Shown in pieces: positions 1-64,000 of a DNA stretch of 64,000 nucleotides. The stretch comes from Melioribacteraceae bacterium (GTDB taxonomy: Bacteria > Bacteroidota > Ignavibacteria > Ignavibacteriales > Melioribacteraceae). The position numbers and the translations under genes are program-made. Each line of letters starts with the position of its first letter. The first letter of the stretch is position 1. The DNA is taken from assembly GCA_030584085.1 (NCBI GenBank), contig CP129490.1, positions 2,513,511-2,577,510 of the forward strand, in the 5' to 3' direction. The notes below the pieces were generated by a model, which saw only the letters and a list, made by a program, of their open reading frames with translations, did not search any database and was not told the DNA's origin.

Positions 1-784
1 AAAGTGTTATGCCAATTTCAAACAAAATCGGGAATCTTTTTTGGATATCACCTTTCTGTAAAACTTCTTTCAATTCTGTTGGGAGACAATCTCTAAATGC
101 TTTGGATAATTTTTCCTCGGGAAATTTGTTTTCAAGATATTCGATTTTCGAACCTTCACAAATGACTACAGCATATTTCGAAACCATTAGTTGACCGATA
201 ATAGAAAAAACTAAAAGTTTTCCAATCATGTCTCTCTCAAGTATTCCGCTGAATTCTTTACTTAAATCAAAGAGTGAACTTAGCTGATTAACTTTTCCAT
301 CTAATTGCCGATTAAGATTTTTTAGTTTTTCGACTGATGAGGCATTATCAATTGCGGTTGCGGCAATATTGAGAAGTGTTTTTAAGAAATTTTTATCGTC
401 TTCTCTATACTCGTTTCCTCCAAATCTTTCACCGAGCATGAGTATCCCGATTTCACCTTCCGAAGAAATTATTCTTTGGCAAAGTTCGAGTTTATTCTTT
501 GTTAAAAATGCTTTGAACTCCTTATCTTCATCCAAGTCATTAATTCGAACATCGGGGAAATTATTGATTGTTTCCTTCACTAATCCTTTCGATGATCTAA
601 TTTCTAAAAAGTTATCGCTCCTTTTAATGGCTATACAACCGCGGCTTGTATGAAATTTGCCTAGACATGTTAGTAAAAGATTGTTAAACGTGAACTCGAC
701 ATCTAAACTGGAATTTATAAGATTGCTGAAATCAACAAGTGCTGAAAGGTTACGTAATGCTGAGTTTTGATCTTGAGTTTGCAT
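1..784 (-). CDS. GAF-domain signalling protein (3' part outside window)
   Basis: The reading frame opens with an ATG at 784 and stays open to the window edge, giving 261 residues without a stop, so the C-terminus lies outside. Residues about 10-150 look like a GAF sensor domain, with a start resembling other GAF proteins (LSALVDFSNLINSSLD) and a terminal helix leading to a linker near residue 155. A second GAF-like segment may begin at about residue 165 (LSSLFDLSKEFSGILE). The gene starts 4 bases after the stop of the RsbW-like kinase and is the last visible member of the sigma/partner-switch operon. A sensory role feeding that switch is an inference. Any C-terminal output domain cannot be seen. 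Confidence 0.75.
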   Translation of the reverse strand, partial: MQTQDQNSALRNLSALVDFSNLINSSLDVEFTFNNLLLTCLGKFHTSRGCIAIKRSDNFLEIRSSKGLVKETINNFPDVRINDLDEDKEFKAFLTKNKLELCQRIISSEGEIGILMLGERFGGNEYREDDKNFLKTLLNIAATAIDNASSVEKLKNLNRQLDGKVNQLSSLFDLSKEFSGILERDMIGKLLVFSIIGQLMVSKYAVVICEGSKIEYLENKFPEEKLSKAFRDCLPTELKEVLQKGDIQKRFPILFEIGITL

Positions 785-788
785 TAGA

Positions 789-1223
789 TTAAACTAAATA
801 TTTTACTAATACAACTTGGTTTTGGTTACCCGAAAGTGTGTTATACTGAACTTCATCCATTAATTTTTTCATAAGATACATTCCTAAACCGCCAACTTTT
901 CTTTGTTTATGATATTCCTTTAGATTTGGTTCGGGAATTAAATTGGGATCAAATTTGTCTCCGGTATCTGTTATTAGAATAGTAAACTTAGATTTTTCCA
1001 ACTTGGTATGCACGGTAATTTCTCTGTCGGGAGAAAATTTATAGGCATGTTTAATAACATTGGTACAAGCTTCATCAACTGCAAGTGAAATTTTACTAAC
1101 AATTTCCTGAGAGAAACCGCTTTCAAGAGCTGAATTTTGGATGAACTCTCTTATAGCTGCAAGATTATCCGTCGAACTTTTTACGGTAATCTCTCTTGTG
1201 ATATTATTAGTTTTAGCTGTCAC
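789..1223 (-). CDS. RsbW/SpoIIAB-like anti-sigma factor serine kinase
   Basis: This 144-residue protein is a stand-alone GHKL ATPase domain, the usual size for RsbW-type switch kinases. The N box reads DEACTNVIKHAY (about residues 49-60), the G1 box is DTGDKFD, and the G2 box is GGLGMYL. There is no histidine phosphotransfer domain and no membrane segment, so it is cytoplasmic. In the family, such proteins bind a sigma factor or another target and phosphorylate the serine of a STAS antagonist. The gene overlaps the upstream STAS gene by 4 bases, which fits a translationally coupled kinase-antagonist pair. Its target here is not shown by the sequence; the ECF sigma factor of the same operon is one candidate. 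Confidence 0.85.
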   Translation of the reverse strand: MTAKTNNITREITVKSSTDNLAAIREFIQNSALESGFSQEIVSKISLAVDEACTNVIKHAYKFSPDREITVHTKLEKSKFTILITDTGDKFDPNLIPEPNLKEYHKQRKVGGLGMYLMKKLMDEVQYNTLSGNQNQVVLVKYLV

Positions 1224-1579
1224 GAGTTTTGCGGCTCGGTAAATTTTTGAACTGCTTCTTTTTCTTCCTTGTAGAATTCATATAACATCGGAAAACCAAG
1301 AAGATCGAAAATATTATAAACATTTTCTTGCATGTTTGAAAACTTTATGTCGCCTCTATTATCTCTCATAGTTTCGACATAAGCCATAAAAACTCCTAAT
1401 CCGGCACTGCTGATGTAAGACAAGTCATTAAAGTTAACAACAACCTTGAACTTACTACCATCAATCAATTGATTGAAAGCGTTTTCTAGTTGAGGTGCTG
1501 TATGAGCATCAAGATAACCCTTAACATCAATAACGCTTACAGACCCAACTCCCCTTACATTGACGTTGAAATCTGCCAT
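1220..1579 (-). CDS. STAS-domain anti-sigma factor antagonist (RsbV-like)
   Basis: The 119-residue protein is a single STAS domain. The phosphorylation-site loop reads YISSAGLG (residues 55-62). Ser58 sits where the phosphoserine of SpoIIAA/RsbV lies, although the Asp that usually precedes it is Ser57 here. The family releases a target from an RsbW-type kinase when it is dephosphorylated. The start overlaps the stop of the SpoIIE-type phosphatase gene by one base, and the end overlaps the RsbW-like gene by 4 bases. The three genes therefore encode a phosphatase, a substrate and a kinase in order, a complete partner-switch set. Confidence 0.88.
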   Translation of the reverse strand: MADFNVNVRGVGSVSVIDVKGYLDAHTAPQLENAFNQLIDGSKFKVVVNFNDLSYISSAGLGVFMAYVETMRDNRGDIKFSNMQENVYNIFDLLGFPMLYEFYKEEKEAVQKFTEPQNS

Positions 1580-3648
1580 TAATTATCCCCGACTGATTTA
1601 TTGTTAAAATTCCATTTCATAATTAATAATGTTATGTCATCATGTTGAATATAATCTTTAGAGAATGTAGTTAGTTTCTCCATTATTTTATTTGATAAAA
1701 TTTCAGTGGAAGATTCAGCATTTGCAATTAAAATTTTTTCAAATCTCTCATAGCCAAAATCTTCCAATTTCGAATTTTGACTTTCCGGAATTCCATCTGT
1801 ATATAGTGTCAAAATATCGTTATTCTTTAATTGAATTTCCATGAGTTTAAGACTTTCCTTAAACTTATCTGTATTATCCAAAGCAAGACCTAAACCTACC
1901 GGCGTATATCTTGTAGCTTTACCATCACGGATAAGTATAACCGGATTATGCCCGCATCTTGCAAATCTAAATAGTCCGGTTTTAATGTTAAGTACACCAT
2001 AAATAGCTGTAACAAAACTTTTTGAATCAAGACTATTTGTCAGAATTGAATTAGCATTTATAAGGAGTTCTCGTGGGTCTAAAACAACTTTTGAAAGAGA
2101 TTCAAAGACTCCTTTAATTTCAGCCATAACAAAAGCGGCAGAAATTCCTTTACCGGAAACATCCGCAATTACAATTCCAAGATGTTCTTCGTTAATATGA
2201 AAAAAGTCATAATAGTCACCACCAACTTCAAACGCGGGGACAAAGAGCGCAGAGATTTCTAAATTTTTCAAATCAGGGGTTTTTGATGGTAAAATTTTAT
2301 ACTGAACTTCTCTTGCAACATCTAATTCTTTTTCAAGTCTCTCTTTTTCAATCGATTCTTCGATTAACATTGCATTTTCCATTGCCACTGATGCATAATC
2401 TGAAAAAGCTTCAATCGATTTTTTATCATCATCATCAAATGCAAAATCTTTTTTCCTTGCCGCAAAAAGAAAACCTTTCTTTTTTTCGTGAACTGTTAAG
2501 GGTGCAATTACAATCCAATTGAAATTAAATTTTCTCAAATCATTTTTAATTGAGACCTCGAAACTTCCCGGATTGAGACTAATAAGTGTATCAACTTCAT
2601 TAATATTTTCCGCTAAAATTTTCTTACTTAATTTGTCGGCTTCTAAGTACCCAATATTATTTACTGAAGCTAATTCATAATCATTATTATTTTTTATCAG
2701 AAGCCAGGCTGAATCTGAATTACAAACCTTTGTGGTTAACTGTGTTATTGTGTTTGCCAGTTCTTTAAAGTCGAGTACCTGCGTTATTAATTTTGTTAAA
2801 TCACGCAGAGAAGTTACTTCTTCAGCTTTCCGATCAAAAGCTTCAGCAGTTGGAAGATGAAACAATGTTGTAAAGAAAATTACACTGAAATAAATTGTTC
2901 CATATATCATTAATAGATTCAGAATGGAATGGAATCCCGGAGAGAAAGCGATTATAGTTTTAGTTAGTACATTGTCATCAAGCGAAAGAGCGAAATTAAA
3001 TCCGAATAGTATTCCGAGTGCAATCGATAAAAGAAGTAAATAGATTTTTTGCTTCTTAGTTAAAAATGCAATCCAAGCAACTCTTAGTGAGTTGATGGAA
3101 GCCAAGATTAATGCGACTACATAAAATGCATTTTTGGGATAATCAAATTCAGCATCAATATTTATTAATATGTTTGAGAAGAAAAGCAATATGAAGAATA
3201 CAAGCATTGTATTAAAATACGTTTTCGGATCACGTTTTTGTCTTAGGAAAAACAATTCTCGGAATGAGGCAAAAACATACGAGGATGCAGCCAAAAACAT
3301 AAAAGAAATTATTAACGAAAAAATAGATGTTATAAAATTTTGATTAGGTTCAAAAGTCGCGGTATCATATAAAAGCGAAGAAATAGAGATTGCAAAAAAA
3401 GTTAATGCAACAAGAATTCCAATGTTTAAAACAATTGGAAGTGGTGTAGCAATTCTTACGCGAATGAAATCAACTATATAACTAAACCACAAATACCAAG
3501 TAATAAATACAATTGTTTCACCAAACAAGACATAGACAAAAATATTCGGTGAATGAAATAAGACCTTAAAGATTAATAAAAGAATAGAAAAAGCAATAGC
3601 AGATTCAAGTTTCCGAGATTTGGGAATGTCCATTGATAGTAAATTCAT
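1579..3648 (-). CDS. Membrane SpoIIE-type PP2C phosphatase with GAF domain (RsbU-like)
   Basis: The 689-residue protein has an N-terminal region with about eight hydrophobic segments (residues about 17-265), a GAF domain (about 280-430), a short coiled linker with the motif DVAREVQYKILP (443-454), and a PP2C/SpoIIE phosphatase domain (about 465-680). Catalytic metal-binding motifs are present: GGDYYDFF (476-483), IADVSGKG (494-501), YTDG and HDDIT near the C-terminus. By family it should dephosphorylate a STAS protein such as the one encoded immediately downstream. The membrane module and GAF domain suggest it senses an envelope or small-molecule signal, which is inferred. It follows a gene for a single-pass membrane protein by 8 bases. 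Confidence 0.9.
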   Translation of the reverse strand: MNLLSMDIPKSRKLESAIAFSILLLIFKVLFHSPNIFVYVLFGETIVFITWYLWFSYIVDFIRVRIATPLPIVLNIGILVALTFFAISISSLLYDTATFEPNQNFITSIFSLIISFMFLAASSYVFASFRELFFLRQKRDPKTYFNTMLVFFILLFFSNILINIDAEFDYPKNAFYVVALILASINSLRVAWIAFLTKKQKIYLLLLSIALGILFGFNFALSLDDNVLTKTIIAFSPGFHSILNLLMIYGTIYFSVIFFTTLFHLPTAEAFDRKAEEVTSLRDLTKLITQVLDFKELANTITQLTTKVCNSDSAWLLIKNNNDYELASVNNIGYLEADKLSKKILAENINEVDTLISLNPGSFEVSIKNDLRKFNFNWIVIAPLTVHEKKKGFLFAARKKDFAFDDDDKKSIEAFSDYASVAMENAMLIEESIEKERLEKELDVAREVQYKILPSKTPDLKNLEISALFVPAFEVGGDYYDFFHINEEHLGIVIADVSGKGISAAFVMAEIKGVFESLSKVVLDPRELLINANSILTNSLDSKSFVTAIYGVLNIKTGLFRFARCGHNPVILIRDGKATRYTPVGLGLALDNTDKFKESLKLMEIQLKNNDILTLYTDGIPESQNSKLEDFGYERFEKILIANAESSTEILSNKIMEKLTTFSKDYIQHDDITLLIMKWNFNNKSVGDN

Positions 3649-3656
3649 AAATGTAC

Positions 3657-4910
3657 TTATTTATTTTTTCTTTTCATTTGTTCAATTCTCTTTTTCAATT
3701 CTTCTTTTGTTAATTGAACAGAGTCTTTTTTGGCTTTAACTAATTCATTTGCCAGTGAATCCATCTCAGCTCCGAATCGTTCCCAATACTCTTCATCCGC
3801 CTGACCTTTAAATGCGCTCTCAATTGATTTATTAACAATTTGACCCAAATTTTCAAAATTAAATTCAAACGCCATTGAGTGCAAAGTATCTTCCTTTAAT
3901 GCATCTATACCAAACTTAAGCGAACGTTTTAATGAATCGACATCAAAATTGAAAGAAATATTAGCTAATTCTTTGTTAATTTGATTAAGTGCAATACGCA
4001 GAGAATCCATGACTTCTTTATTAAACTTTTGAGTGTTCCATTCAACACTTGGTAGAGTATAAGAAAAACTCATTTCATTATTTGTATTCACATCAACTTT
4101 AGGTGGCTTAGGAATAACTACTCGAGAATGATCTCTATTTCTTACAGAAACTCTGAATTCATCTAATGAATTCTTCCTACTCCTTATTCGACTTATTTCA
4201 TCTTGTAATTTCTTTTCATTAAATGCAAGTTCAGATGTGAATGCAGTGTCATTACTAATAATTAAAAAATCTTTTGATGTATCACTTTTAATGTCCTCCA
4301 CAAAATCAAATGCGCTTCTAGATTCAAGGAAAGCATAATTGCCATCAAACAAACTACTGATTTTAGGCCTATTAACTGATTGCGAAAATGCTGCTATATC
4401 GGTCAATACAGCTTTTTGTAAAGAGGCAAGACGAGAATTAACAGCTAAGGTATTATTACCATCTGTTAAAACAGCTTCAGCCAATTCAGGTTGATAAGAT
4501 TCTAATATGGAGTCTAATTGCTCTATTTGATTATCATCAAACGCCATATACTTCACAAAGTTCTTATAATTTTCGGTATCTGGTTTATATGATGATGGAA
4601 GAATTTCGTAACTTACAACTTCATTTTGCTCTGTAAATTTGAGAAGTTTATTTTCTTGTTTGTCTATTGGAATTGTTTGATAGAGTGCAAAATTAAATAC
4701 ATCTTCGTTCGTTATATCTGTTCCAAAAAGAAGTGGTTTTAGATTTTGTGTGTAGATAGATAATAAATCGTTAGTTCCTTTGGAAACAATCTCCCCAAAA
4801 TCACCTCGATTTTCTTTAAAGTATATCATGAGAGAAATAGTAAGAACTGCAAGAAAAACTATAGGTGTTATTTTTTTTAATGCGTCTTTTTTATTAGCAA
4901 GACCTTTCAT
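3657..4910 (-). CDS. Single-pass membrane protein of unknown function in sigma-factor operon
   Basis: I do not recognise this 417-residue protein. A short basic N-terminus (residues 1-15) is followed by one hydrophobic segment (about 16-33). The rest, about 380 residues, should be extracytoplasmic and is hydrophilic, rich in Asp, Asn and Ser, with probable helical stretches around 220-260 and a very basic C-terminal tail. The gene begins 11 bases after the ECF sigma factor stop and precedes the SpoIIE-type phosphatase. The position right after a sigma gene is where anti-sigma factors usually lie, but the cytoplasmic part is too short for a typical anti-sigma domain and no zinc-binding HxxxCxxC motif is present. 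A signal-input role is only a guess. Confidence 0.7.
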   Translation of the reverse strand: MKGLANKKDALKKITPIVFLAVLTISLMIYFKENRGDFGEIVSKGTNDLLSIYTQNLKPLLFGTDITNEDVFNFALYQTIPIDKQENKLLKFTEQNEVVSYEILPSSYKPDTENYKNFVKYMAFDDNQIEQLDSILESYQPELAEAVLTDGNNTLAVNSRLASLQKAVLTDIAAFSQSVNRPKISSLFDGNYAFLESRSAFDFVEDIKSDTSKDFLIISNDTAFTSELAFNEKKLQDEISRIRSRKNSLDEFRVSVRNRDHSRVVIPKPPKVDVNTNNEMSFSYTLPSVEWNTQKFNKEVMDSLRIALNQINKELANISFNFDVDSLKRSLKFGIDALKEDTLHSMAFEFNFENLGQIVNKSIESAFKGQADEEYWERFGAEMDSLANELVKAKKDSVQLTKEELKKRIEQMKRKNK

Positions 4911-4921
4911 TAAACCCCCGG

Positions 4922-5512
4922 TTAAGAAATCAATTCATCTTGGTATGGCTCCAAAATAAATTTCAAACTTTCACGCGCTCTAAAAATTCTCGATTTCACT
5001 GTACCAACTTCACAATCAAGTTGATCAGCAATTTCTTTGTAACTCAACCCTTCAATATCTCGAAGAATTAATGGAACTTTTAATTTTTCAGGCAATTTTT
5101 CAATTCCCTTTCTTACTAACCCGGGTAAATCAGGACTATCGGAATGACCCTTTATACTTGGCTCGTTTATGGAATCTTTAATAGGAACAAAAATACTGCG
5201 AACCCTTTTTTTCCTAAGATAGTCTCTGCATTTATTAACCGTAATTCTGTAAAGCCATGTTGTAAATTTAGATTCAAATCTAAATTCCTTTATTTTATGG
5301 AAAACATTGATGAAAACATCTTGAGAAATATCATCAATATTATCAGCATCACCTAAAGTAAGAAAAACTAGGTTTCTAACTTTCTCTTTATGCTTCAAAA
5401 CTAACTTAGTAAATGCATCTTCATTTCCATCAATAAAATCTCGTATCAATTGGAAATCTTCGTTTTGATCATCACTAATAGGTAATGCGGAATCTTGATT
5501 TAGATTTGACAT
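4922..5512 (-). CDS. ECF-type RNA polymerase sigma factor
   Basis: The 196-residue protein has sigma-70 region 2 (about residues 30-105), including the conserved acidic stretch DNIDDISQDVF and the promoter-melting helix KFTTWLYRITVNKCRDYLRK. Region 4 lies at about 135-190, with the helix-turn-helix GLSYKEIADQLDCEVGTVKS. Region 3 is missing and the size fits the extracytoplasmic-function group. It is the first gene of an operon that continues with a membrane protein, an RsbU-like phosphatase, a STAS protein and an RsbW-like kinase. This arrangement suggests the partner-switch proteins control its activity, as for sigma B. No strong ribosome-binding site is seen before the ATG. Confidence 0.92.
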   Translation of the reverse strand: MSNLNQDSALPISDDQNEDFQLIRDFIDGNEDAFTKLVLKHKEKVRNLVFLTLGDADNIDDISQDVFINVFHKIKEFRFESKFTTWLYRITVNKCRDYLRKKRVRSIFVPIKDSINEPSIKGHSDSPDLPGLVRKGIEKLPEKLKVPLILRDIEGLSYKEIADQLDCEVGTVKSRIFRARESLKFILEPYQDELIS

Positions 5513-5730
5513 TTTAGACGATGCCTACCCCTTATAGTTCCAAGAAAACTAATTTTAGAAAGTTTAATTAAAACAGCCCTCTATAAGCAAAATAATCTTT
5601 CTTTTTATATTCAGAATGAATAACTTAGCTGTTAATATAAATATTTATGAAGAATAATTTTAGGTATAAATCTCAAAATTATTATATTAATTCCCAAGTT
5701 TTTAATAGAATTTAACAATCAGGAGAACCA

Positions 5731-6066
5731 ATGAAAATCAAAGTTTCCGAAAAATATGAAGCGGTAGTTATTGAGCTTAAAGGCAATGTTATGGGTGGTC
5801 CCGAAGCTCAAGAATTCAGTGATTTACTGCATAAGTTCCTTGATGAAGGTAAGAAACATGTTGTTGTAGATCTTTCTTCGGTAAAATTTATGAATAGTTC
5901 CGGCTTAGGCATGTTAATAAGCGGTTTTACGACTATGAAAAACGGTGGCGGCGGACTTAAGCTCGCACGTGCTACAGAAAAAATTAATAGCTTGTTAGTG
6001 ATAACAAAACTCATCACAATTTTTGAAAACTTCGATTCTGTTGATGAAGCCGTAAAAAGCTTCTAA
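5731..6066 (+). CDS. STAS-domain anti-sigma factor antagonist
   Basis: This 111-residue single STAS domain carries the phosphosite loop KFMNSSGLG, with the likely phosphoserine at Ser56; the preceding Asp of SpoIIAA is Asn55 here. The start is supported by AGGAGA 8 bases upstream of the ATG. The gene is divergent from the ECF sigma operon across a 218-base gap and is followed at once by a strong terminator, so it is probably monocistronic. It could be a second antagonist for the RsbW-like kinase of the neighbouring operon or serve another switch in the cell. The sequence does not decide between these. Confidence 0.85.
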   Translation: MKIKVSEKYEAVVIELKGNVMGGPEAQEFSDLLHKFLDEGKKHVVVDLSSVKFMNSSGLGMLISGFTTMKNGGGGLKLARATEKINSLLVITKLITIFENFDSVDEAVKSF

Positions 6067-6083
6067 CTAACAAAAAATTTATT

Positions 6084-6115
6084 AAACTCCGGATACTCCA
6101 TTCGGAGTTTTTTAT
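6084..6115 (+). terminator. Rho-independent terminator after STAS gene
   Basis: An 8-bp perfect stem (AAACTCCG at 6084-6091 with CGGAGTTT at 6103-6110) encloses an 11-base loop and runs into a T tract. It separates the STAS gene from purA. Confidence 0.8.
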
Positions 6116-6128
6116 TGCACTTTTTTAA

Positions 6129-7409
<1,281 letters not shown>

Positions 7410-7441
7410 GTTTCGTTTGTTGATAACTTAAGGCCAGTAGA

Positions 7442-8653
7442 ATGAAAATGTCCGGCGGACCTGCCTCCTTTAACATAAAAATTATTTTGCTTCTATTTGG
7501 AATAACCATTGCCGCGGGTACGTTATACTTCACTAATAATCTAGTTCAAAAACTTCAGGACAGAGAGCGCGAAATCGTTGAGCTTTATGCGAAGGGACTG
7601 GAATATATTGCCGATCCAAATATCAATAATAATTTCGATGTCACTTTTGTCTTCGAAAACATAGTAAAGCGAATCGACTTCCCACTAATCTTAACCGATG
7701 AAAACGATAATGTGATTTTTCAAGGATTCGATATAGGAATTCGTAATCTTGAGTTTGATACAACTCTATCTGATACAGAACTTCAAGAATTCTTAAAAGA
7801 AAAAGTCGCTGAACTCTCAAAAGAACATACACCAATTATTGTGAATTTTCCCGATTCCAAAATCTCTCGAAAAATATATTACGGAGATTCAGAATTAGTC
7901 AAGAATTTAAGATTATTCCCCTACCTACAACTAACGTTTGCTCTATTCTTTTTACTGATCGCATATTTCAGTTTTAGTTACATGAAGAAAACCGAACAAA
8001 GCAATATTTGGGTTGGGATGGCGAAGGAGACGGCGCATCAACTCGGAACACCTATTTCAAGTTTGATGGGATGGACTGAAATGCTTCGTTTATATCATGA
8101 TAATCCTGATAAAGTTATCGACACCGCTGACGAAATAGATAATGATCTTTCACGATTAAACAAAGTGACTCATAGATTTTCGAAAATCGGTTCTAAACCG
8201 GAATTAAAACCCGAGAACTTGAATGAATTATTAAACCGCATTATGAATTATTTTTATAGAAGACTTCCTAGTTCCGCCGAAAATCTTAAAATGAAAATTG
8301 AAGGTCCGGAAGATTTAACGGTAAATTTGAACGCCGAATTATTTGAATGGGTAATTGAGAATCTCGTGAAAAATGCTTTAGACGCTATTGAACACAAGCA
8401 AGGCGAAATCAATTTTACATATTTTGCCGATGAAAAATATGTACATCTAGAAGTTAGCGATAACGGCAAGGGAATTGACTATAAAAGAAGAAAAGATATT
8501 TTTAGACCTGGATACAGTACAAAAAGGCGTGGCTGGGGTTTGGGTTTAAGTTTAACTAAACGAATAGTTGAGAATTACCATCACGGAAAGATTTTCGTTA
8601 AAGAATCAGTGATCGGGAAAGGAACTACCTTCAAAATTCTCCTCCATAAATAA
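7442..8653 (+). CDS. Membrane sensor histidine kinase (orphan)
   Basis: The 403-residue protein has two membrane segments (about residues 13-31 and 158-179) that bracket an extracytoplasmic sensor region of about 125 residues. It goes directly into the kinase core without an obvious HAMP domain. The phospho-acceptor is His199 in KETAHQLGTPISS. The ATPase domain shows an N box (ENLVKNALDA), a G1 box (DNGKGID) and a G2 box (GWGLGLSL). No response regulator is encoded next to it, so its partner is elsewhere. It begins 32 bases after purA, a position that says nothing clear about its signal. Confidence 0.88.
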   Translation: MKMSGGPASFNIKIILLLFGITIAAGTLYFTNNLVQKLQDREREIVELYAKGLEYIADPNINNNFDVTFVFENIVKRIDFPLILTDENDNVIFQGFDIGIRNLEFDTTLSDTELQEFLKEKVAELSKEHTPIIVNFPDSKISRKIYYGDSELVKNLRLFPYLQLTFALFFLLIAYFSFSYMKKTEQSNIWVGMAKETAHQLGTPISSLMGWTEMLRLYHDNPDKVIDTADEIDNDLSRLNKVTHRFSKIGSKPELKPENLNELLNRIMNYFYRRLPSSAENLKMKIEGPEDLTVNLNAELFEWVIENLVKNALDAIEHKQGEINFTYFADEKYVHLEVSDNGKGIDYKRRKDIFRPGYSTKRRGWGLGLSLTKRIVENYHHGKIFVKESVIGKGTTFKILLHK

Positions 8654-8753
8654 GAGAAATTTCCCCTCAATTCTTACCATTAAGAAAAAAAATAATTCTG
8701 TTTTCAGCCAAATAAGAAAAAAGCCACAAATATCCCTTTTCTTTCAAATAAAT

Positions 8754-8906
8754 CTATTGGTATGCTAATTGATAATATATAGTTAGAATCATGTTGTACC
8801 CTCCTTTAATGATCAATTCAGCTGCTGCAGTTGCGCCCTCGGCTGCAGCGGCTTGCCTCTTACTCTCAATTCCCTTAAGTTTTGAACTTTCTTGAAAAGA
8901 CTTTGT
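8754..8906 (-). other. GC-rich alanine-coding open stretch, possible gene remnant or tiny ORF
   Basis: The 290-base gap between the histidine kinase and the next gene holds a local GC-rich patch (about 8820-8870) unlike its surroundings. On the minus strand one frame is open for 50 codons (8906-8754) and would encode an Ala/Glu/Lys-rich helix that includes AAAAEGATAAAEL. That composition recalls the C-terminal helices of SPFH/band-7 proteins, but the match is weak. The only ATG in frame (8792) follows a strong AAAGGAGGG and gives 12 residues, MILTIYYQLAYQ. The plus strand also has a 34-codon ORF (8791-8895) over the same bases. I cannot tell which strand, if any, is expressed. Confidence 0.3.
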
Positions 8907-8946
8907 TTATACTATTTTACATTCTTACAAAAATGAAAGGATTTTG

Positions 8947-10002
8947 ATGAGTGATTTTCTGAATTTGATTGTTGATGAAATAAACAACGAAACCGAAGAT
9001 ACACTAAGCATTTTACTACATGAGAGAGATAACCGAGACTTATCGTTTTTACCCGGTCAATTTCTCACATTTATTTTTGATGCTGATGGTATTGAAACAC
9101 GTCGCGGTTATTCAATTTGGACGACTCCCGATGAACTTCCTCAAGTTGGAGTTGCGATCAAAAAGTTTAAAGATGGAGTTACGACAAAATATCTATTGGA
9201 AAATTTAAAAGTCGGGGATCACATTAATTCTCTGCCTCCTCTTGGAAATTTTACAGTTGAGCCAAATCCGGCGGCAGAAAGATCCTTGGTTATGTTTGGT
9301 GCAGGTAGCGGAATTACTCCATTAATGTCACACTTGCAATCCATTCTAAAGTATGAACCCAAGAGTAATGTCTTTTTATTTTACGGCAACCACGACGAAA
9401 AGTCTATTATATTCTATGAAAAATTACAAAGTTTAACAAAACAATATTCAGAAAGATTTTTTGTTGAACATTGTTTGAGCCATCCAAGTGATAAATGGCA
9501 AGGAATAAGTGGAAGGATCTCAAAAGATTGTGCTATTGAGTTACTAAATAAGTATGCCGATAAACTGAAGGATAAAACCGAGTATTATCTTTGTGGTCCT
9601 GAAGAGATGATGCAAAACGCAATGGATTTACTAAAAGAAAGGGGTATCGATAGAAAAGATATTCATCGAGAAATTTACACAACAAAGATTCTTGATGAAT
9701 CTGATGAAATTGAAGAAAAGGAAAGAGAAGTAACAATAATTTTAAATGGCGATAGACACAAGGTCATTGTTCAGCCTGGTAAAGCAATTTTAGAAAAAGC
9801 ACTTGAAAATGGTTTAGCAATTCCAAACTCATGTCAATTTGGGAATTGCGGTACTTGTAAAGCAAAGTTACTTTCAGGTAAATTAAAATTAATTGAACAA
9901 ACTGCATTAACCGACGAAGATATCAAACAAGGTTATTGTCTAACTTGTGTGGGTTATCCGGCTAGCGATAACGTTGTGATTATGTACGAAAGTCAATTTT
10001 AG
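8947..10002 (+). CDS. PaaE-type ferredoxin/flavin oxidoreductase
   Basis: The 351-residue protein has the layout of PaaE-like reductases: an FAD-binding barrel with RRGYS (about residues 50-55), an NAD(P)-binding domain with GAGSGITPLMS and the CGPEEMM segment, then a C-terminal plant-type [2Fe-2S] ferredoxin domain (about 260-351). The ferredoxin cysteines CQFGNCGTC and a later YCLTC are present. It should pass electrons from NAD(P)H through FAD and the cluster to an oxygenase or other acceptor. I place the start at the ATG at 8947, 6 bases after AAAGGA, rather than the adjacent in-frame TTG. No oxygenase gene is nearby, so the acceptor is unknown. Confidence 0.88.
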   Translation: MSDFLNLIVDEINNETEDTLSILLHERDNRDLSFLPGQFLTFIFDADGIETRRGYSIWTTPDELPQVGVAIKKFKDGVTTKYLLENLKVGDHINSLPPLGNFTVEPNPAAERSLVMFGAGSGITPLMSHLQSILKYEPKSNVFLFYGNHDEKSIIFYEKLQSLTKQYSERFFVEHCLSHPSDKWQGISGRISKDCAIELLNKYADKLKDKTEYYLCGPEEMMQNAMDLLKERGIDRKDIHREIYTTKILDESDEIEEKEREVTIILNGDRHKVIVQPGKAILEKALENGLAIPNSCQFGNCGTCKAKLLSGKLKLIEQTALTDEDIKQGYCLTCVGYPASDNVVIMYESQF

Positions 10003-11585
10003 ATACTGTAAACTAATTCTCCGTTAAAAATAGTTTTTGCTACTTTTATTTTCTCAATTTCAGTTGATGGTAATTCGAAGGCATTTTCATTTAACATAAT
10101 AAAATCGGCAAGTTTACCGACTTCAATAGATCCTTTTATATTTTCTTCGAACGAAGCATAGGCTGCATCAATTGTGTAAGCATTGATTGCTTGTTCAATT
10201 AATATTTTTTCTTCAGGAATCCAACCATTGGGATTGGCACCGTCTTTTGTTTTTCTGTTAACCGCAATATCGATTCCGTGAATAACATCAAGTGGTGTGA
10301 CAGTCCAATCACTGCCTAGACAAACTTTGATTCCGTTATTAAGTAATGTGTTAACAGCATGCGTACCGTTTAATCTATGTTGACCAATTTTATCCCCAGC
10401 CCAAACTCCGTCATCATACAGCTGAGAAGGCTGCATTGAAGCAATAACATTAAGTTTTTTCATTCTTGTAATATCTTCACTTTTGATATGCTGTACGTGT
10501 TCAATTCTAAACCTTCTATCCCAACTCGGATTTGTATCTACAATCTCCTCAAATACATTAATAACTTCGGAAACAGCCCTGTCACCTATTGCGTGTACTG
10601 CTAATTGAATCTTATTTTTATCAGCAAGCAATGCCCATTCACGAAACTTTCCATCCACCATATAATCGGTCGGTAACCCAGTTGTGGTTGGATCGTCTTT
10701 ATACGGTTCAAAAAACCACGCAGTGTTTGATCCCAGAGTACCATCTGCAAATGCTTTTACTCCCGAGCTTCTGATATATTCATTTTTAATTTCATTGAAT
10801 ACATTACCATCGATCAATCTTTTAACTTGGCTTATTGGATGAATACAATTTATACGTAATTTTAATTTCTGTTCTGCATAAGATTTTTTGTAAAGTTGAT
10901 AATGCTCCGGTTCGGTTATGTCATGAACTGATGTAATGCCATTAATATGTGCTTCTTTTTGTGCAGCAGACATCGCATTACCTAATTCGTATTCTAAAGG
11001 TGCGGGAATTAATTTTGATACCAAATTCATTGCGGTATCTTTAAGAACTCCGGTTGGTTCACCGGTTTCATCTTTTATTATTTGTCCCCCCTCCGGTGCT
11101 TGTGTGTTCTTATTTATCCCGGCTAATTTTAAAGCAGCGGAATTAACAAGAGCAGTGTGTATATCAACTCTTGTTAAATAAATCGGTTTATCTGTAAGAT
11201 CATCAATCCATTCCTTAGTGGGAAGTACTTTTGTATCAAATTGTAAGTGATTCCAATTTCCGCCTGTAACCCAATCGGATTTAGTATTTGCTAAGAATTC
11301 CTTTAGAGAATTTCTAAAATCCTCTTTCGATTTGACCTTTCCCAAATTTAATTTTGTTAAACTCAAGCCGCCAATTATCAAATGAACATGGGAATCAATA
11401 AAGCCGGGAAGTACAAGTTTCCCTTCTAGATCATGCAGATCAAATTGATTACCAGTTATTTTTTTTGCTTCATCATTACTTCCCACAAATAATATTCTAT
11501 TTCCTTCTGTAACAATTGATTCGGCCCACTTTTGTTTGTGATTTGCTGTATAAATTTTCCCATTTGACCAAATTTTCTTTTTCAT
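9999..11585 (-). CDS. YtcJ-type metal-dependent amidohydrolase
   Basis: The 528-residue protein belongs to the amidohydrolase superfamily, YtcJ group. The metal site begins with HVH (His66, His68) in FIDSHVHL. Further ligand regions are AVHAIGDRA and RIEHVQH, and the late catalytic Asp is in LGSDWTVTPLD. It should hydrolyse an amide or imine bond of a small molecule, but the substrate cannot be read from the sequence. No signal peptide is visible, so it is probably cytoplasmic. Its stop overlaps the stop of the convergent reductase gene by 4 bases, with no terminator between them. Confidence 0.88.
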   Translation of the reverse strand: MKKKIWSNGKIYTANHKQKWAESIVTEGNRILFVGSNDEAKKITGNQFDLHDLEGKLVLPGFIDSHVHLIIGGLSLTKLNLGKVKSKEDFRNSLKEFLANTKSDWVTGGNWNHLQFDTKVLPTKEWIDDLTDKPIYLTRVDIHTALVNSAALKLAGINKNTQAPEGGQIIKDETGEPTGVLKDTAMNLVSKLIPAPLEYELGNAMSAAQKEAHINGITSVHDITEPEHYQLYKKSYAEQKLKLRINCIHPISQVKRLIDGNVFNEIKNEYIRSSGVKAFADGTLGSNTAWFFEPYKDDPTTTGLPTDYMVDGKFREWALLADKNKIQLAVHAIGDRAVSEVINVFEEIVDTNPSWDRRFRIEHVQHIKSEDITRMKKLNVIASMQPSQLYDDGVWAGDKIGQHRLNGTHAVNTLLNNGIKVCLGSDWTVTPLDVIHGIDIAVNRKTKDGANPNGWIPEEKILIEQAINAYTIDAAYASFEENIKGSIEVGKLADFIMLNENAFELPSTEIEKIKVAKTIFNGELVYSI

Positions 11586-11679
11586 TCATTCTCATTTTTA
11601 TTTTGATAACAATAAATTTACAAGCAATAATCGTGTGATTTTCATAAAATTGCAAACAGAACTGAAACTTGGAGTTAAA

Positions 11680-12177
11680 ATGGCAAAGAAAAAAAGACCA
11701 TCATGGGATCAATATTTCTTAAAAGAAGCAATGTTAGTTTCGGAACGCGCAACTTGTCCTCGTATGCATTGTGGTTGTGTACTCGTGCGTGATAAAAGAA
11801 TCTTATCAACCGGATACAATGGATCAATTCCGGGAGGTAAACACTGCGAGGATGTTGGATGCTGGATTGTTGATAATCATTGTATCAGAACAATTCACGC
11901 TGAGATGAACGCACTTCTTCAATGCTCAGTTCATGGAATAAGCACTCAAGGAGCAACAGCATATGTAACAAATATGCCTTGTACCAATTGTGCAAAATCA
12001 TTAATTGCCGCAGGAATCAAAGAAGTTGTAATCTTTTCGGATTATCATGATACTCAAGCTGAAGAATTCTTCAAAATGGGTAAAGTAAAATTGCGAAGAT
12101 TGAAAATGCCGAATACCACAATCGAGTATGATTTAGGATCATTTTCATCAGCCAAAAAAAGCAGAAAAAGTAAGTAA
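11680..12177 (+). CDS. Deoxycytidylate (dCMP) deaminase
   Basis: The protein (165 residues from the chosen start) is a zinc-dependent cytidine/deoxycytidylate deaminase. The catalytic HAE motif is in TIHAEMNAL and the second zinc half-site in MPCTNCAKSL. Extra His/Cys residues in the region GGKHCEDVGCWIVDNHC are typical of ComEB-like dCMP deaminases. It should convert dCMP to dUMP for thymidylate synthesis. I chose the ATG at 11680 because GGAG lies 5 bases upstream and the protein then begins like its relatives with a basic KKKRPSWD; an upstream in-frame ATG at 11635 would add 15 unlikely residues. The C-terminal end is a short basic tail. Confidence 0.9.
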   Translation: MAKKKRPSWDQYFLKEAMLVSERATCPRMHCGCVLVRDKRILSTGYNGSIPGGKHCEDVGCWIVDNHCIRTIHAEMNALLQCSVHGISTQGATAYVTNMPCTNCAKSLIAAGIKEVVIFSDYHDTQAEEFFKMGKVKLRRLKMPNTTIEYDLGSFSSAKKSRKSK

Positions 12178-12241
12178 TTGCCGATTTACCACGATTTTCT
12201 ACTACTAAATCCTTATATTTCAAGGTTTTAGAGAATATATT

Positions 12242-14386
12242 ATGCGTCTGACAAAGGAATATCTGAAAAAATATTATCGCCCGAAAAATTTCGTAAATCG
12301 CGATCTAAGCTGGGTTGAATTTAATCGAAGAGTTCTGGAAGAAGCAATTAACCCAGATCTCCCATTATTAGATAAAGTGAAATTCATTTCAATCTTCTTT
12401 TCCAACCTAGATGAATTTTACATGATTCGTGTTGCCGGAATTAAAGATCAGGTTGTAGCAAAAATTATTGATCCGACTATTGACGGATTGACACCTCTTC
12501 AGGAATTACGCGCCATAGAAAAAGAAGTTCGCCCGATGATTGAAACCATTTATGATTTATGGCGAAACGAAATTGTTCCATCTTTAAGAGAAAATAATGT
12601 TCATATTCTGAACCTTGACAAACTTCCAAAAGAAGAACAAAGACTATTATCAGAATATTTTAACAAAGAAATCTATCCGGTATTAACACCATTAGCTTTT
12701 GATCCCGGGAGACCTTTTCCTTATATCTCAAACTTGAGTTTGAGTTTTGCAATTCTTGTAAAAAAGCCGAATGGCGAAGAGCATTTTGCAAGAGTTAAAG
12801 TGCCAAGTATATTACCGCAATTAATAAGAATTGACGATATTATTAAACCGACAAAAAAAGGAAGTAATGGTCAATTCTCAGCTAAATTTATTTGGCTTGA
12901 TGAATTAATAAAGAAAAATATGCAAACACTTTTCCCCGGACTTCAAATACTCGACGCACATAGGTTCAGAATAACTCGTGACACAGATATGGAAATTCAG
13001 GAAGATGAAGCCGATGATTTACTCGAAGTGATTGAAGAAAATATTCGTCAACGCAGATTTGGTTCTGTTGTTCGATTAGAAGTCGAAAAAGATATTCCGA
13101 AATTCATGTTAAACACGCTTACAGAGAATTTAGAAATAACCGAGGATGATATACATATAATTAACGGTCCCCTTGGTTTAAGCAGTGTTATGCAATTATA
13201 TGATCTCCCATTGCATCATTTAAAGGAACCTCCTTTCCATCCGGTAATTCCTCGTGAATTTGAAGAAGAGGAAGAAAATATTTTTCAGAAAATTTCTAAA
13301 GGTGATATTTATCTTCATCATCCGTACGATTCATTTACACCTGTTGTTGATTTTGTAAAGCAAGCTTCAAAAGATCCTGATGTGCTTGCGATTAAACAAA
13401 CACTCTATCGTGTTGGCTCTAATTCTCCTATTGTAAAATATCTTATTGAAGCCGCGGAGCGAAAAAAGCAAGTTGCTGTTCTGGTTGAATTGAAAGCGAG
13501 ATTTGACGAAGAGAATAATATCTTTTGGGCCCGTGAACTTGAAAAAGCAGGAGTGCATGTTGTTTACGGATTGGTTGGTTTAAAAACACATTCAAAAATG
13601 ACAATGGTCGTAAGAAAAGAAGCAGATGGTGTTAAACGATACGTTCATCTCGGTACCGGGAATTATAATCCAACCACAGCTAAACTTTATACCGATCTTG
13701 GATTATTTACGATTAATCCTGAAATCTGTGCGGATGTCTCTGAAGTTTTTAATTATTTAACTGGTTATTCCGAGCAAAAGAGATACAGACATTTATTTGT
13801 TTCACCAATCAATACACGTCAAAGTTTTCTAAGATTAATTGAAAGAGAAATTGATAACGTTAACAATGGTAAACTGGGAAGAATAATATTCAAAATGAAT
13901 TCTCTTGTTGATCCATTATTAATTTCATCACTTTACGAAGCTTCTAAACGCGGTGTAAAAATAGATATGATCATTCGCGGAATTTGTTGTTTACTTCCGC
14001 AAGTACCTGGCTTAAGTGAAAATATAAGAGTTATCAGTATCGTGGGAAGATTCTTGGAACACAGCCGTGCTTATTATTTCTATAATGGCGGGGATGAAGA
14101 ATTGTATCTGAGTAGTGCCGATTTAATGCCAAGAAATTTAGATAGAAGAGTTGAAGTTACTTTTCCGGTTTATGACAAAAAAATAAAACAAGAAATTATT
14201 GAAAAACTTTTACTCACAGGAATAAAAGATAATCAGAAAGCGCGTGTTATTTTACCGAACGGGCGACATGCATTTAATCATCCGGTTGTTGGTGAAGAAA
14301 AAATTAATCTTCAAGAATACTTAATGGAAAAAGCGAGCGGTAAGGTTCACAAGCTAGTGAGAAGAGAAAAAGTTAAAAAAGACTAG
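12242..14386 (+). CDS. ppk1: Polyphosphate kinase 1
   Basis: The 714-residue protein makes inorganic polyphosphate from ATP. The N-terminal domain begins with the family sequence [16 protein letters not shown]. The autophosphorylated histidine is His450 in LKTHSKM and the second catalytic histidine is His607 in LEHSRAYYF. Phospholipase-D-like halves ([11 protein letters not shown] and [10 protein letters not shown]) are intact. The stop codon shares the four bases CTAG with the stop of the convergent feoB permease gene. No exopolyphosphatase (ppx) lies beside it. Confidence 0.96.
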
Positions 14387-15798
14387 CTTAACATTCGCCA
14401 AATCTGTGCTACAAAAAATGTTAAAGTAAATCCCATCGCTATTGGCAGTAAAGCAGAAACTACCGTCCATTTGACACTTTTTGTTTCTTTATATATTGTA
14501 AATAATGTTGTTGAACAAGGATTATGCAATAAACTAAACAACATTAATGATACTCCGGTTAACGCTGTCCATCCACCACCGTATAAAATTTGTGCAGTCT
14601 CATTTACGGATTCGAGTTCAAACATAACACCTGCACCTGAGCCAACACCAGCAAGACTTGCTGTGGTTACAGTAAGCATCAGTATTGTTGGAATAACTAT
14701 TTCGTTTGCCGGAATCGCAATAATATATGCAAGAAGAATTATTCCATTTAATCCAAATAGTATTGCGAATGGATTTGACCAATTGATGAAAAGTTCGGCA
14801 ATTGTTAATTCACCAATAGAAATATTTGACACCAGCCATATAACTAATCCTGCCGGAATTGCAAAAATAATTGCACGCCACAAAACAAAAATAGTTCTAT
14901 CAATAAGAGATGTATAAAGAGTCTGTAATAATCTTGGTGGTCTGTAAGGTGGAAGTTCCAAACTAAACGCGGATGCTTCACCTTTTAAGACGGTATTTGA
15001 TAATCCCCAAGAAACAATAAGACTAAACACAACCCCCAGAACGGCAATCCCGACTACTGCTGCCGCAGAAACAATCCCGGCTAAATGAGCAGGAACAGCG
15101 CCTCCTATAAAAATAGTAGCAATCAAAATTTGTGTTGGCCATCTACCGTTACAAAGTGAAAAATTATTTGTGATTATCGCAATTAATCTTTCCCGAGGAC
15201 TATCAATGATTCTTGTTGCAATAATTCCCGCAGCGTTACAACCGAAACCCATACTCATAGTTAACGCTTGTTTCCCGTGTGCACCGACTTTCTTATAGAG
15301 ATTGTCCATATTGAACGCAACTCGGGGTAAATAACCGAAATCTTCAAGTAAAGTAAACAACGGGAAAAAAATTGCCATAGGAGGAAGCATCACTGCGACA
15401 ACCCAAGCCAAAGCTAAATATGCGCCGTCAATAAGTAAGCCATTTAACCAAATCGGTAAACCTATTTCAGTTCCAAAACTTTTTAATAAAGGATGAATTG
15501 TATCAACAAGTAGAGACGCTAATAAACCGGAAGGAACATTTGATCCTTCAACAGTTATCCAGAATACAACTGCAAGAAGTAAAAACATTATTGGGAAACC
15601 TGTCCAACGACTTGTAACTAACCGGTCTAAAATTTGATCGAATTTATACTTTTTATCCTCACCTTCGTGTTTCACAACTTTTGATGCAATCTGTCCAGCA
15701 TCTTTGTAAAGTGATTCGATAATATGATCATGGAAATTCTCACCTATCTCCCATCTAAGATCATCAGCTTGTTTTAATATATAATCTCTGCTGCTCAT
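14383..15798 (-). CDS. feoB: FeoB permease half (split ferrous iron transporter)
   Basis: The 471-residue protein is the membrane part of FeoB, with about eight to ten hydrophobic segments and no GTPase domain. Two conserved gate regions are recognisable. The first is [13 protein letters not shown] followed by FSLCNGRWP, equivalent to the Cys-containing gate of whole FeoB. The second is [16 protein letters not shown]. Together with the 266-residue GTPase encoded just upstream it makes 737 residues, the usual FeoB size. It is in the same frame as the GTPase, separated by a TAG, four codons and then this ATG. AGGA 6 bases before the ATG supports independent initiation. It should move Fe(II) across the inner membrane. 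Confidence 0.9.
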
Positions 15799-15810
15799 AC
15801 TAATTCCTAT

Positions 15811-16611
15811 CTATGCTACTTGCTGTGAAGCAATTAATGAAACACTTTTTATGTTACCAAGTTCACCTGTCTTTACAGCATTGATAATTGATTGATCACC
15901 TTCCAATAACCTCATTGCAACCCAGCGAGCATTTGGTAGTTCGGGAAATTCTTTCAAAATATTTTTTGTTATTTCTTCAACAACTTGCGACACTTTGTTG
16001 GATATGTTTTTAACACGATAAGGCTTGCATACATATTTGCCCGTTGCTACTTCATTAATTTTATTTATCAATTCGTCCATTCCAATTTTTTGACGAGCTG
16101 CAGCGGGGACTACTGGAATGCCAAGTTCTCGTGAAAGTGATCGATGATCAATTTCTATTTTATGCCTTTTAGCTTCATCAATTAAATTTAGACATAACAC
16201 AGCTCTGTCGGTAATTTCTAAAACTTGCAAAACAAGATTAAGATTTCGTTCAAGTCTTGTTGCATCAACAACAATAACCGTTACATCCGGCTGCCCGAAT
16301 AAAATAAAATCTCTCGCAACTTCTTCATCAGTACTTGTTGATAAGAGTGAGTATGTTCCGGGTAAATCGATTAATTTATATTTTGTGTTGTTTACTGCGA
16401 AAGCACCTTCCGCGCGAGTGACAGTTTTGCCAGGCCAGTTACCGGTGTGTTGTCTTAAACCAGTTAGATTGTTGAATACAGTACTTTTTCCGGTGTTTGG
16501 ATTTCCAGCAAGAGCCACTACATAGTCGAACCCCGACATATTAATACCGAGTTTAACCAGATTATCAATATTATGTGCTGGACAATTTTCGCAATTATGT
16601 ATATCAACCAT
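15811..16611 (-). CDS. feoB: FeoB GTPase half (split ferrous iron transporter)
   Basis: The 266-residue protein is the cytosolic G domain of FeoB plus its helical GDI-like domain. G1 is GNPNTGKST (36-44), the G2 threonine is in TGNWPGKTVT, G3 is DLPGTYSL and G4 is NLID in place of the common NMxD. A cysteine pair, CENC (7-10), lies at the extreme N-terminus, as in many FeoB proteins. It ends at a TAG and the permease half starts 12 bases later in the same frame. Its start overlaps the end of the DtxR-FeoA fusion gene by 8 bases. It should drive or gate Fe(II) uptake together with the permease. Confidence 0.9.
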   Translation of the reverse strand: MVDIHNCENCPAHNIDNLVKLGINMSGFDYVVALAGNPNTGKSTVFNNLTGLRQHTGNWPGKTVTRAEGAFAVNNTKYKLIDLPGTYSLLSTSTDEEVARDFILFGQPDVTVIVVDATRLERNLNLVLQVLEITDRAVLCLNLIDEAKRHKIEIDHRSLSRELGIPVVPAAARQKIGMDELINKINEVATGKYVCKPYRVKNISNKVSQVVEEITKNILKEFPELPNARWVAMRLLEGDQSIINAVKTGELGNIKSVSLIASQQVA

Positions 16612-17632
16612 TTACTATACCTTTCTTAGAAATAAATATCTGATCAGCTTGAGCTTTTCTTAAAGCAACCATGGAGCCTCTTACCGAATAAGCAATTGGA
16701 TCTTTGCCGGCACTTTCCATCTCATATCTAATTTTAGTACCGTTAACAATTCCAAGATCCATGATTCTTCTGCGCTGTTGACCACGGCAAGCTTTTGAAA
16801 TGCCGATAACTTCGGCTTCTTCTCCAGCTTTTAATGAGCTTAATGTTGGTGTATCTTTCTTAAAATCTTCACTTTTACTTTCCGGCATAACAGTTAGATT
16901 CGATGCAATCAAAGGAGATAATAAAATTTCTTCACCTTCAGCAATAAACTTTATTTTGTCTTTAGAATTTTCCAAAATTCTAATTTGCATACCAAGGTGA
17001 ATACCGCTTGCAACAATTTGTGAGTATACAGAATTCGGTTCATCTTCAATGTGCACTATTCTAGCAAGCTGACCAATATCCAATTTTAAAATTGAAACCC
17101 CACGCTTTTCCTTTATAATGCCATCAGAACTTGGTATCGGATCACCGTGTGGATCAACAACAGGATTGCCAATTTGGGCAGCAAGCACATTTGCTTGCTC
17201 TTCTGTTAAATGATGTTCTCTTTCCTCAGCTTGAGCATGCCATTCTGTTTCGCGCAAACTTGTTTGGTCGGCTAGGTACCTTTCCCAAAGCCGATGAATT
17301 CGAATTACACGTAGAGCATAGGATCTACCTTCTTGAGTTAAAGTCACTTTGTCAGTCTTTGCATAAACTAATCCCATCTCAGCTAATTTAGAAATTAACT
17401 TTGCTGCTTTATCAGATGTAATATTCAAATTGCCGGCAATACTGTTTAAACTGCTCTGAGCCTGATTGTACTCACAATCGTATATGTGTTTCAACGAATC
17501 TTCAATCAAAACTCTTGTTGAATTCTGCTTGCTCTTTTTAAAGTAATGGATTAATCCTTTCCCAGGATAAAACAGAATAACGATCACTGAGAGAATTAAT
17601 AAACCCAGAAAAATTAAATAGCTCGGTTCCAT
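16604..17632 (-). CDS. Membrane-anchored DtxR-family regulator fused to FeoA domains
   Basis: The 342-residue protein is an unusual fusion. Residues about 4-24 form one membrane segment. A DtxR/MntR winged-helix domain follows (about 42-115), then the metal-binding dimerisation domain, with HRLWERYL, EWHAQAEEREH and DPHGDPIP (about 113-165). The region 175-250 looks like the SH3-like domain of DtxR proteins. Residues about 262-340 are a second SH3-like domain resembling FeoA (GRGQQRRRIMDLGI-type motif, here CRGQQRRRIMDLG). The metal ligand set has Glu rather than Cys, as in MntR. The gene lies between a soluble DtxR paralogue and feoB. It may link metal sensing at the membrane to FeoB through its FeoA domain, which is inferred. 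Confidence 0.82.
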   Translation of the reverse strand: MEPSYLIFLGLLILSVIVILFYPGKGLIHYFKKSKQNSTRVLIEDSLKHIYDCEYNQAQSSLNSIAGNLNITSDKAAKLISKLAEMGLVYAKTDKVTLTQEGRSYALRVIRIHRLWERYLADQTSLRETEWHAQAEEREHHLTEEQANVLAAQIGNPVVDPHGDPIPSSDGIIKEKRGVSILKLDIGQLARIVHIEDEPNSVYSQIVASGIHLGMQIRILENSKDKIKFIAEGEEILLSPLIASNLTVMPESKSEDFKKDTPTLSSLKAGEEAEVIGISKACRGQQRRRIMDLGIVNGTKIRYEMESAGKDPIAYSVRGSMVALRKAQADQIFISKKGIVNG

Positions 17633-17633
17633 T

Positions 17634-18296
17634 TCATTTTACCTTTACTAAAAAAACATTTGATGCTGCGAATTCACTTAATGAATGTCGCTCGGAATCA
17701 ACTTGTATTATTACAGAATTATCGAACGATAATTTCTCAACTATCTCGATTTCTTTGGATAAACTGATTCCAATTTTTGTTAAGTACTTGATTAAATCAT
17801 TATTCTTATCGTTTACTCTTCCAACTTTATATTTCTTTCCTACCGATGCTTTTGCTAGTTCAACAACTTCGGGTGCACTTGGCAGTAAGCCATTTTTCTG
17901 TGGAATCGGGTCACCATGTGGATCAAATTTTGGGAATCCAAGATACTCATCAATTTTATCAATCAGATGATCTGATGTAGAGTGTTCTAAATTTTCAGCC
18001 TCATCATGAACCTCGCTCCAAGACAATCCAAGAACCTGAATTAAAAACAATTCCCACAATCGATGCCTTCGAATAACTTTAAGTGCAATTTTTTTACCCT
18101 CACCTGTTAATTCCATTCCTTTATACTTTGCATAATTTATCAATCCTTCATCTGATAATTTTCTTGCCATATCACTAATTGCTGCATTTGAAATCTCCAG
18201 ATTCTCAGCTAATGCTGATGTTGTCGCGCCGGAGCCATCTTCCTTGCTTTTGTTATAAACTGCTTTTAAATAATTTTCTTTTGATATTGTCGGCAT
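17634..18296 (-). CDS. DtxR/MntR-family metal-dependent repressor
   Basis: The 220-residue protein has the full DtxR layout: a winged helix (1-70), a dimerisation and metal-binding domain (about 70-140) and an SH3-like C-terminal domain (about 150-220). Metal ligands are read from EVHDEAENLEH, where Glu replaces the Cys of DtxR/IdeR, as in MntR. DPHGDPIP is also present. I chose the ATG at 18296, giving MPTISKENYLKAVY, which matches how family members begin. An earlier in-frame ATG at 18347 would place the start inside the candidate promoter and operator. It is the first gene of the feo operon and is likely self-regulating through the palindrome upstream. Confidence 0.9.
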   Translation of the reverse strand: MPTISKENYLKAVYNKSKEDGSGATTSALAENLEISNAAISDMARKLSDEGLINYAKYKGMELTGEGKKIALKVIRRHRLWELFLIQVLGLSWSEVHDEAENLEHSTSDHLIDKIDEYLGFPKFDPHGDPIPQKNGLLPSAPEVVELAKASVGKKYKVGRVNDKNNDLIKYLTKIGISLSKEIEIVEKLSFDNSVIIQVDSERHSLSEFAASNVFLVKVK

Positions 18297-18319
18297 AATT
18301 TTAGTAAATTTTATTCTAA

Positions 18320-18347
18320 AGTTAAGCATACTTAAATTTATTTTCAA
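18320..18347 (-). promoter_or_regulatory. Candidate DtxR/MntR operator with promoter elements
   Basis: The inverted repeat TTAAG-CATA-CTTAA lies at 18322-18335, about 26-39 bases upstream of the regulator ATG. On the minus strand a TTGAAA (18342-18347) could act as a -35 element, so the palindrome would sit between it and a -10. The arms resemble the AT-rich half-sites bound by DtxR/MntR proteins. This is a reading of the sequence only. Confidence 0.4.
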
Positions 18348-18474
18348 GCCGGCAATAAAATAATTATTTACTTTAATTTGTTCGAATTAATTATCAGAGA
18401 ATACGTTTGTCTTAGAAAGTGATTTTGGATTTTGTTAATTTAGTGGTTCATATTTTTGATGAAAGGAGTATAAC

Positions 18475-19581
18475 ATGACCGATTTAATGAAAGGTGACGT
18501 TTTAGATGCCTTAAGTAAGGTGATCGATCCGGAAGAAAAGAAAGATTTAGTTAGTGCAGGTAAAATAAAAGACATATCAATTGATAAAAATAATGTAAAA
18601 GTTTTATTAACTATCTCTTCCCCAGCTCATCATGTGAAGAATAAATTAGAATCATCTATCAACGAATCACTCACAAAAAATATAAATGATATTGGCAATA
18701 TCACGGTTGAATTTCAATCTTCACCACAAATGAATATTTCACAACCTCAAAAAGAAAAAATTCTAGAGAATGTTAAATACACAATCGCTGTTGCAAGCGG
18801 TAAAGGTGGAGTTGGTAAAAGTACAGTCGCCGTTAACTTGGCGGTAGCTCTCGGTAAAATGGGTTACAAGGTAGGTTTACTTGATGCCGATATTTATGGA
18901 CCCAGTATTCCCTTAATGCTGGGGATAAATGAAAAACCCAAAATTTACCAGGACACAAAAACAGCAAAAATGCTTCCGTTGGAAAATTATGGCATTAAAG
19001 TTATGTCAATTGGTTTTTTACTTGATGATAATGCGCCTGTTATTTGGCGTGGACCGATGGCAAGCGGTGCGGTTAAGCAATTTATGAGTGATGTAATGTG
19101 GGATGAATTAGATTATTTAATTTTTGATTTACCTCCGGGAACCGGTGATATTCAATTAACTCTTGTGCAGACCATTCCTCTCTCCGGTTCGGTAATTGTT
19201 ACTACACCTCAGGAGGTATCACTGATTGACGCACGTAAAGGGCTAAAAATGTTTGAACGGGTCAATGTGCCGGTGTTTGGAATAATTGAGAATATGAGCT
19301 ATTTTATTGCACCGGATACCGGTACTAAATATGATATATTTGGAACCGGTGGTGGACAAAAATTTGCTGAAGATTTTAATGTAAACTTTCTCGGTGGTAT
19401 CCCAATTGATCCGAGAATTAGAGAGGGCGGAGACAAAGGGAAACCTATTGTTTACGATACACCTGATTCCGAAAATGCAAAATCAATTCTTTCAATAGCA
19501 GAAAATTTAGTTAAAGAAGCAGAGAAATCAGGATTAAAGGGCAAGCCCGAGATAGAAATATTATTGGGCAATGATAATTAA
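18475..19581 (+). CDS. Mrp/ApbC-type P-loop ATPase (Fe-S cluster carrier family)
   Basis: The 368-residue protein has an N-terminal MIP18/DUF59 domain (about 5-85) and a Mrp/NBP35-type ATPase domain with a deviant Walker A, SGKGGVGKST (about 107-116), and DLPPGTGD. The family carries or loads iron-sulfur clusters. The usual CxxC after ENMSYF is absent here (the sequence reads IAPDTG), and I find no cysteine anywhere in the protein. The start is firm, with AAAGGAG 7 bases upstream of the ATG. The nfu gene starts 11 bases after its stop, which supports an Fe-S role, and tpiA follows. Confidence 0.92.
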   Translation: MTDLMKGDVLDALSKVIDPEEKKDLVSAGKIKDISIDKNNVKVLLTISSPAHHVKNKLESSINESLTKNINDIGNITVEFQSSPQMNISQPQKEKILENVKYTIAVASGKGGVGKSTVAVNLAVALGKMGYKVGLLDADIYGPSIPLMLGINEKPKIYQDTKTAKMLPLENYGIKVMSIGFLLDDNAPVIWRGPMASGAVKQFMSDVMWDELDYLIFDLPPGTGDIQLTLVQTIPLSGSVIVTTPQEVSLIDARKGLKMFERVNVPVFGIIENMSYFIAPDTGTKYDIFGTGGGQKFAEDFNVNFLGGIPIDPRIREGGDKGKPIVYDTPDSENAKSILSIAENLVKEAEKSGLKGKPEIEILLGNDN

Positions 19582-19592
19582 AGGAGTACATT

Positions 19593-19829
19593 ATGGACAA
19601 AGCTCTTCACGATAGAGTTCAAAATGCATTAGAGACTATTCGTCCGTATCTGAAAGCGGATGGCGGAGATGTTGAGCTCGTAAAAATAACAGAAGAGGGA
19701 ATTGTAGAAGTTAAACTAACCGGTGCATGCACCAACTGCCCAATGTCTTCAATGACATTAAGAGCAGGTGTTGAACGGGCACTAATACGCGAAGTACCGG
19801 GAATTAGAAGAGTTGAAGCAGTAAGCTAA
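19593..19829 (+). CDS. NifU C-terminal-like Fe-S scaffold (Nfu)
   Basis: The 78-residue protein is a single NifU C-terminal domain. The cluster-binding CxxC is in GACTNCPMSSMTL, and the family start RPYLKADGGDVELV is intact. Nfu proteins hold a [4Fe-4S] or [2Fe-2S] cluster between two monomers and hand it to target enzymes. The start has AAAGGAG 7 bases upstream. It sits 11 bases after the Mrp-type ATPase gene and 15 bases before tpiA. Since the adjacent Mrp has no cysteines, Nfu could be the cluster-holding partner of the pair, which is inferred. No nitrogenase genes are present. Confidence 0.93.
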   Translation: MDKALHDRVQNALETIRPYLKADGGDVELVKITEEGIVEVKLTGACTNCPMSSMTLRAGVERALIREVPGIRRVEAVS

Positions 19830-19844
19830 ATCAAGAGGAATTTT

Positions 19845-20597
19845 ATGCGGAAAAGAATTGTAGCAGGAAATTGGAAAATGTTTAATAATCTTTCGGAGAC
19901 TATTGAATTAATTTCAGCGATTAAGAATGAGATGAGTAAATCAGAAACTCAGACAGAGGTAATCGTATGTCCCCCATTTACTTCTTTAGAAACAGCTACC
20001 ACTCTTTTAAAAGGAAGTAAAATTAAACTAGGTGCACAAAACATGCACTATGAAGAAAACGGTGCATTTACAGGAGAAGTATCTGCAAGTATGCTAAAAA
20101 GTGTCGGTTGCAAATTTGTAATTTTGGGTCATTCTGAAAGACGAACAATTTTTGGCGAGACTGACGAAGTTATTAATCTAAAAATTAAGAAAGCGATTGC
20201 TTCCGGACTAAAACCAATATTCTGTGTTGGGGAAACTTTGGAAGAACGCGAGAATGGACTAACTGAGAAAGTAGTCGAAACTCAGATTAAAAACGGCTTA
20301 AAAGGAATTCCGGAATCGGATCTATCTGAATTAATTGTTGCTTATGAACCGGTTTGGGCAATTGGTACCGGAAAAACCGCCAGTCCTGAACAAGCTCAAG
20401 AAGTACATAAATTCATCAGAAATTTAATAAAGTCACAATTTTCATCTAATTTGGCAGAAAATATTGTAATTCAATACGGCGGGAGCGTAAAACCCGAAAA
20501 TGCGGCCGAATTATTTAGCCAGCAAGATATTGATGGCGGATTAATCGGCGGAGCTTCATTAAAAGCAAGCTCTTTTATGGCGATTGTCAATGCTTAA
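19845..20597 (+). CDS. tpiA: Triosephosphate isomerase
   Basis: TpiA interconverts dihydroxyacetone phosphate and glyceraldehyde 3-phosphate in glycolysis. The 250-residue length is normal. The N-terminal GNWKM carries the substrate-binding Lys, the catalytic His is in LGHSERR, the catalytic Glu in VAYEPVWAIGTG, and the phosphate-binding loop in YGGSVKPEN. AAGAGGAA lies before the ATG. It is the last gene of the mrp-nfu-tpiA run and is closed by a very strong hairpin terminator. Confidence 0.97.
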   Translation: MRKRIVAGNWKMFNNLSETIELISAIKNEMSKSETQTEVIVCPPFTSLETATTLLKGSKIKLGAQNMHYEENGAFTGEVSASMLKSVGCKFVILGHSERRTIFGETDEVINLKIKKAIASGLKPIFCVGETLEERENGLTEKVVETQIKNGLKGIPESDLSELIVAYEPVWAIGTGKTASPEQAQEVHKFIRNLIKSQFSSNLAENIVIQYGGSVKPENAAELFSQQDIDGGLIGGASLKASSFMAIVNA

Positions 20598-20598
20598 T

Positions 20599-20635
20599 AA
20601 AAAATGGGTTTATGCTTCATAAACCCATTTTTTCA
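20599..20635 (+). terminator. Strong Rho-independent terminator after tpiA
   Basis: A perfect 13-bp stem (20601-20613 with 20619-20631, core ATGGGTTTAT) has the loop GCTTC and is extended by A:T pairs to about 15 bp. The right arm runs into Ts. The A tract on the left arm means it could also work in reverse. Confidence 0.92.
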
Positions 20636-20724
20636 TTCTCTGCACTCGCTTTATTTGATTGCTAACCCCTCCTTTTTTTTGTATATTTGATGTCTTTATT
20701 AACTTCTATTCAATCAATTTGAAA

Positions 20725-23286
20725 ATGGCCAATATTCGACATTTTTTATTCATTTTTGCTCTCCATTTATTTACAATTTCGATTTTTTCTCAAATAACAA
20801 TTAAAGAACTTCCACCTTATAATTTAGCCGAAGTTGACTCACTTTTTTTTGATATTAACCAGACTAGATCGATAATTGACTTAAAAAACGATTGGCAAGT
20901 TTATACCCCGTCATCGCCCGATAAAAAGGTGAAAGTATCTGTTCCTTCAACATTTGCCGGAAGCGAATCACTAGTTTATGAAAGAGGTTTTTTCATTTCT
21001 AAAGACCAAGCTGCAAATAAAAATTTAAGTGTTCGATTCCTTGGAATTACTTACACTGCCGATGTTTTGCTTAATGATCTCGTAATTTATAAACATCCCG
21101 GTGGCATTCAGCCATTTTCTATTATTCTTCCACCCGACATTCTTAAATCCGATTCTCAAAATAAATTGTCGGTGAAAGTTCAATACGAACTTGATGATAA
21201 AAACACTATTCCCATTGAACAAAGATTTCTGTACCCAAGTACACGCGGTGGAATTATTGGGGATGTGTATTTATATGAAACAAACAAATTGTTTATCAGT
21301 AAATTAAAAATCGAGAAATCGCTTTCTCAAAATTTATCTTCAGCCACCATAAAAATTTTAGCTTCGGTACAAAACAATCTGCAAACAGGAAACGATCTTG
21401 CGCATGAAGAGAAAAATTACAAATTGAAGTTTACCCTAACCGGTTCAACCAATTCTCAAACATTTGTTGCAGATGTAAACGGAATAAAAGTTAATGAATC
21501 TCGTGAAGTAAACACGGATTTAACTCTTGCAACTATTGATCTTTGGTCACCTTCAGATCCAAGAGTTTATAAACTTGATGTCGAATTATCGTTAAATGAT
21601 TCTGTAATTGATAAATCGGTTAAAACGTTTTCACTTTTTGACCTTTCTCCGGAGGAAAATAAACTTCATCTGAACAATCAAGATTTTCAAATTAAAGGAA
21701 CAACATACTTTTACTTTGAATCCGAAACCGGTGGTTTGGCAAGTTTTGAGAAGTTAAAAAAAGATTTAGAATTAATTAAAGCAACAGGTTTTAATACGAT
21801 AAGATTTGCAAAAGTACTTCCTCCAACTTATGCATTACATTTATGCGAATCGCTTGGTTTAACCGCATTAGTCGAAGTACCAATTAATTCAATCCCGGCT
21901 CAAATTTTACTTGATGATGATTTTTCTAACAGAGTTACGAATCATCTCAATTTAATGATCGATCAGTATTCGGATTATTCATCTGTAATCGGTTTTGGAC
22001 TTGGCGGTGGATTTTTAGGGAGCAATGAAGATGAAATAAATTTCTTACGAGCTCAAGCCCAACTGCTTGATGAAAAAACTGATAAGCTTGTGTATGCTTC
22101 ATTTATTATTCTACCTAAATCAAAAATTGCATCACTTGATTTAGCAGGTATTGAATTATTCGGTGAAACAGAATTACCTAAACCAGAATTAATAACAGAT
22201 CATGATTTTTCAGTCTTTATTTCAGAAGTTACATATCCCTCATTCATTGGAAACTCTAACGGTTACCTCAATAAAAATTCATACGAAGCTGCTGCAAAAT
22301 ATTTCAGTGATATAATTGATTTCAGTTTTGAAAATAAAATAAACGGTTTCATCCTAAATTCATTTTATGATTTTAGTGGTGATTATAAATCGCTTTACGC
22401 CGGATATAATGAACAAAATATTTACAAACTTGGTTTGTTAGCTAACCCGGAATCAACAGACAGAATTTCCTACAATGTTGTTAAATCAAAACTGACCAAC
22501 GGTGAAAAGATTACAATTCCTATAGGCACAGAAAAAGATGATTCGCCAATTCTATTTGTGATTATTGGTTTAGTACTTTCAATATTCATGGCATTGCTAA
22601 TAAATTCAAAAAGAAAATTTAGAGAAGATGCCGGACGTGCTTTAATTAGACCATATAATTTTTATGCGGATATCAGAGATCACAGATTACTTTCCGGGTT
22701 TCAGACAATATTGTTAATGTTTATTCTGGCTGGTTCATTTGCTTTGCTTATTATTAATCTACTGCACTTTTTAAGAACAAATATTCATCTCGAAAAACTG
22801 TTACTTTCGTTTGGATCGCCATCACTAATTGACATGGTTATTTATTTAGCATGGTTTCCATTTGAAGGATTTTTTATACTATTCTTCATTTCAATTGCTG
22901 TTTTTATTTTATTTTCTTTAGTTATTAAAATGTTCTCGTTCTCTCTTAAAACTAAAGTATATTTTTCGAGCATTTATTACACGGTTATTTGGGCTTTTCT
23001 CCCCTTATCACTTTTACTACCATTGGAATTAGTTCTGTATAGAGTGTTAATAGCAAATGTTATAAATCCATATGTATATATTTTTATCACTTTGTTTTTA
23101 CTTTGGCTCGGTCAGCGTTTATTAAAGGGTATTCATGTTATTTTTGATGTTCGATCATCGACAGTTCATTTTTATAGTATTATTTTAATAATTGTTGTCA
23201 TTGGTGGAATTCTATTATACTTTCAACTTACCAACTCCTCACTTTACCATATTATTAGAGCAGTAAGTGAATATAAATTTCTTTAA
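20725..23286 (+). CDS. GH2-like beta-sandwich/barrel protein fused to a membrane domain
   Basis: From the ATG at 20725 the protein has 853 residues. A signal peptide (about 1-23, ending IFSQ) is followed by a glycoside hydrolase family 2 type beta-sandwich (about 50-160), a second beta domain, and a TIM-barrel-like region (about 320-590). The C-terminal 250 residues hold about six or seven membrane segments (the first at about 606-626). The region aligned with the GH2 acid/base Asn-Glu reads VIGFGLGGG, so the catalytic pair seems lost; a Glu in FISEVTYP may correspond to the nucleophile. It is probably a carbohydrate-binding envelope protein rather than an enzyme. smc starts 9 bases after its stop. 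An upstream in-frame ATG at 20659 would bury the signal peptide. Confidence 0.75.
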   Translation: MANIRHFLFIFALHLFTISIFSQITIKELPPYNLAEVDSLFFDINQTRSIIDLKNDWQVYTPSSPDKKVKVSVPSTFAGSESLVYERGFFISKDQAANKNLSVRFLGITYTADVLLNDLVIYKHPGGIQPFSIILPPDILKSDSQNKLSVKVQYELDDKNTIPIEQRFLYPSTRGGIIGDVYLYETNKLFISKLKIEKSLSQNLSSATIKILASVQNNLQTGNDLAHEEKNYKLKFTLTGSTNSQTFVADVNGIKVNESREVNTDLTLATIDLWSPSDPRVYKLDVELSLNDSVIDKSVKTFSLFDLSPEENKLHLNNQDFQIKGTTYFYFESETGGLASFEKLKKDLELIKATGFNTIRFAKVLPPTYALHLCESLGLTALVEVPINSIPAQILLDDDFSNRVTNHLNLMIDQYSDYSSVIGFGLGGGFLGSNEDEINFLRAQAQLLDEKTDKLVYASFIILPKSKIASLDLAGIELFGETELPKPELITDHDFSVFISEVTYPSFIGNSNGYLNKNSYEAAAKYFSDIIDFSFENKINGFILNSFYDFSGDYKSLYAGYNEQNIYKLGLLANPESTDRISYNVVKSKLTNGEKITIPIGTEKDDSPILFVIIGLVLSIFMALLINSKRKFREDAGRALIRPYNFYADIRDHRLLSGFQTILLMFILAGSFALLIINLLHFLRTNIHLEKLLLSFGSPSLIDMVIYLAWFPFEGFFILFFISIAVFILFSLVIKMFSFSLKTKVYFSSIYYTVIWAFLPLSLLLPLELVLYRVLIANVINPYVYIFITLFLLWLGQRLLKGIHVIFDVRSSTVHFYSIILIIVVIGGILLYFQLTNSSLYHIIRAVSEYKFL

Positions 23287-23295
23287 GAGGTAGAT

Positions 23296-26200
23296 TTGTA
23301 TTTATCCAAAATGGAAATATTTGGTTTTAAGTCGTTCGCTAATAAGACCCCGATTAACCTTACAAAAGGAATTACGGGAATTGTTGGTCCGAACGGATGT
23401 GGCAAAACTAATATTGTTGATGCTCTTCGCTGGTGTTTGGGTGAACAAAAATCTAGCACTCTCAGAAGTGATAAGATGGAAAACGTCATCTTCAATGGTA
23501 CACGAAATAAAAAACCGATGGGAATGGCGGAAGTTTCACTTACACTTGTTAATGACAAAGGAATTCTTCCGACAGAATATTCCGAAGTGACTATCACCCG
23601 CAGAATTTTCCGATCGGGTGAAAGCGAATATTTATTAAACAAAAATATTTGCCGACTAAAAGATATCACAAATCTTTTTATGGATACCGGTATGGGTACA
23701 AACGCTTACTCGGTAATCGAATTAAAAATGATTGAGACTATCTTAAGCAATAAAGCAGAAGAACGAAGAAGAATGTTCGAAGAAGCTGCCGGGGTTAATA
23801 AATATAAATTAAGAAGAAGACTTGCACTTAAAAAATTAGATGAAGTTAAAGCTGACTTAACCCGTGTAAATGATATTGTTTCGGAAGTGGATAAAACTGT
23901 TCGTTCATTAGAACGTCAAGCAAAAAGAGCGGATAAGTATAATCAAATACAATCCGTTTTACGAGAAAAGGAACTGGATTTAGCTGAACGTGAATGGGCT
24001 TTATTTACAAGAAATAAAAATAATGCTCAAGATAAAATTGCATCTCTAAATGAACGTAAATCGATTGTTGATAGCGATATTCGAAGAATTGAAACTGAAT
24101 TAATTAAGTTCAGAACTCAAATTGAAGAAATTGAGAAACGTCTCAGAGACAAACGATATCAGATACGTCAGCAGAATGATAAGATTCACGAATCTCAAAA
24201 AATCATTTCGGTTTCTGAAGAAAGATTAAATTCTTTCGAAAATAATTTACTTAGATATCATGAAGAACTTGAAGATTTTCAACAGCAAAAAGAATATGCA
24301 CTTATACAAATTGACGAAAGTCAAAATAAATTAGTCCAACTTGTTGAAGAAATCGAAAAGAAAACATCAGAGCTTGTTGGATTTGACTATGAAATCAAAT
24401 CGCGCAAAGAGATACTTGAAAGTAAAAGAAAAGTTTTTAAGGAGAAAAGTGAAACAGTTCTTAATAAATTCCGTGATTTATCCTCAAAGGAAAATCAATT
24501 AAACAATTTTCAAGAATCACGTCAAAGAGTAGATCAATCGATTCAAAAACTCAACGAAAAAATTCAAACAATCACAAATAATATTGCAAAGACTGTTGGA
24601 TTTCTTGAAGAGTTGCAAAATGAAAAAGAGAATGTAGATAGAAAATTAAAAGCTTCAGAAAAAGAATATGCTGAGAAACAATCTCAAAAAGAATCTCTCG
24701 AAAAAGAATTAGGTAAGCTTCGTTCCGATGAAGCCGAAATAAAATCATCCATTCATGTTCTGCGTGATAAAATTGATTTTATAAATACATTGATAACTAA
24801 TCTTGAGGGTGTTTCTCAAGGTTCTAAATTGTTGTTAGAAAGCGAAGGTTGGACAGATAACGAAAAACAAATATTTGCCGATGTTGGAACGACCGAAGAA
24901 GAATTCAAGTATGCCCTTGAAGCAGCGCTGAAACCTGTACTTAATAACTTATTGATACAAAGCACTACTGAACTTAAAAATGCAGTAGAATATTTAAAGA
25001 AAAATGATCTCGGTAAAGCTTCCTTTTTTGTATTAGAAACTACTGCATATCGCCGAAATGGTATAATTGGAAAGATTAATAAATTTTTAATTAATAGAAA
25101 AAGAAATAAAATTTCAAAAGAGCTCGGCTTTGTTGATTGGGCATTCAATCCGGTAAAATCCGATGAAAAATGGAAACCATATTTTAACAAGGTACTCTCA
25201 AATTATGTTATTGTCCGCGACCTTGCAACGGCTGTCAGTCTGAGTAAAAAATATAATGATTTTGGTTTTGCCACGTTAGAAGGTGATTTAGTTGAAAAAG
25301 ATGGTATCATAAGTGCCGGCTCACTCCCGAAAATGGATGATTCAATCTTTGGCAGAAAACAAATGCTTGAGCAACTAAAAGCTGAGTTCCCAAAGTTGGA
25401 GAATCGGCTTAAATCCATTCAAATAAAAATTGAAGAGAAAGAAAAAGAAATCTCCCTAATCAATTTGAAATCACTCTCCGAAAAAGGGAAACTTTTACTC
25501 AATGATATATCCAATATCGAAAAGCAGATTGCTCAGTTAGAATTTGAAAACAAAAAAGCATCTGAAGAAATTGATAAGTCCCAAGATGAAATTCAAGAAC
25601 TTGTCGGCAGATCAAATCAACTTGATAATCAAATTGAAAATTTGAACAATCAGATTTCAGCAAGTCGTGAAGAGAAAAAAGCAGAAGATTTAGAATTGCA
25701 AAATATAGAAGCGGAAGTTGCTGATCTTGACCATGAATATCGTTCAACACTCGATCGTCAAAACAGTCTTAAAATTGATCTTGAAAGATTACGAGGTCAG
25801 AAATCCAGCGCCGAGAATACTCTTAAATCAGCCGAAGAAAGCAAAATATTAACTGAAACCAATATTGCAAAAAGAGAAAAGGATATTACCACAACTTCTG
25901 ATGATATTGAATTAATAAAAGAGAGCATTTCTGAAAAGAGAATCGAACTTGCAGAAATTGAAAAAATAAGAGAAGAGTTAATATCAGAAGAACGGGGAAT
26001 AGAATCTGAACTTCAATCCGTAAGATCAGAATCCGTGGGATTTGAAAATCAACTATCCGAACTGAGAAAAGAGCGAGAATCAATTTCAGATTCAGTTCAC
26101 GAATCTGATCTACAAGTAAGTGAAATTAAATTAAGAATGGAAAACTTGCTTCAAGATATTCAAGAAGACTATGCACTCGATATAGAACTAAAGGAATTTG

Positions 26201-26886
26201 AAGATCTTGATTCGTTTGACTTCAAGGAAAGACGTTCGGAAGTTCATGAATTAAAAGAAAAAATTAAAGGTCTCGGTCCAATCAACCTTCTGGCATATTC
26301 GGAATATGAGGAAGAAAAAGAAAGACTCGATTTTCTATTAAAACAACGTGACGATTTAGTGGATTCTGAAAAAGATCTGATAAGTTCCATCAAAGAGATA
26401 AATCAAACTGCTCAAGAACTTTTTCAAAGCACATTTGATCAAATCAAAACTTCATTTCAAAAAATATTCAGAACACTGTTTGACCCTGGTGATGAGGCCG
26501 ATTTGATTATGGAAGATAATGTTGATCCGCTCGAAGCCAAAATTGAAATTATAGCTAAACCAAAAGGTAAACGTCCAACTTCAATTGAACTTCTTTCCGG
26601 AGGAGAGAAAACTCTAACTGCTACTGCCCTTTTATTTGCTATTTATCTCGTCAAACCTTCACCGTTCTGTGTGTTGGATGAAGTGGACGCACCGCTTGAC
26701 GATGCAAACATTGATCGCTTTACAAGATTAATTAAGGAGTTCAGCCATAATACTCAGTTTATTATTGTAACTCATAATAAGCGTACGATGGAGTCGGCTG
26801 AGAATATGTATGGTGTCACTATGCAAGAGGAAGGAATTTCCAAATTAGTAGGTGTTCAGTTTCAAGAGGATTTACCGGTAAATTAA
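23296..26886 (+). CDS. smc: Chromosome segregation protein SMC
   Basis: The 1196-residue protein has the full SMC layout: an N-terminal ATPase half with Walker A GPNGCGKTN (31-39), a long coiled coil, a hinge at about 510-660, a return coiled coil, and a C-terminal half with the ABC signature LLSGGEKTL (about 1100) and Walker B FCVLDEVDAPLDD (about 1125). It organises and separates chromosomes with ScpA/ScpB, neither of which is encoded nearby. The start is a TTG preceded by AAGAGG. The resulting MYLSKMEIFGFKSFA matches how SMC proteins begin, so the TTG is preferred to the internal ATG. Confidence 0.97.
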   Translation: MYLSKMEIFGFKSFANKTPINLTKGITGIVGPNGCGKTNIVDALRWCLGEQKSSTLRSDKMENVIFNGTRNKKPMGMAEVSLTLVNDKGILPTEYSEVTITRRIFRSGESEYLLNKNICRLKDITNLFMDTGMGTNAYSVIELKMIETILSNKAEERRRMFEEAAGVNKYKLRRRLALKKLDEVKADLTRVNDIVSEVDKTVRSLERQAKRADKYNQIQSVLREKELDLAEREWALFTRNKNNAQDKIASLNERKSIVDSDIRRIETELIKFRTQIEEIEKRLRDKRYQIRQQNDKIHESQKIISVSEERLNSFENNLLRYHEELEDFQQQKEYALIQIDESQNKLVQLVEEIEKKTSELVGFDYEIKSRKEILESKRKVFKEKSETVLNKFRDLSSKENQLNNFQESRQRVDQSIQKLNEKIQTITNNIAKTVGFLEELQNEKENVDRKLKASEKEYAEKQSQKESLEKELGKLRSDEAEIKSSIHVLRDKIDFINTLITNLEGVSQGSKLLLESEGWTDNEKQIFADVGTTEEEFKYALEAALKPVLNNLLIQSTTELKNAVEYLKKNDLGKASFFVLETTAYRRNGIIGKINKFLINRKRNKISKELGFVDWAFNPVKSDEKWKPYFNKVLSNYVIVRDLATAVSLSKKYNDFGFATLEGDLVEKDGIISAGSLPKMDDSIFGRKQMLEQLKAEFPKLENRLKSIQIKIEEKEKEISLINLKSLSEKGKLLLNDISNIEKQIAQLEFENKKASEEIDKSQDEIQELVGRSNQLDNQIENLNNQISASREEKKAEDLELQNIEAEVADLDHEYRSTLDRQNSLKIDLERLRGQKSSAENTLKSAEESKILTETNIAKREKDITTTSDDIELIKESISEKRIELAEIEKIREELISEERGIESELQSVRSESVGFENQLSELRKERESISDSVHESDLQVSEIKLRMENLLQDIQEDYALDIELKEFEDLDSFDFKERRSEVHELKEKIKGLGPINLLAYSEYEEEKERLDFLLKQRDDLVDSEKDLISSIKEINQTAQELFQSTFDQIKTSFQKIFRTLFDPGDEADLIMEDNVDPLEAKIEIIAKPKGKRPTSIELLSGGEKTLTATALLFAIYLVKPSPFCVLDEVDAPLDDANIDRFTRLIKEFSHNTQFIIVTHNKRTMESAENMYGVTMQEEGISKLVGVQFQEDLPVN

Positions 26887-26888
26887 TA

Positions 26889-27611
26889 GTGGTTGAAGAA
26901 AAAGCTTTTAAAATATTTGTTGATTTCGATGGCACGATAACACAAAAAGATATCGGCGAAGAAATGTTTTTAAGATTTGGTGATGCCGACAAAGCTAATC
27001 GAATTATTGAGAAATGGATCAAAAAAGAAATTACATCTGTGGATACTTGGACACAACTTTGCGCAACTGTAAAAAATTTTAATCCGGTTGACTTTGATTC
27101 TTTTCTAAATGAAATCGATATCGACCCAACATTTAAAATATTTATAGAATATTGCAAACTCAACAATTTTGAATTATTCATTTTAAGCGATGGATTGGAT
27201 TATTACATTAACAGAGTTTTGGAACGAGAGAATTTATCACATTTAAAAGCTTACACGAACAAATTACTTTTCGAAGACGATAAACTTGTTCCGGTATTTC
27301 CTTATACAGATGAAGAATGTAAACAATGTGCAAATTGTAAAAGAAATCACATAATTAATAATAGCTCTGATGAAGATTATACAGTGTTTATTGGTGACGG
27401 ATATTCGGACGCTTGTCCCGTTCAGTATTGTGATTTTGTTTTCGCAAAAAAATCTTTACTAAAGTTTTGTGAGACAAATAGGATATCATTCTGGCCATAT
27501 AAAAATTTTGAAGATGTAATTAAACAATTAGACCAATTAAAAAGTAAGAAAAGATTAAGACACAGGCATCAAGCAGAATTAAAAAGAAAAACAGTATATC
27601 AGCAAGGATAA
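26889..27611 (+). CDS. HAD-family phosphatase (MtnX/SerB-like)
   Basis: The 240-residue protein is a HAD hydrolase. Motif I is FVDFDGTIT with the nucleophile Asp, motif II is the Ser of ILSDGLD, and motif IV is IGDGYSDACP. A cysteine-rich insert (ECKQCANCKRN) is typical of the MtnX-like subgroup, whose known members dephosphorylate a methionine-salvage intermediate. No other methionine-salvage genes are present, so the substrate stays open. The start is a GTG at 26889, 2 bases after the smc stop, which points to translational coupling. The C-terminal 25 residues are strongly basic. Confidence 0.85.
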   Translation: MVEEKAFKIFVDFDGTITQKDIGEEMFLRFGDADKANRIIEKWIKKEITSVDTWTQLCATVKNFNPVDFDSFLNEIDIDPTFKIFIEYCKLNNFELFILSDGLDYYINRVLERENLSHLKAYTNKLLFEDDKLVPVFPYTDEECKQCANCKRNHIINNSSDEDYTVFIGDGYSDACPVQYCDFVFAKKSLLKFCETNRISFWPYKNFEDVIKQLDQLKSKKRLRHRHQAELKRKTVYQQG

Positions 27612-27614
27612 AAA

Positions 27615-28217
27615 ATGAGTCAGCTGGCGTCAAAAGTTTTTAAGTACAGAAGTTATACACCTATTCCCTTTTTGATATTGATGGTAGCGTTCCAAGAAGC
27701 AACTCCCTTAACAATGCTCGTAGGATTTGCAATTATTCTTTTAGGTGAGTTTATAAGGATATCCGGTGTAAGTTATGCTGGTAGCGAAACACGAACTACT
27801 GGTACTGTCGGTGGAACATTTCTTGTTGTTTCCGGTGGTTTTGCCTATGTAAGAAATCCGTTGTACTTAGGAAATATATTGATTTATTTCGGCGTTGGGA
27901 TTATGTCATGGGCACTGTTCCCCTATCTTCAAATTGTTGCTCTTGTATTTTTCTTTATTCAATACAAATTGATCATTGATGAAGAAGAAAATTACTTAGT
28001 TAAGACTTACGGCAAACAATATGAAAATTATAAAGCAAACGTTCCTAAATTAATACCAAGATTGACACCATATAAAAATCCTGGTATTGAACAACCGAAG
28101 AAAAATATAAATGCAGCATTACGATCAGAGCGAAGAACATTGCAAGCGATTTCATTTGTTGTTCTTCTCATTGTAGTAATTTATTTGATAAATAATTGGT
28201 CAACAATTTTTGAATAA
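27615..28217 (+). CDS. Integral membrane methyltransferase (ICMT/PEMT family)
   Basis: The 200-residue protein has about five hydrophobic segments and the conserved C-terminal region of isoprenylcysteine carboxyl methyltransferase and phospholipid methyltransferase proteins: YVRNPLYLGN, then EEENYLVKTYGKQYENYK. It should use S-adenosylmethionine to methylate a lipid or prenyl group in the inner membrane. In bacteria the substrate is generally uncertain. It starts 3 bases after the HAD phosphatase and overlaps lpxB by 8 bases, so it is part of the smc-lipid A operon. The extra hydrophobic C-terminal helix (about 175-195) is an addition to the usual core. Confidence 0.85.
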   Translation: MSQLASKVFKYRSYTPIPFLILMVAFQEATPLTMLVGFAIILLGEFIRISGVSYAGSETRTTGTVGGTFLVVSGGFAYVRNPLYLGNILIYFGVGIMSWALFPYLQIVALVFFFIQYKLIIDEEENYLVKTYGKQYENYKANVPKLIPRLTPYKNPGIEQPKKNINAALRSERRTLQAISFVVLLIVVIYLINNWSTIFE

Positions 28218-29346
28218 GAAATTAATGATAATTGCCGGTGAAGTATCGGGTGATATGCACGGGGCTGTATTAATAAGCGAGATAAAAAAACTGGATCCCG
28301 AAGTTTCCGTAGTTGGAATCGGCGGTAATTTGATGCAAATAAGCGGAATGGAATTATTATATCACATAAAAGATATGTCTTTTCTTGGATTTACTGAAGT
28401 GATTAAGCATATCCCTTTTATTAAACGAGTTCAGAAAAATTTGTTGTCACATATAAAGCAAAATAATATTAAAGAAGTTGTGTTAATTGACTATCCGGGA
28501 TTTAATTTGAACCTAGCTCCAAAAATTAAAAAGTTAGGCGCTAAAGTTTATTATTATATATCACCCCAAATTTGGGCTTGGGGACAAGGAAGAGTAAAAA
28601 AAATTAGAAAATATATTGATAAGATGATCGTACTCTTCCCTTTTGAAAAAGATTTTTATCAAAACGCTAATGTTGTGGTTGATTATGTCGGACATCCATT
28701 GATTGACAGGATTTCGGAATACAATTTTCTATCGAAACAAGAACTTTACAGTAAGCTAAATTTAGATCTTTCTAAAGAAATTCTACTTGTAATGCCGGGA
28801 AGTAGAAAACAAGAAATTGAGAGAATATTCCCGGAAGTGATTACCGGTGCAAAAAGTATTGCTGCCAAATATAATATGCATATTATTGTTGCTTGTTCAG
28901 AAAATATTGAAGAGGATTTATTAAAAGAGATTGCCGGCAATATTGAGTTTACCATAAGCCATGGTAATAACTATGATTTACTCGCTAATTCAAAATTTGG
29001 AATTATTAAATCCGGAACCTCAACTCTAGAAACCGGATTAATGGAATTGCCCAGCATTGTAGTGTATAAAACAGCCGGTTTAACTTATCGCATAGGGAAA
29101 GCACTGGCTAAGATTAATAATATTGCAATGGCAAATATTATTCTTGGGAAAACAGTTTTACCAGAATTAATTCAAGATGATGTAAACGAGAGAAAAGTAT
29201 TTTTAGAAGCTGACAAAATATTAAGTGATATAAAATTATATCAAAAGATCAAAGATGAATTATCACTTATAAAAGAGAAGTTGGGAAGTCCCGGAGCATC
29301 AAAACGTGCGGCAGAAATAATAGTTGCCGGTTATAATGAGACTTAA
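28210..29346 (+). CDS. lpxB: Lipid-A-disaccharide synthase
   Basis: LpxB joins UDP-2,3-diacylglucosamine and lipid X to form the lipid A disaccharide at the inner membrane surface. The 378-residue protein begins with IIAGEVSGDMHG, and the family segments DYPGFNLNLA, YYISPQIWAWGQGR and MPGSRKQEIER are intact. The start is either the TTG at 28210, overlapping the methyltransferase gene by 8 bases, or the ATG at 28225. Both keep the domain complete. An acyltransferase gene and lpxK follow, a lipid A grouping. Confidence 0.95.
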   Translation: MNKKLMIIAGEVSGDMHGAVLISEIKKLDPEVSVVGIGGNLMQISGMELLYHIKDMSFLGFTEVIKHIPFIKRVQKNLLSHIKQNNIKEVVLIDYPGFNLNLAPKIKKLGAKVYYYISPQIWAWGQGRVKKIRKYIDKMIVLFPFEKDFYQNANVVVDYVGHPLIDRISEYNFLSKQELYSKLNLDLSKEILLVMPGSRKQEIERIFPEVITGAKSIAAKYNMHIIVACSENIEEDLLKEIAGNIEFTISHGNNYDLLANSKFGIIKSGTSTLETGLMELPSIVVYKTAGLTYRIGKALAKINNIAMANIILGKTVLPELIQDDVNERKVFLEADKILSDIKLYQKIKDELSLIKEKLGSPGASKRAAEIIVAGYNET

Positions 29347-30007
29347 AGAAATCAAAAAAAGAGTTCTCAGCCTTTTAGGTCTTACTGTTCTTAATTTTAT
29401 TGCAAATCTGGTTACTAAGACGTATCGCATTAAAATATTTAATGAAACGGCGATTTTAAAAGTACTCAATAATAACGAGCAATTTATTTCAGCTTTTTGG
29501 CATGGTCGAATGCTTATCCCTTGGTATGTTCAACGCAAATACAAAATTGCCGCTTTGGTAAGTAGAAGCAAAGACGGTGATATCCTGACAAAGCTTTTGA
29601 ACAATTGGAATTATAATGTTGTTAGAGGATCAAGTCATATCGGAGGTAAAGAAGCACTTAAGATAATGGAAGATAAAATTGATGAAGGATTTTCGTTTGC
29701 TATTACGCCTGATGGACCAACCGGTCCTCAATTCAAGATGAAACCGGGTGCAGTCGTATTAGCTCATAGAAAATCAATTCCTCTTGTTTTAATTGGAACT
29801 GCTTCTAAAAAGCATTACGTCTTTAATAGTTGGGATAAGTTTCAAGTTCCAAAAGCATTTAGTAAAGTAACAGTTATTTATTCCGATCCGATTTATGTAA
29901 ACGAAAAAAGTACACGAGAAGAGATTTCTAAATTAATTCAAGACTGTGAATTGGAATTAAATAAACTTCAGGAAGAAGCCGAGCAAATTGTTAACACCAA
30001 CAATTAA
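29336..30007 (+). CDS. Lysophospholipid acyltransferase family protein (DUF374)
   Basis: The 223-residue protein (from the ATG at 29336) is a DUF374-type acyltransferase. Motifs are FWHGRMLIPW, SRSKDGDILTKLL, RGSSHIGGKEAL and ITPDGPTGP. A hydrophobic N-terminal stretch should tie it to the inner membrane. Related proteins lie in lipid A loci and are thought to acylate lipid A or its precursors. The gene overlaps the end of lpxB by 11 bases and the start of lpxK by 20 bases, so it probably serves late lipid A synthesis. The exact acyl donor and site are unknown. An upstream TTG (29324) is an alternative start. Confidence 0.87.
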   Translation: MRLKEIKKRVLSLLGLTVLNFIANLVTKTYRIKIFNETAILKVLNNNEQFISAFWHGRMLIPWYVQRKYKIAALVSRSKDGDILTKLLNNWNYNVVRGSSHIGGKEALKIMEDKIDEGFSFAITPDGPTGPQFKMKPGAVVLAHRKSIPLVLIGTASKKHYVFNSWDKFQVPKAFSKVTVIYSDPIYVNEKSTREEISKLIQDCELELNKLQEEAEQIVNTNN

Positions 30008-31055
30008 AATACTGCTTTCACCATTTGTATTTATCTATGCAAGTGTTATTAAGCTTAGAAACATGTTCTTTGACAAAGGAATATTTAGAAGTCATCAAGT
30101 AAATGCAAAAATTATTTCTGTGGGAAATTTAGTTCTTGGTGGTGCCGGTAAGACACCTACCGTAATTTATATCACAAATAAATTAAAAGAACTTAAAAAG
30201 AAACCGGCAATCCTTAGTCGCGGTTATAAGAGAACAACAAGAGGATATCAATTGATATCCGATGGCAAGGAATTCTTTAAATCAGTTATTGAAAGTGGCG
30301 ATGAGATATATTTTGCGGCACAAGAATGTAAAGTTCCCGCTGCAGTTGCCGAAAAACGAGTTGAAGGTGCACAGCGATTAATCAATAAATTTGATCTTGA
30401 TTGTGTTGTATTAGATGATGCTTTTCAACATAGATGGATTGCACGTGATCTTAACTTACTCGTCTTTGATCAAAAATTTTTAAGAGTTGCCGGTAGATCA
30501 GATCAAGAACTTTTACCGGTTGGCAGCATGAGAGAACCATTCTCTTCTGCCAGACGAGCAGATGCAATAATAATAAACAGAAAATTTTCTGATAAGGAAG
30601 ATATTCCGGAGAATATCCTTCGCTATTTTGAAAGCAAAAAAATATTTCATGCTTTTTATAAAGCTACCGGTTTTTATGATGTAAAGGACCACAAATTTTA
30701 TGAAATTGAAGAATTCCATGGTCAAAAAAGTTTAGTGGTATGTGGAATTGCAAGACCGCATTCATTTTTAAATGTTCTTAAGCATAATAAAATTGATTTA
30801 ACGAACAGAATTACTTTTGGAGATCATAAATCTTATAGCCTAAAGGAAATACAAGCAATTAGAAAAATGTTCTACGATACTAATTCTTATTCTGTCATCA
30901 CAACTCAAAAAGATGCTGTAAAGCTTAATGCCTATAGCAAAGAATTTGATGACATTGATATATACTACCTCAAGATTGAAATGGTGATTGAGGAAGATGA
31001 AGAAATGAGCAACTTGCTTAAACATATATTCGAAAAAAATAATCTATTAATGTAA
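29988..31055 (+). CDS. lpxK: Tetraacyldisaccharide 4'-kinase
   Basis: LpxK phosphorylates the 4' position of the lipid A disaccharide. The 355-residue protein has an N-terminal hydrophobic helix (about 5-25), a P-loop [10 protein letters not shown] (about 50-59), LSRGYKR, and the [14 protein letters not shown] segment typical of the family. The start is a TTG at 29988 inside the end of the acyltransferase gene; no nearby ATG would keep the membrane helix. It closes the lpxB-acyltransferase-lpxK group, and ppdK follows after 11 bases with its own strong ribosome-binding site. Confidence 0.94.
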
Positions 31056-31066
31056 GGAGGTCTTTA

Positions 31067-33841
31067 ATGGCTGCAAAAAAGACACCTAAGTATGTCTACT
31101 TCTTCGGAGGAAAGCGTGCTGAAGGTAAAGCTGATATGAAAAACTTACTTGGCGGTAAAGGTGCAAACCTTGCTGAAATGGTAAACATTGGTTTACCTGT
31201 TCCTGCGGGGTTCACAATTACAACCGAAGTTTGTACTTATTATTACGATAATAAGAAGAAGTACCCAAAAGAATTAAAGGATCAAGTATTAAAAGCAATA
31301 TCCAAAATTGAAAAAGAAATGGGAGCAGTTTTTGGTGATACAACAAACCCATTGCTTCTTTCCGTTCGTTCAGGAGCTCGTGCATCAATGCCCGGAATGA
31401 TGGACACTATACTTAATCTTGGTCTTAACGACGTGACAGTTGAAGCGTTAAGCAAAAAAACTAACAATCCTCGTTTTGCATATGATTCATACAGAAGATT
31501 TGTTCAAATGTATGGTGATGTCGTTCTAGGATTACGACCTGAAGATAAACACGATCATGATCCGTTTGAAGTAATTCTTGAACGCAAGAAAAAACAAGCC
31601 GGTGTTGAAAAAGATAATGAACTTTCAACCGAGCAATTAAAAGAATTAATTGCTGAATACAAAGCTGCAATCAAAGAGAAGAAAGGATTTGATTTCCCAT
31701 CTGATCCAATGGAACAACTTTGGGGTGCAGTTGGTGCAGTCTTTGCATCATGGCAGAATGAAAGAGCTATTGTTTACAGAAAACTTAACAACATTCCGGC
31801 TGAATGGGGAACTGCAGTAAACGTACAATCAATGGTATTTGGAAATATGGGTGAAGATTCCGGTACTGGTGTTGCATTTACTCGTGATCCTGCTTCAGGC
31901 GAAAATAAATTCTATGGCGAATATTTGTTCAACGCTCAAGGTGAAGACGTAGTTGCGGGTGTTAGAACTCCCGAGCCAATTGAAAATCTTAAGAAAGATG
32001 ATCCAAAAGTTTACAAACAATTAGATGGCTTCAGATTAAAGTTAGAAAAACATTACAAAGATATGTTGGATATAGAATTTACAATTCAACAAGGTAAACT
32101 CTGGATGCTACAATGCCGTGTCGGTAAAAGAACAGGTTTTGCTGCTATTAAAATTGCAGTTGATATGGTTCGACAAAAACTTATTACCAAAGAACAAGCA
32201 TTGATGAGAATTGAACCAAATCAATTAAATCAATTACTCAGACCAATCTTTGATTTAAAGGAAAAACAATCAGCAATTGATTCAGGCCTTCTATTGGCTA
32301 AAGGTTTAAATGCCGGTCCTGGTGCTGCATCAGGTAAAATTGCATTCTCAGCTCATGATGCCGAAGTAATGGCTGCTAAGGGTGATAAAGTTATTCTCGT
32401 TCGTATCGAAACTTCTCCGGAAGATATTAAAGGTATGAATGCTTCAGATGGTATTCTTACAGCTCGTGGCGGTATGACTTCACATGCTGCTCTAGTTGCC
32501 CGACAAATGGGTAAGGTTTGTGTCGCTGGTTGTGGTACTCTTAATATTGATTATAAAGCCGGTGTTATGAAAGTTGAAGGATCAGAGCATGTTCTTAGAG
32601 AAGGCGATTACATTTCAATTGACGGAACAACTGGTGAAGTAATCAAGGGTGAATTGACAACCAAACCTTCGGAAGTTATCCAGGTTCTCATTACTAAAGA
32701 AATGGATCCTAAAAAATCCGATGTTTATAAAACTTACGCAGACCTAATGAAATGGGCTGATCAAGTAAGAACTATGAATGTAAGAACTAATGCCGATCAA
32801 CCGGATCAATCAGCAAATGCAATTGCTTTTGGTGCTGAAGGTATCGGTCTTTGCAGAACCGAACACATGTTCTTCGGTGAAAATAGAATTCTTGCAGTTC
32901 GTGAAATGATACTCTCTAATAGTGAACAAGGCAGAAAGAAAGCAATAAATAAACTGCTCCCTTATCAACGAGCTGACTTTGAAGGAATATTCAGAGTGAT
33001 GAAAGGTCGTCCCGTTACGGTAAGAACATTAGATCCACCTCTTCATGAATTCTTACCTCATCAAGAAAAAGAAATTCAAGAAACTGCTGATGCATTAGGT
33101 GTTTCAGCTAAAGCTGTTAAAGAGAAAATTGAATCTCTTCATGAATTTAATCCAATGCTAGGGTTCAGAGGTTGCCGCTTAGGTATCAGTTTCCCGGAAA
33201 TTACAGAAATGCAAGCTAGAGCAATATTTGAAGCTGCGGTTAATGTTGCAAAAGAAGGTATTAAGGTAAATCCTGAAATAATGATTCCATTGGTTGGTCA
33301 TGTAAATGAATTAAAACTTCAAGAAGCAATTGTAAGAAAAGTTGCAAAAGAAGTTTTTGCAGAAAAAGGTAAAAAAGTAAATTACCTTGTCGGTACAATG
33401 ATCGAGTTACCAAGAGCGGCTGTAACCGCAGATCAAATTGCAGAAGTTGCTGAGTTCTTCAGTTTTGGAACAAATGATTTAACTCAAACTACTTTTGGTT
33501 TATCTCGTGATGATTCCGGAAAATTCTTGCCAAAATATGTTGAGCAAGATATACTTCCAAAGGATCCATTTGAAAGTATAGACCAAGAAGGTGTTGGTGC
33601 ACTCGTTAAAATGGGAACCGATAAAGGAAGAGAAACCAGAGCAGATCTGAAAGTAGGTATTTGCGGCGAACATGGTGGTGAACCGGATTCTGTTGAATTC
33701 TGTCATCGTGTTGGAATGAATTATGTCAGTTGCTCTCCTTTCAGAGTTCCGATTGCTCGTTTAGCTGCAGCAAGAGCTACTCTAAAAGATAAATCAGTTG
33801 TTAAAAAATCATCAAAGAAAAAAGTATCCAAAAAGAAATAA
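31067..33841 (+). CDS. ppdK: Pyruvate, phosphate dikinase
   Basis: PpdK interconverts pyruvate, ATP and phosphate with phosphoenolpyruvate, AMP and pyrophosphate. The 924-residue protein has an N-terminal nucleotide-binding domain ([30 protein letters not shown]), the central swivelling domain with the catalytic His in [16 protein letters not shown], and the C-terminal PEP barrel ([20 protein letters not shown]; catalytic Cys in VGICGEHGG). The ribosome-binding site TAAGGAGG is close to consensus, suggesting high expression. The last 20 residues form a Lys/Ser tail ([14 protein letters not shown]) beyond the usual end. Confidence 0.97.
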
Positions 33842-33845
33842 TAAG

Positions 33846-33874
33846 TGAGCGGGAGGATTATTTCCCCCCGCTCA
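33846..33874 (+). terminator. Hairpin after ppdK (possible terminator)
   Basis: An 8-bp GC-rich stem (TGAGCGGG at 33846-33853 with CCCGCTCA at 33867-33874) begins 4 bases after the ppdK stop. There is no T tract after it, so it may be an RNA-stabilising or Rho-assisted end rather than a classic terminator. Confidence 0.45.
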
Positions 33875-33912
33875 TATACATTAATAAAAAGATCATCAGA
33901 GAAGGAGAATAA

Positions 33913-34950
33913 ATGAAGCTATCAGATTTTAAGTATAATCTGCCTAAAACTGCAATCGCAAAATATCCCGAGAAAAAAAGGGATAAGGCAAAACTGATGG
34001 TTCTCAATAGGAAAACCCAAGAGATTGAGCATAAAACGTTCGCCGACGTTGTTGACTATATGTCCAAAGGTGATGTGTTGGTTGTCAATGAAACCAAAGT
34101 TATGCAAGCTCGTCTTTACGGAAAAAAAGAACGTACCAATGCAAAGATTGAAGTCTTTGTATTGCGCGAATTAAACAAAGAAGAAAATATCTGGGATGTG
34201 ATTGTTGATCCGGCTAGGAAAGTACGAATTGGCAATAGAATCTACTTCAATGATAATTTATGGTGCGAAGTAATCGACAACACAACCTCAAGAGGCAGAA
34301 CGGTTAGATTTAATGATGATGCCGGTGATATTTTCAAAGCAATAGATAAAATTGGTCAAACGCCTCTTCCTCCATATATTAAAAGAGATGTTGAACCTAA
34401 AGATCGTGAAAATTATCAAACCATCTTTGCTCAGGAAGACGGTTCTGTTGCAGCACCAACGGCCGGACTACATTTTACTCCCGAACTAATTAAGAAGATT
34501 AAGAAAAAAGGTATAAAGGTTGTACCTGTTATTCTTCACATTGGTTTAGGCACATTTAGACCTGTTGAAGTTGAAGACTTGACTAAACATAAAATGGATT
34601 CTGAATATTTTGAAATTCCCGATGATACGGCTGCTGAAATTAATAAAGCACTTGAAGGAAAGAAAAATATTTTTGTTGTTGGTACAAGCACAACTCGTGC
34701 ATTAGAGAGTAGTGTTACTGCAGAAGGTTTCTCTAAACCAAACTTCGGTTGGACCGATAAGTTTATCTTCCCTCAATATGACTTTAAGATCACAAAAAAA
34801 TTGATTACAAATTTCCATCAACCCGAATCAACATTATTGATGCTTTCAGCGGCATTTGGCGGTTATGATTTTGTGATGAAAAGTTATAAAAAGGCATTGA
34901 AAGAGGGTTATAGATTTCTCAGTTATGGCGATGCAATGTTGATAATCTAA
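33913..34950 (+). CDS. queA: tRNA preQ1 ribosyltransferase-isomerase QueA
   Basis: QueA transfers and isomerises the ribosyl group of S-adenosylmethionine to preQ1 in tRNA, forming epoxyqueuosine. The 345-residue length is normal. Family motifs are the N-terminal FKYNLPKTAIAKYPEKKRDKAKL, here slightly varied, VNETKVMQARL, PTAGLHFT, HIGLGTFRPV and GTSTTRALES. The ATG has GAAGGAG 8 bases upstream. Its last base is shared with the ispD start (TAATG). Other queuosine genes are not in the window. Confidence 0.96.
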   Translation: MKLSDFKYNLPKTAIAKYPEKKRDKAKLMVLNRKTQEIEHKTFADVVDYMSKGDVLVVNETKVMQARLYGKKERTNAKIEVFVLRELNKEENIWDVIVDPARKVRIGNRIYFNDNLWCEVIDNTTSRGRTVRFNDDAGDIFKAIDKIGQTPLPPYIKRDVEPKDRENYQTIFAQEDGSVAAPTAGLHFTPELIKKIKKKGIKVVPVILHIGLGTFRPVEVEDLTKHKMDSEYFEIPDDTAAEINKALEGKKNIFVVGTSTTRALESSVTAEGFSKPNFGWTDKFIFPQYDFKITKKLITNFHQPESTLLMLSAAFGGYDFVMKSYKKALKEGYRFLSYGDAMLII

Positions 34951-35636
34951 TGAGTAAAGTATTCGTCATAATACCAGCTGGTGGAACCGGTAAACGAATT
35001 GGCGGTGAAATTCCGAAGCAGTACATGAAATTTCATGAACGTGAACTTATCGCGTACACTTTGGAAGTTTTTCAGTTTAATACAAAAATTGATCATATAA
35101 TCGTTTCCGCTCAACCTGAGTATTTTGACTTGCTTGAGCAAGTTAAAGCTAAGAATGGTTTCTGGAAGATTTTGAAAATTGTTGAGGGGGGCAGTGAGCG
35201 ACAATATTCCGTCTATAATGCTCTCCTTTCAATTAATGCAGAAGAAGATGATTTAGTTCTAGTTCACGATGCTGCCAGACCTTTATTATCGCAAAATATT
35301 CTCGATGATATAATTGAGACTGCAAAGTTAAAGGGAAATGCTGTTGCTGCAATTAAAGCAAAAGACACTTTAGTTAACGGGACAGATGTAATCGTAAATT
35401 ATATTAATCGAGGAAAAATTAACTATATTCAAACTCCTCAGGCTTTCAAATATTCTGTACTTTTGAGAGCAATGCAAAAAGCTGCTGAGGAATCATTTGT
35501 TGGGACTGACGAATCAATGTTAGTCACAAGACTTGGAGAGTCCGTTAATCTGGTTGAGGGCTCCAGTTTAAACTTTAAAATTACTACTGAATCTGATGTA
35601 GAATTATTTCATCTTATTACATCTAGAAACGGATAA
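34950..35636 (+). CDS. ispD: 2-C-methyl-D-erythritol 4-phosphate cytidylyltransferase
   Basis: IspD makes CDP-methylerythritol in the non-mevalonate isoprenoid pathway. The 228-residue protein begins with IIPAGGTGKRIGG, the nucleotide-binding loop, and has VHDAARPLL and the late substrate-binding segment IQTPQAFKYSVL followed by DESMLVTRLG. Its ATG overlaps the queA stop by one base, so the two are coupled. plsY follows after 61 bases with its own ribosome-binding site. Confidence 0.95.
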   Translation: MSKVFVIIPAGGTGKRIGGEIPKQYMKFHERELIAYTLEVFQFNTKIDHIIVSAQPEYFDLLEQVKAKNGFWKILKIVEGGSERQYSVYNALLSINAEEDDLVLVHDAARPLLSQNILDDIIETAKLKGNAVAAIKAKDTLVNGTDVIVNYINRGKINYIQTPQAFKYSVLLRAMQKAAEESFVGTDESMLVTRLGESVNLVEGSSLNFKITTESDVELFHLITSRNG

Positions 35637-35697
35637 TTTTTTCAATTGAAAATTGGATTACATTTACATAACTTTATCCTAATTATAGAGGAAACAA

Positions 35698-36369
35698 ATG
35701 CTTAATCTACTTATTATTGTCATACTTTCTTACTTAGTCGGGTCTATCCCTACTGGTATTTTAATTACTAAGGCAGTAAAAGGTATTGATATTCGTCAAC
35801 ACGGCAGTGGTAATGCCGGTGGTACGAATGTTTTTAGAATATTGGGGTGGAAGTATGGAGTATTAACAATTTTATTAGATGCATTAAAGGGCGCAGTTGC
35901 CGTTATTCTTATTGCAAGATTGTATTTAGGAGATTTTCCATTCCCTAATGCAACTCCTTTTGATGATTTCACTCTTGTACAAATTTTCGCTGGTTTATTT
36001 GCCGTCATCGGTCATATTTGGACAATTTTTGCTAGCTTCAAAGGCGGGAAAGGTATTGCTACTTCATTAGGTTTCTTAATTGCAATCATAACTATAGATA
36101 TGCTTTTAGCACTTGCAGTCTTCTTTGTCGTTGTTACAATTTCAAGATATGTTTCACTTGGTTCAATTTTGGCTGCTATCTCGGTTCCGTTAATTCTTAT
36201 TGTACGAGAAAATATCTTCCATGTTGATATTCAAGGATATCACACTATACTACCATTCGCAATTTTTATTGCTTTACTTGTGATCTATACTCATCGTGCA
36301 AATTTAGGAAGATTATTAAAAGGTAATGAAAATAGAATATCACTTTCAAAAAAGAAAAATTCTAAATAA
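35698..36369 (+). CDS. plsY: Glycerol-3-phosphate acyltransferase PlsY
   Basis: PlsY transfers the acyl group of acyl-phosphate to glycerol 3-phosphate at the inner membrane, the first step of phospholipid synthesis. The 223-residue protein has five or six membrane segments and the three conserved loops: GSIPTGIL, the phosphate-binding HGSGNAGGTNVFR, and FKGGKGIATSLG. AGAGGAAA precedes the ATG. Its stop overlaps the start of gpsA, whose product supplies the glycerol 3-phosphate, so this is a functional pair. Confidence 0.96.
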   Translation: MLNLLIIVILSYLVGSIPTGILITKAVKGIDIRQHGSGNAGGTNVFRILGWKYGVLTILLDALKGAVAVILIARLYLGDFPFPNATPFDDFTLVQIFAGLFAVIGHIWTIFASFKGGKGIATSLGFLIAIITIDMLLALAVFFVVVTISRYVSLGSILAAISVPLILIVRENIFHVDIQGYHTILPFAIFIALLVIYTHRANLGRLLKGNENRISLSKKKNSK

Positions 36370-37367
36370 TGCGAATATCAGTAATCGGTGCCGGTGGTTG
36401 GGGCACTGCACTTTCAATTATACTTCAAAATAACGGGCATGATGTAACGTTATGGGAATACAAACGTTCCTATGCCAAATCTTTGAGCAAATCCAGAGTT
36501 AATAAAGTCTATCTACCAGGAATTAAGCTTCCAAAAGAAATAAAAATAACTCATGACTTGGATGAAGCAGTTGAAGGAATGCATATGATTGTTCTCGCAA
36601 TTCCTTCACAGTATTTGCGAGGGGTTCTGCAAAAACTAAAGAAAGTTGATTTTACTGATACAATTTTAGTAAGTGTTGCTAAGGGAATTGAAACCGAGAC
36701 TTTATTTACTGTTTCGTTAATAATTAAAGATGTTATCAAGAATATTTCTGATAGTAATATCGGTGTTCTTTCAGGTCCAAGTCATGCAGAAGAAGTTGCA
36801 AAAAAAATACCGACCGCAGTGGTTGCTGCTTCAAAAAGTTTTGAAACCGCTGAACAAATACAAGCCGCATTCATGACTTCGTATTTCAGAGTTTATTCTT
36901 CAACTGATATAATTGGTGTCGAATTAGGTGGTGCTTTAAAAAATGTAATTGCAATCGGAGCCGGGATAATTGACGGAGCAAAATTTGGTGATAATACCAA
37001 AGCCGCAATCATGACACGTGGTGTAGCTGAAATTTCCAGATTAGGCATTGAATTGGGTGCAAGACCGGAAACTTTCTCCGGATTGTCCGGAATGGGTGAT
37101 GTTATTGTTACTTGTATGAGTAAGCACAGCAGAAACCGCTACGTAGGCGAGCAGATCGGTAAAGGTATTAAGTTAAAAGATGTTTTAAAATCGATGAACA
37201 TGGTTGCCGAAGGTGTTGTAACTGCAAAATCAGCAAGAGAACTTGCTCTTCAAGCAAAAGTAGAAACTCCCATAATAGATGCTGTTTATAAAACTTTGTA
37301 TGAAAATCGCGATCCACAAAAAATGACTTTTGAGTTAATGAACCGCGATATGAAATCTGAACATTAA
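36369..37367 (+). CDS. gpsA: Glycerol-3-phosphate dehydrogenase [NAD(P)+]
   Basis: GpsA reduces dihydroxyacetone phosphate to glycerol 3-phosphate in the cytosol. The 332-residue protein has the N-terminal Rossmann motif VIGAGGWGTAL, SVAKGIE, the catalytic Lys in LGGALKNVIAIGAG, and the family segment SGLSGMGDVIVTC. It overlaps the plsY stop by one base, an arrangement that ties precursor supply to the acyltransferase. recG follows after 62 bases with no visible Shine-Dalgarno sequence. Confidence 0.96.
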   Translation: MRISVIGAGGWGTALSIILQNNGHDVTLWEYKRSYAKSLSKSRVNKVYLPGIKLPKEIKITHDLDEAVEGMHMIVLAIPSQYLRGVLQKLKKVDFTDTILVSVAKGIETETLFTVSLIIKDVIKNISDSNIGVLSGPSHAEEVAKKIPTAVVAASKSFETAEQIQAAFMTSYFRVYSSTDIIGVELGGALKNVIAIGAGIIDGAKFGDNTKAAIMTRGVAEISRLGIELGARPETFSGLSGMGDVIVTCMSKHSRNRYVGEQIGKGIKLKDVLKSMNMVAEGVVTAKSARELALQAKVETPIIDAVYKTLYENRDPQKMTFELMNRDMKSEH

Positions 37368-37429
37368 GATTCCTTCCAAATCTCTTTCAAATCAACTATA
37401 TTTTAGTTCGATTAATAACTTTTCTCTAA

Positions 37430-39607
37430 ATGAATAAAGATCTTTCTACATCGGTTCAGTATATTAAATCAGTCGGACCAAAGCGCGCTGAAGCTTTCAG
37501 TAAAATCGGAATACGAACCGTTGAAGATCTGCTCTATTACTTCCCTACCAAGCATCTCGATCGCACGACAATATTGAATACGGCTAAAGTTGCACAAATT
37601 GTTTTAAATGGTTTTGATGGTGAACTTACCGTGATTGGCAAAGTTGTTGACACCGAGTTGATACGATACGGAAAGAAACAGATATTCAAAGTACAGATGA
37701 AAGATAAAGCCGGACATTTTGAATGTGTTTGGTTTCAAGGTATTAAGTATTTTAAAGAAGTCTTTAAAGAAAACGATATCTATGCAGTTTCATCAAAACC
37801 TGTAGTAACAAGATATGGAAACTTGCAATTCACACATCCAGATTTTGATAAGATAACAGAAACAGAATCAAATGAATTTTTGAACACCGGCAAAATTATT
37901 CCCTTTTACAGAGTTTCTAAAGAACTTAAATCAACGAATATTGGTGATATAAGTTTAAGAAGAATAATTTCAAGTGTTGTGGAGGATTATTCTGACTTAG
38001 TTACAGAATCACTCCCGAAAACTATCCTCACATCTCAAAAATTATTAAATAAAAATGAAGCCATTAAAAATTTTCATCTACCACAAAGCAAAGAGAAACT
38101 AGAAGAGGCAATTCAAAGATTCAAATATGAGGAGTTGTTTTATCTCGAATGTATTGCTGCTTTGAGAAGAATCAAGAGAAAACATAAACAAAACGGAATC
38201 AAGTTCAGTATTCACGCTGAACCAATTAAAAAGTTTATTGACAAGCTCCCATTTAAGTTAACAGATGCTCAACTTGAAGTGCTGCATGAAATTAGACAGG
38301 ATATGGAGAAAGCAGAACCCATGAATAGATTGCTGCAAGGCGATGTTGGAAGCGGTAAAACAATAGTGGCATTGATAGCCATGTTAATAGCAGCAAGTAA
38401 TGGTTACCAGGCAGTACTTATGGCTCCAACCGAAATTTTAGCTGATCAACACTTTAAAAATATTCATAAGTTGCTTGAACAAAATGATTTTAATGTGGCT
38501 TTGTTAATTGGCGGACAAAATGCAAAAACACGTAAAACAATATTGAACGGTATCCAAGAAAATAAAATAAACTTAATTGTTGGTACCCATGCTTTGATTG
38601 AAGAAAATGTAATTATTCCAAAAATGGGATTGGTAGTAATCGATGAACAACATCGTTTCGGTGTTGCACAGAGATCCAAATTGATTGACAAGAATATTTC
38701 ACCCGATGTAATTGTGATGACGGCCACACCAATTCCTCGAACAATATCAATGACTGTTTATGGTGATTTGGATGTCTCAATAATTGATGAACTACCAAAG
38801 AATAGGAAAAAAATAAAAACCGTTCTGCGTAGTGAAAATAATTTAGAAGATATATTTCGATTTATCAAAGAACAAGTTCGTAACGGCGAGCAAGCTTTTA
38901 TTATTTATCCACTTGTAGAGGAATCCGAAAAATTAGATCTAAAAGATGTAACAACTCAATACGAACATTTTGCAGGTACTTACTTAAGCGATATTAAAGT
39001 CAAAATGATCCACGGACGTATGAATTGGCAAGAAAAAGAAGAAATAATGGAGAAATTTGCCAATAAAGAATTTGATGTTCTATTTTCGACAACTGTTATT
39101 GAAGTAGGAATTGATATTCCGAATGCGACAATTGTCGTAATTAACGAAGCTTTTCGCTTTGGCTTATCCCAGTTACACCAATTACGAGGTCGTGTTGGTA
39201 GAAGTGACAAACAATCTTACTGTATTTTAGTCACACGAGACGAACACCTAAGCAAAATTAAATCGAAAAATATTTCTCTAGAGTTTCTTTCCTCCTCCGA
39301 GTTGGAAAAATACAAGTCACAAATACGATTAAAAGCTATGGTTGAAAATAATGATGGGTTCAAACTGTCTGAAATTGATTTTAAACTCCGCGGACCCGGG
39401 AATATCTTCGGAACAGAGCAAAGTGGATTTCCTCAATTAAAGTACGCTGATATAATTAATGATACAGAACTTTTAATTTGTGCAAGAGAAGATGCTTTTA
39501 ATCTAATCAACTCAGATCCATCGTTGGTAAGAGAAGAAAACTCAATCATTAAATCCGAGTTAAGACAAAAATATTTTTCTTCTTTCAAGTTTTCACACAT
39601 CGCATAG
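37430..39607 (+). CDS. recG: ATP-dependent DNA helicase RecG
   Basis: RecG remodels stalled replication forks and branched DNA. The 725-residue protein has an N-terminal wedge with an OB fold (about 60-160), helicase motif I GDVGSGKT (about 304-311), the DExH-type box IDEQH (about 404), TATPIPRT, and the late motifs STTVIEVGIDIPNA and QLHQLRGRVGRS. The helicase end has GFKLSEIDFKLRGPG, typical of RecG. No ribosome-binding site is evident before the ATG at 37430. An A/T-only hairpin follows the stop. Confidence 0.96.
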   Translation: MNKDLSTSVQYIKSVGPKRAEAFSKIGIRTVEDLLYYFPTKHLDRTTILNTAKVAQIVLNGFDGELTVIGKVVDTELIRYGKKQIFKVQMKDKAGHFECVWFQGIKYFKEVFKENDIYAVSSKPVVTRYGNLQFTHPDFDKITETESNEFLNTGKIIPFYRVSKELKSTNIGDISLRRIISSVVEDYSDLVTESLPKTILTSQKLLNKNEAIKNFHLPQSKEKLEEAIQRFKYEELFYLECIAALRRIKRKHKQNGIKFSIHAEPIKKFIDKLPFKLTDAQLEVLHEIRQDMEKAEPMNRLLQGDVGSGKTIVALIAMLIAASNGYQAVLMAPTEILADQHFKNIHKLLEQNDFNVALLIGGQNAKTRKTILNGIQENKINLIVGTHALIEENVIIPKMGLVVIDEQHRFGVAQRSKLIDKNISPDVIVMTATPIPRTISMTVYGDLDVSIIDELPKNRKKIKTVLRSENNLEDIFRFIKEQVRNGEQAFIIYPLVEESEKLDLKDVTTQYEHFAGTYLSDIKVKMIHGRMNWQEKEEIMEKFANKEFDVLFSTTVIEVGIDIPNATIVVINEAFRFGLSQLHQLRGRVGRSDKQSYCILVTRDEHLSKIKSKNISLEFLSSSELEKYKSQIRLKAMVENNDGFKLSEIDFKLRGPGNIFGTEQSGFPQLKYADIINDTELLICAREDAFNLINSDPSLVREENSIIKSELRQKYFSSFKFSHIA

Positions 39608-39642
39608 AATATTTTTAAAAAAAGTTTTAAAAAATATTTTTT
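39608..39642 (+). terminator. A/T-only inverted repeat after recG, possible terminator
   Basis: AATATTTTTAAAA (39608-39620) pairs, with one bulge, with TTTTAAAAAATATT (39625-39638), and a T tract follows directly. The stem contains no G:C pairs, so its strength is uncertain. Confidence 0.4.
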
Positions 39643-39694
39643 CACAAAGTATTGCATATCATTATTAAACTTTTATATTGCAACTAACTTTTTA

Positions 39695-39712
39695 AAGGAA
39701 TTTTTATTCCTT
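39695..39712 (+). promoter_or_regulatory. Hairpin covering the ribosome-binding site of the ATP-grasp/KamA cluster
   Basis: AAGGAAT (39695-39701) pairs perfectly with ATTCCTT (39706-39712) across a TTTT loop, ending 3 bases before the ATG at 39716. The left arm is the only Shine-Dalgarno-like sequence, so the structure would hide it. Translational control of the first gene is possible. Confidence 0.4.
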
Positions 39713-39715
39713 ACA

Positions 39716-40774
39716 ATGATAAAAAAGTTTAACGTCGCACTTACATATAATGTCAAACCTGACTCTACTTCAAAAGTTTTACAAGACTCATCCCAAAGTT
39801 ATCTTCAATCCGACGAAACCCTTGATAGATATGCCGAATGGGATACTTACGAAACGATTTATGCCATAAGAGATGCACTTACGGCACATCATAATGTCAC
39901 TTTGATTGAAGCAAATGAAGATGCTTATGAAAAGTTTCGCAAACTTAAACCGGAAATTGTTTTTAATGTAGCTGAAGGTGCGAATGGAATAAGCAGAGAA
40001 GCACAGATTCCTGCAATACTTGATATGCTCCAAATTCCTTACACCGGTTCCGATCCATTGACTTTGAGTTTATGTTTAGATAAATCCAGAACTAAGGAAG
40101 TTCTAACCTATCACGGAATTAGAAATTCAAAGTTTATTGTCTCACATGGTGAAAATGGTTTTGCCGGTAAGGAATTAAAATTTCCATTAATGATTAAACC
40201 AATTGGCGAAGGTTCAAGTAAAGGAATTTTTAATTCATCATTCGTTAACGATCATGCAACACTTGAAAAAACTCTCGCAGAAAATGTTAACAAGTATAAC
40301 CAACCATTTATTGTTGAAGAATATTTACCTGGTAGAGAATTTACAGTTGCGGTTTTAGGAAATGGAAGCGAAGCTCGAACTTTGCCAATTGTTGAAATGA
40401 ATTTCAACGAATTGCCGAAGGATATGGTACCAATTTATTCTTATGAAGCAAAATGGATTTTGGATACACGCGAAAATCCTTTAGACATTTTTTCATGTCC
40501 GGCTGATATCAACAAAGAATTGGAACGTAAGATTTCGGAATTAGTGTTAAAAACGTACTCAGTTTTAAATTGTAAAGATTGGAGCCGCATTGATGTTCGA
40601 TTGGATGCGGAAGGTGAGCCAAATATAATAGAAGTAAATCCGTTACCGGGTGTTCTTCCAGATCCTCAAGATAATTCATGTTATCCAAAAGCCGCTAGAA
40701 CTGCTGGATTGGATTATCAACAAATGATAAATGAAGTTTTATTGGCTGCTGCAAAAAGATATGGGTTAATCTGA
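39716..40774 (+). CDS. ATP-grasp ligase related to D-Ala-D-Ala ligase (first of tandem pair)
   Basis: The 352-residue protein has the ATP-grasp fold of D-Ala-D-Ala ligases. It shows IPYTGSD, IKPIGEGSSKG, the lid segment YSYEAKW, and the metal-binding SRIDVRLDAEGEPNIIEVNPLPG. Differences from true Ddl matter: the N-terminal GGxSxERE substrate site is missing, HGxxGEDG is replaced by AEGANGISREA, and the NTxPG motif is NPLPG followed by VLPDPQDN. It should form an amide bond between a carboxylate and an amine, with a substrate other than two D-Ala. It overlaps the next ATP-grasp gene by one base and is the first gene of a four-gene cluster. Confidence 0.85.
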   Translation: MIKKFNVALTYNVKPDSTSKVLQDSSQSYLQSDETLDRYAEWDTYETIYAIRDALTAHHNVTLIEANEDAYEKFRKLKPEIVFNVAEGANGISREAQIPAILDMLQIPYTGSDPLTLSLCLDKSRTKEVLTYHGIRNSKFIVSHGENGFAGKELKFPLMIKPIGEGSSKGIFNSSFVNDHATLEKTLAENVNKYNQPFIVEEYLPGREFTVAVLGNGSEARTLPIVEMNFNELPKDMVPIYSYEAKWILDTRENPLDIFSCPADINKELERKISELVLKTYSVLNCKDWSRIDVRLDAEGEPNIIEVNPLPGVLPDPQDNSCYPKAARTAGLDYQQMINEVLLAAAKRYGLI

Positions 40775-41799
40775 TGAGAGATGACAAAATATTGGTCTGC
40801 TATAACGAGCCCAAATCGATTTATGAAAATTATGCGGGAAAAGATTCGATTGTAGCGACTGATTTGTCAGAAAAGGGATTCGTAGAGCAAATTGAAAGCA
40901 TTATTGGAATTCTTTCCGAGGAATATAATGTTGTAAAAGGATATCCCGTCAACAGTAATATTAAATCTCTTTATAATGAATGCAAATCCTATCAACCCAA
41001 TGCTATTTTGAATCTTATCGAGTCAGTTGAGGGTAACTCTCACTTTGAAAGTTATTGCGCAGGACTTTTTGACATTCTCGGCATCTCTTATACAGGCAAT
41101 AATGGTTTGACGCTAGGTAATTGTCTTTTTAAACAAAGAACAAAACGGATTCTGATAGGTTCAGGAATTCCGACACCTAATTATCAAGTGGCATTGTATA
41201 AATCAAACGAGGAATTTGATTCAAAGGGTTTACAATTTCCGATGATTGTAAAATTATTAAGTGAAGATGCAAGCATTGGGATCTCGGAAAATTCTGTTGT
41301 AAACAATAGTGACGAACTTTCAGCAAGAATGAATTATTTATTCAAAAACTTTAAGCAAGACCTGCTAGTTGAGGAATACATAGACGGAAGAGAATTAAAC
41401 GTATCAATTTTGGGAAATGAAGTCCTTCCGATTTCGGAAATAAGTTTTAAAGGACTGTCAAAAGGTTTACCTAAAATTATAACTTACGAAGCAAAATGGT
41501 CACCGGAAAGTGAATACTATAAACATACACTTCCAATTTGTCCGGCTAAGTTACCGAAGAGGGTTACAAAGGAAATTAATAGAATTGCTTTGGAATCTTA
41601 TAAAGCGATGGGATGCCGTGATTATGCAAGAGTTGATGTTAGATTAACCAAAGATAACAGACCGTTTGTTATAGAGGTTAATCCGAATCCTGATATTTCT
41701 CCAGATTCAGGATTTGCACGTTCTTCCGCAGCAGCCGGAATTAGTTATGAAGATCTTATAAAAAAATTAATTGAACTCTCGTTGTTGAGAAGTAGATAA
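40774..41799 (+). CDS. ATP-grasp ligase related to D-Ala-D-Ala ligase (second of tandem pair)
   Basis: The 341-residue protein is a diverged paralogue of its upstream neighbour. ATP-grasp elements are ISYTGNN, VKLLSEDASIGIS, VEEYIDGRELNV, the lid segment ITYEAKW, and ARVDVRLTKDNRPFVIEVNPNPD. The Gly of the Ddl NTxPG substrate-binding turn is Asp here (NPNPD), and the N-terminal half keeps no Ddl substrate motif. It should make an amide or peptide bond, perhaps a second step after the first ligase. The coupling is tight: its ATG overlaps the first ligase stop, and the GNAT gene starts on the very next base after its stop. Confidence 0.85.
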   Translation: MRDDKILVCYNEPKSIYENYAGKDSIVATDLSEKGFVEQIESIIGILSEEYNVVKGYPVNSNIKSLYNECKSYQPNAILNLIESVEGNSHFESYCAGLFDILGISYTGNNGLTLGNCLFKQRTKRILIGSGIPTPNYQVALYKSNEEFDSKGLQFPMIVKLLSEDASIGISENSVVNNSDELSARMNYLFKNFKQDLLVEEYIDGRELNVSILGNEVLPISEISFKGLSKGLPKIITYEAKWSPESEYYKHTLPICPAKLPKRVTKEINRIALESYKAMGCRDYARVDVRLTKDNRPFVIEVNPNPDISPDSGFARSSAAAGISYEDLIKKLIELSLLRSR

Positions 41800-42279
41800 A
41801 TGATTCGTCGATTAGAAAAAAAAGATCGTAATGATTTGATAGAGGTGTTAGACACAATTAACATATTCAGTACTGAAGAAAAGAAGACAGCTATAGAATT
41901 AATTGATGAAACTCTTGAGAATGATCTAAAAGATGATTATAGTTACAACATTTTTATTTATGAGTTTGACAAAAAAGTTGTTGGATACCATTGCATTGGT
42001 AAAAGATACATGACAACAGGCACTTATGATTTATACTGGATAGTTGTTGATTCAAGAATGCACGGGAAAGGAATTGGGAAAGAATTACTTCAACATGCAG
42101 AAAATTTTATTAGAGAACAAAAAGGGTACTTGGTAATAGCTGAAACATCTTCACAACCAAGTTACGAATTAACAAGAAAATTTTATCACAGTAACGATTA
42201 CGAAGTTCTAGCTGATATAAAAGATTTTTATAAGGTTAATGATAACCTAATAATTTTTGGTAAATATCTAACAACATAA
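41800..42279 (+). CDS. GNAT-family N-acetyltransferase
   Basis: The 159-residue protein is a single GNAT domain. The acetyl-CoA pyrophosphate-binding loop is in SRMHGKGIGKELLQHAE (about residues 84-100), with the usual beta-strand before it (LYWIVVD) and a late YHSNDYEVLADI segment. It should acetylate an amine using acetyl-CoA. Lying between two ATP-grasp ligases and a lysine-2,3-aminomutase-like enzyme, it is a candidate for acetylating beta-lysine or a peptide made from it. It is not the longer AblB type that acetylates beta-lysine in methanogens and some bacteria. It abuts the upstream gene without a gap. Confidence 0.85.
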   Translation: MIRRLEKKDRNDLIEVLDTINIFSTEEKKTAIELIDETLENDLKDDYSYNIFIYEFDKKVVGYHCIGKRYMTTGTYDLYWIVVDSRMHGKGIGKELLQHAENFIREQKGYLVIAETSSQPSYELTRKFYHSNDYEVLADIKDFYKVNDNLIIFGKYLTT

Positions 42280-42290
42280 AGGGAAAATCA

Positions 42291-43469
42291 ATGGAACTAT
42301 GGCAACAAATGATACGCGACAGCGTGCATTCCGTTGATCAACTTGTCGAGAAATTCAACATAGATAAAAAAGTGGCTGAAGATCTCGATGAATTCTTTCA
42401 AGCTAGAATTAATCCATATTATCTTAGTCTAATCCGTTATCCCGGAGATCCAATCTGGCTCCAGAGCGTTCCTGACGGAGTTGAATTAGATGATTTGGAT
42501 GGCTTTGAAGATCCTCTTAATGAGGATGCAATGAGTCCAGTACCCAACATAACACATAGATATCCGGATCGTTGTCTTTTCCTTGTTACAAGTCAATGCG
42601 GAATGTATTGCAGATTTTGTACTCGTAAAAGAAAAGTTGGTGATTCTGGTAAAATCTCAATGAAGGAATTGGAATCGGCTTTTAATTATATAGAAGAACA
42701 TACCGAAATTAGAGATATAATTCTCTCCGGTGGCGATCCATTAATGTTAACTGATACAATGCTCGAAAAAATATTAAAACGTCTTCGGTCAATTCCTCAT
42801 GTTGAAATAATTCGTATCGGTACAAAAATGCCATGCGTTCTTCCCCATCGCATTACACCCGAATTATGCGACATGTTAAAGAAATATCATCCGATATATA
42901 TAAATACACATTTCAATCATCCTTGGGAAATTACTGAAGAAAGCACACGGGCTTGCACAATGCTGGCAAATGCCGGATGCCCGGTTCAAAACCAAGCTGT
43001 ACTTATGAAAGGTGTTAACGATAACGCGGAAGTTTTAATGGAGCTTTTTCAGAAGCTTCTAAAAATTCGCGTTAAACCTTATTACCTATTCATGGCTGAT
43101 GAAACTAAGGGCGCCAGTCATTTTAGAACTTCAATTCAAACTGGCTTAGATATAATGAATAAATTGCGAGGTTATACAAGTGGTTTGGCTATTCCTCATT
43201 TTGTAATTGATGCCCCCGGCGGCGGCGGTAAAATACCATTAATTCCAAATTATGTCCTGCATCAAGATGAAGATAGAATTGTACTTCGTAATTATAAAAA
43301 TGAAGTTTACGTTTATCGTGAAATAAAAGAGAGAAAATCCAAAGAAAGTGCCACGAAAATAAATATTGATGTTGGCAAAAATAACGGGAACGGGAAAGTA
43401 AAGGCACCTAAGAAATTCAAGAAAATTGAAGAGATTAATCCTGTTGAATTAACAGCATCAAATAATTAG
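42291..43469 (+). CDS. Lysine 2,3-aminomutase-like radical SAM enzyme (KamA family)
   Basis: The 392-residue protein is a radical SAM, PLP-dependent aminomutase. The [4Fe-4S] cysteines are Cys103, Cys107 and Cys110 (CGMYCRFC), SGGDP (146-150) binds SAM, and PLP Lys314 is in GGGGKIP. Asp270 (FMADET) and Asp307 (VIDAPG) match, in sequence and spacing, the two Asp residues that hold the lysine amino group in clostridial lysine 2,3-aminomutase; in glutamate aminomutase they are Lys and Asn. The C-terminal zinc-binding cysteines of that enzyme are absent, and the tail is basic. It probably converts L-lysine to beta-lysine. The start follows AAAGGGAAAATCA and the gene ends the ATP-grasp/GNAT cluster, closed by a terminator. 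Confidence 0.87.
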   Translation: MELWQQMIRDSVHSVDQLVEKFNIDKKVAEDLDEFFQARINPYYLSLIRYPGDPIWLQSVPDGVELDDLDGFEDPLNEDAMSPVPNITHRYPDRCLFLVTSQCGMYCRFCTRKRKVGDSGKISMKELESAFNYIEEHTEIRDIILSGGDPLMLTDTMLEKILKRLRSIPHVEIIRIGTKMPCVLPHRITPELCDMLKKYHPIYINTHFNHPWEITEESTRACTMLANAGCPVQNQAVLMKGVNDNAEVLMELFQKLLKIRVKPYYLFMADETKGASHFRTSIQTGLDIMNKLRGYTSGLAIPHFVIDAPGGGGKIPLIPNYVLHQDEDRIVLRNYKNEVYVYREIKERKSKESATKINIDVGKNNGNGKVKAPKKFKKIEEINPVELTASNN

Positions 43470-43489
43470 TAAGTTTACAAAAGTTAGTT

Positions 43490-43522
43490 AAAAAACCTCT
43501 GCAATTTGCGGAGGTTTTTTAT
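43490..43522. terminator. Bidirectional terminator between kamA-like and thioredoxin-like genes
   Basis: A stem of six A:T pairs and CCTCTGC/GCGGAGG with the loop AATTT (43503-43507) has As on the left and Ts on the right, so it can end transcription from both converging genes. It runs into the stop of the minus-strand gene. Confidence 0.9.
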
Positions 43523-44016
43523 TTTAAAATACTTGCTAAATCTATCTCCAAACTTTCCATAGGCGTTTCAATAATTCGTCCGAGTTCAGAGCCATTTTCA
43601 TAAAAAATAAATGTAGGAACAAGTTTAATATCCAGTCCATCAACTTCATCTGATAAGCCAACTTTAGCGCGGTCAACACAAATTAAATCAATTCTGGATT
43701 CATCATATTCAAGAAAATCAATTATTTTGTAAAAATGGGGTACTTCTCTTTTACTGTCATCACACCATGTACCCATTATAATTTTGATATCAATATTATG
43801 TATTTCATCTTTAACTGAAACCAATGTTTCTTCGTCAACTATATAATACTTGTATTCTTCCGAGTACCATTCGACAAAACTAGAATCTAGAAAAGCCGTT
43901 CTTGAATGTCGCCCGAGAAGCATTTTTTCATCTGTTTGTTCATCAATTACTATGATACCTTCTTGCGAAAAAACATTGAGAAGAATCATGAAATAAAAAA
44001 CAATAAACTTAATCAT
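43519..44016 (-). CDS. Secreted thioredoxin-like protein, single active-site cysteine
   Basis: The 165-residue protein has a short signal peptide (about 1-18, ending NVFSQ) and a thioredoxin fold. The active-site region reads GTWCDDSKREVPHF, with one Cys where thioredoxins have CxxC, and a cis-Pro is seen in LVPTFIFYENG. Similar TWC-x-D proteins are common in Bacteroidota. A monothiol site favours thiol binding or glutathione-independent relay over disulfide formation, which is inferred. It is the last gene of the long minus-strand run and follows nadK by 13 bases. Confidence 0.82.
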   Translation of the reverse strand: MIKFIVFYFMILLNVFSQEGIIVIDEQTDEKMLLGRHSRTAFLDSSFVEWYSEEYKYYIVDEETLVSVKDEIHNIDIKIIMGTWCDDSKREVPHFYKIIDFLEYDESRIDLICVDRAKVGLSDEVDGLDIKLVPTFIFYENGSELGRIIETPMESLEIDLASILK

Positions 44017-44029
44017 AGTTTCACCGAGA

Positions 44030-44914
44030 TTATGAAATATTTGTTCTAAGGTCTAAGCCCCAAAATAATTTATTGCGAAGTATTTCAAAATAATTCGAAC
44101 TGTTAGAATGAATCAACTTAACGGGTTGTGAACTTTTATTTATTTCTAAAGTTACAGGAGATTGATAATAATATACACGCTGACCATCACAATTCACTTG
44201 AACAGATTCATAAGGAGATCGAACACTAATCTCTATTTTTTGATTACTAGAAAGTACAAGTGGACGCATAGTTAAAGTATGCGGAGAAATTGGACTAATA
44301 GTTATTGCATCAGCTTTCGGGTTGACGATTGGACCACCTGTAGAAAGTGAATATCCCGTTGAACCCGTTGGTGTTGCGATAATAATTCCATCGGCAGAAA
44401 AAGTGGAGACATAATGGTCATCAACTTTAACAGTTAACTCTATCATCTTTTGCCACCGGCCTTTGTCAATTACAAGATCATTTATTGCGTATAACTCATT
44501 TTGAGGTTCATTTTTATTAAATGCGCTTAAAGCCATTCGTTCATCTATTACAAATTTATTTTCTTTCAATTCGTTAACTAACTGTGGAACATCTTTCATC
44601 TCGTATTCGGCAAGGAATCCGAGTTTACCGAGATTTAATCCCAGCATGGGTGCCTTTGTACCTCTTAATTCATAAGCATTATGCAACATTGTTCCATCAC
44701 CTCCGAATGAAACAATTATGTCGGCAGATTCTCCAAGTTTTTTAATTGACATAAACTTAGTATCAGTATTCCTAAATACAAGTTGATCTTTTAGCTCCAA
44801 TAAGTTATCGCTAAAAAGATATTCTATTCCGAATTGCTCCAATAGTAATAGAAAGTCATTTAAGATATCAATAGTATTCATTTTGGTAGTGTTAGGAATT
44901 AGTCCAATTTTCAT
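44030..44914 (-). CDS. nadK: NAD kinase
   Basis: NadK phosphorylates NAD to NADP in the cytosol. The 294-residue protein has the catalytic GGDGT in SFGGDGTMLHNAYE, followed by GLNLGKLGFLAEY, the conserved NDLVIDKG and TPTGSTGYSLSTGGPI. The start is ATG at 44914, 2 bases after the stop of the glycosyltransferase gene on the same strand. Apart from this placement at the end of a polysaccharide cluster nothing is unusual. Confidence 0.96.
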   Translation of the reverse strand: MKIGLIPNTTKMNTIDILNDFLLLLEQFGIEYLFSDNLLELKDQLVFRNTDTKFMSIKKLGESADIIVSFGGDGTMLHNAYELRGTKAPMLGLNLGKLGFLAEYEMKDVPQLVNELKENKFVIDERMALSAFNKNEPQNELYAINDLVIDKGRWQKMIELTVKVDDHYVSTFSADGIIIATPTGSTGYSLSTGGPIVNPKADAITISPISPHTLTMRPLVLSSNQKIEISVRSPYESVQVNCDGQRVYYYQSPVTLEINKSSQPVKLIHSNSSNYFEILRNKLFWGLDLRTNIS

Positions 44915-44916
44915 AT

Positions 44917-45684
44917 TTAACTCTTCTTATTTAGCTCCCATAACTTACAATATTTAGTAAAAACATACGCCGAAGAAAAGATTGCTAAGATAAAACCTCT
45001 CAGTCCATCAAGAAAACCAAGACGTACAAAATACATTTTAAAAAATTGGAAGAAAGGTCTCACAACAATGTCGGAAATGTCTGCAATTCTACCTTTCTTT
45101 AATAAATCTTCAGCGGCTAAAGAGGTATATCTATTAAACTTTTCGAAGTAATGTTGAATTGAAGGATCTGTATAATGATTAATATCATTTTCTAGTAGTC
45201 CAATTTCTCCGTCAACGATTAATCCCTCATGCACTTTACTTTCGTCAAAACTGCTATGAATTTTATTAAAGAATCTTGTTACATAACCCGGGTACCAACC
45301 GCTATGTTTTATCCACTTATCCAGAAAGAATGCTCTTCGAGCTACTTTATAGGCATTAAAATCAACATCTGTTCCCTTCAACATTCTTAGTTCGTTGGAA
45401 AGTTCTTTGGTAATTTCTTCATCGGCATCAATCCAAAATACCCAGTTATAACTTGTCAAGGCTAAAGCTTCTTTTTTAGTTTCAGCAAATCCCTTCCAAT
45501 TTGTTTTTTTTGCTATAACTTTTTCGAAAGATGAAACAATTTGGAAAGTTTTATCGGTGGAACTTTCATCAACTAACACTATAATCTCATCAATGGAATT
45601 CATTTGACTTTCTATACATCTACCGATATTTTTTTCTTCGTTTTTTGCAATAATAATGGATGATATTTTTTCAATTTTACTCAC
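44917..45684 (-). CDS. Family 2 glycosyltransferase
   Basis: The protein, 255 residues from a GTG at 45684, is a GT-A fold family 2 glycosyltransferase of the LPS-core (WaaE/KdtX-like) type. It opens with KISSIIIAKNEEKNIGRCI, has the DxD-like WIDADEE, and ends with a hydrophobic stretch (about 215-240). I prefer the GTG because it lies just after the stop of the sugar transferase gene; the upstream ATG at 45732 would add 16 residues overlapping that gene by 47 bases. It probably adds a sugar to the polysaccharide or lipid A core; the sugar cannot be read. Confidence 0.85.
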   Translation of the reverse strand: MSKIEKISSIIIAKNEEKNIGRCIESQMNSIDEIIVLVDESSTDKTFQIVSSFEKVIAKKTNWKGFAETKKEALALTSYNWVFWIDADEEITKELSNELRMLKGTDVDFNAYKVARRAFFLDKWIKHSGWYPGYVTRFFNKIHSSFDESKVHEGLIVDGEIGLLENDINHYTDPSIQHYFEKFNRYTSLAAEDLLKKGRIADISDIVVRPFFQFFKMYFVRLGFLDGLRGFILAIFSSAYVFTKYCKLWELNKKS

Positions 45685-45685
45685 A

Positions 45686-47071
45686 TTAAGTCCCCAAGTT
45701 TCTACCGGAAATAATTTGCCAAACCGTTTCAATAATTATCTTAATATCCAACTTAACCGACCAATTTTCAATATACCAATTATCAAAATCAATTCTTTTC
45801 TTTGTTCGGTTTTTATTCTCTTCAAAATCAAAAACATCACCTCTTAATCCGTGTACTTGTGCCCAACCTGTAATTCCGGGCTTAACCCGGTGTCTGAGTT
45901 TTATCTCATCAACCATATCGGAATACAAATTATTATAATTAACTGCATGCGGTCTCGGTCCAACTACGGACATATCTCCCTTTAACACATTTAAAAATTG
46001 TGGGAGTTCATCTAAACTGTACTTACGTAATATCTTACCAATCGGAGTTATTCTATCTGAGTCATCAACTAAAGCATTCTTTCCGAATGAATCCATACCT
46101 CGCATAGTTCGGAATTTATAACATAGAAAAGTTCGTTCTCCTCTACCGATTCTCTCTTGGTTAAACAATACTTTACCCTTTGATGTGAACTTGATAACCA
46201 ATCCAATTATCAAATAGACCCACCACAATATTAGGATTAGAGCTAATATTGAAAAAATAATATCAAATATTCGTTTGAGAAAACGCCATTGAAATTGCTC
46301 CAATTTATTGCTTCGAAAAGTTAACACAGGAAAGTTGCCGAGGAAATTCATTTCTATATTAGAATTAAAAAACTGCTTTATCTGCGGTAATATGGTTAGT
46401 TTTACAACGTTTTTATCACAAATTTTTACGACGTTTTCAAATATTTGCTGGTCATCTAATGAGCCCGAATAAATTACATCAGTGATTTTATTATCTGTTA
46501 TTATTTTTTCGAGATCACTTAATCTACCCAAAACGTTTCTATCCGCTAAAGATTCATCAATGAATCCAATAAATTTATATCCAAATTCCGATCTTAATTC
46601 AATTTCTTCAACAAACTGAAGACTAAAACCATTAACACCAACAACAATTAGGTTTCGTAAATTTTTCCCCTTTCGTCGTTCACTATCAACAAATTTCCAA
46701 ACTAAGTATTCCTTTGAATATATCAGAATAATTAAAAGCGTACTGAAATAAAAAACAAAATTTCTGGTGAACAAATTTTCTTTAACAAAGAATAAATAAA
46801 GTATCGCGAATACTATTTCGATGATAATGTTTTTGCCAAGATTAAAGAATTGATCTGAAAACGACCGGTAAGTAGCATCATAATAGGTTGAAGTAATTGC
46901 AGATGTTGTATACCAAATAATATTCTGAAGGATTAAAAGTATGAAAATAAGCTGATTGGTTAGTAATGCTTCAATGGGTTGTGCAAAAAAAGCTGCAAGT
47001 AAAAACGAGATATTCAGAAATAAAAAGTCAAGAATCTTTCTAAGATTTAGTAATGATTTTTGATCCAACAT
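45686..47071 (-). CDS. Polyprenyl-phosphate sugar phosphotransferase (WcaJ/WbaP-type)
   Basis: The 461-residue protein starts assembly of an envelope polysaccharide by moving a sugar phosphate onto undecaprenyl phosphate. Four or five N-terminal membrane segments (to about 125), a CoA-binding-like Rossmann region (about 140-245), and a C-terminal bacterial sugar transferase domain (about 265-461) are visible. The signature segments are FNQERIGRG, FRTM, LRKYSLDELPQ, VGPRPHA and KPGITGWAQVHGLRG, the last typical of WcaJ-like enzymes. It lies among glycosyltransferase and flippase genes. Confidence 0.93.
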   Translation of the reverse strand: MLDQKSLLNLRKILDFLFLNISFLLAAFFAQPIEALLTNQLIFILLILQNIIWYTTSAITSTYYDATYRSFSDQFFNLGKNIIIEIVFAILYLFFVKENLFTRNFVFYFSTLLIILIYSKEYLVWKFVDSERRKGKNLRNLIVVGVNGFSLQFVEEIELRSEFGYKFIGFIDESLADRNVLGRLSDLEKIITDNKITDVIYSGSLDDQQIFENVVKICDKNVVKLTILPQIKQFFNSNIEMNFLGNFPVLTFRSNKLEQFQWRFLKRIFDIIFSILALILILWWVYLIIGLVIKFTSKGKVLFNQERIGRGERTFLCYKFRTMRGMDSFGKNALVDDSDRITPIGKILRKYSLDELPQFLNVLKGDMSVVGPRPHAVNYNNLYSDMVDEIKLRHRVKPGITGWAQVHGLRGDVFDFEENKNRTKKRIDFDNWYIENWSVKLDIKIIIETVWQIISGRNLGT

Positions 47072-47072
47072 C

Positions 47073-48197
47073 CTAATTACCCGCTGTTAAAAATTCTTGG
47101 TATTTTACCTCGACATATTCTTTAATTCTACTCTCAAAAACCTGTCTAGAAAATTGTTTTGCATGGTCGCTAATTGTCTGGGGATTAAAATCTTGAATTG
47201 ATTTTTCAAACTCATTAACTGCATTAATCAATGAATCAGATGTTTGCTTATTGAATAATATTCCGGTTTTTCCGGGAACAACCGTTTCTTTAGCACCGCC
47301 TTCACCATATGCTATAACCGGTGTACCAGCAGCCTGAGCTTCTACAATTGTAATTCCAAAATCTTCTTCGGCTGCATAAATAAAAGCTTTTGCTTTTTGC
47401 ATTAACTTCGTTAAATCAGAATCATTTTGATAACCTTTGAATTCAATATTTGAGGTAGCTATTTTCTTTAATTTATGTTCATCCGGTCCGCTTCCAATAA
47501 CAATTAGTTTATGGCTGGTAAGTTTTGTAAATGCATCAACAACGATATCAACTTTTTTGTATGGAACAAATCTCGCAACGATCAGGTAATAATCTTCCTT
47601 AACTTTCGTCAGTTCAAATTTATCAATATCTACAGGCGGATAAATTACATCAGCATCTCGACCATAAATTTTCTTAATCCGCTTTGCTATATAATTTGAA
47701 TTAGCAATAAAATAATCGACTCTATTGGAAGAAATAAAATCCCACATTCTTATTTTATGAAGAAAATATTTGGCGAAGAATGCTTTAATACCTTTCTGCA
47801 AACCACTCTCAAGGATATATTGGTGATACAAATCCCAAGCATATCTCATTGGTGTATGACAATAACAAATATGTAATTGTTTACTGTTGGTCAAAACACC
47901 TTTTGCAACTGAATGAGAACTTGAAATAATTACATCGTAGTCAGAAACATCAAGTTGTTCAATTGCTAATGGAAACAAAGGCAGAAAAGATCTATAAGAA
48001 GTTCTTGCTCTCGGCAGCTTTTGAATAAAGCTTGTTTTTGCATGTTTTCCTTTTAATATCTTTTCTCTATCCGATTCATCTAAGAAGTCAATTAAAGAAA
48101 AAACATCACTTTGCGGATAAATATTATTAAATGACTCAACACATTTTTCCGAGCCCATATAATCCACAAACCATTCATGCACAATTGCTGTTTTCAA
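47073..48197 (-). CDS. Family 4 glycosyltransferase
   Basis: The 374-residue protein is a GT-B fold family 4 glycosyltransferase. The N-terminal half begins AIVHEWFVDYMGSEKCVESF, and the C-terminal nucleotide-sugar site has the family EAQAAGTPVIAYGEGGAKETV, preceded by AAEEDFGITIVE. It is of the WbaZ-like mannosyltransferase kind, though the sugar is uncertain. It overlaps the next glycosyltransferase gene by 4 bases and lies 1 base upstream of the sugar phosphotransferase gene. It should extend the lipid-linked repeat unit on the cytoplasmic face. Confidence 0.92.
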   Translation of the reverse strand: MKTAIVHEWFVDYMGSEKCVESFNNIYPQSDVFSLIDFLDESDREKILKGKHAKTSFIQKLPRARTSYRSFLPLFPLAIEQLDVSDYDVIISSSHSVAKGVLTNSKQLHICYCHTPMRYAWDLYHQYILESGLQKGIKAFFAKYFLHKIRMWDFISSNRVDYFIANSNYIAKRIKKIYGRDADVIYPPVDIDKFELTKVKEDYYLIVARFVPYKKVDIVVDAFTKLTSHKLIVIGSGPDEHKLKKIATSNIEFKGYQNDSDLTKLMQKAKAFIYAAEEDFGITIVEAQAAGTPVIAYGEGGAKETVVPGKTGILFNKQTSDSLINAVNEFEKSIQDFNPQTISDHAKQFSRQVFESRIKEYVEVKYQEFLTAGN

Positions 48198-49288
48198 TTA
48201 TCGTATACCTGTTCTATTTTACTAATCATTTTCTCCAAACTATAATTATTAGTTACAAAATCTCTAGCATTGGTGGAAAGTTTACTCCAAAGTTCTTGAT
48301 CGGCTGATAGTTTTAGTAAATAATCAACTGCTTGTGAAGGATCAGAAATATCATAAAGATATCCGTTGAAATTATTTTTAACTAAATCATTATTGCCGGT
48401 TGTATCCGAACAAATTACCGGTAGACCAACGGCAAAAGCCTCCAATAAACTAATAGGTAATCCCTCCCATCTTGAAGTAGAAATATAACAAAAGCCTTCG
48501 ACTAATTTTTCTCTTGCGTTCGGATCAGCACCTTTTAAAATAATTGAATTTTCTAATTCTAGATCAATAATTTGTTGCTTAAACACTTCAAAATCTTCAC
48601 CGTTTCCATAAATAAGAAATTGAAATTGATGTAGAACTTCCCTCTTTTTTAGCTCATTACAAATCGAAATCAATTGAGATGTATTTTTCTGATAATCAAA
48701 ACGCGTTAAATGCATAAGCTTTTTGGGTGTTTGATTAAAGTTTTCCTGTGAAATGAATTGATCAGGAATTTTGATCCCATTTTCTATAACTAAAATTTTT
48801 GATTCACTGCATATATTGGATTCAAGAATATGTTTCTTTTCTCCTTCGGAAACCGCAATTATTTTGTGTGAAAATATTGAAAGTATTCTTTCTATAAAAA
48901 AGTATAATTGTTTCTGCAGAAGATTGTACTTGCCGATATGAAAACCGTGTAAAGTATGAATCGATCTTTTACCTGTAATGAGAGCCAGCAATCTGCCATA
49001 TATTCCGGCACCTTTGCCATGCGAATGTATTATCGAGATATTATTTTTTTTAATAAACTCTCTTAAACTAAGGAAAGCAGAAACTCTAAATTTACGATGA
49101 GGAATGATAATTATATTATCGTTTCCGACCAGTGAACGAAATAGTTCCAAATATGGTTTATCGTTTGGAGCTGCAATAAAATAGTTAAACTTTTGAGTCG
49201 ATCCTTTTACTAAGTTGTAAAGATGTTCAGGTCCCCCGCCAATGTCTGCGCGTACGCTTATTTGCAATATATTTACTTTGTTTTGCAA
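48194..49288 (-). CDS. Family 4 glycosyltransferase
   Basis: The 364-residue protein is a GT-B fold glycosyltransferase of family 4. The N-terminus holds the acceptor domain (ISVRADIGGGPEHLYNLV; SHGKGAGIYGRLLA), and the C-terminal donor site has STSRWEGLPISLLEAFAVGLPV. It differs from its neighbour and probably adds another sugar to the repeat unit. The stop of the flippase gene and the ATG of this gene are adjacent, so translation is coupled. Donor and acceptor are not known. Confidence 0.92.
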   Translation of the reverse strand: MQNKVNILQISVRADIGGGPEHLYNLVKGSTQKFNYFIAAPNDKPYLELFRSLVGNDNIIIIPHRKFRVSAFLSLREFIKKNNISIIHSHGKGAGIYGRLLALITGKRSIHTLHGFHIGKYNLLQKQLYFFIERILSIFSHKIIAVSEGEKKHILESNICSESKILVIENGIKIPDQFISQENFNQTPKKLMHLTRFDYQKNTSQLISICNELKKREVLHQFQFLIYGNGEDFEVFKQQIIDLELENSIILKGADPNAREKLVEGFCYISTSRWEGLPISLLEAFAVGLPVICSDTTGNNDLVKNNFNGYLYDISDPSQAVDYLLKLSADQELWSKLSTNARDFVTNNYSLEKMISKIEQVYDN

Positions 49289-50680
49289 CTAATTTGACGT
49301 TCTAGTAAACAATTTTTGAATGAAGTTTTTATTAATCACTATAAATAAAACCCCCGCAAACAATAAGTTTAAGATTTGCCAATGGATTCCATCAATAAAA
49401 TATAAAGTTAGACTAAGTGTTAGTAATATAACAGCAATAAGTACTTTGAGTAAAAAAGATTTACCAAGATTAAACGAATCACGGAAAATATACATCCGTA
49501 TAATCCATAATAATAAAAATGCAGCCATTGTTGAGCCCGCTGCAGCCCAGATTCCGTAACTAGGAATCAATAGAAAATTAGCGCCTACATTCAATAATGC
49601 GGCAATTAGTGAAGTGTAAAGAGCGCCATTTGTTCTTTTTAACCTTTGATAAAAGATTCCATAAAATGCGGCTAAAGAAGAATACATCGCACCAATCATT
49701 AGTGCGGGAACAAACAAATAAGCAGATATAAAATTTTCATCAATTAAAAACTCAATCGCCAATTTGGAAATGGGCATCAATATAAGTATCCCCGTAAATT
49801 GAATTTTTACATACTGAATAAATATTTTTTTGAATTCTTCGATTCTAGAAGAATCACTTGAATTGATAAGAGCATACTCCTGCCAAACAAGATAAAATAT
49901 ATGATTGAGAAAGGTCAACAAAGCAGCAAATTTATTGGCAACGCTATAAATACCTACATCACCTGTACCATTAAAGTAGCCTAGTATCAATCTATCTGAC
50001 AAATTCATTGTCCACCAAAGAACTGCGTCAAAAAGTAACGGAATTGAGTAAACTAAAAGTTGATTGAGTAAGATTTTTTCAAAAGCTACTATTCGGATAT
50101 AACGATGAATTTTTGTTGAAAATATGAGGTAAATAGATGATGAAAAGCTGCCAAAAAAATAAGCTGCCAATAATCCATCTGTTTTGAAGTCATATTGAAT
50201 TAGGACTAACGCGCTTACGATTGCTATAACCAAAGTGTTTATAATACCTGAAAATGCGAAAACCTTCTGAAGCTGCAGTCCACGTGAAATTCTTTGTAGG
50301 TAAAAATTAATGAAGTAAAAATTAAAATATAATAGCAGCCAGGTTGAATGAGGAATATTTATAAAATTTACAATGGCGAGAAAGAATAAATTAAGCAGAA
50401 CTAAATTAATCAAAAGAAAATAAAAAGAAGTTGTGATAACCTTGCTATGTTTATTTGTTTCATTACTATCAAGTAGAAATCTTAAGATACCCTCAAATAA
50501 TTGAACACCGACAATCGGAACGAAGAACATTACAATAGTGTTTAGGACATCAAAGAGACCGTATTCTTCTTGCGTAAGGTAATAAGTAAAAAGAGGAAGT
50601 AACAAAAGTGTAATTAACTTAGAACTGACATTCCCAAGAAAATATAAAAGAATTCCTTTTTTGAAATATTCTTTGGTCAC
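49289..50680 (-). CDS. Wzx-type polysaccharide flippase
   Basis: The 463-residue protein has twelve to fourteen hydrophobic segments across its length and the look of the MOP/polysaccharide transporter superfamily: GNVSSKLITLLLLPLFTYYL at the start, LGYFNGTGDVGIYSVANKF in the middle, and a PSYGIWAAAGSTMAAF segment in the second half. It should move lipid-linked repeat units across the inner membrane. A ligase/polymerase-type gene (52412-53575) lies in the same cluster, so a Wzx-dependent route is likely. Confidence 0.9.
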   Translation of the reverse strand: MTKEYFKKGILLYFLGNVSSKLITLLLLPLFTYYLTQEEYGLFDVLNTIVMFFVPIVGVQLFEGILRFLLDSNETNKHSKVITTSFYFLLINLVLLNLFFLAIVNFINIPHSTWLLLYFNFYFINFYLQRISRGLQLQKVFAFSGIINTLVIAIVSALVLIQYDFKTDGLLAAYFFGSFSSSIYLIFSTKIHRYIRIVAFEKILLNQLLVYSIPLLFDAVLWWTMNLSDRLILGYFNGTGDVGIYSVANKFAALLTFLNHIFYLVWQEYALINSSDSSRIEEFKKIFIQYVKIQFTGILILMPISKLAIEFLIDENFISAYLFVPALMIGAMYSSLAAFYGIFYQRLKRTNGALYTSLIAALLNVGANFLLIPSYGIWAAAGSTMAAFLLLWIIRMYIFRDSFNLGKSFLLKVLIAVILLTLSLTLYFIDGIHWQILNLLFAGVLFIVINKNFIQKLFTRTSN

Positions 50681-50688
50681 ATAAAACT

Positions 50689-51888
50689 CTACTTTAGTTC
50701 AGCTCTATTGAGAATTTGCTCAGCTGAAGGTGTATCAATTTTATTATCATTCCAAAAATCAGCATCGATTAAATAACTTTGCATGTAGGCTGCTAATCTT
50801 TTTTCATCAAATTTATCATAAAAAGCTTTTCCAAAACAAGTCACCGGTTTATTTAATATTTTTGCTTGTAATCCAACCGTAGAGTTAATCGTAGCAACTT
50901 CCTTGGATTTATGTACGAGTTCGATAGTATTATTATTTACAAAACAAAAACCTAAACTATTTTTAAGATTATTAACTTTTTTAATAAACCCAAATTCAAC
51001 TTCTCCCGGATGAGGTTTAACTACCAATTTCAATCCTTTTTCTTCGGCAATCTTATTTGCATGTTTTAGTGCTTCCAGATTACCAATCTTACTATTTAGT
51101 ATTAACTGTGCATCTTTATTTACTTGCATCGGGAAGAAGAGATAATCTGTTTTATCGAGATCAATTTGGTCATATTCCAATTTGATAACTTTTCGTAAGT
51201 ACTTCCCAACCAACTTTTCTTTTGTTATAAGAGCTTCATTTTGAATTAATTTATGAAATTTGAATCCGAATGAATCTATTAAATTTTTTTTGTATTCAAC
51301 TCCGGCTGCGGCACCACTTTGAGGAACTAAGTGATTACTCAAACTTTTTGCAATATATTCAGTTCTCCACTGATTGAACATTTCCGGATCAATATTCATA
51401 GTGTCAAGCACTTCCGGTTTTTCCGCCAGCAATGATCTCGCATTTGTACCTTTCGAATCAACAAAAACTTTATTTGGGAAATTTCCAAGCTCAAAAAATA
51501 GAGCTTTTATATTATTCCGGAATGCAAACTCGGCGGAAGTCAATTCAATTAATCTAACTCCACCCCATAAAAAGTTATACTCATAATTATTTATTCGATT
51601 CAAAACCTCTAATTTGCTCCATACTGACGAAGTAATGAGATTTGCTTGTGTAGTTGTAATTGAGCCGGCAGACACTTCAAATGAATTGACTATATCTACA
51701 TCCGGAACACTTTTTCTTTCTTTTGACAAAAAATATATTTTCTGATCAAGTTTTTGTGCTTCCAGAAAAATTGAATACTTATTCGTCAAAAAGTGAGTCT
51801 CAAAACCAAATTGAATCAATGTTTGGGAAAGTCTATAAAAAAAATGGAAGTGATTATTAAAAGTAGTAACGACAAGAATTTTTTTCAT
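50689..51888 (-). CDS. Capsule-type polysaccharide biosynthesis protein (KpsS/KpsC-like)
   Basis: The 399-residue protein resembles the capsular polysaccharide biosynthesis family (Pfam Capsule_synth), whose members include Kdo transferases KpsC/KpsS. The C-terminal half has YLFFPMQVNKDAQLI, LVVKPHPGE and EVATINSTVGLQAKILNKPVTCFGKAFYD, all typical of the family. The N-terminal half looks like a GT-B donor fold (KILVVTTFNNHFHFFYRL). It may transfer an unusual acidic sugar such as Kdo, but no Kdo synthesis gene is nearby. It lies 8 bases before the flippase gene. Confidence 0.78.
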   Translation of the reverse strand: MKKILVVTTFNNHFHFFYRLSQTLIQFGFETHFLTNKYSIFLEAQKLDQKIYFLSKERKSVPDVDIVNSFEVSAGSITTTQANLITSSVWSKLEVLNRINNYEYNFLWGGVRLIELTSAEFAFRNNIKALFFELGNFPNKVFVDSKGTNARSLLAEKPEVLDTMNIDPEMFNQWRTEYIAKSLSNHLVPQSGAAAGVEYKKNLIDSFGFKFHKLIQNEALITKEKLVGKYLRKVIKLEYDQIDLDKTDYLFFPMQVNKDAQLILNSKIGNLEALKHANKIAEEKGLKLVVKPHPGEVEFGFIKKVNNLKNSLGFCFVNNNTIELVHKSKEVATINSTVGLQAKILNKPVTCFGKAFYDKFDEKRLAAYMQSYLIDADFWNDNKIDTPSAEQILNRAELK

Positions 51889-51950
51889 TTAAAGAGCTGG
51901 TAAGTTTTATATGATAAATATAAGATTTATTGCTGAGAAAGGTAAGAAAA

Positions 51951-51979
51951 TGATCGGAGGGTTTTCACCCTCCGAATCA
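51951..51979 (-). terminator. Hairpin after lectin gene (probable terminator)
   Basis: CGGAGGGT (51955-51962) pairs perfectly with ACCCTCCG (51967-51974) across the loop TTTC, with TGAT/ATCA flanks extending the stem. It lies just after the minus-strand stop of the lectin gene. The T tract on the exit side is short. Confidence 0.6.
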
Positions 51980-51982
51980 AAA

Positions 51983-52330
51983 TTAATTGTGGGCAACCCA
52001 GCTGCCGCCAAGAACCAAGACTCGTGTATCACCCCATGTTTTTATTCTGAGAACAAAACCATCACGTGAAACTGCTGATGCTTGAACATCTACTCTTGCG
52101 TTTGTGTTTTTATCAAATTCCATCTTATTTAAACCAACAACAACGTCCGGAATTGTTTCAAATGGTTTATTGAATCTTACTTCTAAAGTAAAAATTCTGT
52201 CTCCGCTATTTTTATCAAGCGAATACCCTTTTGTGTTACTATTTACATCAAAAACACCACTTTCAATTTGTTGAGCGAATAAACCAACCGAAAGTATCAA
52301 AAATAGTGCAGCAAATAATACTTTTTTCAT
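51983..52330 (-). CDS. Small secreted H-type lectin domain protein
   Basis: The 115-residue protein has a clear signal peptide (1-20, ending GLFAQ) and one H-type lectin domain (about 45-114), the fold of discoidin and snail agglutinins. Features of that family are the RxFxLEVxFxxPF start (45-57), PDVVVGL (61-67), NARVDV (77-82), the GF (91-92), TWGDT (98-102) and the late SWVA (110-113). Such domains bind sugars such as GalNAc. It lies inside the polysaccharide cluster, with its own AAAGGAGG ribosome-binding site and terminator. It may bind the cell's own polysaccharide or other glycans. No anchor is seen beyond the signal peptide. Confidence 0.78.
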   Translation of the reverse strand: MKKVLFAALFLILSVGLFAQQIESGVFDVNSNTKGYSLDKNSGDRIFTLEVRFNKPFETIPDVVVGLNKMEFDKNTNARVDVQASAVSRDGFVLRIKTWGDTRVLVLGGSWVAHN

Positions 52331-52411
52331 GTATAACCTCCTTTAATGATGGTAGATAATTTCTCTAAAATCTATGAAAAATAATTTAATAAATTTGTTA
52401 CAAATTTGCCT

Positions 52412-53575
52412 TTAACTTTGATAACCATCAATATAATGGAAATAAGAGAATAAAGAAATAAAATATGCGAATAGAATTGATAAAATTGGCGAATACAAAA
52501 AAACACCCGTTAATCCTGATAGCAATATTGCGATTGTACCGAAAATCAGAGCGAATTTATCGTTATCAATTTTAACCAATTTACTAGGCTTTAAGATGAC
52601 CCATTTCGATTTGTGAAAAAACAGAAAAATTAAGATTAAGAGCAAAACTAAAGCAAAAATACCGCTTTCAAGGTATGTTTGGATATAATCATTATGCCAG
52701 GTGCCAACTTTTTTATCAGCAAGTTTATCCTTGAATGGGAAAATCTCATGAAAAGTTCTAGGACCAAATCCTAGAATTGGGTGCTCCGAAGCTAGTTCAA
52801 AAAATCCTTTATATAAAACATCCCGATCCGATAATGTAGTTGGATTAGAAATTCTTCCGGCAGATTCACCCGGATTGAATTGGAGGGCAACTATTGTTAA
52901 TGTAAAAGCAATTACTGCAGCAGGAACAATTTTCTTTAGTGCTATTTTTCTTAAAAAGATTATTACAATTCCAAGTGTGACTGCAATTGCAAGATCAGCT
53001 CTTCCCATCGCAAGAATTATCCCGGAAAAAATTAATCCGGATTCAAAAATCCAAACTAGAGTTCCTCGCTTAAACTTGTAATTTGTATGAAAAGAAAGAA
53101 TAAACATTAGAATTACAGTGAGATAAGTCGAGAAAGTTGCATAACCTGACCCAAAAGATTGTGCACGATGACTTGTACCAAGTGAAAAAAGAATAATCCC
53201 AATCAATGCTACAACTGCACCGGCATGAATCATTATTTCCAATTGTTTAGTAATTTGCTGACGTTCGAAAGTTTTTATATAGAAAAACAATGCTAATATT
53301 GTCGTATAGAAGAGCAATTCCTTTTGGATTGCTACGAGGCTAACGCTAAAGTATTCAGAGAAAAGAATTGAAACCAATCTGATTAAACCGAACCCAAGAA
53401 TAACATAAAGAAACAAGTCCGCGGATTTTAGTTTATCTTTTTCAAACAACCATATTATGAATAATAAAGCGGCAAATAATTGCAACAGTGCTAATGAAAT
53501 CAAAAATGAAGCCAATAACGCCGCTACTAAATAATAACTGATCTTTGAGTTAATTCGGGATTTGAGCATTTCCAT
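52412..53575 (-). CDS. O-antigen ligase/polymerase family membrane protein
   Basis: The 387-residue protein has about ten to twelve membrane segments and one large periplasmic loop. The loop holds the Wzy_C/WaaL signature GFGPRTFHEIFPF followed by WHNDYIQTYLESGIFALVLL. Members either polymerise O-units (Wzy) or ligate them to lipid A-core (WaaL), and the sequence alone does not choose. The next gene on the strand codes for the secreted lectin, 81 bases away. The MsbA-like exporter gene lies 8 bases upstream. Confidence 0.87.
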   Translation of the reverse strand: MEMLKSRINSKISYYLVAALLASFLISLALLQLFAALLFIIWLFEKDKLKSADLFLYVILGFGLIRLVSILFSEYFSVSLVAIQKELLFYTTILALFFYIKTFERQQITKQLEIMIHAGAVVALIGIILFSLGTSHRAQSFGSGYATFSTYLTVILMFILSFHTNYKFKRGTLVWIFESGLIFSGIILAMGRADLAIAVTLGIVIIFLRKIALKKIVPAAVIAFTLTIVALQFNPGESAGRISNPTTLSDRDVLYKGFFELASEHPILGFGPRTFHEIFPFKDKLADKKVGTWHNDYIQTYLESGIFALVLLLILIFLFFHKSKWVILKPSKLVKIDNDKFALIFGTIAILLSGLTGVFLYSPILSILFAYFISLFSYFHYIDGYQS

Positions 53576-53583
53576 AATAGATA

Positions 53584-55437
53584 TTACCTGAATTGCATTT
53601 CATATAATCGTTTATAAATTCCGGTGGAGTTTTTTATTAGCTGATCATGTTTACCATCTTGTACTATTTGTCCGTTATCTAAAACTAATATACGATTAGC
53701 ATTTCTAATTGTACTTAATCTATGAGCAATTACAAAAGTTGTTCGATGATGCATCAATCTATCGATTGCTTCTTGGACAAGTATTTCTGATTCGTTATCT
53801 AATGCCGAAGTTGCTTCATCAAAAATCATGATAGGAGGATTTTTTAATAATGCTCGAGCAATCGAAATTCTCTGTCTTTGTCCACCCGAAAGTTTTGTCC
53901 CCCGTTCACCAATTATCGTATCGTAACCTTTGGGAAGATTAATAATAAAATCATGTGCATTAGCAGCTTTGGCTGCTTCGATTATATTAGTTGAGTCAAA
54001 ATTCTCAAGACCATAAGCAATATTATTAGAAACCGATTCATTAAATAAAACTGTTTCCTGAGTTACGATGCCCATCATTTTTCTTAAATCTTCTAATTTA
54101 ATTTTCCTTATGTCAATTCCATCAATTAAAATAGCGCCATCAACCGGGTCATAAAATCTCGGAATTAAATCTACAAGAGTTGTTTTACCCGAACCACTGC
54201 TGCCGACAAGTGCGATTATTTCACCATTGTTCACCTTGAAACTTATGTTTTTAACAACTTCTACCGAAGAATCTTCATACTTATAAGAAACATTCTTGAA
54301 TTCGATTACTTCATTAAATTCAGTCTTTCTGATTGCATCCGCAGCACTTTTTATATTTGGTTCTGTATCTAAAATTTCAAAAACTCTCTCCGCAGCAGCA
54401 CTGGATTCTTGAATTCGATTATTAACACTGCTTAATTCTTTTATAGGCGGCATTAATTGGAATATTGCAAATAGAAATGTGAGAAATTCACTTGCTCGCA
54501 TTGTTCCATCTATCAACACAAGCTGACCACCGTAAAAAATCACTATGACACCAACAATAACACTCAAAAATTCTGTTATTGGTGAAGCTGCGTTTCTAAC
54601 TCTTACCATTCTAAGACTTAGCTTGAAGAACTTGAATGTTTCTTTCTTGAATTTATTATTTTCATATTCTTCCATTCCAAATGCCTTGACGATCTTTACA
54701 CCGGAAATTGTTTCTTGTAATAAATTCGTTATATCGGCCATTTTACTTTGCAAAATTCCACTTTGCTTGTGGAGCTTTAATCCAATCCAACCAATTATTG
54801 CTAAAGAAACCGGCAAAACAATAAACGAGAATAAAGTAAGATGAAGACTAATTGACATTGCTATACCGAGAAATACCAAAATGGTCAGTGGTTCTCTAAC
54901 TAAATTTAGAAAAACCGCAGATACACTGGACTGAACAACATTTACATCGTTGGTTATTTTGGATATTAAATTTCCGGTTTTTTCATTCTTAAAAAAGCTC
55001 ATCGGTAATTTGTGTAGATGAACATAAGCTTGGTTGCGCATATCCTTGATTACACCTTGTTCAACGAATGCAAGGAAATATGCTTGAAGATATCCAAATA
55101 AATTTTTACCAAGAAATGCAAAGAGAATTAATGCACATATTTTGAATAATGATTCAACTTCTGTTCCGCTAAAAATAAATTCTTGAAATGATTTCGTTAA
55201 ACTATTCATGAATTGGGAGAACCATCCCGGTAAAATTTCAGCCGCTGCCGGATCGGTAGTCGTTTCCGGAATAGATGTCGAAACACCGGATTCTTGGAAA
55301 AGTGTGTCTAGTAATGGAATAGCTAAATAAACCGAAGCACCATTAAGAATGGCATAGAAAAACGTTGCTGTAACTGATAACAGTAGATGTTTCCAATAAG
55401 GTTTTACATATGATAATATTCTAAAGTAGGTCTTCAT
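53584..55437 (-). CDS. MsbA-like ABC exporter (lipid A/polysaccharide type)
   Basis: The 617-residue half-transporter has an N-terminal transmembrane domain of six segments (about 15-330) and a C-terminal ATPase. The ATPase has Walker A GSSGSGKTT, a Q-loop region GIVTQETVLF, the signature KLSGGQRQRISIARALL, Walker B IMIFDEATSAL and the H-loop TFVIAHRLST. It belongs to the MsbA/LipidA exporter group and works as a homodimer. Its start overlaps the stop of the lipoprotein gene. Next to an O-antigen ligase/polymerase gene it is likely to flip lipid A or a lipid-linked glycan. Confidence 0.92.
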   Translation of the reverse strand: MKTYFRILSYVKPYWKHLLLSVTATFFYAILNGASVYLAIPLLDTLFQESGVSTSIPETTTDPAAAEILPGWFSQFMNSLTKSFQEFIFSGTEVESLFKICALILFAFLGKNLFGYLQAYFLAFVEQGVIKDMRNQAYVHLHKLPMSFFKNEKTGNLISKITNDVNVVQSSVSAVFLNLVREPLTILVFLGIAMSISLHLTLFSFIVLPVSLAIIGWIGLKLHKQSGILQSKMADITNLLQETISGVKIVKAFGMEEYENNKFKKETFKFFKLSLRMVRVRNAASPITEFLSVIVGVIVIFYGGQLVLIDGTMRASEFLTFLFAIFQLMPPIKELSSVNNRIQESSAAAERVFEILDTEPNIKSAADAIRKTEFNEVIEFKNVSYKYEDSSVEVVKNISFKVNNGEIIALVGSSGSGKTTLVDLIPRFYDPVDGAILIDGIDIRKIKLEDLRKMMGIVTQETVLFNESVSNNIAYGLENFDSTNIIEAAKAANAHDFIINLPKGYDTIIGERGTKLSGGQRQRISIARALLKNPPIMIFDEATSALDNESEILVQEAIDRLMHHRTTFVIAHRLSTIRNANRILVLDNGQIVQDGKHDQLIKNSTGIYKRLYEMQFR

Positions 55438-56624
55438 TAAAAAATCTTATTCCGCTCTGGTATGCTGTTTATACCGCAACCACCATTTACTTTAATCGAT
55501 GAAAAAATATCGTCTTTTCTATATCTGAATAAAATAATCTTTGCCTCATTGTCAAAATCTTCATCATATATCAATAAATTCCCGATTATTAGTAAATTCA
55601 TTTCCCCGACAGCTTTAATTTCAGAGGCAATATTCATTTTTTGTAGATTAATTGAATAAAGAGTTGTTGAATCTGATTCTGCATCACAAGTTACAAATAA
55701 ATAATCTCCAACCGCATTCCATATATTCTCTTTAATATCACCGGATAAATTAGTTATAAAATTGTTTGTGCCGTTTAACTCATCAATTATATTTAGTTGA
55801 ATCAGAGAATCCGATTTAATAACCGATAATTTATACCGGAGATTTGGAGAAACGGGATTTATGTTTGATAATTTTGGGATCGGAATTCCTTCAATCAATT
55901 CAAATATTCTCTCAGTTGAATTTATCTGCTTACCATCCTTCGAATAATCAAATTGATATTGAATGATATTCGATGTCAACATTGAATCAAGAACCGAGAT
56001 ATAATTTATGAATGTTGAGTCAGTATCCCATCTTCCATCAATACTCATGACATTTCCGGCTTGATGAACAAGTTTAGCATTTTCATCTAATCGATTAAAA
56101 TAATAAAGTCTGGCATCCATTTTAAGAGGAAAGTTACCTCTAATTCCTTCATGAAGTACAGTAGTAAAGAAATAATGATTCCTTTCATGATCTCTATAAA
56201 GTTGCAAAATTTCCCTTCCCCACTTACTCCAAACTAATTTAGGAGATACATCTAATAAATCTGTTCTATACAAGGCCGGTCTATCTAAATGCCAACCTAC
56301 AAAATAAAATGGAGTATAATCATTTGGAATTATTGAATCGCCAATTATAACATCGAAGTTTGGAATAATTTTATCAACATAAAGTTGAAATCCTCTATCG
56401 GATGCTTGCCTAAAATTAGTGAATAGTCCAAATATCACTCTATCATCTTCTGCAACTAATATTGTATCTGGTATAATTGATTCCAAACTATCGGCTGACC
56501 AGTTTTTATGATCGGAATAATTAACAATGATAGAACAAGAATCGGATGATAACGGTTTCTCCACATTTGTGTTACAAGCAGAGATTATAATTATTAATCC
56601 GATATTTATAAATAATTTAATCAT
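55437..56624 (-). CDS. Lipoprotein of unknown function
   Basis: I do not recognise the family of this 395-residue protein. A lipoprotein signal peptide is clear, with the lipobox ending IISAC (Cys17). After it come about 380 residues rich in aromatic and Asp/Asn residues, with repeated beta-rich stretches in the C-terminal half that could form a propeller or sandwich. It overlaps the xerD gene end by 4 bases and the ABC exporter gene start by one base, so it is part of the cluster. A role in envelope polysaccharide handling is possible but not shown. Confidence 0.7.
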   Translation of the reverse strand: MIKLFINIGLIIIISACNTNVEKPLSSDSCSIIVNYSDHKNWSADSLESIIPDTILVAEDDRVIFGLFTNFRQASDRGFQLYVDKIIPNFDVIIGDSIIPNDYTPFYFVGWHLDRPALYRTDLLDVSPKLVWSKWGREILQLYRDHERNHYFFTTVLHEGIRGNFPLKMDARLYYFNRLDENAKLVHQAGNVMSIDGRWDTDSTFINYISVLDSMLTSNIIQYQFDYSKDGKQINSTERIFELIEGIPIPKLSNINPVSPNLRYKLSVIKSDSLIQLNIIDELNGTNNFITNLSGDIKENIWNAVGDYLFVTCDAESDSTTLYSINLQKMNIASEIKAVGEMNLLIIGNLLIYDEDFDNEAKIILFRYRKDDIFSSIKVNGGCGINSIPERNKIF

Positions 56625-57511
56625 CCTCGCGGGTGAAAATCTCTATGAATCTGTTTAATATATTCGCGATCTATATGTGTATAAATTTGAGTTGTTGAAA
56701 TATCCGAATGTCCTAACATTTCTTGAACGGAGCGCAAGTCCGCACCACCTTCTAATAAATGAGTTGCAAATGAATGTCTAAAAGTGTGCGGATGTACTTC
56801 CTTGTTGATTCCGGCTTCTTTTGTATATTTCTCTACAATTTTCCAAACACCCATTCTCGAAAATTTTGTTCCCCTTGTGTTCAGATAAATATAATTCTTA
56901 CTTTTCATTTTCTTTTCTAATAACGGTCTAGAGTTTATTAAGTATTTCTTCATCCATTCAATTGCACTTGACCCAATCGGTACAACTCTCTGCTTAGAGC
57001 CTTTTCCGGTCACGCGAATTACTTCATCATCTATAAATAAATCTGCAATTTTTAATTCAATTAATTCGGAAACTCTTAGTCCGGATGAATATAAAAGCTC
57101 AAGGATTGATTTATCTCGCAATCCAAACTTATCGTTTACCTTCGGTTTGTCTAATATTATTTCTATCTCAGCAAATGATAAAACAGCGGGAAGTTTTCGC
57201 GTCATCTTAGTAGAACTAACTCTTCCAGTTGGATCTTTTTCAATATAATTATTCTCTTCTAAATACGAGAAAAAACCACGAATCGAGGATAGATATCTTG
57301 AGGCTGAAGATCCGGTTAGCCCTTCGGATTTTATATACTGCAAAAATTTGGTGATGGATTTATGATCTACATCATTCAAGTCGCTAATATTTTCTTTTTC
57401 TAAAATTGAAATGAATTTTATGAGATCTGACTTATAAGATTTTACAGAATTTTCCGCGAGATTTTTTTCTAACGAAAGAATTGTTAAATATTCATCTATA
57501 AATTGACGCAT
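56621..57511 (-). CDS. Tyrosine recombinase XerC/XerD
   Basis: The 296-residue protein has the core-binding SAM-like domain (about 1-90) and the catalytic domain. All six catalytic residues are visible: Arg146 (SGLRVSEL), Lys170 (TGKGSKQR), His242 and Arg245 (HPHTFRHSFATH), His268 (LGHSD) and Tyr277 (IYTHI). The length and sequence match chromosomal XerC/XerD, which resolve chromosome dimers at dif sites. It lies between a PgpH-like gene and the lipoprotein gene, with no mobile-element features. C or D cannot be decided here. Confidence 0.93.
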   Translation of the reverse strand: MRQFIDEYLTILSLEKNLAENSVKSYKSDLIKFISILEKENISDLNDVDHKSITKFLQYIKSEGLTGSSASRYLSSIRGFFSYLEENNYIEKDPTGRVSSTKMTRKLPAVLSFAEIEIILDKPKVNDKFGLRDKSILELLYSSGLRVSELIELKIADLFIDDEVIRVTGKGSKQRVVPIGSSAIEWMKKYLINSRPLLEKKMKSKNYIYLNTRGTKFSRMGVWKIVEKYTKEAGINKEVHPHTFRHSFATHLLEGGADLRSVQEMLGHSDISTTQIYTHIDREYIKQIHRDFHPRG

Positions 57512-57514
57512 TGC

Positions 57515-59710
57515 CTATTCATTCTCTTCCATTTCATTCTGCTTCGGATATCTGATTCTTTTATGATGTTGACCAACCAAAATGGAAATAAATGATTCTT
57601 TAATTTTCTTTAAATCTTGCAATGTAATTGGCGATTCATCAAGTTGACCATCGTCAATTCTCTGTTTGAATAAATTATTGATAACATTCTCTACTTTTTT
57701 AGGATCGGCATCGGTCATCGATCTTACAGCAGATTCACAAGCATCGGCTAACATAACAAGTGCAGTTTCTCTTGTGTTAGGCTTAGGCCCGGGGTAACGA
57801 AAGTCATCTTTATTCACATTTTCTTCACCTAATTCTTGCTTTGCTCTCTCATAAAAAAATGCTATTACTGTTGTTCCATGGTGCATTGGAATAAAATCAA
57901 TTATCTCTTGAGGAAGTCTTTGTTCTTTTGCGAATTCAATACCTTTTACAACATGTTCGATTATAACTTGAGCACTTTTTTGTGGATTAAGTTTCTCGTG
58001 AATGTTTCTATTATCAATTTGATTTTCTACGAATGATCCCGGATCGAATGATTTACCTACATCATGGTAATACGCACCCACTCTTGCTAAAATCGGATTG
58101 GCTCCAATTTTTTGTGCGGCAGTTTCAACTAATGAGGCCATTGTTATAGAATGTGAAAATGTGCCCGGAGCTTTTGCCGCAAGTTGTTTTAATAAAGGAG
58201 AATTAAAGTCGGTTAATTCCAACAAAGTTAAATCAGTTGTAATATTGAAAATTCTTTCGAAGAAAATTATTAGTCCATATGTTAATACCGGACTTATCAA
58301 TGCATTTGTAGCAGCGAAACCGGAATTAACCAATATTTGATCGATTGGGGCAAATCTTTCCAATCCAAAGGCAAAGATTGTTATTATATAACCAATTAAA
58401 ATAAATAGAAACGATCTGAAGATTTGTGAGCGGTTTTTTATATCCCTAACTGTGTATGCAGCTAAGCCTCCTGCGACAATATTCATGACAGCGAAAGCGT
58501 AATCATTTCCTCTTAATGCTCCAGTTATCAATGCTATTACAATTGTGCCATAAAATCCAACTCTGGAATCAAATATAATTGTTAAAAGCATTGAACCGGC
58601 TGGGACTAAAATTAAATACTCAATCGGTGCATTTACTACAACCAATTGTACTATATACCCAAGCGAACTTATAAGTAAAATTATGATGGCAAGTAGTAAT
58701 ACTTTAATATTATCGTTATAAATTTTCTTTCTGAAGAGATAAATATAAATTGAGAAAAGTGATAGGATAGCAAGAATATGTAAAAACTTTCCTACTGATT
58801 GCGCAAACTCACCCCAAAAACCGGTTGATTCCCCCTTAGCAATTTTATAGGAATCAATCTTTAACTTGGTTTCGGCAGAAATTCTGTCATGTTTTGCAAC
58901 TATTCTTTCGTTTTCATTTACAATTCCGACATTTCTTGGGATTTTATTTTTGGCTCTCTCAATTGCTTCATTAGTTAGTTCAGAACTAAAAATTATATTT
59001 GGTTTAACGAAATGGTAGACATATTCATCAACTGCACTTCTAATTTCGTCGCTTGAATTAAGATTGTTCCTTACAAATAGTTGAATGAAATTTTTGGCAG
59101 CGTTATCATCTAAATAATTTCTTTTTGAGACGTCTCTTTCAAATCTACCATCTCTCAATGTAATTGAATCTTTTTTAATTTCATCAAGTGATGTACTCAA
59201 TAACCCTCTTTTATAAATTCGATCTACAATCTGTTCGGAAAGTTGGAAGATAGATCTTAGTCTAACACGATTTGTACTTCCAATTAAATTCTCTTGTCGT
59301 CTAATATTGAGTAATCTTCTGTAACTATCGTCGGTTAAAAAAGTTGGGTTACTGAATTGTTCATTTCTCTCATTAAGATGCTCATCAATGTATTCAATTA
59401 GAAAATTATTGTACGAACGAATAGAATCAATCTGTTTACTTTCAATTGAACTCTCAAGTATAAAAATGGGATTAACATTATCTTGAGCATTTTTAATTTC
59501 TCGTTTGTAAACATCGGGATCTTTAAGCACTTCAAAAGAAGTTGAAGCAATTAAATCGTCTTGAATCCAAATCGAACCAATTGAGACTTCAAATTCGAGA
59601 GATTCCCCTTTCGGAAACATCAGCAATACAAGAATTATTGAGACAAGAACTAGAAGGATTCTTACTCTTAAACTTGTTCTGAGTTTCTTTTTTGTTTCTT
59701 CGGTAAACAT
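57515..59710 (-). CDS. PgpH-like membrane HD phosphodiesterase (7TM-HD family)
   Basis: The 731-residue protein has a first membrane segment (about 17-34), a large extracytoplasmic region (about 40-290), seven further segments (about 300-480), and a cytoplasmic HD domain (about 515-700). The HD motif is in AYYHDVGKSFDP (about 543-554), and the later His residues of IPMHHGTT are present. The family includes PgpH, which hydrolyses cyclic di-AMP to pApA. Cyclic di-AMP control in this organism is an inference from this gene; no diadenylate cyclase gene is seen. It lies 3 bases from the xerD gene on the same strand. Confidence 0.9.
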   Translation of the reverse strand: MFTEETKKKLRTSLRVRILLVLVSIILVLLMFPKGESLEFEVSIGSIWIQDDLIASTSFEVLKDPDVYKREIKNAQDNVNPIFILESSIESKQIDSIRSYNNFLIEYIDEHLNERNEQFSNPTFLTDDSYRRLLNIRRQENLIGSTNRVRLRSIFQLSEQIVDRIYKRGLLSTSLDEIKKDSITLRDGRFERDVSKRNYLDDNAAKNFIQLFVRNNLNSSDEIRSAVDEYVYHFVKPNIIFSSELTNEAIERAKNKIPRNVGIVNENERIVAKHDRISAETKLKIDSYKIAKGESTGFWGEFAQSVGKFLHILAILSLFSIYIYLFRKKIYNDNIKVLLLAIIILLISSLGYIVQLVVVNAPIEYLILVPAGSMLLTIIFDSRVGFYGTIVIALITGALRGNDYAFAVMNIVAGGLAAYTVRDIKNRSQIFRSFLFILIGYIITIFAFGLERFAPIDQILVNSGFAATNALISPVLTYGLIIFFERIFNITTDLTLLELTDFNSPLLKQLAAKAPGTFSHSITMASLVETAAQKIGANPILARVGAYYHDVGKSFDPGSFVENQIDNRNIHEKLNPQKSAQVIIEHVVKGIEFAKEQRLPQEIIDFIPMHHGTTVIAFFYERAKQELGEENVNKDDFRYPGPKPNTRETALVMLADACESAVRSMTDADPKKVENVINNLFKQRIDDGQLDESPITLQDLKKIKESFISILVGQHHKRIRYPKQNEMEENE

Positions 59711-59715
59711 AATTT

Positions 59716-60570
59716 TTACTTTTTGGCCCTTACTACCATTTCTAAAAATTCTGCAGTTCCATCATCATGGAAAGATCTGGTTAAAATATGATCCGCTAAT
59801 CTTTTAATTTCGGGTACTGCATTACCCATTGCTATCTTTAAAGCTCCGGTTTCAAATAAGCTTCGGTCATTAAACCAATCACCAATAACAGCAGTTTCCT
59901 TTATACCAATTTTAAGATAATTGTTAAGCTTTTTTAATCCTTTTCCTTTGCTTCCACCACTTTTCCTTATTTCAAGATAGTAAATTCCACCATGAGATTG
60001 TGATTTATAAAAAGATGTCACTAATCCAAATGAATAAGGAAATTGAAATTTCTTATTTACATATTTCACAGCTTCTTTTGAATCACCGGTAATAACAATC
60101 TCTAGTGTGTCCGGGATATACTGATCATATGATTCAACTTCTTTATACTTTGCTCCGTATTTATCAAGCAAAGATTGAACACCGGAATTTTGTTCATCAT
60201 AATAAATTGCTTCATCATGACAAAGAGCAATTCGCAGCAAATATTTATCTGCCATTTGAATTGCTTTTCTTACATACTTATCCGGGATGGTAGATTCTGA
60301 TACAATTTTACCTTCAGGATGGCTTTTGATAAGAGTACCATCAAGAGAAATAAGCGGTGAAATAATATTTAAAGTTTCTGCATGATGCAGAAGCGCACTA
60401 TGTTGTCTGCCCGAAGCAAACGAAAATCTTACTCCCATTTCTCTAAGTAACTTTACATATTTAATCGTCTCTTGACCAATTTCGTCTCGCTCATTGACTA
60501 ATGTGCCATCGACATCAAATACAATTAGTTTCAACTTTTTTAATCGGTTTTTGTCAATCAAAAAATTCAC
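59716..60570 (-). CDS. Cof-type HAD phosphatase
   Basis: The 284-residue protein is a Cof/YbjI-type HAD hydrolase with a large cap domain. Motif I is VFDVDGTLV (nucleophile Asp), motif II is the Ser of FASGRQH, and motif IV is IGDWFNDRSLFE. The family dephosphorylates sugar phosphates and nucleotide cofactors with broad specificity. It lies 5 bases before the 7TM-HD gene on the same strand, so the two are probably cotranscribed. It is the first gene of that run, after a 117-base gap. The substrate is unknown. Confidence 0.88.
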   Translation of the reverse strand: MNFLIDKNRLKKLKLIVFDVDGTLVNERDEIGQETIKYVKLLREMGVRFSFASGRQHSALLHHAETLNIISPLISLDGTLIKSHPEGKIVSESTIPDKYVRKAIQMADKYLLRIALCHDEAIYYDEQNSGVQSLLDKYGAKYKEVESYDQYIPDTLEIVITGDSKEAVKYVNKKFQFPYSFGLVTSFYKSQSHGGIYYLEIRKSGGSKGKGLKKLNNYLKIGIKETAVIGDWFNDRSLFETGALKIAMGNAVPEIKRLADHILTRSFHDDGTAEFLEMVVRAKK

Positions 60571-60687
60571 CTAATGTTGGTTATGTTTAACAATTAGAAT
60601 ATTTATGTAAACTAAAATAACAGAAATTATTGAAAGATTTGACTTGCAAGGCAAATAAATACCTTAAAAAAACTAGCTATCCTTGAT

Positions 60688-62118
60688 TTAGGACTTTTGA
60701 AAGAATGCTAGTATTGTACCGGAAATTAATGTTATTAACACACCGATAAAAGTGTACCAAGTCCATGCGACAAGATTCAAGCTTATGAAAATTCCCATTC
60801 CAACAAGCCCAAGGATAAATGAAATTATAGCAAAATTTTGATTTATTCTTTTATTTAAAATTCCCAGCAAAAACGTTCCGAGTAGTCCGCCATATGTAAA
60901 AGAAGCAATCGACAAAGCTAACTCGACTACCGATTGAGATGTATTCATAAAGAAAATAGCAGCACTAATTAACAAAAGTGACCAAAAGATTGTCATTAAT
61001 CTGGAAATTCTTAAATTTTTCTTATCATCATCTGTATTAAAGAACTTTGGAAATAAATCAAATACGACCGACGAGGAAAGTGAACTTATAGATCCGGCTA
61101 GTGTTGACATTGCAGCGGCAAATAATCCGGCAATTATTATTCCTGTAATTCCAACCGGTAAATTGTCAATTATAAATTTCGGGAAAATTTCATCAGCGCG
61201 GATGTCTATCTCTCCATAAAATGCGTAGAGTGAAATTCCGATAAACAAGAATAACGCAAATTGAAAAAAGACAGCTATGCCACTTGTAATAATTGCCTTT
61301 TTTGCCTCACGCAAATCTTTAGTTACAAGCAATCTTTGAACAATTAACTGATCAGTACCATGTGACGCCATCGAGAGAAATGCACCGCCAATTATTCCCC
61401 CAATTAATGAATAAGGTTCCTTTATAAAAGCGCTAAAGCCAGATGCAAAACCTAAGTTTATCAATTCAAATTTTTGTGAATAATCACTTTGGAAGACTGC
61501 AGTAATTCCACCCGGTAACAGTGAGTTAAATAAAAACCAAAGAGAAATAATTGCACCACCGATATAGACGAACATTTGCACCACATCAACCCAGATTATT
61601 CCTTTGACACCACCAGTTACTGTGTATAGAAGTGTAATAACTGCAATGATTAATATGGCATAAGGATAGTCTATCCCCAATAAAAGTTTAAGTGGTATGG
61701 CTGTTGCAAAAAGTCTAACACCATCAGCAAGAAGTCTAGTAAAAAGGAACACTATTGACGCAAATGATCGTGTTTTATTTCCAAATCTATTACCTAAATA
61801 AGCATATGCCGTTGAAAGTTCACCTTTAAAATATTGCGGCAAAAGTACAGAAGCTACAATTATCCTCCCGATTATATATCCGAAAGCAAGTTGTAAAAAA
61901 TTTAGATTTGTTAAATAAGCTAATCCGGGAATGGAAATAAAAGTAAGTGAGCTTGTCTCAGCGGCAACAATTGAAAATGTTACGGCCCACCAAGATACTT
62001 TATCGGACCCAAGAAAATAATCTCTGGTGGTTTTTTGTTTACCACCGGAAAAATATCCTATTAAAGCAATGATAAGTAGATATATTGATATAATTACAAA
62101 ATCGAGTGTACGATCCAA
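60688..62118 (-). CDS. Sodium/solute symporter (SSS family)
   Basis: The 476-residue protein has about thirteen hydrophobic segments and the SSS family hallmarks: DYFLGSDKVSWWAVTFSIVAAETSSLTFI near the start, VDVVQMFVYIGGA in the middle, and ASHGTDQLIVQRLL in the sodium-binding region. It takes up a solute with Na+ at the inner membrane; sugars, amino acids or sialic-acid-like compounds are all possible. It lies 10 bases downstream of a small STAS gene, so the two are probably cotranscribed. This is not the SLC26 type of STAS fusion, and the STAS protein is separate. Confidence 0.9.
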   Translation of the reverse strand: MDRTLDFVIISIYLLIIALIGYFSGGKQKTTRDYFLGSDKVSWWAVTFSIVAAETSSLTFISIPGLAYLTNLNFLQLAFGYIIGRIIVASVLLPQYFKGELSTAYAYLGNRFGNKTRSFASIVFLFTRLLADGVRLFATAIPLKLLLGIDYPYAILIIAVITLLYTVTGGVKGIIWVDVVQMFVYIGGAIISLWFLFNSLLPGGITAVFQSDYSQKFELINLGFASGFSAFIKEPYSLIGGIIGGAFLSMASHGTDQLIVQRLLVTKDLREAKKAIITSGIAVFFQFALFLFIGISLYAFYGEIDIRADEIFPKFIIDNLPVGITGIIIAGLFAAAMSTLAGSISSLSSSVVFDLFPKFFNTDDDKKNLRISRLMTIFWSLLLISAAIFFMNTSQSVVELALSIASFTYGGLLGTFLLGILNKRINQNFAIISFILGLVGMGIFISLNLVAWTWYTFIGVLITLISGTILAFFQKS

Positions 62119-62128
62119 TAGGAATTAC

Positions 62129-62488
62129 CTATATTTTCTTTAGGTCCTCGATTGCTTGCTCGACGGTTTCTGTGATTGGCAATATTCTATCTAGTTGTGA
62201 AATTTCTATCAGACTTTTGACGTTCTTTGTTGGTGATGCGATTCTGATATGTCCTTCTTCCGATTGTAAAATTCGGTAGGCTAAAAGAATAGCGCTTAAA
62301 CCAGAACTATCACAATAATCAACTTCAGCTAAATCAATAACTAATTTATTAACATCGTCTGTATGCAGAAGAATTGTGAATTCGCCTTTAACTAAACCGG
62401 CAATTTGTGAATCAAATCTTTTTTCATTTAATCTGAATACGGCAATATCGTTGATTCTTTTTAGTTCAAAATTAATATTTTCGTTCAT
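62129..62488 (-). CDS. STAS-domain protein (anti-sigma antagonist type)
   Basis: The 119-residue protein is a single STAS domain with the phosphosite loop VDYCDSSGLSAILL. It keeps Asp60 and Ser61, the best match in this window to the SpoIIAA/RsbV phosphorylation site. It is the third such protein in the window, yet no kinase or phosphatase gene is close by. It is followed 10 bases on by the sodium/solute symporter gene, so a link to transport control is possible but unproven. A gap of 37 bases separates it from the upstream gene. Confidence 0.85.
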   Translation of the reverse strand: MNENINFELKRINDIAVFRLNEKRFDSQIAGLVKGEFTILLHTDDVNKLVIDLAEVDYCDSSGLSAILLAYRILQSEEGHIRIASPTKNVKSLIEISQLDRILPITETVEQAIEDLKKI

Positions 62489-62525
62489 AATTGAATATCT
62501 CGTCTGTAAAATGAATTATAAATTT

Positions 62526-63056
62526 TTATAACATTTGAATAGAATTTAAGAAATTTCTATAAGAAATTTCAGCATTATTTTGATGATTTGCTATCTGTAA
62601 ATCATATAAATCATCGGCTTTTATTTTTTTAAATCCCGCAACTAAATCCGATTTCGATATATTGGCCAAAATTCCTAGAAACAGGCTTTCTTCTCTATTT
62701 AAGTCCAGAGCTATATCAACTTCCAACAATAACAATTCTTCAACCAGGGAGCGCACAGGCAGTCCAAATTTAGAAATAGATTCTTCATTATAGGTAATTG
62801 TCTTAAACTGAAATTCTTCTTGTGCAATGTGTTGAAATTTTTCATTAGTAATTAGAATCACTTCTTTGTTATTTTTCTTAAAAAAAGCCGGAATATCTAA
62901 TGCTTTTAAAATGTCTTCTGCATTATTTGGTAGAACAATCAAAATTTTTGATGAATTTGAAATCAAACTCTTAAAATTTTTGGGTGAAGATTTTTTATTT
63001 AAGTATTTTTTTTTAGCAATAAAGAATGCAATATAATTTTTAATTGACTTAATCAC
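62526..63056 (-). CDS. Conserved protein of Bacteroidota-type DUF6913-like family
   Basis: The 176-residue protein resembles a small family common in Bacteroidota (DUF6913-like) that looks like the N-terminal half of a GT-B fold. Visible features are a basic N-terminus (1-40), a beta-alpha segment SSKILIVLPNNAEDI, and the late LEVDIALDLNREESLFLGILANISKSDLVAG-type region, here read in parts. The start is GTG at 63056, overlapping the ligA stop by 4 bases (GTGA), so the two genes are coupled. The function is unknown and the family call is tentative. Confidence 0.55.
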   Translation of the reverse strand: MIKSIKNYIAFFIAKKKYLNKKSSPKNFKSLISNSSKILIVLPNNAEDILKALDIPAFFKKNNKEVILITNEKFQHIAQEEFQFKTITYNEESISKFGLPVRSLVEELLLLEVDIALDLNREESLFLGILANISKSDLVAGFKKIKADDLYDLQIANHQNNAEISYRNFLNSIQML

Positions 63057-64000
63057 TTACCTTTCTCAATCAGTGATAAAAATTCGTCTTCGGTTAAAAT
63101 CTTAACGCCAAGTTTTTCGGCTTTATCCAATTTTGAACCAGCATTTTCTCCAACAACTAAGTAATTCGTATTTTTACTAACACTTCCAGTAACCTTTCCT
63201 CCTCTAAGTATAATCATTTCTTTTGCTTCGTCTCTCGTAAATTTTTCCAAAGTCCCCGTTAAGACGAATGTAAGGTCTTTTAAGTTCTCCGAGACATCGG
63301 ATTTTTTTTCTTGCTGAAAAATCAATCCGGCCTTTTTTAATCTCTCTATAATTTTAAGATTATCCGAAGTAGCAAAAAACTTAATTACACTATTGCTGAT
63401 TGACGGCCCAATTTCATGTATTGATTCAATTTCTTCTGCAGTTGCCTTTACAATTTCATCAATATTCTTAAAATGTCGAGCAATTTTTTGTGCCGCTCCG
63501 CTGCCGACAAACCTAATACCTAGTGCAAACAATACTTTTTCAAATGGTCGTTTTTTACTTTCTTCGATTGACTTAATCAAATTGGAGATACTTAATTCCC
63601 CGAATCCTTCAAGTTGTGTCAATTCATTTTTATGAAGGTGCAGATCATAAATATCTGCATATGATTTTAAGTAATCCAAATCCACAAATTGATCAATTAT
63701 GGATCTACCAAGTCCCTCAATATCCATAGCTCCGCGAGATGCAAAATGTTCAATCTTTCCTTTAACCTGGGCCGGGCACGTATTGTTTTCACAGTAAATA
63801 GCTACTTCACCCTCTGGTCGATACAACTTTGAACCACAAACCGGACAAGTTTTAGGAGCAAAAGTTTTCTTAATATTGGAATCGCGTTTTGATTTAACAA
63901 CCTGAACAACTTTGGGGATTACGTCTCCTCCCTTTTCAATAATAACAAAATCGCTTTCCCGGATATCTTTCCGCTCAATTTCTTCAATATTGTGTAATGT
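63053..64000 (-). CDS. ligA: NAD-dependent DNA ligase LigA (C-terminal part)
   Basis: The reading frame runs from the window edge to the stop at 63053, giving about 315 C-terminal residues. In order these hold the end of the OB fold (LHNIEEIERKDIRE, DFVIIEKGGDVIPKV), the zinc finger with CPVC and CPAQ cysteines, the helix-hairpin-helix domain (DIEGLGRSIIDQFVD; LGIRFVGSGAAQKIA) and the BRCT domain (about the last 75 residues). LigA seals nicks using NAD+ in replication and repair. The adenylation domain lies outside the window. The ATG at 63826 is internal, not the start. Confidence 0.95.
   Translation of the reverse strand, partial: TLHNIEEIERKDIRESDFVIIEKGGDVIPKVVQVVKSKRDSNIKKTFAPKTCPVCGSKLYRPEGEVAIYCENNTCPAQVKGKIEHFASRGAMDIEGLGRSIIDQFVDLDYLKSYADIYDLHLHKNELTQLEGFGELSISNLIKSIEESKKRPFEKVLFALGIRFVGSGAAQKIARHFKNIDEIVKATAEEIESIHEIGPSISNSVIKFFATSDNLKIIERLKKAGLIFQQEKKSDVSENLKDLTFVLTGTLEKFTRDEAKEMIILRGGKVTGSVSKNTNYLVVGENAGSKLDKAEKLGVKILTEDEFLSLIEKGK

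Follow-up and report, generated by a model that had tools for sequence, protein, structure and literature searches.

A regulatory rewiring, in which the membrane protein encoded beside an ECF sigma factor lost its anti-sigma domain and an RsbW-type partner switch was joined to the sigma operon, is well supported by comparison of a 64,000-nt stretch of a Melioribacteraceae genome (contig CP129490.1; hereafter, the window) with its relatives. Sequence comparisons indicate that two older systems were brought together, and that the loss of the domain and the entry of the switch into the sigma operon very probably occurred in an ancestor shared by the window's own family (f1, Melioribacteraceae) and its sister family f2, which belongs to the same order. 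The other families compared are f3, a further sister family of this order, f4 and f10, of the same class, and f21, of the same phylum.

The operon lies on the minus strand of a 3.74-Mb, single-contig genome and begins with the sigma factor gene (5512-4922), followed by the gene for a single-pass membrane protein (4910-3657). Downstream are PP2C1 (3648-1579), with a membrane region, a GAF domain, and a SpoIIE-type phosphatase domain; STAS1 (1579-1220), an anti-sigma antagonist-like protein with a candidate phosphosite at Ser58 in the motif YISSAGLG; and an RsbW/SpoIIAB-type serine kinase (1223-789), whose gene starts with GTG and overlaps STAS1 by 4 bases. The window edge cuts the next gene, PP2C2, leaving its N-terminal part (784-2). 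The initial annotation had all of these genes in their correct places, but the last of them, which it called a GAF protein, is a truncated SpoIIE phosphatase, the full product being a 559-aa GAF-SpoIIE protein. Beyond the edge, the operon continues with a third phosphatase, PP2C3 (832 aa; PDZ, membrane region, GAF, and SpoIIE), after which an MscS channel is encoded. Every predicted operon gene has a clear family match. On the plus strand, purA and STAS2 (5731-6066), a second STAS-only protein, diverge from the sigma operon; STAS2 is a member of the conserved neighborhood and is possibly a second substrate of the kinase.

The sigma factor carries sigma70 regions 2 and 4 only (Pfam) and no region 3, the domain composition of an ECF sigma factor, and its nearest solved structures are of the RpoE/AlgU type (AlgU/SigH of Pseudomonas and RpoE of E. 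coli). Membership of the kinase in the RsbW/SpoIIAB family is indicated by an HATPase_c_2 match (4e-31) and by the adjoining STAS gene; RsbW models score approximately 80 bits on this protein, which is below the equivalog cut-off. The catalytic boxes can be read in its sequence, including the E and N of the N box, the G1 box, and the G2 box, and the closest solved structure is an RsbW (6m36/6m37). Three more stand-alone RsbW-like kinases are encoded in the same genome (L092:7756-8166, L093:7880-8293, and L094:7978-8394). According to the gene-order listing, none of these resides beside a sigma gene, and one has STAS and SpoIIE-type neighbors.

An ECF-type promoter, GGAAC-N16-CGTCTAA (5514-5541, minus strand), sits immediately upstream of the sigma gene, with a single base between it and the start codon. 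With the -10 element so close to the ATG, the sigma mRNA is probably leaderless; in many relatives, too, this element ends within a few bases of the start codon. In 51 of 69 f1 loci, 63 of 68 f3 loci, and all of the f2 (5/5) and f10 (4/4) loci examined, the sigma start is immediately preceded by GGAAC-N15/16-CGTC, consistent with a sigma factor that would be autoregulatory through its own GGAAC promoter. As the switch module is in the same operon as sigma, the sigma factor should therefore drive its own switch. A stricter form of the motif, corresponding to a near-perfect ECF promoter, occurs at a single site in the genome, which is at sigma's own start. Among relatives, the strict motif is no commoner than a reversed-pattern control once the sigma promoters are set aside, and a wider regulon for the strong motif was rejected for lack of any excess over this control.

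The gene order of the locus recurs in 39 of the 39 nearest genomes (36 genera), as judged by the best sigma match in each genome, which answers the question raised in the initial annotation of whether relatives keep it. Across these genomes, the identity of RsbW falls to approximately 45-60% while the gene order stays, and such recurrence places the arrangement far from chance. In the order as a whole, sigma was found in 139 and an RsbW match in 140 of 146 genomes.

Outside the order, the sigma factor and the switch belong to different loci. Sigma orthologues from relatives in the class and phylum, which share 40-50% identity, have no switch behind them. Instead, the f4, f10, and most f21 loci comprise sigma followed by a membrane protein with approximately 80-115 residues ahead of its membrane helix, and in f4 and most f10 representatives this protein is homologous in sequence to the one encoded in the window. 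The N-terminal segment of examples from f3, f10, and f21 matches zf-HC2 and in part RseA_N, identifying it as an anti-sigma domain, although some scores fall just short of the curated cut-off and one example from f10 gave no match. The PP2C-STAS-RsbW-PP2C module of these outside relatives is located on another contig or far from sigma. Thus, the two systems were originally separate. In another locus of the phylum, L254 (G248:C35, 558-2456), a second, unrelated RsbW-like kinase/STAS pair directly precedes another ECF sigma and anti-sigma gene, so that ECF pairs adjoin switch genes more than once in the phylum.

An intermediate state is preserved in f3, where the sigma system and the module adjoin and the anti-sigma domain is intact. 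At least 122 nt separate the membrane gene from PP2C1 in every one of 51 f3 loci, compared with medians of 18 nt in f1 and 13 nt in f2. Terminator-like hairpins occur in this gap in 13 f3 loci; none was seen in 59 f1/f2 loci, where the gaps are mostly much shorter. A promoter-like motif ahead of PP2C1, picked by eye, is present in 14 of 57 f3 loci versus 1 of 69 f1/f2 loci. Furthermore, sigma and module are separated in 7-11 of approximately 64 f3 genomes. The module is in place with sigma and anti-sigma gone in G362 and G416, the module is gone in G425, and the two systems are 1.2 Mb apart in G472 and on separate contigs with other neighbors in G444 and G470. In G493 (78% complete) the module is present and sigma was not found, and G439, G423, G455, and G468 carry inserts of 1.3-6.3 kb between the systems. 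Separate placement of the sigma gene, which the initial annotation had named as evidence against a common circuit, is therefore real both in f3 and outside the order, although in these cases sigma keeps an anti-sigma domain of its own.

In f1 and f2 that domain is absent. All membrane proteins checked from these families have a membrane helix that starts at residue 1-22, as opposed to residue 78 or later in the f3, f4, f10, and f21 proteins, and in an AlphaFold model of the window's protein (mean pLDDT 72) the helix starts near residue 10. Neither the window nor any f1/f2 genome checked encodes beside sigma the anti-sigma domain that defines a class I anti-sigma factor. The initial annotation correctly observed that no ordinary anti-sigma factor is encoded; what it recorded simply as a membrane protein is, by comparison with orthologues in f3 and outside the order, the remnant of a former anti-sigma factor that has kept its periplasmic part. 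Inhibition of sigma by the short cytoplasmic tail left on this protein is very unlikely. That most f1/f2 genomes retain the membrane protein, encoded between sigma and PP2C1, would accord with such a role, but only about 1-22 residues remain ahead of the helix, and several f1 genera lack the membrane gene altogether and have PP2C1 directly after sigma. As these genomes lost the gene and kept sigma, the membrane protein is evidently not needed, which largely refutes control by the tail. Genomes of genus g37 that have lost the membrane gene (L074, L098, L099, and L168) also have no recognizable GGAAC promoter before sigma. Relocation of the lost domain is likewise unsupported, as searches of the f1/f2 genomes tested revealed nothing comparable elsewhere, the best score being 34 bits versus 113-119 in f3.

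The loss of the domain is accompanied by a change in linkage. Sigma and module are joined in 70 of 70 observable f1/f2 genomes, with no separations, whereas in f3 the sigma gene is often not fixed in an operon with the switch genes. With linked and separated loci both counted by hand from gene-order tables, and with 7 to 11 separations in f3, this difference gives a Fisher p of 0.005 to 0.0002 among genomes that are related and hence not independent; the f3 separations span at least seven genera. Based on tree length, the chance of observing no separations in f1+f2 is 0.003. In the sigma tree, f1 and f2 group together as a single clade (support 99), and a single domain loss therefore suffices.

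What restrains sigma after this loss is a matter of more guarded interpretation. We tentatively favor, just short of regarding it as probable, the view that RsbW now acts as the brake on sigma in f1/f2 through a direct contact that we infer. In the absence of a signal, RsbW would bind sigma and keep STAS1 phosphorylated on Ser58. A signal reaching one of the three SpoIIE phosphatases would lead to dephosphorylation of STAS1, which would then capture RsbW, and the freed sigma would transcribe its own operon via GGAAC-N16-CGTCTAA, yielding more sigma and more of the switch. In favor of this reading, the former brake disappeared just when the operon fused and the linkage became unbreakable, and a positive loop without a brake would be hard to understand. 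The sigma factor is evidently still in use, as it is as conserved as in f3 (mean sigma distance 0.46 in both f1+f2 and f3). ECFs aside, the only sigma factors found in the genome that carry region 3 are two RpoD-type proteins, and no target of the SigB/SigF type was found. The two RpoD-type sigmas (L095:5384-6238 and L096:5360-6220) are of near-equal length and have very similar N-termini. The sigma encoded with the switch lacks region 3, which targets of the SigB/SigF switch possess. ECF sigma factors in general lack this region, to which SpoIIAB has been seen to bind in SigF, and this speaks against the proposed contact.

The proposal of the initial annotation that an RsbW-type kinase holds this ECF sigma thus fits the obligate linkage that followed domain loss, but RsbW itself has no family-specific substitutions. 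Sites fixed differently in f1+f2 and f3 number 0 of 143 in RsbW, 15 of 194 in sigma, and 6 of 116 in STAS1, so the RsbW sequence gives no sign of a new partner. The sigma tree has a long branch both at the f1+f2 split and at the f1 stem, and only sigma has both. The partial distance correlation between sigma and RsbW is approximately zero, although the STAS1-RsbW control is also weak, and column covariation revealed no sigma-RsbW signal in a test where the known STAS1-RsbW pair performed no better than PurA controls, so that both tests lacked power. The sigma positions in contact with anti-sigma domains (listed in PMC7406223) showed no significant relaxation (p 0.21).

The lack of family-specific change in RsbW is also what would be expected if the sigma factor were a brakeless transcriptional amplifier, controlled by its level and driving the switch operon, with RsbW and STAS acting on a non-sigma target as they did before the fusion. 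We consider this possible, if somewhat doubtful. The module predates the linkage and exists independently of this sigma both outside the order and in f3 genomes such as G362 and G416, which argues that it has another output. Elsewhere, Rhodobacter RbaW yielded no sigma target (PMC3999984), the Bordetella switch governs secretion (PMC7498569), and ECFs without an anti-sigma factor that are under transcriptional control are known (PMC8999054). However, an amplifier leaves unexplained why the linkage turned unbreakable just at domain loss, and a brakeless autoregulated sigma would be expected to run away. With the strong motif no commoner than control elsewhere, moreover, such a sigma would regulate little but itself.

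The family-specific substitutions in sigma and STAS1, both of which show raised change on the f1+f2 branch, together with a partial distance correlation between these two proteins of 0.29 in f1+f2, might instead point to another, unrecognized inhibitor, such as STAS1, STAS2, or the product of an unlinked gene. This explanation appears improbable, because column covariation shows no signal beyond controls and the f1/f2 genomes searched yielded no relative of the lost domain scoring near those of f3. No STAS protein is known to inhibit a sigma factor directly. If RsbW is the brake, as we tentatively favor, the locus would represent an ECF sigma held directly by an RsbW-type serine kinase and a natural replacement of one anti-sigma class by another, with the intermediate stages visible in living families; we advance this broader claim with slightly more reserve. 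ECF and partner-switched sigma factors are treated as separate strategies, and the lineage described here seems to have exchanged one for the other within a conserved operon, with related families keeping each stage. These families offer a way to test if a sigma without region 3 can be held by an RsbW-type kinase, and how a signaling pathway changes its brake while control is maintained.

In the literature searched, no paper treats sigma and anti-sigma factors of Ignavibacteria. The nearest known systems are those of other groups. The Bacillus SigB and SigF switches (RsbU-RsbV-RsbW-SigB and SpoIIE-SpoIIAA-SpoIIAB-SigF) have the same three protein types in an operon with the sigma gene, and the catalytic boxes of the kinase and the STAS serine are present here as well. 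In contrast with those switches, the sigma factor is an RpoE-like ECF (group 4, without region 3), there are three phosphatases, and the kinase derives from a module that lies apart from sigma outside the order. With the RpoE-RseA type (class I membrane anti-sigma), the locus shares an RpoE-like sigma and a GGAAC/CGTC promoter, and the relatives in f3, f4, f10, and f21 share the placement of an anti-sigma domain before one membrane helix; f1 and f2, by contrast, have lost this domain and retain at most the membrane and periplasmic part. In Alphaproteobacteria, EcfG-NepR-PhyR likewise places an ECF sigma under a partner switch, but uses a sigma-mimic response regulator instead of an RsbW kinase and a STAS protein, and no PhyR or NepR occurs among the conserved neighbors of the locus. 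In one review (PMC8999054), EcfG/NepR/PhyR is the only ECF group listed under a partner switch, with none listed under an RsbW-type kinase. The Bordetella btr locus (BtrS, BtrU, BtrW, BtrV, and BtrA) similarly places an ECF sigma gene in one locus with all three switch protein types (SpoIIE phosphatase, RsbW-type kinase, and STAS protein); there, BtrUVW beside BtrS is not its brake, which is reported to be the separate anti-sigma factor BtrA (PMC7498569), whereas no anti-sigma domain is left in the locus described here. Neither the Bordetella Btr switch (PMC7498569) nor the Rhodobacter Rba switch (PMC3999984) acted via an ECF sigma. The parts of the f1/f2 operon are thus of known kinds, and what is new is their combination with a lost anti-sigma domain.
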